Below, piece after piece: positions 1 to 36,254 of a DNA stretch of 36,254 nucleotides. Below the pieces are notes generated by a model that was given only the letters and a program-made list of their open reading frames with translations, was not told the DNA's origin and searched no databases. Both the position numbers and the translations under genes were made by a program. Source of the stretch: Helicobacteraceae bacterium (lineage in GTDB: Bacteria; Campylobacterota; Campylobacteria; Campylobacterales; SZUA-545); the NCBI GenBank assembly GCA_031288475.1, contig JAITRJ010000036.1, positions 1-36,254 on the forward strand, read 5' to 3'. The first letter of the stretch is position 1. Each line of letters starts with the position of its first letter.

Positions 1-140
1 TTGGGTAAAGAGGAGGGTAACGAGAGGAGACGCCGCCCGCGTTTTTAACATTGGCAGAACAGAAACGCGGGGCTTAAACAGAGGATTATGACGACAAGAG
101 CCGAGTGTCACAGCGGGTGGTAATGAAATCCTTCGACATT

Positions 141-368
141 TCACGCGCAAAAAACAGCAGCCAACGTGAAAATGGTATCGAATCGTACGGGATAAGACGG
201 GTAGGGAATTACAACAGCATTATTTTTAGGAATACTTTCGCGGTCTACAATGACAAATTCGCCATTAGCAACAAAAGGTTCCATACTATCACCATAAATG
301 CGGATTAAATCAAGATGTTTAAATTCTGATACGCCAAACTCGGCGAGCAAAACGCCCCTTAGACTCAT
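141..368 (-). pseudogene. S24/LexA-like repressor C-terminal fragment
   Basis: The 75-residue frame contains LIRIYGDSMEPFVANGEFVI, which has the GDSMEP serine motif and following beta strands of the S24 peptidase domain found in LexA and phage-type repressors. Only this central block is recognisable. The DNA-binding N-terminus is missing, and after KNNAVVI the frame turns into unrelated sequence where the family normally has a strand carrying the catalytic lysine. A downstream frameshift or deletion is the simplest reading. It is probably a remnant of a prophage or stress repressor. The domain call is fairly safe; the parent gene cannot be named. Confidence 0.6.
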
Positions 369-883
369 AGCGATGAAAAGGGTTGAGTTTAAAAAACGCT
401 AAGCAAATGACGCTTTAATAAAAAGCGAGGGATAGAATGTCTGCCCTTGGTCTTTGTTTGCGCGCAGCGGAATTATGGAAACAGTGTCTTGTCGTTGTTG
501 CGGGTGAAGCGCTAAGTAATCGCGCTCGGTTCCGAAACGCTTAGCCGCCTCACTCCCCGCCCCGCAACGACGGGAGACGAAACAGCGGGTCTCCGCGTCA
601 TTGCCGCGCGGCGCATTTAGTTAAAAGCCAGCGTAGTCAGTGTTGTTCTGATGTACAAGGTGGAGTTACAATCCGAACGCCGCCGCGCCGCAATCAAAAA
701 CTCTCGGCCGGTTTGGGCTAAAAGGCGGTAAGATAACGCAGGCTTTTTATAATAAGGAGCGCCGACGAGATCGCCGATACTCTCTTTGGCAATGGCGGCG
801 CGGATCGGCGCTCTGGTTTTATCCGCGCGCCCCTGCGGCGAAAGGCGGATCGGAAACATTCAAGAAAATGTAAAGAGACTGAA
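369..883. other. Intergenic stretch without a convincing gene
   Basis: About 500 bp between the S24 fragment and the ATPase gene. Short frames on both strands (for example 617-859 minus) show no recognisable motif or ribosome binding site. The only structure I see is the inverted repeat listed separately. Confidence 0.5.
564..604. repeat. Imperfect inverted repeat (MITE/REP-like hairpin)
   Basis: The arms GCAACGACGGGAGAC and GTCTCCGCGTCATTGC pair with one bulge around a loop of about ten bases. The outer CGTCATTGC-type arm resembles short dispersed palindromes seen between genes in many bacteria. There is no T-run on either side, so a terminator is less likely than a dispersed repeat. Only one copy was noticed in this window. 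Confidence 0.4.
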
Positions 884-2596
884 ATGAGCGGTTTTTATCT
901 TGGCAGAACGCTTGAGGGAAAACGTTTCGAGTTAGACCCAAAAGCGCTTTTGACGCACGCGGCGATCATCGGCATGACGGGCAGCGGCAAAACGGGGCTT
1001 GGTATCGCGCTTTTGGAGGAAGCGCTGCTCAGCGGCGTAAGCGCGATCGCGATCGACCCGAAGGGCGATCTAAGCAATCTGCTTTTGACCTTTCCAACGC
1101 TTAGCGAGGGCGAGTTCGCGCCGTGGGCGGACAATCCCGTTTCGGCGGCGGCGGAGTGGAGAGAGGGACTGGCAAAATGGGACTTGGGCGCCGAACGGAT
1201 CGCCGCGCTGAAACAATGCGCGGAGTTTAAGCTATACACGCCCGGCGCCGCGCGCGGAAAGCCGATCAACGCGCTTGGCTCATTCGCCGCGCCGCCTAAG
1301 GCGGTTATGGAAGACGGCGATCTGCTGTCTTCGCTGATCAACTCCAGCGCGACCAATCTTTTGGGCTTTATCAACGTAAGCGCGGAAACGGCGGGCAAGG
1401 AATCGACGCTTCTTGGCGCGATTATCGGCGCGGCTTGGACAAACGGCGAGGATCTGGATTTGGAAAAGATTATCCTGCGGATTGTCAAGCCGCCGTTTAA
1501 TAAGGTTGGAGTTTTCGAGCTGGAGAGCTTTATACCCGAAAACAAACGTTTCGAGCTTGCCGCCAAGTTTAACTCGCTGATTGCGTCCGGCGCGTTTTCG
1601 GCGTGGGCCAGAGGAGATCCGCTTTCAATAGAAGCGATTTATAGCGGCGCCAAACCTACGATCGCGATCTTTTCGATCTCACATTTGAGCGATAAAGAGC
1701 GTATGTTTTTCGTAACGCTGCTGCTGAACTCCGTTTTGGCGTGGATGCGCTCGCGGGACGGATCACCGGCGCTGCGATCGCTGCTGTATATGGACGAGAT
1801 ATTCGGCTATTTTCCGCCAAGCGCCAATCCGCCGTCAAAAACGCCTATGCTTACGCTGTTAAAGCAGGCGCGCGCCTTTGGTCTGGGAGTGGTTCTGTCT
1901 ACCCAAAACCCCGTCGATCTCGACTATAAAGGCTTAAGCAATATCGGAAGCTGGTTTATCGGCAGGCTTCAAACCGCGCAGGATCGCGAACGCGTAGGCG
2001 CGGGACTGATCGGCGTGAGCGCGGACTTTGACAAAAAGGAATTAGTTTCGCGGATCGCCTCTTTGAGCAAAAGGCGGTTTTTGGTCAAAACCGACCGCCT
2101 GGGGATATTTGAAACCCGCTGGACGCTGAGTTATCTTAAGGGTCCGCTGTCCCGCGATCAGATCAGGCTGCTCGCGGGATCGGAGGATACGGCGGAGGAG
2201 ATCACGCCGAGCGCGTCCGTAACGCTGGACGCTAACGCGGGCAGGAAAAAGGCGGCAATCATTAACCGCTTTGATCGCGAGAAAAAACGGCTAAGCGAAA
2301 AGCGCTCACGTCTGTTAATTAAACTGGACAAAGAGCAAAGCGACGTTAAGCGATCGGCTATCGGAACTATTGCCTCGATCGGAACGGGACTGCTTGGCGC
2401 GCTTTTCGGCTCAAAACGAAGCGCGGCGACGAAAATCGCCGGCGCGGTTAAGAGCGCCGCCGCCGTTCAAAAAGAGCGGGACGACGCGGCGCGGGTAAGA
2501 GAGGAGATCGCTGCTGCCGACCGCGAGATGCAAGAGCTTGAGGATCGCAAAAATAAAGAGCTTGCCGAACTGGGTTTTAACGACCAGCTTGTGTAA
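884..2596 (+). CDS. HerA/DUF853-like P-loop ATPase
   Basis: A 570-residue ATP-binding protein of the HerA/VirB4-like helicase superfamily. Walker A is GMTGSGKT at about residues 30-37, followed by AIDPKGDLSNLLL, a block typical of DUF853-type ATPases. Walker B is LLYMDEIFGY near residue 300, and a downstream block STQNPVDLDYKGLSN resembles the sensor/arginine region. From about residue 445 the protein is rich in charged heptads (coiled coil), interrupted by a glycine/alanine segment (GTGLLGALFGS). Family members are thought to translocate DNA or protein, but the substrate is unknown. It has no operon partners: fossils lie on both sides. The ATG start is the first in frame and only a weak purine stretch precedes it. 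Confidence 0.85.
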   Translation: MSGFYLGRTLEGKRFELDPKALLTHAAIIGMTGSGKTGLGIALLEEALLSGVSAIAIDPKGDLSNLLLTFPTLSEGEFAPWADNPVSAAAEWREGLAKWDLGAERIAALKQCAEFKLYTPGAARGKPINALGSFAAPPKAVMEDGDLLSSLINSSATNLLGFINVSAETAGKESTLLGAIIGAAWTNGEDLDLEKIILRIVKPPFNKVGVFELESFIPENKRFELAAKFNSLIASGAFSAWARGDPLSIEAIYSGAKPTIAIFSISHLSDKERMFFVTLLLNSVLAWMRSRDGSPALRSLLYMDEIFGYFPPSANPPSKTPMLTLLKQARAFGLGVVLSTQNPVDLDYKGLSNIGSWFIGRLQTAQDRERVGAGLIGVSADFDKKELVSRIASLSKRRFLVKTDRLGIFETRWTLSYLKGPLSRDQIRLLAGSEDTAEEITPSASVTLDANAGRKKAAIINRFDREKKRLSEKRSRLLIKLDKEQSDVKRSAIGTIASIGTGLLGALFGSKRSAATKIAGAVKSAAAVQKERDDAARVREEIAAADREMQELEDRKNKELAELGFNDQLV

Positions 2597-2841
2597 CGCA
2601 CAAAAGCGGGCTTAGCCGAAAAAGATTTGCCGCTTTCGCGCCGAAGCGCTTTTTGACGGTCTTGCGCGGTTTGATCATAGGCGCGTGCTTGTTTATTTGC
2701 CGCGATGAGCCGCCGTTTATATTAGAAAACCATCGCAAGAGCGTTCAAACGACAGTCGCCGCCGATCGGCGTCGCGGCGCTTTGAAACAGATTATTCGAG
2801 CCTATATCCTCCAATTTTTTCGCGGCAGGAAAGTAATCTTT
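2597..2841. other. Intergenic stretch, no gene seen
   Basis: Between the ATPase stop and the fossil methyltransferase. A 7-bp stem AAAGCGG/CCGCTTT follows the ATPase stop and might serve as a weak terminator. The frame at 2653-2847 shows nothing recognisable. Confidence 0.35.
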
Positions 2842-3219
2842 CTATAATCTGACGCCTGTATTTTGCGGCGGCGCCGCCCCATTCGATCCCGCGCTCATAC
2901 GGCGGGCAGCATCTTCTTCCTTGGCAGCGATCCTAAGCAGATGAGACCATAATTTAACCGGTTTTTTGCGCAGGGCAGTCAGGCTCTTTCATTTTCCGCC
3001 AGATCGTTATTGATCTCTTTTCGCCGGGGAAACTTCATATTTCCGGTTGAATACGAGCGGCGGATCTGTCAATATCAGATCCACGCATTGGCTGCTTAAT
3101 GCTGTTTTGTTTTTTATTGAGGTTATATTTATTGATTGCAGAGGCGGATTACGAAAGGGAGACTGCCGCGGAAAATCAGTGAAGACAAAGAAAGAGGGGA
3201 TTGCGGATATTCTCCGCAA
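2842..3219 (-). pseudogene. Fossil N4/N6 DNA methyltransferase
   Basis: One minus frame reads CVDLILTDPPLVFNRKYE, the motif IV block (normally DPPY) of beta-type amino-methyltransferases. It then crosses two stop codons and continues as KKPVKLWSHLLRIAAKEEDA and RRMSAGSNGA. This resembles the later block KPxxLLxRLIxxxSxxGDxVLDPFxGSGT, in the order expected for the class. The target-recognition part between the blocks is largely deleted, and DPPY has become DPPL. It is therefore a dead gene if the assignment is right. The call rests on two short motif blocks, so confidence is moderate. Confidence 0.45.
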
Positions 3220-3225
3220 TCCCCT
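3195..3225 (-). terminator. Rho-independent terminator of the pilin-like gene
   Basis: A perfect 13-bp inverted repeat (AGGGGATTGCGGA / TCCGCAATCCCCT) with a 5-base loop lies about 50 bp past the pilin-like stop. On the minus strand it is followed by the T-rich run CTTTCTTTGTCTTC. Confidence 0.75.
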
Positions 3226-3274
3226 GTGAAACGCCCGCTTTATAAAAAAGGGGCGTTATGCTAAACCATCGGAT

Positions 3275-3934
3275 TTAGTTACAATCACCGACATTAGGCA
3301 CTAGGACAGCACCCCCATTGACAGAAGGAGGGCTTAACTGAATCGTCCCAGGGACCGGGTTGTACCCCCAGCACATCCCTGAATGGATCTTCGCGTTATC
3401 ATCGACAACGCCTAGGGATGCCGGACCCTTAATCACTGTTGTAGCTGTATTGACAGACATAGAAGAGGGGAATATGTCTCCAGCCAATGTCTGCCATTGA
3501 TCCCGGCCATCCGGCTCAAGCGCCAACGCCAAGACACCGTCACCAGTGCCTTGCACTCTCGCTGTTGTCTGCAGGGCGCCTGTGAGCGCGTCGGTGCTAA
3601 TCCCTACCGGATAACCCGTTTCGCTGCGATTCTGCTCTCCCGCGTTTATCCCCCCCCCGGAAGGAATAAGACCAAGCGAATAAATAGTAGCGTAGTACTC
3701 GTTTCCATCATTACCGAAGGTAGTGATATTGATGTCCCTTCGTATGCCCGCTGTCAACGCCTTGCCCCGAATAGACACAACCGCCGTCCGGATGGAGTCG
3801 ATGCCAGCATCCTCGTTGGCAATCATCGCGTCATCCTGAACGCCGGCGAACCTAGGCAGAGCCACCATTGCTAAAATACCCATAATAACGATGACGAAGA
3901 TAAGTTCGATCATCGTAAACGCTGTACGCTTCAT
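3275..3934 (-). CDS. Type IV prepilin-like protein (pseudopilin) with G9 tract
   Basis: A 219-residue protein starting MKRTAFTMIELIFVIVIMGI. This is a class III prepilin signal with the conserved Glu at mature position 5, and probable cleavage after Ala5 before FTMIE. The hydrophobic helix is followed by a globular domain ending with two cysteines (GMCWGY and VGDCN) that could form the pilin disulfide loop. The ORF track starts 69 bases upstream; I choose the ATG at 3934 because AAAGGAGG lies 6 bases before it and the signal fits. The protein would be processed by a prepilin peptidase and act in a pilus or secretion pseudopilus, but no assembly genes are nearby. A tract of nine G on the coding strand encodes the GGG of IPSGGGIN, so the gene may be phase variable. 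Confidence 0.85.
   Translation of the reverse strand: MKRTAFTMIELIFVIVIMGILAMVALPRFAGVQDDAMIANEDAGIDSIRTAVVSIRGKALTAGIRRDINITTFGNDGNEYYATIYSLGLIPSGGGINAGEQNRSETGYPVGISTDALTGALQTTARVQGTGDGVLALALEPDGRDQWQTLAGDIFPSSMSVNTATTVIKGPASLGVVDDNAKIHSGMCWGYNPVPGTIQLSPPSVNGGAVLVPNVGDCN
3650..3658 (-). repeat. Homopolymeric C9/G9 tract inside the pilin-like gene
   Basis: Nine consecutive C on the plus strand (nine G in the coding sense) near codon 95 of the pilin-like gene. Tracts of this length are known slippage sites in Campylobacter and Helicobacter. The gene is in frame in this sequence. Confidence 0.8.
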
Positions 3935-3962
3935 TGTGTACCTCCTTTGTTGAAGTGGGAGT

Positions 3963-3968
3963 ATTATA
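3963..3968 (-). promoter_or_regulatory. Promoter -10 box of the pilin-like gene
   Basis: A perfect TATAAT on the minus strand about 30 bases before the pilin-like ATG, preceded by an A/T-rich stretch (TTTTCCAAAAATTTC) as is usual for Campylobacterota sigma-70 promoters. A candidate -35, TTGCGC, lies 19 bases upstream. Confidence 0.6.
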
Positions 3969-4101
3969 CCGAAATTTTTGGAAAATAGCGCAAGATCCCG
4001 CAAAAAATTGCAATATTTCGCAGATTTTTGCGATTCGCGCCGTTTTTTGTCTTCCCGCCAATTGCCGCGCGCGGGTTTTTACGGCGGCGGAAGAGACCGC
4101 G

Positions 4102-5982
4102 CTACTTTGTCTTTGCCGTTTCGCTTCTTTCCATAAAACGCAGCATCTCGCAGCTTCCCAGCTCGCACGCGCTTTTAGCGTCCATGAGCGCTTCGGCTCT
4201 CTCGCCAAGCGCGTTGTAGTCGCTCGCGCGGTTTAAGTACGCCATAACGTATTTCGGATTCAGCTTTATGGCTTTGGAGTAGTCCTCCACCGCCTTTTTC
4301 CGCTCGTTAAGGCGCGAAAAGGCATACGCGCGGCCGAAAAAGGAGTCCGCGTCTTTTGGATCCAGCTCGATCGCCTTGTTGAAATCGCCGATCGCCTTGT
4401 TGAAATCGCCCGTCTTACCCGCAGAAACGCCCCTTCCCGCATAGCTTCGCGCGGAATTTGGATCGATCCTGATCGCGCGGTTGAAGTCGTCGATTGCGTT
4501 CGCCTGTCTGCCCTGCATATCGTACGTCACGCCCCGATCCGCGTAGGCGGCGGCAAAATCCTTTGCCAGATCGATTGCCCGCGAAAAGTCGCCGATCGCC
4601 TTCGTGAGGTCGTTTACGTCCCTGTACGCAATCCCGCGGCGGTAGTAAGTTTCGGCGCTGCGCGGAGAGAACTCCGCTGCGCGGCTGTAATCTTCGATCG
4701 CGCGTTTGGAATCGCCCAGAAGCTGACGCGTCAAGCCCCGCCTGAAGTAGCCGCTGTAGTCCCCGCCCAGCGAAATTGCCCTGTCGTAATCCATGAGCGC
4801 CTTTTTATAGTCGCCCAGCGCGAAATACGCTTCCGCCCGCTCCGAGTACGCTTCCCGATAAGACGAGCGCAATTCGATCGCCTTGTCGTAATCCATGAGC
4901 GCCTTTTTATAGTCGCCTTTACGGGCGTACAGCAAACCTCGGTTAAAAAGAGCTGCGGTGAAGTTTGGCTTAAGCTTGATCGCCTGATTGAAGTCGGCAA
5001 GCGCCTTGTCAAAATCTTTCAGATCGGCGAAAAAAGCGCCGCGCCCGTTGTAGGCGGCGGCAAGCGAAGGGTCGAGCCTGATCGCGCTGTCAAAATCGGT
5101 GATTGCTTTCGGATGCTCCTGATTCCACGCATAAACTACAGCGCGGTTCAGATAAGCCTCCGCGAACGAGCCGTCCGCTTTGATCGCGCTGTCAAAATCG
5201 GTGATTGCCTCCTTGATAGCGCCGCTGTAGTAGTGCAGCAGCCCGCGGTTGTTATAGGCGAAAGCGAAATCTGAGGAGGCGCCGATAGCCCGCGCGTATT
5301 CGTCAATCGCCGCCTTGCGGTTATTCAGCCCGTCGTACGCCATCGCTCTGGCGGCGAAAAGAAAAGGGGATGTTTCGCGGGCGGCTTCGGCGCGGTCAAA
5401 ACTGCTGACCGCCGCTTTGTAATCGCCGCTTTGCAAAGCGCGGTATCCATCTCCAATGCAGGTTATGATCTCGTCTCTTTTGCGCGCGAGAGCGTAATCC
5501 TCTCTCAGCCGCGCCAGTTCCACCGCGCTCATCGGCTTGCCGTTTCTGACTTTAAGCGCTTTCATATCCTTCAGCAGCGAACCGTTAAGCCTCACAATGT
5601 CTTTGAACGCCAGCAGCTTCTCTCTGGAACGCAGGATGTCTTCAATGTAACCGCGTACGGTGTCGCTGTTAAGCGTTGAGCTGAATCTGATGTTGATCGC
5701 GCTGTATCTCGCGTTCTCCTCCTCTACCGCCAGCTTCGTCAGTTTCATCAGGGCATAGCCTACCGCGTTCAGATCGCTGTCGTTTACTCCTTTAAGATAT
5801 GGGAATTTGGAAATATATTCCGATATTTCCAGCGGAATCTCCACGTTGGCGCTTTTAAGCGCCTCCAAACGGGCGTCATCTACGCTTTGCGCGTTACTCG
5901 CGGTTAACGTATAGGTTTTCTGGAAAGTTTTAATCTCGGCGCATAGGAGAGTACACGATAGAAGTATGAGCAGCAGTCTCAC
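4102..5982 (-). CDS. Exported tetratricopeptide-repeat protein (13 TPRs)
   Basis: A 626-residue protein with a short N-terminal signal sequence (MRLLLILLSCTLLCAE), pointing to export to the periplasm. Residues ~20-175 form an unassigned alpha/beta and helical domain. From ~180 to the end there are about 13 TPR units of 34 residues, with the pattern AYNNRGLLHY...AITDFDSAIKADG. TPR arrays bind protein partners; no enzymatic motif is visible. Neighbouring units share long identical DNA stretches one repeat length apart, so the array is recently duplicated or homogenised. It is transcribed away from flgC. The pilin-like gene downstream has its own promoter, so a shared function is only a guess. 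Confidence 0.85.
   Translation of the reverse strand: MRLLLILLSCTLLCAEIKTFQKTYTLTASNAQSVDDARLEALKSANVEIPLEISEYISKFPYLKGVNDSDLNAVGYALMKLTKLAVEEENARYSAINIRFSSTLNSDTVRGYIEDILRSREKLLAFKDIVRLNGSLLKDMKALKVRNGKPMSAVELARLREDYALARKRDEIITCIGDGYRALQSGDYKAAVSSFDRAEAARETSPFLFAARAMAYDGLNNRKAAIDEYARAIGASSDFAFAYNNRGLLHYYSGAIKEAITDFDSAIKADGSFAEAYLNRAVVYAWNQEHPKAITDFDSAIRLDPSLAAAYNGRGAFFADLKDFDKALADFNQAIKLKPNFTAALFNRGLLYARKGDYKKALMDYDKAIELRSSYREAYSERAEAYFALGDYKKALMDYDRAISLGGDYSGYFRRGLTRQLLGDSKRAIEDYSRAAEFSPRSAETYYRRGIAYRDVNDLTKAIGDFSRAIDLAKDFAAAYADRGVTYDMQGRQANAIDDFNRAIRIDPNSARSYAGRGVSAGKTGDFNKAIGDFNKAIELDPKDADSFFGRAYAFSRLNERKKAVEDYSKAIKLNPKYVMAYLNRASDYNALGERAEALMDAKSACELGSCEMLRFMERSETAKTK
4782..4917 (-). repeat. 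DNA-level TPR repeat (34-nt copies 102 bp apart)
   Basis: The 34-nt stretch beginning TGTCGTAATCCATGAGCGCC occurs identically at 4782-4815 and 4884-4917. The offset of 102 bp is exactly one 34-residue TPR. A second identical stretch, ATCGCGCTGTCAAAATCGGT, recurs at 5081 and 5183 with the same offset, and a 21-bp unit is tandemly doubled at 4369-4410. Confidence 0.85.
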
Positions 5983-6122
5983 CGTCGTTTCCTTAGATGT
6001 CAGGTTTCGTCTGTTTTTATTGTAACACAGAGAGAAAGTATCGCGCAGCAGAGCGTCGGCTGCCGTTGGCGCGGCTGGTTCGGAACATTTTTTGCTGTTA
6101 CTTTCGTTATAAGGATTTTGCT

Positions 6123-6620
6123 ATGGCGTTTCTTAATTCGTTTGACGTCAGCGGATACGGTCTGTCGGCGCAGCGGTTCCGACTGAACCTGATCAGCTCC
6201 AACATAGCCAACGCGAATACGACGCGCACCGACGAGGGCGGTCCCTACCGGCGGCAAAGCGTCGTTTTCCGCGCCGTGGATTTCGACAAACACCTCAACG
6301 CCAGACTCGCCGAAAACAGCGAGCCGTTGGGCTATGAGGATCCGCTGGACGAGGAACTGGGCTATGAAGACAAAATCAATCCCGCTATAATGACAGTATT
6401 GGTAGACAAGGTCGTCCGTGATGACACGACGCCGAAAATGCGCTATGATCCTACGCATCCGGACGCGAACGCAGAGGGGTACGTAGCCTATCCGAATGTT
6501 AATCCGGTGGTGGAGATGGCCGATATGATCGAAGCGTCCAGAGCGTATCAGGCGAACGTGGCGGCGTTTCAAAGCGCCAAGACGATGGCGAACAGCGCAA
6601 TTGATATGATGCGCGCTTAA
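6123..6620 (+). CDS. flgC: Flagellar basal-body rod protein FlgC
   Basis: Proximal rod protein of the flagellum. The 165-residue product begins MAFLNSFDVSGYGLSAQRF and has the SNIANANTT motif of rod/hook proteins near residue 30. It ends with the matching C-terminal helix (VVEMADMIEASRAYQANVAAFQSAK). The ORF track extends 126 bases further upstream, but that extension is not FlgC-like. The ATG at 6123 preceded by AAGGA gives the normal family length. fliE follows after 16 bp. In Helicobacter the order flgB-flgC-fliE-ftsI is conserved; here flgB is not in front and must lie elsewhere or be missing. Confidence 0.95.
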   Translation: MAFLNSFDVSGYGLSAQRFRLNLISSNIANANTTRTDEGGPYRRQSVVFRAVDFDKHLNARLAENSEPLGYEDPLDEELGYEDKINPAIMTVLVDKVVRDDTTPKMRYDPTHPDANAEGYVAYPNVNPVVEMADMIEASRAYQANVAAFQSAKTMANSAIDMMRA

Positions 6621-6636
6621 AATTTAGGAGCGGTTT

Positions 6637-6942
6637 GTGGCGGATTTACTGAATAAAGTTGGCGAGATTCTTCCCAAGGAGATTGGAGAACAAAGCCCCC
6701 GTTTTGATGAGGAAAACGGAGGCGTAAGCTTTGCCGATCTGCTGAAAAGCTCGTTTGACGAAACTAACGCTATGCAGGAGGAGGCGGAAAAAGCCGCCAC
6801 GGACGTAGCGACAGGCACGGTCAAGGATCTGCATCAGGCGGCTATCGCGCTGGGCAAGGCGGAGAGCAGCCTGAAACTGATGCTTGAAGTGCGCAACAAA
6901 GCGATCAGCGCGTATAAAGAGATCCTCAGAACGCAAATGTAA
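6637..6942 (+). CDS. fliE: Flagellar hook-basal body protein FliE
   Basis: A 101-residue adaptor joining the MS ring to the rod. The C-terminal half (GTVKDLHQAAIALGKAESSL, then LMLEVRNKAISAYKEILRTQM) is the conserved FliE signature. The start is GTG with TAGGAG eight bases upstream. It sits 16 bp after flgC and 3 bp before the penicillin-binding protein gene, in one evident operon. Confidence 0.93.
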   Translation: MADLLNKVGEILPKEIGEQSPRFDEENGGVSFADLLKSSFDETNAMQEEAEKAATDVATGTVKDLHQAAIALGKAESSLKLMLEVRNKAISAYKEILRTQM

Positions 6943-6945
6943 CCT

Positions 6946-8661
6946 GTGGAAAAAACGGGCAAAATCCTCGCGATTTTTCTGCTGATCATTCTCTTTTTCG
7001 CTATCTTCTTCGCCGCTGCGCTCAACGCGATCCGCAAGAGCGCGTACGAACGCAGTTACTACAAAAACGAGCCGATCTCGGCGATCAGAGGGGCAATCGT
7101 TACAAGCGACAACCTTACGCTTGCCGCGGGAAGGCGCAGTTACAGCGTGGCGTTCGACGGGCGATATGCGGAAGATAAGGAGCTGATAGCCGATTTGAGC
7201 GCGATCTTTCTGCGTAAGTCAAAGAAACAGATTATGGAACTGCTTGATAAAGACGTCAGAGTCTATCTGGCGCGCGATTTGTCCACGCAGGAGGCGAGGA
7301 ATTTCCATCATCTCTCAGGAGAACTTGATCGCAGGGGAGCGTTCAAAAGTTTCAATCAGAACGGAATGTGGGTGCGCTACGGTTTTGAGATCGTGGAAAG
7401 CGATTCCTCCGCCAGACTCTACCCCTACGGCGATCTCGCGCAGCCCGTTCTGGGGTTTGTGCAGAAGATAACCGGTTACGGTCAGATAGGATTGGAACGT
7501 TACTACGATATGCGGTTTAACGCCGAAAAAGATGGCGCGCTGAAAGCGCTTCGGGACGCTGGCGGCAATCTGATCTACTCCAACGCAATGAGCTTAACCA
7601 AACCAAGGCACGGCGTTTCGCTGCTGCTAAGCCTCAACGGAAGATTGCAGTCCGATCTGGAACGGGTTGTCGATGAGGCGCGATTGTTAAACGATGCGCA
7701 GGAAGTGATCGCGGCCGTTATGGAGAGCGAATCGGGGCGCGTTCTCGCGTTTGCCTCCAGCGCCCGCTTTGACGCAGCGAACATCACGCCTGAATCGCTT
7801 CGCAATGCCAGAATAAACGCCATTCAATACGCTTTTGAACCCGGCAGCGTAATGAAGCCATTTATCGTGGCGCTTCTTTTTGAGGAGGGGCTTGCAGGAC
7901 AGTTCGATCTGGTGCGTACATACGGCGGCAGATTTAAGCTCGGTAAAGAAACGATCACCGATCTTGCGCCCAGAGAGTGGATGAGCGTAGAGGATGTGGT
8001 GGTCTATTCAAGCAACATCGGCATCGCGCAGCTCGCGATGAAGTTAAATCCGTACAAGATAAGCGACGGCTTGAACGGATTTGGCTTTGCCTGCGAAAGC
8101 GGCATAGATCTGCCGTATGAGAGCGCCGGCGATTCGCCCGGTCTGAACGGATACCGAAGCGATGTATACCGCGCTACCACCGGCTACGGATACGGCATAA
8201 GGACAACCTTTATTCAGCTTCTCAAAGCGTATAACGTGTTTAACAACGGCGGCGTTAGCGTAACGCCCCGCCTGATCGACGCGGTATTCGGCGAAAACGC
8301 GCCTGCGATGGAGAACGCGGAAAGCGTCAGAGTCATCAGTCTGAATACCTCGCAGAGAATGCTTCAGATACTGCGCAAGACGGTCGTCAAGGGCAACGCC
8401 AAGCAGGCGCTGATCGACGGAATTTTTACCGCCGGCAAAACTGGCACGGCGCACATAGCGCGCGGCGGCGTCTATCTGAACGACTACCACAACTCCTTCT
8501 TCGGCTTTGCCAACGATGATATGAACCGCTACGCAATCGGAGCGCTGGTAATCGATCCAAAGAACCGCCATTACGCGAGCCAGACTGCCGCGCCGATCTT
8601 CAGAGACACCGTTTTACTGCTTAAAAAGTACGACCTTATCAAGTCAGCAGCGGTAAACTAA
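6946..8661 (+). CDS. ftsI: Penicillin-binding protein 2 / FtsI-type transpeptidase
   Basis: A 571-residue class B penicillin-binding protein that cross-links septal peptidoglycan in the periplasm. A single N-terminal membrane anchor ([20 protein letters not shown]) is followed by a dimerisation/pedestal domain ([22 protein letters not shown]). The transpeptidase domain carries the active-site SxxK in PGSVMKPF (~residue 300), SSN in VVYSSNIG (~353) and KTGT (~497). Start is GTG only 3 bp after fliE, with no clear ribosome binding site, so translational coupling is likely. The flgC-fliE-ftsI linkage is typical of Campylobacterota, which supports FtsI over an elongation PBP2. Confidence 0.92.
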
Positions 8662-8665
8662 CGCT

Positions 8666-9553
8666 ATGGCAAGGCACTTAACGACTACTGCCGATCTGAC
8701 GAACGGCGAAATAGAGGCGGTTTTCGCGGAGGCGAACGGATACTTAAACGGCGAAACCAACCAGAAGCTGCGCTCGAAGCTGGTGATCAACATTTTCTTT
8801 GAAAACTCGACGCGTACAAGAAGCAGTTTTGAGGTAGCCTCGCGAAGACTGGGCGCGGAGGTGGTGAGCTTTGACGCGGCGAACAGCAGCGAAGGCAAGG
8901 GAGAGACGCTGCACGACACGGCGGCAAACCTTGACGCGATGGGTCCCAGCGCGATCGTAGTGCGGCACAAGAACGCGGGCGTTCCCAAGATGCTTTCCGA
9001 GTATGTAAACGCCAGCGTTATCAACGGCGGGGACGGGGCGCACGCGCACCCTACGCAGGCGCTTTTAGACCTCTTCACCCTGCGGCAGGCGCTTGGCGGC
9101 GTAGAGGGCAAAAGGATCGCGATCGTAGGCGACATACGAAACTCGCGGGTGGCAAACAGCAACATAGAGCTGCTCACCCGTTTTGGCATGGAGGTGATTC
9201 TGGTCGCGCCGCCTCACTTTCTACCCAATCGCCCCTCTATGCGATCGGCTTGGGACATCCGCGAGGTGATCGGCGAGGTCTCGGCTGTGATGGCTCTGCG
9301 TACGCAGACGGAGCGACACGATACGCCTATCTATGCGTCGCTTTCAGACTACGCGGCAAACTTCAAAATCACCAAAGAGATTCTGGGAGATCGAGACATC
9401 GTGGTTTTACACCCCGGTCCCGTTCACCGCAACGTCGATCTGGAGGATTGCGTTCTAACCGATCCGCGCTGTCTTGTGCTCAAACAGGTGAGAAACGGCG
9501 TAGCGGTGCGAATGGCGATATTGAGTAAATTTGTGCTGGGAGAGAACGTTTGA
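8666..9553 (+). CDS. pyrB: Aspartate carbamoyltransferase catalytic subunit
   Basis: Catalyses carbamoyl phosphate plus L-aspartate to N-carbamoyl-L-aspartate in de novo pyrimidine synthesis in the cytosol. The 295-residue product has the carbamoyl-phosphate loop [13 protein letters not shown] near residues 45-57, the [13 protein letters not shown] block and the aspartate-domain motif [10 protein letters not shown]. No pyrI regulatory subunit is adjacent. It starts 4 bp after ftsI and overlaps the next gene by 4 bases, so it belongs to the same transcription unit. Confidence 0.95.
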
Positions 9554-10029
9554 TAGACGAGCTGATGAGAAACGAGGAGCTTTCGGAAATTGTCGCCGAT
9601 CACGCGGCGGAGCTGATTGGTTTTCTGCTCGACAGCAACGTTGAATTTTCTGTCGTGTGCAATATACAAGAGGTCGCGTTCGATCCGCCGCTGCCGGAAA
9701 AGATCGCCTCCGGTTTCAAGCAATTCGCCCTGTTTTTACTGAGCGGCTACGCGCTTGAGAGCGCCGATATGGACGACGATATGCTTTTTCTTATCTTTGA
9801 GGCGGGATTTGGCAGCGAGAACTTCGGCTCGACCGTCAGCGTTCCTACCGACGCTATACTGCAAATATCGGTTGACGGCACCGTCATTTTTGTCAACCTG
9901 TGCGCGCAGCCGCAGTACCGCCCCAAAACACAGCATGGCGGCGGGAGAGAAAGCGGCGAAGCGACGGTGGATAAGAGCCTGAAAGTATTTATGGATAATC
10001 CGCAAAATAAGCCGTTACTTAAAAAATAG
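9550..10029 (+). CDS. Conserved hypothetical protein, possibly SspB-like
   Basis: A 159-residue acidic protein beginning with TTG inside the pyrB stop (TTGA overlap), hence translationally coupled. The central part ([20 protein letters not shown], then [15 protein letters not shown]) resembles the beta-sheet core of SspB, the ClpXP adaptor that handles ssrA-tagged proteins: an F-x-A-x-F-G block, a V-x-V-P strand, then a strand ending in a hydrophobic F. The tail is polar and low complexity and ends [10 protein letters not shown]; SspB proteins also carry a flexible tail with a terminal ClpX-binding peptide. This is pattern recognition only. The alternative is an unrelated Campylobacterota hypothetical protein. 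Confidence 0.7.
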
Positions 10030-10083
10030 CCGCCTTTCTAGGAATTTCCTGCAATAATACGCACATTTTAAAGGAGTGCGAAG

Positions 10084-11190
10084 GTGGAAAAAATTGCTCT
10101 TTATCAACCGCCGATAATCAGTATTGAAAAAAGGCATCTGAATCTTGCATTAAAGGGCGATCGCGGGGAGCTGCTGGAGGAGTTTGAGACGAGCGTAGCG
10201 CGAAAGCTCGGCGTCCCCTATGTAATTGCCGTGGCAAATCCAGTGCTGGCAATGCATCTTGCGCTCTGCGCGCTGGATATGAAACGCGGCGACAAGATGA
10301 TTACCACCGTAAACGCGCACCCCGGCGTTGGTCAGACGATCAGGCAGTTTGATTCGGAGCTTATCTTCTGCGACATCGAATCCGATACCTTTAATATCTC
10401 CTTCGACCTGATCGAGCCGCTTCTGGAAGACACCCGTTCCAAAAGGGTGCGCGGCATTATATGCTCGCTGACGGCTGGGCAGGCAGGCGATTTTAAACGG
10501 CTTTACGCAATAGCGCGAAAACGCGGCATGATAACGATCCTTGAGGGATTTGGCGCTTATGGGCTGGAGATGCGTTTCTCCGATAAAGAGCCTGATTTAT
10601 ACGTTACATCCATTGTGCCGCTGGAACTGCCGGCCGGCGCGAACATCGGGATCATCGCCACCTTCAGCAAAAAACTGCGTGACCGCGCCGCGCTGATCAG
10701 AAATTACGCCTTGAACTACACCACCTCGTACATATACGATATGGTGGAAGTTGGATACGCCTATATGCCCAGCGCCATCGATCTTGCGTACGCTATCAGC
10801 CTTCTGCCTTTCGTCGAAAAGGCTATCGCCCGCCGCCGCGTCATTGCCCGCCGCTATGATCGCGCGTTCGCGCAGTTAAAACACGTAACGCCGCCGGTAC
10901 GAAAGTACACGCACGCCTATGCCGCTTATATCGTGAAGATCGATAAGAACCGCGATGGTTTCGCCAAGTCGCTGATCGACAAAGGGATCACGGCGGAGGT
11001 GAACTACATTCCTCTGCACCTTATGAGCTACTACCGATCAAAATACGCGATCAAAATTACCGATTTCCCAAGGGCGCTTACAAATTATCAGAGTATTCTC
11101 TCCATCCCCATCTACTCCGCTATGAAAGACAGCGAGGCAAATCGGGTGATTAACGCCGTAACTGAGATCGATCAAAGCCGTATATGGTAA
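10084..11190 (+). CDS. DegT/DnrJ-fold protein lacking the PLP lysine
   Basis: A 368-residue protein that aligns end to end with the PseC/DegT sugar aminotransferases: an ALKGDRGELLEEFE start, VANPVLAMHLALCALDM, and MVEVGYAYMPSAIDLAYAIS near the substrate site. Two cofactor residues differ. The PLP-pairing Asp of the DDASHALG motif corresponds to Glu154 in ILEGFGAYG. The Schiff-base Lys of the SFHPVK motif corresponds to Glu181 in TSIVPLELPAG. It is probably unable to act as a PLP aminotransferase and may be a binding, regulatory or dehydratase-like relative. GTG start with AAAGGAG upstream. Its stop overlaps lpxK, suggesting a job in envelope sugar or lipid A chemistry. An active aminotransferase with shifted residues cannot be excluded. 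Confidence 0.85.
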   Translation: MEKIALYQPPIISIEKRHLNLALKGDRGELLEEFETSVARKLGVPYVIAVANPVLAMHLALCALDMKRGDKMITTVNAHPGVGQTIRQFDSELIFCDIESDTFNISFDLIEPLLEDTRSKRVRGIICSLTAGQAGDFKRLYAIARKRGMITILEGFGAYGLEMRFSDKEPDLYVTSIVPLELPAGANIGIIATFSKKLRDRAALIRNYALNYTTSYIYDMVEVGYAYMPSAIDLAYAISLLPFVEKAIARRRVIARRYDRAFAQLKHVTPPVRKYTHAYAAYIVKIDKNRDGFAKSLIDKGITAEVNYIPLHLMSYYRSKYAIKITDFPRALTNYQSILSIPIYSAMKDSEANRVINAVTEIDQSRIW

Positions 11191-12083
11191 TTTTCTTTGA
11201 GCGGCTGCTCTTTGACCCAAAAGGGTTTTGGCAGCGGCTGATCGTCTTTTTGCTTTCACCGCTCGGTTTTCTTTTAGGCGAAATCTCCTACCGTCTGATG
11301 CTGAGAAAAAAACCGGTTGATTTTGGGATAAAAACGCTCAGCGTTGGGAACCTTACCGTGGGAGGAAGCGGGAAAACTCCGCTTACCGCCGCGATCGCCG
11401 CGCTGCTGCCAAAACCCGCCGTTATCCTTCGCGGCTATGGCAGAAAAAGTTCGGGTCTGATCGTTGTGGACAGAGAGACACCAATTGAAACGGCGGGCGA
11501 CGAGGCGCTGCTGTACAAACGCCTCGCGCCGCACGCTGTCGTGATTGTAAGCGCCGATCGAAAGGACGGGATTTTGAAGGCAGTGGAGCTTGGGGCGGAG
11601 CAGGCGCTTCTGGACGACGGCTTCCGCCACAGGGAGATCAAAAAGCTGGATCTCCTTATCCGCCCTAACCCAGAGCCGCTAAACCGCTTTGTCCTGCCTG
11701 CCGGCGCGTTCCGCTTGCCGGAAAAAGCCTATGCTTTAGCGGATATCGTCGCCGTTGAATCGATCGACTTTATCCGCGTAAGTGCCGTTTTGAACCCCGC
11801 AGATCGGATGGTTCTGGTAACGGCGATATCGCGGGCGCATAGACTCGATCCGTTTCTGCCAAAAGGGGTGATAGCAAAATACTCGTTTGGAGATCACCAC
11901 CTCTTTTCCCGCTCCGAATGCGAAAGAATTATTAAGAGGCACGACGCCGATTCGCTGCTGGTTACGGAAAAGGACGCGGTGAAGCTGGAAAGCTTTGGTT
12001 TCAATCTGAGCCTTCTTAAGCTTTCGATCAAACTGAGCGAAACCTTAAAAAGTAAAGTTTTGCGCTACTTCCTCACTGCATAA
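11184..12083 (+). CDS. lpxK: Tetraacyldisaccharide 4'-kinase LpxK
   Basis: Phosphorylates the 4' position of the lipid A disaccharide precursor at the inner membrane. The 299-residue product has an N-terminal hydrophobic segment (LIVFLLSPLGFLLGEISYRL), then the P-loop SVGNLTVGGSGKTPL near residues 52-66 and the conserved RGYGRKSSG and DDGFRHREIKKLDLL blocks. The C-terminal DSLLVTEKDAVKLE is also diagnostic. ATG overlaps the end of the DegT-like gene by 7 bases. It is the last intact gene before the decayed urea locus. Confidence 0.93.
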   Translation: MVIFFERLLFDPKGFWQRLIVFLLSPLGFLLGEISYRLMLRKKPVDFGIKTLSVGNLTVGGSGKTPLTAAIAALLPKPAVILRGYGRKSSGLIVVDRETPIETAGDEALLYKRLAPHAVVIVSADRKDGILKAVELGAEQALLDDGFRHREIKKLDLLIRPNPEPLNRFVLPAGAFRLPEKAYALADIVAVESIDFIRVSAVLNPADRMVLVTAISRAHRLDPFLPKGVIAKYSFGDHHLFSRSECERIIKRHDADSLLVTEKDAVKLESFGFNLSLLKLSIKLSETLKSKVLRYFLTA

Positions 12084-12094
12084 TACGAAGTTGG

Positions 12095-12265
12095 CAAGAT
12101 TTGCCGCGCCTTTCTGGCTCTGTGCGTCAGCTTTGCCGCCGATACGATCAAGGCAGGCGTGCTTCGCTCGCTTTCGGGTGCGGGGCGATCTCGGAGATGA
12201 CGCTTAAGATCACCGTTCTTTTGCTGGTGGAAGAGCAGAATAAAAAGGGCGGGTTACCGAGCGGT
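12095..12265 (+). pseudogene. urtA: urtA fragment (urea ABC transporter binding protein)
   Basis: One frame reads FLALCVSFAADTIKAGVLRS LSG, a signal peptide end plus the UrtA N-terminus (family: ADTIKVGxLHSLSGTMAISE). After a frameshift the next frame continues AISEMTLKITVLLLVEEQNK KGG, which matches the following UrtA block. Similarity then stops. The rest of the gene, about 350 residues, is gone. Recognition rests on two consecutive conserved blocks in the right order. Confidence 0.75.
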
Positions 12266-12439
12266 CATCTTTTTTCGCCGCAGCCGCTTAAACGGCTGAG
12301 TGAGAGGGAGGCGCCATTACGCCGCCGCTATCGCTTCGTCGATTCGGAATATTGAAGATGGCGGAAATTCTACGCCGCGGTTGAAACCTTTATCTTCGGT
12401 TGCGCCGCGTTTGGGCTCGCGATCGCCTTCGGCGGAGAC

Positions 12440-12715
12440 TCAAGAAGCAGTAGCTGGAAATTGGAATACTGAATTATGCAAAATCCCAAGATTATGCCAG
12501 TCGACGAACCGGTGATGAGAATGATCCCTTTGGAACAGAGAAGACGGGCGAGATTTAACCGCGCTGATAAGGGATATTCGGTTTGGCGGTGGAGCGCGAT
12601 ATGGAGTTATACGCGTGTTCAACGCCAAAGTTACCGTGCTGTACGAAACGAGGATCGGCGCTTATGGAGAGATCGACGCAGAATATTCAGAACGACGGAC
12701 TGGTTTAAAAGGGCA
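12440..12715 (+). pseudogene. urtD: urtD C-terminal fragment (urea ABC ATPase)
   Basis: Reading across three frames gives KKQ-stop-LEIGIL (family: SHGQKQWLEIGMLL, with the Trp codon now TAG). Next come MQNPKIMPVDEPV (Walker B, LLLVDEPVAG), VERDMEL (VVEHDMEF) and AKVTVLYETRIGAYGEIDA (KVTVLHEGxxLAEGxxD). All four blocks occur in UrtD order. The N-terminal ATP site is deleted, and at least two frameshifts plus one nonsense codon are needed, so the gene is dead. Confidence 0.75.
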
Positions 12716-12917
12716 TAACAGCGGATCGCTTTTTGCGAAGATCCACGCCGGACCGGTGAAGATTGAATCGTTTGCGGACGCGCTTCACGAGGTGTATGTA
12801 ACTGGTTATGAATGGACGCGAAACCGCGTTATGCTTCTGATCGTCCTTCTTGGAGATACAATCACCGCGCTGAAAAACAGATTACTTCAATCTGGCGGAC
12901 ATACTGCGCGAATATGA
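12716..12917 (+). pseudogene. Possible ureD/ureH fragment
   Basis: The frame ending at 12917 contains AKIHAGPVKIESF, which may correspond to the GPLxVQxPF block of urease accessory protein UreD. It also contains VMLLIVLLGDTITALKNRLL, similar to the C-terminal LLVRYLGDSxEAL block. The middle is deleted. Position between urtD and ureA remains fits a urt-ure cluster. The similarity is weak, so this is tentative. Confidence 0.35.
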
Positions 12918-12929
12918 GCAAACAGCCAT

Positions 12930-13216
12930 TTGATCTTGGAAACGATAGAAGGAAATATCTTTTTAACAAAAAGAGAGCGGGAAGGAACGTTAATCTTTTC
13001 CGCCGCGCAGATGGGCTTTGGCAAGAAAAACAGAGGGATAAAGCTGAATTCAGAGGCAGCGGTAATTATAAATTCATTGACTATCAAAGGGACAAGAGAA
13101 GGTACAAACGTTATGGAGCTGATGTCGCCACTGCGCCACTGTTAGAAGATTTAATATACGGCGTGGCGCGGACGATCGATATGGTGCAGATTGAAGCGAT
13201 TTCCGGGCGGGGCTAA
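12930..13216 (+). pseudogene. ureA: ureA fragment (urease gamma subunit), frameshifted
   Basis: The first frame reads IFLTKREREGTLIFSAAQ, RGIKLNSEAAVI and GTREGTNVMELMSPLRH, a near-complete match to urease gamma (NLTPREKEKLLIF, RGLKLNYPEAVA, GAREGxxVAELMS). After a frameshift at about 13135 the plus frame continues LLEDLIYGVARTIDMVQIEA, matching LTxDDVMEGVPEMIxEVQVEA, and then stops. The full family length is about 100 residues. Without the shift this would be an almost complete gene. No ureB or ureC follows: ribosomal genes begin on the opposite strand. Confidence 0.8.
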
Positions 13217-13273
13217 CCCAACCCCGTGATAAATATAAACACGCCCTCATAAAGAGAGCGCAACAATCGACAT

Positions 13274-13690
13274 TTACCGTTTTGAGAATTGCGGGCTTCT
13301 TCGCGCCTTGTGCTTACCATATTTTTTACGCTCTACCACGCGCGAGTCGCGGGTAAGCAAACCATACGGCTTCAACACGGAACGAAAATCCCCCTCAAAC
13401 TGCGACAGCGCCTTGCTGATGCCATGCCGCAAAGCGTCCGCTTGCGCGGAGTAACCGCCGCCTTGCGTAAACGCGCTTATATCCACCGAGCTTTCCTGCT
13501 TTGTCAGCCGTAGCGGCTGCATCACGCGCATCTTGATTGCTTCGTGTCCGCCCAGCCAAGTGTCTAGATTCAGCCCGTTGATCATCAGCTTGCCAGTACC
13601 CGGCGTCAGCCGCACTTTCGCGATCGCTGTTTTGCGCTTGCCTGTGGCGTATGTATACGCCTGTTTTGTCTGTTTGCCCACTTTGCTCAT
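13274..13690 (-). CDS. rpsI: 30S ribosomal protein S9
   Basis: A 138-residue ribosomal protein. [15 protein letters not shown] near the N-terminus, the [19 protein letters not shown] block and the C-terminal [16 protein letters not shown] identify S9, whose tail reaches the P-site tRNA. Its ATG overlaps the rplM stop (ATGA), which is the usual rplM-rpsI arrangement. Confidence 0.97.
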
Positions 13691-14115
13691 TGATTCGCCT
13701 TTATCTGCGCCGTATGCGGATGTTCGTTTGAAGCGTAAACTTTCAGTTTTTTAAGCATTTCGCGTCCCAAATGGTTCTTTGGCAGCATACCGCGCGCGGC
13801 AAGCCTGAAGAGTTTTTCGGGGTTTTTTGCCAGCAGTTCGCCGCTCTTTTCGCTCTTTACGTGTCCGGTAAATCCCGTATGGCGGCGGTACTCCTTCTGC
13901 TGTTTCGTCTCCGTGCTGAAACGCACTTTTGAGGCGTTGATCACCACCACAAAGTCGCCGCAGTCCGCATGCGGGGTGAAACCGGGCTTGTGTTTACCGC
14001 GCAACTTCACGGCAATTTCGCCTATCAGACGTCCAAACGGCTTGTCCGCAGCGTCTATCAACAGCCATTCGCGCCGTACGGTCGCGGCGTTGAGGCTTTC
14101 TGTGAGTTTGCTCAT
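13687..14115 (-). CDS. rplM: 50S ribosomal protein L13
   Basis: A 142-residue large-subunit protein. Key blocks are [20 protein letters not shown], the [10 protein letters not shown] segment and [20 protein letters not shown]. The ORF track begins seven codons upstream at a TTG. I choose the ATG at 14115 because it gives the family length and AAGGCAG lies upstream. A TATAAT box precedes the gene. Confidence 0.96.
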
Positions 14116-14147
14116 ATCTACTGCCTTTTTCTGCAAATAAATGCGTG

Positions 14148-14153
14148 ATTATA
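14148..14153 (-). promoter_or_regulatory. Promoter -10 box for rplM-rpsI
   Basis: A perfect TATAAT in GGTTATAATCAC on the minus strand, 32 bases before the rplM ATG. No strong -35 is evident, which is common for Campylobacterota sigma-70 promoters. Confidence 0.6.
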
Positions 14154-14291
14154 ACCGCGCTGTCTTAAGCTCTACTTAATTTATGTCTGGTTTAAGATTG
14201 TTTTTCTCATCATATCCTGTCGAACTCTCTGTTCACGCGGGTTCAGCCATATCCACGGGTTTTGATTCTGGCTTTTGAGCGGTGTTTGAAA

Positions 14292-14320
14292 ATCGTCTGA
14301 TCGCGCGGCGATCAGACGAT
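14292..14320 (-). terminator. Rho-independent terminator of the pse genes
   Basis: A perfect 13-bp inverted repeat (ATCGTCTGATCGC / GCGATCAGACGAT) with a 3-base loop overlaps the pseI stop codon. On the minus strand it is followed by TTTTCAAACACC. Confidence 0.7.
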
Positions 14321-15364
14321 AAGATCAAAAGATACGGCAGTTCCCCGCACAATGTCGCGGGCGGCTCTGCGCCCAACCACCAGGTTCAGCGTTTTTGGTG
14401 GCAGTCCATAACCCGGGCGGATTTTGCCTATATGATCGCGGCGGATTGTTTCGCCCTCTTTGAGATCGCGGATAAAGTACAGCGAACGCCTGAATATCAG
14501 GTTTCCACGCTCCATTTTTGATGGAGCGGATTTGCCTTCCCCCAGCGCGCAAAAGACCTCTTTTACTGCTGTCGAAAGGCGCTTAAACTCACCTGCTGTC
14601 GCTGAAAAACCGCTGTCTACGCCGCCGTTTTCGCGGCTGTCCGTAAAATGCTTTTCGATCACACCCGCGCCCAGAGCAACGGACGCGATTGCGGCGGAGA
14701 TTCCTTTTGTGTGATCGGACAGCCCTATAACCGTCTTGAATCGCCGCGCAAGCCGTTCAATCCGCCGCAGATTTGCCTCCCGGAGAGGAGTCGGATATGC
14801 GCTCACGCAGTGAAGCAGGATCGGCGCTCTGCCGCCCGCCTCAATTGCTGCGTTTACGCTCTCTCTGATTTCCTCCTCGTCAGCCATTCCCGTAGATATG
14901 ATAAGCGGCTTTCTGGTGGAGGCGGCGTAGCGCACCAGATCCAGATCGTTTATCTCGAAACTCGCAATCTTGTAAGCGGGCGCGTTGAGGTTTTCCAGCA
15001 GATCGACGCCGCTTTCATCAAATGGTGTCGAAAACAGCGTAATGCCGATCTTGCGCGCGCGATCAAACATAATCTTGTGCCACTCTGGCGGCGTCTGGGC
15101 GGTTTTATACAGATCGTAGAGCGTATAGCCGTTCCATAAACCGCCCCTGATGACAAACTCTTCCCGCGCGCAATCGATCGTCATCGTATCCGCGGTGTAC
15201 GTCTGTATCTTCACCGCGTCCGCGCCGCTCTTTTTCGCGATCTCAATCAGCCTTAAAGCGCGTTCCAGCGATCCATTGTGATTTGCGGAGAGTTCGGCGA
15301 TCAAATAGGGGGGGGACCCCCCCCCAATCTTGCGGTTATCTATCGAGATAGATAACCGACCCAT
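14312..15364 (-). CDS. pseI: Pseudaminic acid synthase PseI with G/C tract
   Basis: Condenses 6-deoxy-AltdiNAc with phosphoenolpyruvate to pseudaminic acid, the sugar that decorates Campylobacterota flagellin. The 350-residue product has a NeuB-type TIM barrel (PYLIAELSANHNGS, GADAVKIQTYTADTMTI, LIISTGMADEEEI, LSDHTKG, VIEKHFTDSR) and a C-terminal SAF/antifreeze-like domain from ~290 (RSLYFIRDLKEGE). It overlaps the end of the pseG-like gene by 29 bases. Codons 14-19 (GGGSPP) are written as a run of nine G, one T and eight C in coding sense. A single-base slip would truncate the enzyme after about 20 residues. The frame is open here. Confidence 0.93.
   Translation of the reverse strand: MGRLSISIDNRKIGGGSPPYLIAELSANHNGSLERALRLIEIAKKSGADAVKIQTYTADTMTIDCAREEFVIRGGLWNGYTLYDLYKTAQTPPEWHKIMFDRARKIGITLFSTPFDESGVDLLENLNAPAYKIASFEINDLDLVRYAASTRKPLIISTGMADEEEIRESVNAAIEAGGRAPILLHCVSAYPTPLREANLRRIERLARRFKTVIGLSDHTKGISAAIASVALGAGVIEKHFTDSRENGGVDSGFSATAGEFKRLSTAVKEVFCALGEGKSAPSKMERGNLIFRRSLYFIRDLKEGETIRRDHIGKIRPGYGLPPKTLNLVVGRRAARDIVRGTAVSFDLIV
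15308..15325. repeat. Adjacent G8-A-C9 homopolymers in pseI
   Basis: On the plus strand eight G, one A and nine C follow one another inside codons 14-19 of pseI. Both tracts are in the length range of known phase-variable contingency loci in Campylobacter, and the two tracts are complementary to each other. Confidence 0.85.
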
Positions 15365-16748
15365 CCTCGCCTCTCGCCTTTACAAACCGCAGCCCGTCAA
15401 AAACTTTGCAGGCGGCGGCGTTTGACGGCAGAACCTTTGCAGACAGCGGCACGTTGCCGAGCTGATTTACGAAAGTTTTTAACGCCAGCCCAAACGCCTT
15501 TTTACCGATGCCTCTGCTCCTCGCATAGTTGCTCAGCGCGAAAGATATCTGCCACTCGTTTCCGACACGCTCAAAACGGACAAATCCGACCGCAAGCGCC
15601 GCCTTGATCACGTAAAAGCGCGTAAAGGATCGATCGCTGAGCCAGCCGGTGAACCATTTGTGGTACTCATTCGGATCGATCGCGCTCAATCGTTGCATGT
15701 TGTCGCGTACGCATTTTTCATTCTCCAGATCGAAGAGCCACTTTTCGTCCGTTTCGGCAACCTCCCGCGCCGACAGCTCCGTATTTTCGCTCAACATCAG
15801 AATCTCCGCGACTCTCTGCGCGCCAAAGCCATCTACCAGGGCGCGCATCTTCGGAATAATCTCCGTTTTTACGCCGGCGCGCACGATCTCCTGCAAAGCC
15901 CGCGTGATATGATCCGTATCCACCCGATCGCGATAGCCCAGATACCTGATAAGCCCCCGTCTGTCAAGCTCTTCGGACAGCCCGCGCTGATTATCAGCAA
16001 TCGCCACAACGATGCTGAAAAGCCCCATAGCACACCGCTCGTAGCTTGTGGCTCCTCCGGCGCCGATTGCCAGATCGCATTCGTTCATCAGCGAGGCGAG
16101 GCTGGTCAGGTTTTCGTGAATGTGGATATTCCTGCCTTTTTTAGCCAGCTTGCGCACCATTTCCTGATGAACGCCGCTGGGTACGATCTCAAGCGATATA
16201 TCGGGGCGCCTGAGAGTAAGATAGGCGTCGATTGCCCTGCTCGTGAAGTTGTCCCTGTCGGCGTTGCCGAAATAGACAAATATCTTCTTGATCATACTTG
16301 TGCGCTCTCGCTTGATAATCATTGAGTACTCTGGCTGCAATAGGGCGTATCTCGTGCCCAAAAGCTGAACGCAGCGCTCGGGGACAAGCGTTTTATAGCG
16401 CTCGGCGCTCGCGTTCACGTTTTGATCGAGAAGATAATCCGCCATATGCTTTCTGTTCGCCAGATCGTCGATCACAACCACGCGCTTGCAGAAAACGTGC
16501 ATCTTGTTCTCAAACTCGTGATCGAGCGAGTACTGATCAACGACCAGATAATCAAACAGCTCGCTCACCTTGCTTGTAACGCTAAAACCGCTCTGGGTTA
16601 CGCGGTTGCGTAGGACATCGTCAATCGCGTCACACATAAAAACGGATTTTGCTCCGAGTTTGCGCAGCGCGTTTGCGAGGGTAAGGCAACGCATCAGATG
16701 CCCACTGCCAATCTCTGTCGAAGCGTCAGCTCTAAATAGGAATTTCAT
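15336..16748 (-). CDS. pseG: PseG sugar-nucleotide hydrolase fused to a GNAT domain
   Basis: A 470-residue two-domain protein. Residues 1-~325 are PseG, which removes UDP from UDP-2,4-diacetamido-2,4,6-trideoxy-beta-L-altrose. Marks include MKFLFRADASTEIGSGHLMRC at the start, YLVVDQYSLD, IFVYFGNADRDN and the UDP-binding loop DLAIGAGGATSYERC. Residues ~335-470 form a GNAT acetyltransferase-like domain with the acetyl-CoA loop RSRGIGKKAFG, resembling PseH, which N-acetylates the 4-amino sugar one step earlier. In Campylobacter and Helicobacter PseG and PseH are separate. PseB, PseC and PseF are not in this window. The start has no clear Shine-Dalgarno. Confidence 0.9.
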   Translation of the reverse strand: MKFLFRADASTEIGSGHLMRCLTLANALRKLGAKSVFMCDAIDDVLRNRVTQSGFSVTSKVSELFDYLVVDQYSLDHEFENKMHVFCKRVVVIDDLANRKHMADYLLDQNVNASAERYKTLVPERCVQLLGTRYALLQPEYSMIIKRERTSMIKKIFVYFGNADRDNFTSRAIDAYLTLRRPDISLEIVPSGVHQEMVRKLAKKGRNIHIHENLTSLASLMNECDLAIGAGGATSYERCAMGLFSIVVAIADNQRGLSEELDRRGLIRYLGYRDRVDTDHITRALQEIVRAGVKTEIIPKMRALVDGFGAQRVAEILMLSENTELSAREVAETDEKWLFDLENEKCVRDNMQRLSAIDPNEYHKWFTGWLSDRSFTRFYVIKAALAVGFVRFERVGNEWQISFALSNYARSRGIGKKAFGLALKTFVNQLGNVPLSAKVLPSNAAACKVFDGLRFVKARGEDGSVIYLDR

Positions 16749-16797
16749 AAATCGTAGTAAATCAGAAATTAAATAAAATTACAAAAAAGGGCGGTCG

Positions 16798-17706
16798 ATG
16801 AAATTGGCGGTGATCGGGGCAGGCAAGTGGGGAGTAGCGTTGCACAACGCATTGCGGCAGGTGGACAAGGACGCCGTAATCACCTCTCGCAAACCCAAAA
16901 ATCTGGCAAATTTTACCGATGAGGCAAGCGCAATCGGCGCGGAGATGATTGTAATGGCGCTGAGCACGCAATCGACGGAGGGTTGGCTTAAAGAACATTT
17001 CCGATTCAACAATCAGGCTGTTCTGGTTTGCAGCAAGGGGATTGAGACCAGCGGCGGCAGATTCTTAAACGAGATATACGAGCGGTTCGTTCCAAGAAAA
17101 AATCTGGCGTTTTTAAGCGGTCCGGGTTTTGCGGCGGAGGTGATTCAAAATCTGCCTACCGCGCTTACAATCGCGGCGGCGGACGAACGGATTGCGGTGC
17201 GGTTTATGAGCTGTTTTCCAAAATGGATCAAAACCTACCGCACAAACGATGTGATCGGCGTGGAAGTAGCTGGCGCGTATAAAAACGTAATCGCGATCGC
17301 TGCCGGTGTGTGCGACGCGCTCAATCTCGGCAGCAACGCGAGGGCGGCGTTGATCACAAGAGGGCTTGCCGAGATGACCCGTTTTGGGATAAAATTCGGC
17401 GCGAAGCTGGAGACGTTTTTAGGACTTTCCGGTGTGGGTGATTTGGCGCTTACTGCAACAAGCGCCCTATCCCGAAACTACAGAGTTGGTCAGGCGCTGG
17501 GAAACAACGAACCGTTGAACGCTGTTCTGGAGCGGCTGGGAGAGGTGGCAGAGGGAGTGCCGACAGCGCAGGCGATCGTTATGCTCTCCGAAAAAAACAA
17601 ACTTTACACCCCTATCGCTAAAGAGGTGGTAGCGGTTCTGGACGGCAAGGAGCCGTTAAGGAGTCTTCAGACGCTTTTAGAGCGTACAAACGAGAAGGAG
17701 TTCTAA
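16798..17706 (+). CDS. gpsA: Glycerol-3-phosphate dehydrogenase [NAD(P)+]
   Basis: Reduces dihydroxyacetone phosphate to sn-glycerol-3-phosphate for phospholipid synthesis. The 302-residue product has the dinucleotide loop VIGAGKWGVAL, the SKGIE and LSGPGFAAEV blocks, the catalytic lysine region EVAGAYKNVIAIAAG, and GLSGVGDLALTATS. The ATG is preceded by AAAAAAGGGCGG. It is divergent from pseG across a 49-bp A/T-rich spacer and is followed after 3 bp by proA. Confidence 0.95.
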   Translation: MKLAVIGAGKWGVALHNALRQVDKDAVITSRKPKNLANFTDEASAIGAEMIVMALSTQSTEGWLKEHFRFNNQAVLVCSKGIETSGGRFLNEIYERFVPRKNLAFLSGPGFAAEVIQNLPTALTIAAADERIAVRFMSCFPKWIKTYRTNDVIGVEVAGAYKNVIAIAAGVCDALNLGSNARAALITRGLAEMTRFGIKFGAKLETFLGLSGVGDLALTATSALSRNYRVGQALGNNEPLNAVLERLGEVAEGVPTAQAIVMLSEKNKLYTPIAKEVVAVLDGKEPLRSLQTLLERTNEKEF

Positions 17707-17709
17707 ATA

Positions 17710-18945
17710 ATGGAAGAATTCTTAATTGCTGTGAAAAAGGCATCGCGCGTCGCCGCACAGCTTGGCGGCAGAGCGCGGACCGAAATGTTAAACGAGATGG
17801 CGGAGGCGCTGAAAAGCAGAAAAGAAGCCATTTTAAGCGCCAACGAGCAGGATGTTAAAAACGCGCGCTCCAACGCTCTCTCTTCGGCGATGATCGATCG
17901 GCTTTTGCTGAACGATCGAAGGGTCGACGAGATGGCGGAGGCGATCGGCGAAATTGCGGCGCTTCGCGATCCGCTGGGCGGCGTGATCGATGGCTGGACA
18001 AATCCGGACGGGCTTAGGATCGAGAAGGTTAGCGTGCCTATAGGCGTAGTGTGCGTGATATATGAATCGCGCCCGAACGTGACAGCGGACGCAGCGGCGC
18101 TTTGCCTGAAAAGCGGCAACGCGGCGATCCTCAGAGGAGGAAAAGAAGCGGCAAATTCCAATGAAGCGATCATATCGGCGCTGCAGGAGGCGCTTTTGCT
18201 GCGCGCTCTGCCGCCGGAGATGATCGCCGCGCCGCCCGATAACTCGCGCGAAGGGATAAAGGAGTTGATCGGTCAGAACCGATATATCGATCTGGTCGTG
18301 CCGCGCGGTGGCGCGGGTTTGATCCGCTTTGTGAGTGAAAACGCCGCCGTGCCTGTCGTGAAGCACGACAGAGGGCTGTGCCACCTCTACATTCACAAAA
18401 GCGCCGATTACGCAAAGGCGGAGAACATAGCGATCAACGCGAAAGTACAACGCCCCAGCGCGTGCAACGCGATCGAAACGCTGCTGATTGACGCGGATAT
18501 AGCGCCGTACTTTTTACCCCGCCTGAAAACGGCGTTCGATAGGGAAAAGACGGAACTTAGGGGATGTCAGAGCTGCCGCGCGATTATTGACGTGAAAGAA
18601 GCGGCAAGCGACGACTGGGCTATGGAGTATCTGGATAACATCCTCTCAATAAAGGTCGTTTCCGGTATAGACGAAGCGCTTGATCATATCGCCGCGTACG
18701 GTTCGATGCACAGCGAGGCGATTATCGCGGAGAGCGGCGGTGCGATCGAGCGGTTTTTGAACGAGGTAGACGCGGCGTGCGTCTATGCCAACGCCAGCAC
18801 TCGCTTCACCGACGGCGGGCAGTTTGGCTTCGGCGCCGAGGTCGGCATCAGCACCAACAAGCTACACGCGCGCGGACCGATGGGCGTCAAAGAGCTTACA
18901 ACGTACAAGTACCGCGTCTGTGGAAACGGTCAGGTCAGGATTTAA
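17710..18945 (+). CDS. proA: Gamma-glutamyl phosphate reductase
   Basis: Second step of proline synthesis: NADPH-dependent reduction of gamma-glutamyl phosphate to glutamate semialdehyde. The 411-residue product shows GVVCVIYESRPNVTADAAAL, RGGKEAANSN, LVVPRGGAGLIRFV, the active-site cysteine in VQRPSACNAIETLL and the C-terminal GPMGVKELTTYKYRVCGNGQ. It starts 3 bp after gpsA and the frameshifted tautomerase gene follows directly. Confidence 0.96.
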   Translation: MEEFLIAVKKASRVAAQLGGRARTEMLNEMAEALKSRKEAILSANEQDVKNARSNALSSAMIDRLLLNDRRVDEMAEAIGEIAALRDPLGGVIDGWTNPDGLRIEKVSVPIGVVCVIYESRPNVTADAAALCLKSGNAAILRGGKEAANSNEAIISALQEALLLRALPPEMIAAPPDNSREGIKELIGQNRYIDLVVPRGGAGLIRFVSENAAVPVVKHDRGLCHLYIHKSADYAKAENIAINAKVQRPSACNAIETLLIDADIAPYFLPRLKTAFDREKTELRGCQSCRAIIDVKEAASDDWAMEYLDNILSIKVVSGIDEALDHIAAYGSMHSEAIIAESGGAIERFLNEVDAACVYANASTRFTDGGQFGFGAEVGISTNKLHARGPMGVKELTTYKYRVCGNGQVRI

Positions 18946-18947
18946 AA

Positions 18948-19150
18948 GTGCCGTATATAAACATAAAGCTCGCCGGAGAGCTTTCGATCGAGCAGAAACG
19001 GGAGATCGCCAAAGAGGTAAGCGCCGTAATTGATCGCGTAACGGGTAAACCATGTCGATCGTGCTATATCGTTTTTGACGAAGTCAGGCTACTAATTGGG
19101 CTAAAGGAGAGGAAATTTTAAGCGATCAAGATGCGAAAAAGGATCCTTAA
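18948..19150 (+). pseudogene. 4-oxalocrotonate tautomerase-family gene with frameshift
   Basis: GTG start 2 bp after the proA stop. The product begins (V)PYINIKLAGELSIEQKREI; after Met removal the N-terminal proline would be the catalytic base of the tautomerase family. The frame runs to SCYIVFDEVR, then turns to LLIGLKERKF and stops at 19121. In the neighbouring frame ATNWAKGEEILSDQDAKKDP continues exactly the family C-terminus (xxNWAKGGxxLSD) to a stop at 19150. One missing base near 19087 explains this. It is either a recent inactivation or a sequencing error; the rest is fully conserved. The native product would be about 67 residues. The following ATPase gene starts inside its restored 3' end. 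Confidence 0.75.
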
Positions 19151-19703
19151 CATACGAGATCTTTCGTTTGGCTACAAAGATCGCCTCTTGTACGAGGACT
19201 TCTCTCTGGAGGTTTTTGCGGGAGAGATTGTGGCTGTTGTGGGTCCGAGTGGTTGCGGAAAAAGCACGTTGCTTGAGCTGATCGCCGGCGCTTTGCAGCC
19301 TCGCGGCGGTACAATTGAGGCGGGAAGAATCTCGCAGATTTTTCAAGATTCGTACAGTTCTTTTCACCACAGTTTTACGATTGAGAGCCAGATACGAGAC
19401 GTTGCCGATATGACAGAGGCGGAAACGCTTTGCGCAAGACTTTGCGTTCAGCGCGAACTGCTCCTGAAAAAACCGTACGAGCTCTCCGGCGGGCAGTTGC
19501 AACGGCTTTCGATTTTACGCGCTCTGTTGATGAAGCCGGAGCTGATCCTGGCGGACGAGCCTACCAGCGCGCTTGACAATCTTACGCAGCTTGAGGTGAT
19601 GAAGCTTCTGATCTCTCTGCTGGATCAAGTCGGCGTACTGCTGATCACGCACGATACCGCGCTTGCAAATTGGTGCGCGGATAAAATTGTAAACCTCGCC
19701 TGA
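19131..19703 (+). CDS. ABC transporter ATP-binding protein (Dpp/Nik-like)
   Basis: A short, 190-residue ABC ATPase. Walker A is GPSGCGKST (~38-46), the Q-loop region is ISQIFQDSYSSFHHSFTI, the signature is LSGGQLQRLSILRAL (~118) and Walker B is LILADEPTSALD; the switch histidine is in LLITHD. The FQDSYSSF Q-loop block is typical of the DppF/NikE group (peptide or nickel importers). No permease or binding protein is encoded nearby, and the C-terminal oligopeptide-binding extension of DppF is missing. The start overlaps the 3' end of the tautomerase gene, so it belongs to the gpsA-proA run. Substrate unknown. Confidence 0.85.
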   Translation: MRKRILNIRDLSFGYKDRLLYEDFSLEVFAGEIVAVVGPSGCGKSTLLELIAGALQPRGGTIEAGRISQIFQDSYSSFHHSFTIESQIRDVADMTEAETLCARLCVQRELLLKKPYELSGGQLQRLSILRALLMKPELILADEPTSALDNLTQLEVMKLLISLLDQVGVLLITHDTALANWCADKIVNLA

Positions 19704-19715
19704 CGCCTTTCGTTC

Positions 19716-19812
19716 AAGCCGTCTTTGCTCGGATATGCTGTTTTCCGTCAGCGCGCCTTCTTCGCCGTTTTTGCACAGCGTCTTTTCAGTCTGACAGATC
19801 AGCGAATGACCG
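19716..19812 (-). pseudogene. dnaK-like C-terminal fragment
   Basis: A minus-strand frame reads HSLICQTEKTLCKNGEEGAL, matching [19 protein letters not shown] of the DnaK lid encoded at ~22200 in this same window. At DNA level 19776-19807 matches 22216-22247 at 29 of 32 positions, and weaker similarity continues to the left. It lies directly after the methyltransferase stop. It could be a partial duplication or the remnant of an Hsp70 paralogue. Confidence 0.6.
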
Positions 19813-19815
19813 CGT

Positions 19816-21045
19816 TCAACGCGCTAGCACCGCATCGTTTCTTCGCTTATCGCGTATTTGCGCTAAGTTTATAGGCGTAACGTTTGAGCGCAAAAATCGA
19901 CGGAAACTCGAAGGAAGCGGGCAGTTTTGCAAAGCGCGCTGGGAAAATAGATAGCGCCTGTCGCACACGAAACCAAGCTCTTTCCAGTCGACTTCGCGGT
20001 TTAACGCCAGCGTCAAATCAGTCATCGCGTCGTTGGAAAATTCGCCGTTTTTAAGAAACAAGGCAAGAATTGAGCCGTCAAAATGGGGACTTTTATGCAG
20101 AAAGAATGGATCGGCGCGGCGGGTTTTGACATTGACATAAACGCGTGGACGCGCGCTGAGCGGATAGGCGCGTCCCCACTGCCACCAGTTTGACTCGTCA
20201 AAACGTCGAACGCGGCGATCGATCAACCGATCTTTATAAGCTTCCAAACGCGGATGTGGCGTATTGTAGATCATTCGTCTGGTCTTACCTGTCTGCGCGG
20301 TTTTTGAGTATACAAAGTCGAGATTACCGCTTGAATGCGTAAAAATATCGTCCGCTCCCGATACACCACCCACGCAAACTTCAAACAAATCGCTAAAAGA
20401 AAGATCGTAATCGCCACGCAGAAAAGCAAACTGTCCGTTAATTTCGGCAAAACGCCGCCCATCCGCCATATTACGATCAAAACGTCCCTTTTCAAAACGG
20501 AAGATCGCGCAGTTTGGCGTGAAACGCCCAAATATATTGCTGTCTCCCGTTTCAATGAAATGAGTAATTGAACCTTGTCCAAACAGCCATTTATTTAATT
20601 TTTTCGCGGCGGTTAATTTAATAAACTCACGAGGAACGATAAATATCAATTCACCGCCAATATTTAAATGTCTCACGCACTTTTCTATAAAAAATAAAAA
20701 CAGATTGCTCCGTCCGTCAAACAGATCGGATTTAAGCAGCTTTAACGTTTGCGGGCAAATATCCTGATAGCGCACGTAGGGCGGATTGCCGACAATCGTA
20801 TCAAATTTTTCGTCGATCGGATAATCGAAAAAATCTATCGTTTTAGCGTCAATCGGCGCAATTTTCTTGTCAATTTCGATCGCGACGCATTCGCGATTCA
20901 TTTGTTTGACGGCGTTAAAAAACGCGCCGCAACCAGCCGACGGCTCTAAAATCCTTCCGTTATTTCGACGCAGTTTAAGCATCTGCTCGACAACATTAGG
21001 CGGCGTCCAGACCTGACCCAAACTTTGTATATTGTGACTGATCAC
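19816..21045 (-). CDS. Type II N6-adenine DNA methyltransferase
   Basis: A 409-residue gamma-type (TaqI-like) methyltransferase. It begins with the GQVWTPPNVVEQML block, has the SAM motif I ILEPSAGCGAF (residues 32-42), the acidic EIDK, and the catalytic NPPY (87-90) within FDTIVGNPPYVRYQD. The C-terminal half is a target-recognition region with WWQWGRAYPLS. It protects host DNA from the partner nuclease encoded immediately upstream (4-base ATGA overlap). Composition is more A/T-rich than the neighbours, especially around 20300-20900, in line with acquisition. Recognition sequence cannot be predicted from sight. Confidence 0.88.
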   Translation of the reverse strand: MISHNIQSLGQVWTPPNVVEQMLKLRRNNGRILEPSAGCGAFFNAVKQMNRECVAIEIDKKIAPIDAKTIDFFDYPIDEKFDTIVGNPPYVRYQDICPQTLKLLKSDLFDGRSNLFLFFIEKCVRHLNIGGELIFIVPREFIKLTAAKKLNKWLFGQGSITHFIETGDSNIFGRFTPNCAIFRFEKGRFDRNMADGRRFAEINGQFAFLRGDYDLSFSDLFEVCVGGVSGADDIFTHSSGNLDFVYSKTAQTGKTRRMIYNTPHPRLEAYKDRLIDRRVRRFDESNWWQWGRAYPLSARPRVYVNVKTRRADPFFLHKSPHFDGSILALFLKNGEFSNDAMTDLTLALNREVDWKELGFVCDRRYLFSQRALQNCPLPSSFRRFLRSNVTPINLAQIRDKRRNDAVLAR

Positions 21046-21722
21046 AGTTTAATCCTGTCACCGAAATATTTATTGAAACTGCCCCAAGCGTCCGCGCGAA
21101 GCTTAAAAGTTTTTCCAAGCGTTTGCAGAATGTAGTTTTGCGCCGCGTCGCCGTTGCGGTCGTTTCGCTCGCGGTTTTTACTCCAGTCGCATTGAAACGG
21201 CGGGTTAGCGCCGTTTGGCGTAAACTCCGAAAGAGTCTTAAGGCTAGTCCAGAATACGTCACCCAAAACGAGCTTATTTACGATCAGAAAATAATAGTCC
21301 GCGTCAGGATTTTTGTTTAGATTTTTTGCTAAAAGATTAAAGAAACTATTCCAATCGTTAATGTTAAGTGTCTTCGGATCAACGCCAGTTAAAGCGTAAA
21401 AAACTCCACTTTTGCTTGAAAGATTATCGTTGCCCTTAAGCGTTGAAACTTTTATATTTATGGGCAGAAAAACGCCGCCTTTTTGCGATATTGCGAAGTC
21501 ATACCAGAATCGAGGCTGCGGCAGGGTAATGTTCAGTTTTGCGCTCTTAAAACGCTCGTTTACTAGGGCAAACAGGCAGAGCGCCTCGGCAATTTGCCGC
21601 TCGTTCGCCTGCGAGTTCAGCCGCCCGTCCGCTTCCGATTTTGCTAGATTGATAGCTTTATTAGCAAGCGAGTCGGACAGATAGGCGCTAAGACTATCCA
21701 GTATTTCCACTGCGTCTTTCAT
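21042..21722 (-). CDS. Putative type II restriction endonuclease
   Basis: A 226-residue protein translationally coupled to the methyltransferase gene, which is the main reason for the call. A plausible PD-(D/E)xK-like core is PRFWYDFAISQKG followed by VFLPINIKVSTLKG, with Asp in the first strand and N-I-K replacing E-x-K. Further blocks GVFYALTGVD and DYYFLIVNKLVLGDVFWTSL are well-folded alpha/beta sequence. RBS GGGAG precedes the ATG. It would cut unmethylated DNA at the site recognised by the partner enzyme. No known enzyme was recognised by name. Confidence 0.7.
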   Translation of the reverse strand: MKDAVEILDSLSAYLSDSLANKAINLAKSEADGRLNSQANERQIAEALCLFALVNERFKSAKLNITLPQPRFWYDFAISQKGGVFLPINIKVSTLKGNDNLSSKSGVFYALTGVDPKTLNINDWNSFFNLLAKNLNKNPDADYYFLIVNKLVLGDVFWTSLKTLSEFTPNGANPPFQCDWSKNRERNDRNGDAAQNYILQTLGKTFKLRADAWGSFNKYFGDRIKL

Positions 21723-21960
21723 ACATCTCCCAAACCAAAGCGTTTGCGAATAATAACAAAATCGATCCGCCTACAGTTTGAACGCTCCCAATTTTGCTTG
21801 GAGCGCGCACGACAAGCAAACGCGCAGCCCTTTTCAATCGGCGCAGCGTCCCTGAGGGAATCGCCCTCTTAAGCATAGCGCGCCCCGTTTGGCTAAAGGG
21901 CTATTTTATGGAGCTGTTTTAGCGCGGCGTCCCCGATTTTGCTTGAGGTAAGCGCCGCGC

Positions 21961-23847
21961 CTACTCCACTTCGGCGTCGATCACGTCGTCCTGTTTTGGT
22001 TTTGCGCCCTGATCGCCGCTTACGCCGCCGCCTTCGCCCGATTGCTTTTTATACATCGCTTCGGCGAGCTTGTGGCTTGCCTCCGTAAGCGCTTTGATCT
22101 TGTCGTCAATCTCCTGCTTGCTTGCCCCCTCTTTGGCGATCGTTTCTTTAAGATTGGCGATCGCCGTTTCAATCTTGCCTTTATCCTCCGCGCTTACCGC
22201 GTCGCCGCTTTCGCGCAGCGTCTTTTCGGTCTGGTAGATCAGCGAATCGGCTTGATTTCTGGCGTCAACAATCTCTTTGCGCTTCTTATCCGCCTCACGG
22301 TTGGCATCGGCTTCTTTAACCATACGGCCGATCTCCTCCTCGCTCAAGCCAGACGACCCCGTGATAGTAATTTTGTTCTCTTTGCCCGTGCCTTTGTCTT
22401 TGGCGTTGACGTTCAGAATACCGTTCGCGTCAATGTCGAAGGTAACCTCAATCTGCGGCGTTCCGCGCGGCGCTGCGGGAATGCCCGAAAGCTCAAACAT
22501 GCCAAGCGACTTGTTGTCGCGGCTGAACTCCCGCTCGCCCTGGAGCACGTGTATGCTCACCGCCGGTTGGTTGTCCTCTGCCGTGGAGAACACCTGCGAT
22601 TTTTTGACTGGAATCGTCGTGCCTTTTTCGATCAGTTTCGTCATCACGCCGCCTAACGTCTCTATGCCCAGCGAAAGCGGCGTTACGTCCAGCAACAGCA
22701 CATCTTTCACGTCGCCGCGAAGCACGCCGCCCTGTATCGCCGCGCCCGCCGCGACAACCTCGTCGGGATTAACCCCTTTGTGAAGCTCCCTGCCAAAGAA
22801 ATTTCTCACCACCTCCTGAACTTTAGGTATCCGCGTAGAGCCGCCCACCATCACAACCTCGTTGATCGCCTCTTTGCCGGCGTCCGCGTCCTTGAGCGCT
22901 GTTTTGATGTGCTGAAGCGTTTCGCTTATCTGATCGTCGATCATCGCCTCAAACCTGGCGCGGGTGAGCTTGGTAACAAGGTGCTTCGGTCCCGCCGCGT
23001 CGGCTGTGATAAACGGCAGGTTAATTTCGGTCTCCGTCGCGCTGGAGAGCTCTTTTTTCGCGTTCTCGGCAGCGTCTTTAAGCCGCTGAAGCGCCATTTT
23101 GTCGTTTTTAAGATCGATGCCGTTCTCTTTTTTGAACTCTTCAGCAAGCCAGTCGATCACGCGGTTGTCGAAATCGTCGCCGCCCAAGAAAGCGTTGCCG
23201 TCGGTGGAAAGCACCTCAAACACACCGTCGCCCACGTCGAGAACGGTAACGTCGAACGTGCCGCCGCCTAAGTCGTAAACAAGTATTTTTTCTGCTTTCT
23301 TCTTATCCAGTCCGTAGGCAAGCGACGCAGCGGTCGGCTCGTTGATAATTCTAAGCACGTTCAATCCCGCGATCACGCCCGCCTCTTTGGTCGCCTTGCG
23401 CTGCGCGTCGTTGAAATACGCGGGCACGGTGATTACCGCGTCGGTAATCGTTTCGCCCAAAAACTCCTCGGCGTCCTTTTTGAGCTTCATCAGCACCTTC
23501 GCAGAAATCTCCTGCGGCGTGTAGGTTTTGCCTTCTATATCCACCGCGCAGGCGCCGCCTTTATCGACGATGCTGTAGCTCACCTTCGCCTGAGCGCTTT
23601 TGGCGTTCTGCTCGTTCATCATCAAGCCCATAATCCGCTTGATCGAATAGATGGTCTTTTTTGGATTGGTGATCGCCTGCCGTTTGGCGCTGTCGCCCAC
23701 CAGAACTTCGCCTTTGTCGGTAAAAGCCACGACGCTCGGCGTGGTGTTGCGTCCTTCTTTGTTGGGGATAATTTTGGCTTCGCCGGCCTCGAAAATCGCC
23801 ATGCACGAATTGGTCGTGCCCAAGTCGATACCTAATACTTTGCTCAT
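21961..23847 (-). CDS. dnaK: Hsp70 chaperone DnaK
   Basis: A 628-residue ATP-dependent chaperone. N-terminal [49 protein letters not shown] and [13 protein letters not shown] mark the ATPase domain. [17 protein letters not shown] marks the start of the substrate-binding domain, and the tail ends [16 protein letters not shown] lies 8 bases before the ATG. It is the last gene of the hrcA-grpE-dnaK operon, 2 bp after grpE. Confidence 0.98.
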
Positions 23848-23849
23848 CT

Positions 23850-24371
23850 TTAACTCCTTTTATTTACTGAAACCAGCGACGGGCGCAGCAATCTTTCCTT
23901 GTAGCGCCAGCCCTGCTGCATAACCTGCGCGATCGCGTTGTCCTCCAGCGCTTCGTCGTCCGTCTGTGTAATTGCCTCGTGCAGCGCGGGATCAAAGCCG
24001 TTTTCATGCGTTACGGGCAGAACGCCGTACTTTTCAAACGCCTTGATCAGCGCCGCTTTGGTCAGATTGACCCCCTCTTTAAGCTGCTCGAAGTGATCGC
24101 TCTGATCGATTTTTAGCGCCATTTCCAACGCGTCGATCACGGGTAGGAGGTCTTTGGCAAAGCCTTCGCTGGCGTAATCGATCGCTTGATACTTCTCTTT
24201 CTCCAGCCGTTTTTTTATGTTTTCAAACTCCGCATAGGCTCTTAGGTAGCGATCCTGCGCCTCGTTATATTTGGCTTCAAAATCTATAGCTTCCGTGCTT
24301 TCCGGTTCCTGCCCCTGCGGCGCCTCGTCCGCGCCGCTTCCCTCTTCCGTCTCCAGCGCCTCCTCGCTCAC
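23850..24371 (-). CDS. grpE: Nucleotide exchange factor GrpE
   Basis: Releases ADP from DnaK. A 173-residue product with an acidic N-terminus, a long helix ([25 protein letters not shown]) and the C-terminal beta wing ([33 protein letters not shown]). The ORF track starts 60 bases upstream. I choose GTG at 24371 because AAAGGAGGA sits just before it and it overlaps the hrcA stop by 4 bases (GTGA). Confidence 0.95.
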
Positions 24372-25144
24372 GCGTCCTCCTTTCGTATATTGCTGATAAA
24401 TCCAAGATAATCGCGGCAAATCGTGCCGCACGCCAGCAGGATTGCGTTTTGGCTGTCCACGCTGGTCCTCTGCGCGAGAAACATAGCGTCGTTGCCAAAG
24501 TAGATGCCGCTGCTCATCTCAGCGATTATTTGACCGTCGTACAATCTGTCAAAATCAATGTCCGCCTTGGCGGAAAGCTCAATAAGCGTCTCCTTGTTAA
24601 ATCGCTCGACCTGAGAGCGCTCAATCTGCCACAGAGCGTGGTAAAGTGCGTCAATGCGGTTACTCCGCGCAATTGAGAGCAGATCACTTATATCGTAACC
24701 AAAAAACTCCGTCAGCAGCCGCTCGATCACGTTTGAGTACTTGATCGCCGCCGCCCCGCGCTCAAACTCCGCAATCAGCGTTCCCCGCTTTGTCCGACTC
24801 AGATCGACAAGACGGTTCTGGCTTCTGATGTGCAGAAGGGCGTAGAGTCCGAAATTCCTTGCCACGTCGGCTATTTTTCTCAGCTCGATCTCGCAGCTTT
24901 CGTCATAGCTGAGCGCCTCCCGCCAATAGCTTTTAAGCGCTGCGTTCGTCGGAATCCGCCCGCTGCTTGAGTGAATCTGCGTGAGATATCCCTCTTCCAC
25001 CAGCCGCCTGAAGTAATTGCGTATGGTTGCGCTGGAAAGATCGGCGGTAATCGCTGACCTGAGTTGCGAGGAACCTATCGGCTGCTCACTTTTGATATAT
25101 CTGTAAACCACCTCGCGGAGAATGGTTTTTTCAATCTCCTTCAA
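24368..25144 (-). CDS. hrcA: Heat-shock repressor HrcA
   Basis: Represses its own operon by binding CIRCE; activity depends on GroEL in other bacteria. The 258-residue product has the N-terminal winged-helix (REVVYRYIKSEQPIGSSQLR, LSSATIRNYFRRLVEEGYL) followed by HSSSGRIPT, all diagnostic. It is shorter than the ~340 residues usual in Bacillus, as in other Campylobacterota. The likely start is TTG at 25144, with no ideal ribosome binding site. A CIRCE-like element and a consensus promoter lie directly upstream. Confidence 0.93.
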   Translation of the reverse strand: MKEIEKTILREVVYRYIKSEQPIGSSQLRSAITADLSSATIRNYFRRLVEEGYLTQIHSSSGRIPTNAALKSYWREALSYDESCEIELRKIADVARNFGLYALLHIRSQNRLVDLSRTKRGTLIAEFERGAAAIKYSNVIERLLTEFFGYDISDLLSIARSNRIDALYHALWQIERSQVERFNKETLIELSAKADIDFDRLYDGQIIAEMSSGIYFGNDAMFLAQRTSVDSQNAILLACGTICRDYLGFISNIRKEDA

Positions 25145-25172
25145 CCTGACTGCCCGTTCTTCCTAATTAAAA

Positions 25173-25199
25173 TTAGCACTCTCTGCTTAGAATTGCTAA
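25173..25199. promoter_or_regulatory. CIRCE operator (one half degenerate)
   Basis: TTAGCACTC, nine bases, then AATTGCTAA, compared with the consensus TTAGCACTC-N9-GAGTGCTAA. One half is perfect and the other has two mismatches. It sits between the promoter and the hrcA start, the classic place for HrcA autoregulation. Confidence 0.85.
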
Positions 25200-25203
25200 C
25201 GCG

Positions 25204-25233
25204 AGTATACAATGTTTAGTGTGTTGTTGTCAA
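25204..25233 (-). promoter_or_regulatory. Sigma-70 promoter of hrcA-grpE-dnaK
   Basis: On the minus strand TTGACA (25228-25233), an 18-base spacer and TATACT (25204-25209), directly followed by the CIRCE element. Both hexamers are near consensus, unusual in this window where -35 boxes are otherwise weak. Confidence 0.75.
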
Positions 25234-25264
25234 GGTTGATTTTTGAATCCCCCGTTTCACGCCT

Positions 25265-26088
25265 TCAGTCTCTTTCAAACACAAACTGGTTGCAGCCCAG
25301 CCTCCCTCCGTATGTAACAAGACGCGCACGGCTATCGCCTTGCGCGGTAAAAATCGAAGATCGCTTCCGGCTTGGCAACTTCAAACGGATAGCCGCCCAG
25401 CCAGCCGATCGTGTCGCATACCGCGTTTTGATATAAGTGTGAAGGGTGTAAAACGGGCGCGGCCTGCATAGGTCTCTGACAGCGATGGGAACCCAGACGC
25501 ACAATCACAGTAAAGCGCCCTTTCAACCATTTAACCGGGCGCGGCGAAGCGCAGCAGCTTTTTTTGCTCCGCGCCAGATCTTGGACATAAAGCCCCGATC
25601 GTTATAGATCGATATGAACAGCGTCCCGCCGTTTGGCTTAACAAGCCCCGCCTATATTTGAAAGCGCCTTCCACAGCCCCCGTGTGATGCAGAACGCCCA
25701 GACGACATCAAACCTGCCTAAGGATGCCAGATAGGCCGTGATCGAGAACACTTCCCTCGCTGATCGACCAGTCTGGATCATCCGCGAAGTAGCGATCTTT
25801 GAGGTTTTGCGTACAAGCGACGCACACGCAATCGTAGTCTAAGCTGACGACGTTCGCCTTCAGGCGTCTTGCCGCAAGCGAATGGATGCCGCTGCCGCTG
25901 CCGCTTCCCGCGTCCAGAAGCTTTTCCCCCTCCAGCGTATCAACTTCAAATATCTCCTTTAGGGCGCGTTCACTCTCCGCGATCTTCGCGTCGTTAAAGT
26001 TTTTGAGAAACGACGCCCAGTTTGAGCTAAAATCAAACCGTTCGCAGTTTGCTTGCATTCCGCCGCGCTTAACTTCGGACGTTTTCAT
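25265..26088 (-). pseudogene. Class I SAM-dependent methyltransferase, frameshifted
   Basis: The 5' part (ORF 25708-26088) is intact: MQANCERFDFSSNWASFLKN, then the SAM-binding motif EGEKLLDAGSGSGSGIHSLA and VSLDYD. It breaks after SEGSVLDHG. Other frames continue the same protein in order: LGRFDVVWAF, GLWKALSNIGG, LVKPNG, TLFISIYNDRGFMSKIWRGA, then GWLGGYPFEVAKPEAIFDFY and LGCNQFVFER. At least three frameshifts and a small loss of the HHTG region are needed. Such enzymes are often found in glycan or lipid modification clusters; the target here is unknown. Confidence 0.8.
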
Positions 26089-26103
26089 ATTTTTGACCAG
26101 AGT

Positions 26104-26634
26104 TCAGTACAAACCGAAACGACCGTCTTTGCGCCAATAAACAACACGCATCGCGCTGCTATCCTTGTCGATAAAGACCAGAAACGACTGATTCGATTCG
26201 CGCAGAAAAAGCGTCGCCTCTTGAACGCTCATCCTGTTGTCTGGCTTCGTTTCGATCACCTCGTTTGGTTCCGTATCGCTGTAGACAAACGGAATATCTG
26301 CCTCCAACTGCTTGTGAGGCGTTTCTTTGCCAATCTTGCTGCTGATCTTATCCTTATAACGGCGCAGCACCTTCTTCGCCCGATCCGCCGCCAGATCGCA
26401 GGCGGCGTAAAAATCCTTGTCCGCGTGCTTGATCACCACGGTGTCGCGATGCGCCATATGAATCGTAAACTCAATCTGCACGTTCGGCTTGCCATGCTTG
26501 CTGTCGTCCTCTATGATCGCTTTAACCGCTATGATGTTCAGATTGTATTTTCCAAACTGCTCGAACGCCTTCTCGACATATTCGCGCATAGCGTCGGTAA
26601 GCTCAAGCCTTCTGGCGACAATACCTGTATTCAC
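26104..26634 (-). CDS. hpf: Long ribosome hibernation promoting factor
   Basis: A 176-residue protein that binds the 30S subunit and dimerises ribosomes in stationary phase. The N-terminal domain is of the S30AE/YfiA type (VARRLELTDAMREYVEKAFE, then KHADKDFYAACDLAADRAKK). The C-terminal dimerisation domain is MSVQEATLFLRESNQSFLVF followed by VVYWRKDGRFGLY. GTG start with AAAGGAGG 7 bases upstream. A TATACT box precedes it. Confidence 0.93.
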   Translation of the reverse strand: MNTGIVARRLELTDAMREYVEKAFEQFGKYNLNIIAVKAIIEDDSKHGKPNVQIEFTIHMAHRDTVVIKHADKDFYAACDLAADRAKKVLRRYKDKISSKIGKETPHKQLEADIPFVYSDTEPNEVIETKPDNRMSVQEATLFLRESNQSFLVFIDKDSSAMRVVYWRKDGRFGLY

Positions 26635-26664
26635 GGCGCCTCCTTTTATAATCGTTATTTTTAA

Positions 26665-26670
26665 AGTATA
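26665..26670 (-). promoter_or_regulatory. Probable -10 box for hpf
   Basis: TATACT on the minus strand in an A/T-rich stretch about 30 bases before the hpf GTG. No clear -35 was found. Confidence 0.45.
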
Positions 26671-26783
26671 AAATTATGCCTTGTGTAACATTTAAGCACG
26701 GTTTTACAAAGAGTCGTTGAGAGTAACGATGACAGGGCGGCAAGGGATGCGCTGTTGATTTTGTAAATTTTGAAGGAGAGGCG

Positions 26784-27593
26784 TTGAGGATAATGATGAT
26801 AGGGGACGTGGTGGCGAAGGTTGGGCGGAGAGCGCTCTTAGCCGCCCTTCCCGCGGCGAAAAAGATGTTTGATATTGATTTTGCGGCGGCAAACGGCGAA
26901 AATCTCGCGCACGGCTTTGGGATCACCGAAAAAACAGCGGGCGAGCTTTTTCGCGGCGGCGTCGATCTGATCACGGGCGGCAATCACACGTGGGATCGCA
27001 AAGAGGTCGTCCCCCTTCTGGAGAGCGCCCCTATTATCCGCCCGCTGAACTACCCCTTCGGCGCGGCGGGTAAAGGGATATTCCACGCTGACATAAGGGG
27101 CGGAAAACTGGCGGTAATTAACCTTCTCGGCTTTATGGGGTACGTGGATAACCCCTTCAACGCCGCGCTTCGCGCGGTAGACGAGCTGCGGGGCGACGGA
27201 ATCAAACACATCGTCATCGACTTTCACGCCGAAACCACGAGCGAAAAAAACAGCCTTCTGAAGCTGCTGGAAGGTAGAATCAGCGCACTGTGCGGAACAC
27301 ACACGCATATCGGCACCGATGATCTGCTGATAGCAAACGGTACCGGCTATGTGAGCGATATTGGATTAACGGGGATTAGAAACGAAGTGATAGGGATGTG
27401 TTCAAAGGAGCCGATTTCGCGGTTTACGACGGGTATCAGGCGGGCGTTTGAGGCATGCGAGGGAGAACTTACCATATTTCAGGCGGTTATCTTTGAGTTG
27501 GACGATCAGGGACGGTGCATGGACGCGTTTAAGATCAAGTCGTTTGACGGCGGCGAGATCGCCGTGTCAATGCGCCGCAGTCCGGGATGGTGA
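26784..27593 (+). CDS. YmdB-type metallophosphoesterase (TIGR00282 family)
   Basis: A 269-residue dimetal phosphoesterase. The conserved ligand blocks are MMIGDVV, AANGENLAHG, TGGNHTWDRKEV, VIDFHAETTSEK and CGTHTHIGTDD, the last containing paired histidines. Bacillus YmdB has 2',3'-cyclic nucleotide and cAMP phosphodiesterase activity affecting biofilm and sporulation; the role in Campylobacterota is not settled. TTG start after AAGGAG. Its stop overlaps the glycosylase start by 7 bases. Confidence 0.88.
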   Translation: MRIMMIGDVVAKVGRRALLAALPAAKKMFDIDFAAANGENLAHGFGITEKTAGELFRGGVDLITGGNHTWDRKEVVPLLESAPIIRPLNYPFGAAGKGIFHADIRGGKLAVINLLGFMGYVDNPFNAALRAVDELRGDGIKHIVIDFHAETTSEKNSLLKLLEGRISALCGTHTHIGTDDLLIANGTGYVSDIGLTGIRNEVIGMCSKEPISRFTTGIRRAFEACEGELTIFQAVIFELDDQGRCMDAFKIKSFDGGEIAVSMRRSPGW

Positions 27594-28252
27594 TTGACTC
27601 TTCCGCCGATCTGCTGCTGAAACTGCACTCTATGAGGCTGATTAAGAGAGATCGCTTCCCCTTCTGGTGGCCTGGATATGGAACGTGGAGCGTACTGATA
27701 ACCGCGATTCTGACGCAGCAATCGCGGTGGCGCGGGGTTGAGCAGAGTATGGAAAACCTCTCCGCCGCGGGACTGGACTCCTGTCAAAAACTGGCAAGCG
27801 CCGATCCGGATGTTATCGCGCGGGCGATCTCGCCATCTGGATTGTACAATCAAAAGAGCCGTCGGATCGTAAAGCTGTTCAGGGCTGTGACAGCGGATTA
27901 CGGGTCGTTTGAAAACTTCGCGCGGCTTGTTACGAGAGAATGGCTGCTGGAAAGAGAGGGGATCTGGTACGAGAGCGCGGACTCGATTCTATGTTACGCC
28001 TGCAAGCGCCCCGTGATGGTGGCGGATCGCTACGCCGCGAAGCTGCTCGCGCTGCTGGGCAGAGAGACGGACGGGTACGACGAGACGCAAAGCCACCTTG
28101 CTGACGGCGTCAAGAACGAATTTAACCGCGTAAAAAAGGTTCTGGGGCTGAGTTTGGAAGCAACCTATGCCTATTTTCACGGAGCGATTGTAGAATTTAT
28201 GAAAGACAGGAAAGATATGGATATAAAAATCGCAGGGCTTTTGAGTGATTAA
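27587..28252 (+). CDS. magIII: MagIII-like 3-methyladenine DNA glycosylase
   Basis: A 221-residue HhH-GPD protein close to Helicobacter pylori MagIII, which removes 3-methyladenine. The matching blocks are ISPSGLYNQKSRRIVKLFRA, VTREWLLEREGIWYESADSI, LCYACKRPVMVADRYAAKLL and YFHGAIVEF. The catalytic Asp is in VMVADRY. The helix-hairpin-helix turn reads GIWYESAD, where the H. pylori enzyme, as I recall it, has GIGKESAD, so the DNA-contacting hairpin glycine and a lysine are replaced. No C-terminal iron-sulfur cysteine cluster is present. Start overlaps ymdB and end overlaps the protease gene. Confidence 0.88.
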   Translation: MVIDSSADLLLKLHSMRLIKRDRFPFWWPGYGTWSVLITAILTQQSRWRGVEQSMENLSAAGLDSCQKLASADPDVIARAISPSGLYNQKSRRIVKLFRAVTADYGSFENFARLVTREWLLEREGIWYESADSILCYACKRPVMVADRYAAKLLALLGRETDGYDETQSHLADGVKNEFNRVKKVLGLSLEATYAYFHGAIVEFMKDRKDMDIKIAGLLSD

Positions 28253-30854
28253 AAAAGCAAAACTGCTGCGAACAGCGGCGATTTTTCTGCTTCCTATCGC
28301 TCTCTTTCCGGTTGTGCCTGACGATGAGGAGTACTTTATAGCGAAAACCCAGTACGGGGCAATCATATACGCGCGGGGAGATGAAAATCTCTCTCAAAGC
28401 GCGGCGGCTTCGTGGCGCTTCCTGCGGGAGAGGTACGACAAAGAGTTCGGATACGATCTTGATGAACCAACGCTCATTCTCGCAAGCTCCAAAAATCAGT
28501 TTGCCAACGCGTGGGCGGGTTCAACCCCGCTTCTTTCAATGCAGTATTACGGCGGCGGCGCAGGTATGCTGGACTATTTCGGCTATGTCGACTGGATGGA
28601 AATGCTGCTGGCTCATGAGGGGGCGCATCTCTATCAGTTGGACAGCAAAAACGAGGTTATGTACGAACTTTTCGGACGGAATCATATGCCGCTTTTTGCC
28701 GGCATCCCCTTATGGACGTTTCCAAATCTTTTCCTGCCCGATCTTTTTCTGGAAGGCAACGCGGTATTTAACGAGACGCGCGTTACCGGCTGGGGGCGAT
28801 TAAACGGCGGCAGACACAAGGCACTTTTTCTTGTTCTCCTGAAAGCGAATCTGTTGGATACCGAGAGGGCGCTCAACAACCATATATTTTTCCCTTATAT
28901 GGAAGAGAAATATATCGTTGGAGGATATTTTCAGGCGTATCTCGCTTCTCAATACGGCGCTGATCGCGTAAACGGCTTTTTCAGGACAAACGGCAACCGC
29001 TTTATAAATCCGTTTCTGCTTAACAAAAGTTTCTACCAGCACTTCGGCGCCGATTTCAATACGCTGTTTGATCGGTTTATAAACAGCCACAGAGCGGACG
29101 CCGATCTCTTTGTCCTGCAAAAGGGAGAAAGCGTCTCAAAATCGCAGATTGACGCCCCTCTCGGAGGAGACGAGAATGCTCTGTTTATCTACGAAAGCGA
29201 CGGTAAAACATTCGCGGACATACTGATTCTCGATCGCCAAACGCTGAAGATAAAGCGCGTCCGCGGCAGCTTTTCAAGAGGGAAGCCATTCTGTTTTGAA
29301 GGGGAGTGCTTCACTGCCGCCGCTCTTTATACGTCGGCGGAGACGATCGAAACGTCACTGTTCGACAGGGACAGAGAGCCGCTTAAGTCCTTTAACGGCA
29401 AGGCGATAAACGATATAAGCGGGAAAAGAACGCTCTACCTCAAGACCAACGAAAGCTTCAAAAAAGCAGTTCTGTACGATCAAAACCGCAGAATAGGAGA
29501 AGTTGTCTCCTATGCGCTCTATGGATACGACGGCGCGGTTTACAGCGTTCGGTATGAAGAGGGTTCACGGGTTTTTTACAGAGGCGGCGATCGGCTGTTT
29601 TCCATCAAAACGGAGGCTTTTTTAAACGACGTTCTGCCAAACGGCGATCTGCTCTTCACCGCCCCAACCTTTAACGGGAACGGGCTTTTTATCTTTTCGG
29701 AAGGCGGGCTTTTGCGTCTTGGAAACGGCGATAACGTCATCGGCGCGAAGTGGGTAAGGGAGAATCTCTACCTGCTTCAGACAGTTACCGCCGATGGCTA
29801 CGAAACGCTGCTTGCCAGACTAGAAAAGAACAAGGATAAACCGACGCGGTTAAATTACGGGGGCGAAGAGGCGCTTGATTTCGCGAATCTGACGGACGAA
29901 ACGCTTGACGCCGTACCGTACAACGCCTTTGCGAATCTGCGTTTTTCATATTTTTATCCGTCAATTGGATTTTCGGACGCGGGGATGATCGGATCGGCGG
30001 ATTTTCTCTTTGTTGATCCGCTGGAGTTTAATACCTTGACATTGAGCTACGCTCATAACGCCGATGGCGAGGAGATCGGGCGGGCGGGCTACGAGAATCG
30101 GCGCTACCGTCTCTTTTACGGCGCGCAGGGCTATTTCAGCCCAGACAACGACAGCGGCGATAAAGACAAAAGAAAATTTGGCACGGACATACATATAGGC
30201 TACCTAATCGATCGGGATAACGTGAGCCAGATAAGCGCAATCGCGCGCAAGCTGTTCGACCCCAACGATAGAGATAACGCGCCGCTGATTGCCTCGATCC
30301 GATACGATTACGCCCTTTACTATCCGCTCGCGCCTGAAAACGAAACCGGCGTTTCGCTCTCGATCGGCGGCAGGCACAACGAGAGAAAATCGGAAAGAGA
30401 GTTCTCGTACGGCGCGAAGGCGGAGGCGCGGCAGCGGCTGTTTTCACAGCTCTATTTTTTGCTTGGGGCGAAATACTCCCGTTCGGACAGCTACTACGTG
30501 CTGCTGGAAGAATCACCAGCCGACATCGCTGACGAGATCAACTTTGAGCTTCTGCGCCTGCCTTACAGATACAGAACAGATCGTATCGTTGGCTGCAAAG
30601 CCGCTTTAAGCGCCGCGATCGACATGCCCGTTTACTCCTCCGTCATTCCAATCGGACTGCACCGGATAAAACCATCCGTCGCCTACGAACGGCTGGAGCT
30701 CGGCGAAATAAAATATCTGATTGAGGAAAAGAGCGCCACGGTGGAATTTGATATGCTTTTCACGCACCGTTTTGATTTTTCGCTGCGAGCGGCGTACGTA
30801 CATAACAGCGAAACCAGCGATAGCTGGATCGTAACGCTTGCCGCTGGATTTTAA
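28245..30854 (+). CDS. Outer-membrane zinc metalloprotease with beta-barrel C-terminus
   Basis: An 869-residue exported protein with an N-terminal signal (LLRTAAIFLLPIALFPVV). The gluzincin motif LLAHEGAHLYQ (HEGAH, an HExxH form) lies near residue 123, followed by a likely third ligand in FLEGNAVFNETR near residue 170. The middle third resembles a beta-propeller or jelly-roll of short repeated strands. The last ~280 residues alternate polar and hydrophobic residues with aromatic belts, and the protein ends SWIVTLAAGF, a terminal-Phe strand typical of BAM-inserted barrels. I infer a peptidase head tethered to an outer-membrane barrel; the substrate is unknown. GTG start overlapping magIII by 8 bases. 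Confidence 0.8.
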   Translation: MIKKAKLLRTAAIFLLPIALFPVVPDDEEYFIAKTQYGAIIYARGDENLSQSAAASWRFLRERYDKEFGYDLDEPTLILASSKNQFANAWAGSTPLLSMQYYGGGAGMLDYFGYVDWMEMLLAHEGAHLYQLDSKNEVMYELFGRNHMPLFAGIPLWTFPNLFLPDLFLEGNAVFNETRVTGWGRLNGGRHKALFLVLLKANLLDTERALNNHIFFPYMEEKYIVGGYFQAYLASQYGADRVNGFFRTNGNRFINPFLLNKSFYQHFGADFNTLFDRFINSHRADADLFVLQKGESVSKSQIDAPLGGDENALFIYESDGKTFADILILDRQTLKIKRVRGSFSRGKPFCFEGECFTAAALYTSAETIETSLFDRDREPLKSFNGKAINDISGKRTLYLKTNESFKKAVLYDQNRRIGEVVSYALYGYDGAVYSVRYEEGSRVFYRGGDRLFSIKTEAFLNDVLPNGDLLFTAPTFNGNGLFIFSEGGLLRLGNGDNVIGAKWVRENLYLLQTVTADGYETLLARLEKNKDKPTRLNYGGEEALDFANLTDETLDAVPYNAFANLRFSYFYPSIGFSDAGMIGSADFLFVDPLEFNTLTLSYAHNADGEEIGRAGYENRRYRLFYGAQGYFSPDNDSGDKDKRKFGTDIHIGYLIDRDNVSQISAIARKLFDPNDRDNAPLIASIRYDYALYYPLAPENETGVSLSIGGRHNERKSEREFSYGAKAEARQRLFSQLYFLLGAKYSRSDSYYVLLEESPADIADEINFELLRLPYRYRTDRIVGCKAALSAAIDMPVYSSVIPIGLHRIKPSVAYERLELGEIKYLIEEKSATVEFDMLFTHRFDFSLRAAYVHNSETSDSWIVTLAAGF

Positions 30855-30891
30855 TTTTGATAAAGATGGTTAAGGTATGAAATATATTAGC

Positions 30892-30897
30892 TATAAT
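30892..30897 (+). promoter_or_regulatory. Promoter -10 box for the peroxidase operon
   Basis: TATAAT in TTAGCTATAATGAATT, about 30 bases before the peroxidase ATG, followed by the ribosome binding site AAGGGAG at 30915-30921. The upstream stretch is A/T-rich. Confidence 0.6.
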
Positions 30898-30926
30898 GAA
30901 TTCGGCGAACTTTTAAGGGAGTCGTT

Positions 30927-31970
30927 ATGACAAAAAAACGCCGCATTAGTTGGATCGTTTTTTTCATAAGCGTTGTCTTTATTATGGGCAATGCTATCTA
31001 TGTCATATACTTCAGCGAAAAAGAGGAAGCTCCGGCGGGTTCTTTGTTGCTGGAACGTGACGTATCGGTCGGCGCGCGTACATTAAAACGGGAGAACGAG
31101 CCGATATCGCCCATACGTAAACCGAAAAATCTCAACGCGGGAAAAGTGGAGCTCGGCTACGCGCTGTTTCACGATCCGCGCCTTTCAAAAGATGACACGA
31201 TCAGTTGCGCGAGCTGTCACGATCTGTTAAATGGCGGGGTGGATGACACGAAATTTTCCGTCGGCGTCGATGGGGCGGTCGGCAGCATAAATGCCATCAC
31301 TGTTTACAACTCTTCTCTCAACTTTGTTCAGTTCTGGGACGGAAGGGCGAAAAGCCTCGCCGAACAGACGGCGGGACCGATTACCAATCCGGTCGAGATG
31401 GCGTCCTCTTGGCAGCAGGTGATCTCTAAACTCAGCGCCGACGCCGATCTTTCCGACTATTTTATAAGAGTTTATGGTGAGAAGCCCGGCAGAAGGAATA
31501 TCGCCGACGCGCTCGCGGAATTTGAGCGATCTCTGGTAACCCCATCCCGCTTGGATCGGTGGCTCCAGGGAGACAACGACGCGCTGACGCCAGCCGAGCT
31601 AAGGGGATACAACGCGTTTGTCTCGCACGGATGCGCCGCGTGTCATCAAGGCGAGGGAATCGGCGGCAATATCTACCAGCGTTTTGGGATTATGCATGAC
31701 TATTTCGCCAACAAAGGGCAGATATCCCAGAGCGATATGGGACGCTTCAACGTAACAAAGCGGGAGGAGGATCGCTTCGTGTTTAAAGTGCCCAGCCTGC
31801 GCAATGTTATGCTCACCGCCCCCTACTTTCACGATGGATCATCCGAAACGCTTGAAAGCGCGGTTGTTCAGATGGGATACTTTCAGCTTGGGGAAAATCT
31901 GCCCAGCGGCGACGTAGAGAATATTGTGGAATTCTTAAACGCCCTTACGGGCGAAGAGCTGCAACGATGA
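30927..31970 (+). CDS. Diheme cytochrome c peroxidase
   Basis: Reduces hydrogen peroxide to water in the periplasm with electrons from cytochrome c. The 347-residue product has a single N-terminal membrane anchor (WIVFFISVVFIMGNAIYVIY) instead of a cleaved signal. Two c-type heme sites are present: CASCH (94-98) and CAACH (236-240). FHDPRLSKDDTISC, QFWDGRAKSLAEQ and VPSLRNVMLTAPYFHDGS are family hallmarks. Own promoter; its end overlaps the GGDEF-EAL gene (ATGA). Confidence 0.93.
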   Translation: MTKKRRISWIVFFISVVFIMGNAIYVIYFSEKEEAPAGSLLLERDVSVGARTLKRENEPISPIRKPKNLNAGKVELGYALFHDPRLSKDDTISCASCHDLLNGGVDDTKFSVGVDGAVGSINAITVYNSSLNFVQFWDGRAKSLAEQTAGPITNPVEMASSWQQVISKLSADADLSDYFIRVYGEKPGRRNIADALAEFERSLVTPSRLDRWLQGDNDALTPAELRGYNAFVSHGCAACHQGEGIGGNIYQRFGIMHDYFANKGQISQSDMGRFNVTKREEDRFVFKVPSLRNVMLTAPYFHDGSSETLESAVVQMGYFQLGENLPSGDVENIVEFLNALTGEELQR

Positions 31971-34852
31971 AAAAACTCACGCGGACGATTAGGTTTCTTC
32001 TTCCATGGATCCTGATGAGCATTTTAGGGGCGATTTTGTTTGTTCTCTACCTGCTCAGCGCCAATATTGACAGCGGTGATCGCAATCAGGTCGATCTTAA
32101 CATCAGGCAGGCGCTGGCGTTCAATACTCAAACGGAGCTTGACGTACTGCGCCTTCGCTACCGTCAGATATTAAGCTACGACTCTCTTACCGCCGCTTCC
32201 GCGATGATCGACGATCTGCTAATCTCGCTAAACAGCGAGTTTTCCAGACTGGGTCTGGAGCACGCGCTTGCCAAGCCTATGGAAAATTGGCGGACAAAGT
32301 CGGTTAACATTGAGGATTTTAAGCGTCAGAACTCCGTGCTGGTCAACTCTCTTTACCACTTCACAAACCTGATAAACAGACTGCAAGCCAACGAAAATAT
32401 AAACAGCAGGGAGGATATCCGCAGGAGCGTCAGCGCCGTTGAAAGAACTGTGTTGATCTATCTGAACGAACAGAAAGCGTCACTTGCGGAGGAGGCAAGC
32501 AGGTCGATCTGGGCGCTGGAGAAGTTAAGCGCGAAGCAAACGGGCGAGTTCGGCGCGCAGTTGCGGCTTCTGACGGCACACGCCAAAAAGATCGTGGAGA
32601 ATCATCTGCCGGTCTGGAGCCTGATCGTGGAGATGAACCGCAACGCCTTCGCGCTTGAGCTTAACAACGCCTATGCGGAATACATAGAGACGTACTCCGT
32701 GCTGGCGAGAAAAGCAGAGAGCTACCGCCGCCTGATGGCGATATTCTCCCTGCTGATGATCCTGACGGTGATGGCGATCGTGCTGAGATTGCAACAGATC
32801 GCGCAGGAGCTGGCGGAGAGTCACTCTCTACTGTACAACATTACCGATCACCTCATTGAAGGAATCGTGGGATTTGACGAGAAGCGAAATATATCCTTTA
32901 CCAACCGTAAGGCAGAATCGCTGCTGGAGCACGGCAGGGACGAATTGATCGGCAAAGGCGCTTTGGAGGCACTGCGCATCGTTGACGATAGCGACAGCGA
33001 GTTTGCCTCCGCTATGAAGCGCGGGACGCATTTTGATGGCGAGGTATGGATCGGGCGCAGAAATGGAACCCGCTTTCCGGCGTTCTTCCTCGGCGCTCCG
33101 CTACCTTCGCTGGAACACAGCGGAACGGTCGGGTATGTGGCGTCGTTCAGGGACGTTTCGTACCAACACGAAGCTCAGGCGAGAATGTCCCTTGCCGCAA
33201 AGGTTTTTGAAGGTCTTTCGGAGGCGATGATCATAACCGACGCGGACGCGGAGATTCAATCAGTCAATCCCGCCTTTACCATGATCACTGGTTACTATGA
33301 AGAAGAAGTGATAGGGAAGAACGTGGGCATAGTGCTTGGTTCGGGGCAGCACGATAAAGAGTTTTTCAGATTGCTGTGGGAGTCGCTGACCGAACAGGGG
33401 CAGTGGAGAGGCGAAGTGATCAACCGCAGAAAGACGGGCGAGCTTTTCCCCGAATGGCTTTCGATCACCGCCGTACGCTCTCAAAACGGTAACGTTGAAC
33501 AGTATATCGCGCTCTTTAATGATATATCTGATCGCAAGCAGGCAGAGGCGCACATCCGCCATCTTGCCTATCACGATCCGCTCACCGGTCTGGCGAATAG
33601 AATGCTTTTTAACGACCGTCTTGTTACCTCCATTCATCAGGCGCACCGCAACGGCAATATGCTTGCGGTGATCTATCTGGACCTCGATCGCTTCAAATCG
33701 ATCAACGATTCGCTCGGACATCCGATCGGCGATCAGATGCTTAAACTTGTCAGCGAACGCCTTTCCGGAACGATACAGGAGGGAGATACGATCGCCCGTT
33801 TCGGAGGCGACGAGTTTGCCGTACTTGTACCGAAAATTTCGGAGATTAGCCAAGCCTCCGCGGCGGCGCGGAAAATTCTTCAGGCGTTCAAAGACCCGTT
33901 CGCGCTCAACGGAAGGGAAATTTTCAGTTCCACCAGCATCGGAATCGCCATCTACCCCGATGATGCGGAGACGGCGGACGATCTGCTCAAACACGCCGAT
34001 CTGGCGCTCTACGCCGCCAAAAACGCCGGTCGATCGACATACTGGTTCTTTCAGGAGACGGAGAGTGACGACTATCTCTCACGGCTGGAACTGGAAACCG
34101 CTATGCGCCATGCTGTCAAAAAAGATGAACTGCGTCTTTACTATCAACCGCAGGTTCTTTCGTCCACCGGAAAGATATACGGTGTCGAGGCTCTGGTGCG
34201 TTGGCAGCATCCGACGCTGGGACTTGTCCCGCCTGATAAATTCATTTCGCTTGCCGAAAATATCGGCTACATTGAAGAGATTGGCGAATGGTGTTTAAAG
34301 ACCGCTTGCAACCAGTTTGTGGAGTGGCAAAGAAACGGAGTGCCGATCCGGCGCGTGGCAGTGAATGTCTCCGCGAGGCAGTTAAAAAACCCTCACTTTA
34401 TGGATAATGTCCTGCAAATCGTTCAGGAGACAGGTATGCCGATTGAATCGCTGGAGCTGGAGCTTACGGAATCTTCTATGAGCGACAACACGGAGAAGAT
34501 AATGATGCTGTTCGAGGAGTTCCGCGGACGGGGAATCAGGATCGCGCTGGACGACTTTGGCACGGGCTATTCCTCTCTCTCCTATCTGGCGATGTTTCCC
34601 GTCGACGTGCTGAAGATCGATCAGAGCTTTGTGCGGGCGATGGGAACGGCGAAAGACTCCACCTCCGTAACGCGGACGATCGCCGCTCTGGCGCATTCGC
34701 TGAATATGGAAATCGTAGCGGAGGGTGTGGAAACAGAGGCGCAGAGGAATATGCTCGCCGAGCTTGGCGTCGAGCTTTTACAAGGCTTTTTATTCTCCCG
34801 TCCCGTTCCCAACGAAAAGCTGTTGGCGCTCCCTTTGCTGCAACAGAGCTGA
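31967..34852 (+). CDS. Membrane PAS-PAS-GGDEF-EAL protein
   Basis: A 961-residue cyclic-di-GMP enzyme. Transmembrane helices at ~10-30 and ~256-274 enclose a mostly helical periplasmic sensor of ~220 residues. PAS domains follow at ~285-400 and ~405-530. The GGDEF domain carries intact RFGGDEFAVL near residue 610 (diguanylate cyclase). The EAL domain carries GVEALVRWQHP near 740, LELTESSM, and DDFGTGYSSLSYL (phosphodiesterase metal and catalytic residues present). Both activities look intact, so the net direction is unclear. Translational coupling to the peroxidase gene suggests an oxidative or respiratory input. Confidence 0.93.
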   Translation: MKKLTRTIRFLLPWILMSILGAILFVLYLLSANIDSGDRNQVDLNIRQALAFNTQTELDVLRLRYRQILSYDSLTAASAMIDDLLISLNSEFSRLGLEHALAKPMENWRTKSVNIEDFKRQNSVLVNSLYHFTNLINRLQANENINSREDIRRSVSAVERTVLIYLNEQKASLAEEASRSIWALEKLSAKQTGEFGAQLRLLTAHAKKIVENHLPVWSLIVEMNRNAFALELNNAYAEYIETYSVLARKAESYRRLMAIFSLLMILTVMAIVLRLQQIAQELAESHSLLYNITDHLIEGIVGFDEKRNISFTNRKAESLLEHGRDELIGKGALEALRIVDDSDSEFASAMKRGTHFDGEVWIGRRNGTRFPAFFLGAPLPSLEHSGTVGYVASFRDVSYQHEAQARMSLAAKVFEGLSEAMIITDADAEIQSVNPAFTMITGYYEEEVIGKNVGIVLGSGQHDKEFFRLLWESLTEQGQWRGEVINRRKTGELFPEWLSITAVRSQNGNVEQYIALFNDISDRKQAEAHIRHLAYHDPLTGLANRMLFNDRLVTSIHQAHRNGNMLAVIYLDLDRFKSINDSLGHPIGDQMLKLVSERLSGTIQEGDTIARFGGDEFAVLVPKISEISQASAAARKILQAFKDPFALNGREIFSSTSIGIAIYPDDAETADDLLKHADLALYAAKNAGRSTYWFFQETESDDYLSRLELETAMRHAVKKDELRLYYQPQVLSSTGKIYGVEALVRWQHPTLGLVPPDKFISLAENIGYIEEIGEWCLKTACNQFVEWQRNGVPIRRVAVNVSARQLKNPHFMDNVLQIVQETGMPIESLELELTESSMSDNTEKIMMLFEEFRGRGIRIALDDFGTGYSSLSYLAMFPVDVLKIDQSFVRAMGTAKDSTSVTRTIAALAHSLNMEIVAEGVETEAQRNMLAELGVELLQGFLFSRPVPNEKLLALPLLQQS

Positions 34853-34949
34853 GCTTACAGAATTTAACCGCCTCCGCTTAAGTTAGTACGCGCAAAAGGT
34901 GCGGTATGTGTTTTGTTTCTATCGGCGTTAGACGTTCGGGGCTCGATTG

Positions 34950-35220
34950 AAAACCAGTTTTTCCTTTTTGTTTGTCTTCTGAGCGCCTTTGCCGCGGGTT
35001 GTTCAGTCGGCACAAAGCTCAGGCGGCGGTTCAGACAACCGCGATAATCAACAGAAACCGGTCAACGAAAATGCAAATATATCTGCTTAACGATCTAAAC
35101 TTAATAGAAGGCGAAGCCGGCTTTGACTCGACCAGCGGCTGGAAACCTATCGGAGAGCTCCGGTATCCTTTCACAGGTCTTTTTAACGGAAACGGACATA
35201 AGGATAAACGGTCTTTGGCT
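34950..35220 (+). pseudogene. Fragment of a GLUG-motif surface lipoprotein
   Basis: Three frames in succession look like one protein. A lipoprotein-type signal FFLFVCLLSAFAAGCS is followed in another frame by a Ser/Gly linker SSGGGSDNRDNQQKPVNENA. A third frame gives DLNLIEGEAGFDSTSGWKPI and PFTGLFNGNGH, the GLUG-type repeat start seen in bacterial adhesins and IgA-protease-like surface proteins. Similarity ends at about 35200. At least two frameshifts are required. Confidence 0.55.
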
Positions 35221-35227
35221 AAACAAA

Positions 35228-35515
35228 TTATTTTGTCGTTCTGCTTTCGCGCTCACCACTCTCCTCGTTGTGGTAATACCCTTCATAGCAGCTTAATGTC
35301 AGCTTTGGCAGAGGAATCCTTGTAAACTCAGAGCGAGATTCCACGTAGTTTCCAGCGGCGACACTTTTTATATCTCCTGTACCCAATACTTTGGCAAATG
35401 CGTTGCTGCGATCGCAGATGTTAGCAGGGCATGAAAAATAGTATTCGCACATAACATTGCAGGTGTAGCGACGTATCAACGGTAAATAAAAAGCTACCCC
35501 GCTATGGTAGTTCAT
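35228..35515 (-). other. Unassigned Cys-containing ORF, coding status uncertain
   Basis: A 95-codon ATG frame with a six-cysteine composition (YTCNVMCEYYFSCPANICD). No motif or good ribosome binding site is seen. It lies downstream of the kinase remnant on the same strand and may be part of the same decayed gene in a shifted frame, or noise. Confidence 0.25.
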
Positions 35516-35539
35516 AGAAACCCTCTTCTACCTAAGGTT

Positions 35540-35863
35540 AAGCGTTAAAGTCCGCATGCTCTTTCGGACGCAGAGCCATAATGTAGCCAAACGTTCCGTC
35601 GATCGACAGGATCGGTTATATCTTCCGGCCATAGAAAAGTACTTGCGGACACGCCCCCCTTGATGTCATTTTCCAGATTTCTGGTAAATTGTCGAGGATT
35701 GGAGATATACCTACTAACTAAAGCACCATTTGGGCGCTTTTCTCTCTCCGCCGTAATCAACTTCGTAAACTTTGTCCTATCCGCCTTTGCCCAGATTTCT
35801 GACGACTCTAACTGTTTTGAAGTTTTTCGTGTGTATTAACGCGCCTTTTGTCAATTCCGCCAC
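35540..35863 (-). pseudogene. Fossil Ser/Thr protein kinase
   Basis: A minus frame from 35863 reads VVRNLGKGG-stop-DKVYEVDYGGER, then APKW. This is the glycine-rich loop GxGGxGxVY and the ALKW ATP-lysine strand of a protein kinase, with one nonsense codon. Downstream frames give FTRNLENDIKGGVSASTFLW PEDITDPVD and then, shifted, GTFGYIMALRPKE. These blocks resemble the bacterial kinases that occur with TerY-type vWA proteins and PP2C phosphatases. The catalytic lobe is not recognisable. Confidence 0.6.
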
Positions 35864-36254
35864 ATTACGCTCCGATTTGCGGATCGCCGTGCAGCTTAGA
35901 CAAAACGGCGCAAACGAAATTATGCGAGATACGCGAAGGGGGGGGCGTTTATAAGCAAAACAACCTCCTTCTTCGTTAACTGTAGGCGTGTATTACGCCA
36001 ATTATTAATTAATCCAACGTCCTCCATCCAGTTGCTTTTAACAATCAAATTGGGGGATTGGAGACGACAATGTGTTGTTCCCGGCATTAACAGGTTGCGC
36101 ACCGTAGAGCCATCAGGCATACACCCCCCCCTCCCACGGCAGAGCTGACAGAGCGGCAGATACGAACCCGCTCCGCTGGCGCTGAATTGTCGTATCCAAG
36201 CATTCACGCGTGAATGCGGAGGACGTCTCCCTTATACCGTCTCTTTCGTGAATG
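35864..36254. other. Right-end stretch, no intact gene; G8/C8 tracts
   Basis: The minus ORF 35920-36207 (95 aa) has no recognised motif. It contains both a run of eight G on the plus strand (35938-35945) and a run of eight C (36124-36131), so it may be another remnant of a phase-variable surface gene. The window ends here and a larger gene may continue beyond it. Confidence 0.4.

Follow-up and report, generated by a model that had tools for sequence, protein, structure and literature searches.

Pilus phase variation in Neisseria involves poly-G tracts in pilC and in pilin-modification genes. Tracts of >7G are classed as hypermutable, with rates of 1e-5 to 1e-2 per division in other organisms, and Neisseria pilE varies by recombination (PMC4235727). 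In Campylobacter, poly-G tracts switch from a length of 8, and 9G is the most frequent length; the PhasomeIt authors proposed three consecutive glycines becoming 9Gs as one birth route for such loci and considered that rare loci are perhaps chance products that selection has yet to remove (PMC6321876). Campylobacter jejuni NCTC11168 carries 29 poly-G/poly-C tracts of 7 or more (PMC4965091). The tracts described here resemble the Campylobacter jejuni loci and the Campylobacter phasome (PMC4965091, PMC6321876) in repeat type, in lengths of 8-12, in numbers per genome, in the mix of coding and intergenic positions and in ON/OFF control through frameshift. They differ in that the genome has ~51% G+C compared to 30% in Campylobacter, that many tracts are longer than 12, that the set of a congeneric species includes a multi-copy family of RCC1-like lipoproteins, and that switching here is predicted from sequence. 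The homopolymer-associated genes of Helicobacter canadensis (PMC2823697) were described in a curated, cultured genome, whereas the present genome is a 71%-complete MAG. As in Neisseria, a poly-G tract lies in a pilus gene, where random reversible DNA change would alter pilus expression; however, the tract studied here is located in the middle of the ORF of a pilin subunit gene and not in a tip-adhesin signal peptide or a modification enzyme.

The window, that is, the whole stretch of 36,254 nucleotides that was analysed, is contig 37 of a MAG of 1,248,298 bases. Relatives of this genome in public collections are Helicobacteraceae and Campylobacterales MAGs, and its nearest congener (G002) yields an alignment identical to that of the public record Helicobacteraceae bacterium Cc175_bin116. 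The gene under study and its tract have the following features:

3278..3934, minus strand: prepilin-like gene, 219 aa, full-length in the assembly, type IV pilin / type II pseudopilin superfamily
3939..3945 (approximate), minus strand: Shine-Dalgarno-like AAGGAGG, read from the sequence, preceding the ATG at 3934
3650..3658, minus strand: G9 tract (coding strand), codons 93-95 GGG GGG GGG, encoding Gly93-95 of the pilin

The N-terminus of the product, MKRTAFTMIELIFVIVIMGILA, contains a class III prepilin signal (G/A-F-T-x-I/L-E) followed by a hydrophobic N-terminal helix. The protein scored above the cut-off of NCBIfam TIGR02532 and fell 0.1 bit short of the gathering score of PF07963 (N_methyl; E=2.1e-4, 21.1 bits vs 21.2). 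Furthermore, PDB matches over residues 3-70 gave type IV pilins as the nearest solved structures. We rejected an assignment as the major pseudopilin GspG, since TIGR01710 gave 30.6 bits against an equivalog cut-off of 88.85. The genome has three T2SSE assembly ATPase (PF00437) matches, two full-length and the third partial. The label 'prepilin-like' is correct, although it does not distinguish a type IV pilus from a type II secretion pseudopilus, and we infer a pilus function for the product. Its predicted fold had a mean pLDDT of 46, too low for use. Among possible silent pilin cassettes, one distant pilin paralogue was examined. Elsewhere in the window, an 869-aa ORF at 28245-30854 had no Pfam match.

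The original prediction of an in-frame G9 at 3650-3658 in this gene was confirmed. The plus strand carries exactly nine C, flanked by T and G, and the minus strand reads TCC GGG GGG GGG ATA (then AAC GCG) in frame within the ORF 3278-3934. The tract is therefore of the kind counted as a phase-variable poly-G repeat (a G/C run of 7-8 or more in an ORF or promoter), and a one-base change in its length switches the product: G9 encodes 219 aa, G8 encodes 95 aa because a TAA lies immediately 3' of the tract, and G10 encodes 112 aa ending in a foreign tail. Slippage would turn the pilin off, because both changes truncate it. The pilin aligns with that of the congener in frame both before and after the tract, as far as residue 206; therefore, G9 is the ON length and the assembled state is ON.

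A second nine-base tract had been reported in pseI, and this was found as described, at 15317-15325, as part of a longer double tract:

14312..15364, minus strand: pseI (pseudaminic acid synthase), TIGR03586 E=4e-136, above the cut-off
15308..15325, minus strand: G9-T-C8 double tract, pseI codons 14-19, GGG GGG GGG TCC CCC CCC (on the coding strand, G9 at 15317-15325, one T, and C8 at 15308-15315)

With a single base between them, the G9 and C8 runs make up a near-palindrome that could fold into a hairpin, and either run could slip. The start of pseI is overlapped by one 470-aa ORF (15336-16748) in which PseG, above the family cut-off, is fused to a weakly PseH-like GNAT domain.

Conservation was tested by comparing the stretches around the tracts of the studied genome and of the congener. 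Four tract sites were common to both, and three of them differed greatly in length (studied genome first, congener second):

TetR-type regulator: 10 and 10 bases
SDR-gene region: 21 and 8 bases
secreted or outer-membrane-like protein: 23 and 12 bases
region beside a queA-like gene (named by inspection only): 9 and 16 bases

Shared sites of very different length are the pattern that should be expected of mutable, maintained tracts. The tract of the TetR-family regulator is in frame and 10 bases long in each of the two species (L063:2988-2997 and L134:468-477), and the gene is a candidate phase-variable regulator or, alternatively, a candidate case of protein-level constraint. The pilin tract was not among the four shared sites. 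The congener's pilin orthologue, 64% identical by the first search, reads CTT GGG ACA AAC GCA at this position, i.e. a single GGG codon, plus a five-residue gap; the lone codon and the difference of five amino acids fit an expansion from GGG. The other pilin homologues sampled, from a second tract-rich genus and from free-living relatives, had no G/C run above 6. The tract is thus not conserved at the orthologous gene, conservation being a sign of a maintained locus that is not required of rare loci. Similarly, the pseI tract is missing from the congener, whose pseI is 89% identical and reads GGG GGG GCA TAC CCC CCT. Judged from these alignments, both tracts are young.

The original prediction had also placed the two tracts in a genome-wide set and proposed a search for G/C runs of 8 or more. 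We ran this search and found 44 such runs (14 of length 8, 9 of length 9 and 21 of at least 10, so that 30 reach 9 or more), along with 18 of exactly 7, so that the set was borne out. Runs of 5 and 6 numbered ~630 and ~89 genome-wide when scaled from a 210 kb sample of the MAG. From 5 to 7, the runs shrink ~5-7-fold per added base, and this trend predicts only ~3 runs of length 8, ~0.6 of 9 and ~0.1 of 10 or more. The observed numbers exceeded it with p ~6e-4 at length 8, where the expectation was set generously at 4.9, Poisson p ~1e-8 at length 9 and far smaller values at 10 or more; therefore, the surplus of G/C runs begins at length 8. A/T runs fell steadily with length and had no long tail.

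These counts bear on whether the loop glycines merely happen to be encoded by GGG, any change of length being of no consequence because it is too infrequent or too damaging. Such a coincidence would be in keeping with a lineage-specific insertion in a variable loop, and with the G8 tracts in housekeeping genes (glyA and a recG-like helicase gene, for example), where switching is implausible. A plain base-composition null, moreover, expects ~10 runs of 9 or more; however, its prediction for runs of exactly 7 is ~100 against 18 real ones, and it was rejected as poor because of this roughly five-fold over-prediction. Measured against the run-length trend, runs of exactly 9 are ~15-fold in excess. 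In addition, GGG makes up 16.5% of Gly codons, giving p ~0.004 for three GGG in a row per Gly3 run, yet the window's ORFs of at least 200 aa hold five Gly3 runs, and two of these, in the pilin and in pseI, consist of GGG alone. We therefore regard coincidence as unlikely.

Illumina contigs break at poly-G of 8+ (PMC4235727), and 12 of the 44 tracts lay within 250 bp of a contig end where 1 was expected (p 3e-10). Heterogeneous tract lengths, failed sequencing or repeats in the flanks may lie behind this clustering. Furthermore, both MAGs have G/C homopolymers of tens of bases at contig ends (L078:1-66, L144:1-90), which are very long tracts or else artefacts of sequencing, and the assembled lengths of the longest tracts are not to be trusted. 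Two 8-base tracts that had escaped mention in the earlier description are close to the right end of the window:

35938..35945, plus strand: G8 tract in no clear gene, 309 bp short of the contig end
36124..36131, minus strand: G8 tract, within a repeat that recurs on contigs C20 (tract of 8 bases) and C41 (tract of 11 bases)

This repeat occupies the right end of the window (36073-36254) and is 96% and 99% identical in C20 and C41, respectively, with G tracts of 8, 8 and 11 in the three copies. The breakage of contigs at poly-G, the clustering of tracts near contig ends and the homopolymers at those ends would favour a short-read miscall at the pilin as well, with a real majority length other than nine. 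However, the pilin tract is 3.6 kb away from the end of its contig, and at a length of nine the 219-aa frame is intact with homology on both sides. The length is credible because any off-by-one error would break this frame, and we consider a miscall very improbable.

The tracts had further been proposed to be contingency loci controlling surface structures. Tract genes were scored with a crude signal-peptide rule, using 36 G7 and A8 sites as controls, of which 5 were positive. In the congener, 12 of 32 tracts were at secreted, lipoprotein or outer-membrane genes by the rule (p=0.02), and 17 of 32 after start calls were corrected by hand (p=0.0006). The genes concerned include TonB-dependent receptors, glycosyltransferase-like and methyltransferase genes and about nine related lipoprotein genes. 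In the studied genome, the same rule gave 6 of 44 tracts, with no surface enrichment over the 5/36 controls. Tracts of 12 or more scored 4/10 by rule and 6/10 when a neighbouring cell-surface acyltransferase gene and a YD-repeat gene were added by hand, while those of 8-11 were not enriched (2/32 vs 5/36), the pilin being one of the two; several of these shorter tracts are in housekeeping genes or intergenic. The surface bias is thus clear in the congener, suggestive for tracts of 12 or more in the studied genome and absent for those of 8-11; by these counts it belongs to long tracts, and the pilin and pseI tracts are of the short class. The genome-wide set, the shared sites that differ in length and the congener's surface bias uphold the proposal in part, and the 8-11-base tracts of the studied genome do not follow it. 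The pilin and pseI make weak exemplars, as both tracts are absent from the congener and the remaining pilin homologues that were sampled also lacked one.

The congener's multi-copy lipoprotein genes, several of which have RCC1 repeats, carry a poly-C of 9-16 bases that follows the start region and precedes the signal peptide. These tracts are at L125:2913-2926, L127:291-304, L129:2532-2547, L136:1104-1112, L147:2502-2517, L148:2503-2518 and L150:319-331, and also in L124, where the gene has GLUG motifs, and L151. The tracts adjoin a conserved TTTTTTAACTAGATCGCT, and the copies vary in length and frame; these genes are a strong candidate for a phase-variable family. Three further tract sites were observed: an acyltransferase-SGNH gene is broken at a G8 (L062:2209-2216) into ORFs of 384 and 250 aa, which fits an OFF state; a C18 at L067:2991-3008 interrupts an ORF with a weak AlgX/SGNH-like match just ahead of a carbamoyltransferase gene; and a C10 (2981-2990) lies ~320 bp upstream of the start of a gene for a 1121-aa Cas9-like protein (L072:3312-6674).

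A selected contingency locus, in which the pilus is bet-hedged ON and OFF by the G9 as one element of a surface phasome that includes pseI, would account for a tract that lies in frame in a surface-type gene and cleanly truncates the product whether it gains or loses a base, and it accords with the concentration of the congener's tracts at surface genes (12/32 or 17/32 vs 5/36). However, the pilin tract is missing from the congener and from all sampled homologues, the pseI tract is likewise unconserved, and tracts of 8-11 in the studied genome are not enriched at secreted genes. In addition, the pilin tract is mid-gene, whereas the congener's clearest candidate switch genes have theirs between start and signal peptide. 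Selection of this kind is accordingly doubtful; switching of the pilin under selection would be possible, without backing from conservation.

A survey of tracts of 10 or more bases covered 60 genomes. The three genomes of the genus under study had 21, 33 and 24 such tracts, and seven genomes of the second tract-rich genus of the family had 24-52 each, while sampled members of five other genera of the family had zero. The rest of the order mostly had 0-2, save for a few families. In nine genomes, among them the 100%-complete congener and members of tract-free genera, no MutL reached the cut-off of its family. We rejected the absence of MutL as the cause of the tracts; it is at most permissive, because the tract-free genomes of the family are negative too.

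One reading is best supported by the tract and its reading frame, by what a one-base change does to the product, by the surplus of runs in the genome and by the lack of this tract in the congener: the G9 is probably a recent, lineage-specific, slippage-prone tract, and the pilin a candidate phase-variable gene of the known poly-G kind. Under this model, G/C tract expansion in the genome would have produced the G9 from a glycine codon that lies in a variable loop of this type IV-type pilin. A one-base replication slip would then put the pilin out of frame, cutting it from 219 to 95 (G8) or 112 (G10) residues with loss of the C-terminal half, and a further slip would restore the frame, the consensus of the assembled population being ON. 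As the genome holds many expanded runs, the pilin G9 could act as a random on/off switch. The tract may slip at an appreciable rate and slippage may switch piliation; G9 is near the lower end of the tract-length range, and the mutation rates are borrowed from other organisms.

More broadly, an undescribed phasome may exist in these uncultured Campylobacterales, in two genera and not in their five sampled sisters, in which the pilin, pseI and the sister species' RCC1-like lipoproteins switch by poly-G slippage and piliation is varied directly at the pilin gene; we offer this tentatively and think it unlikely to hold in full. If the G9 does switch, it would put a pilin subunit gene itself under direct ON/OFF control, and poly-G phase variation would then reach into an uncultured lineage of Campylobacterales. 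With two tract-rich and five tract-free genera in one family, the birth and loss of contingency loci become testable by comparison, and the pilin may illustrate a newborn tract, with one GGG codon in the congener and G9 in its relative.
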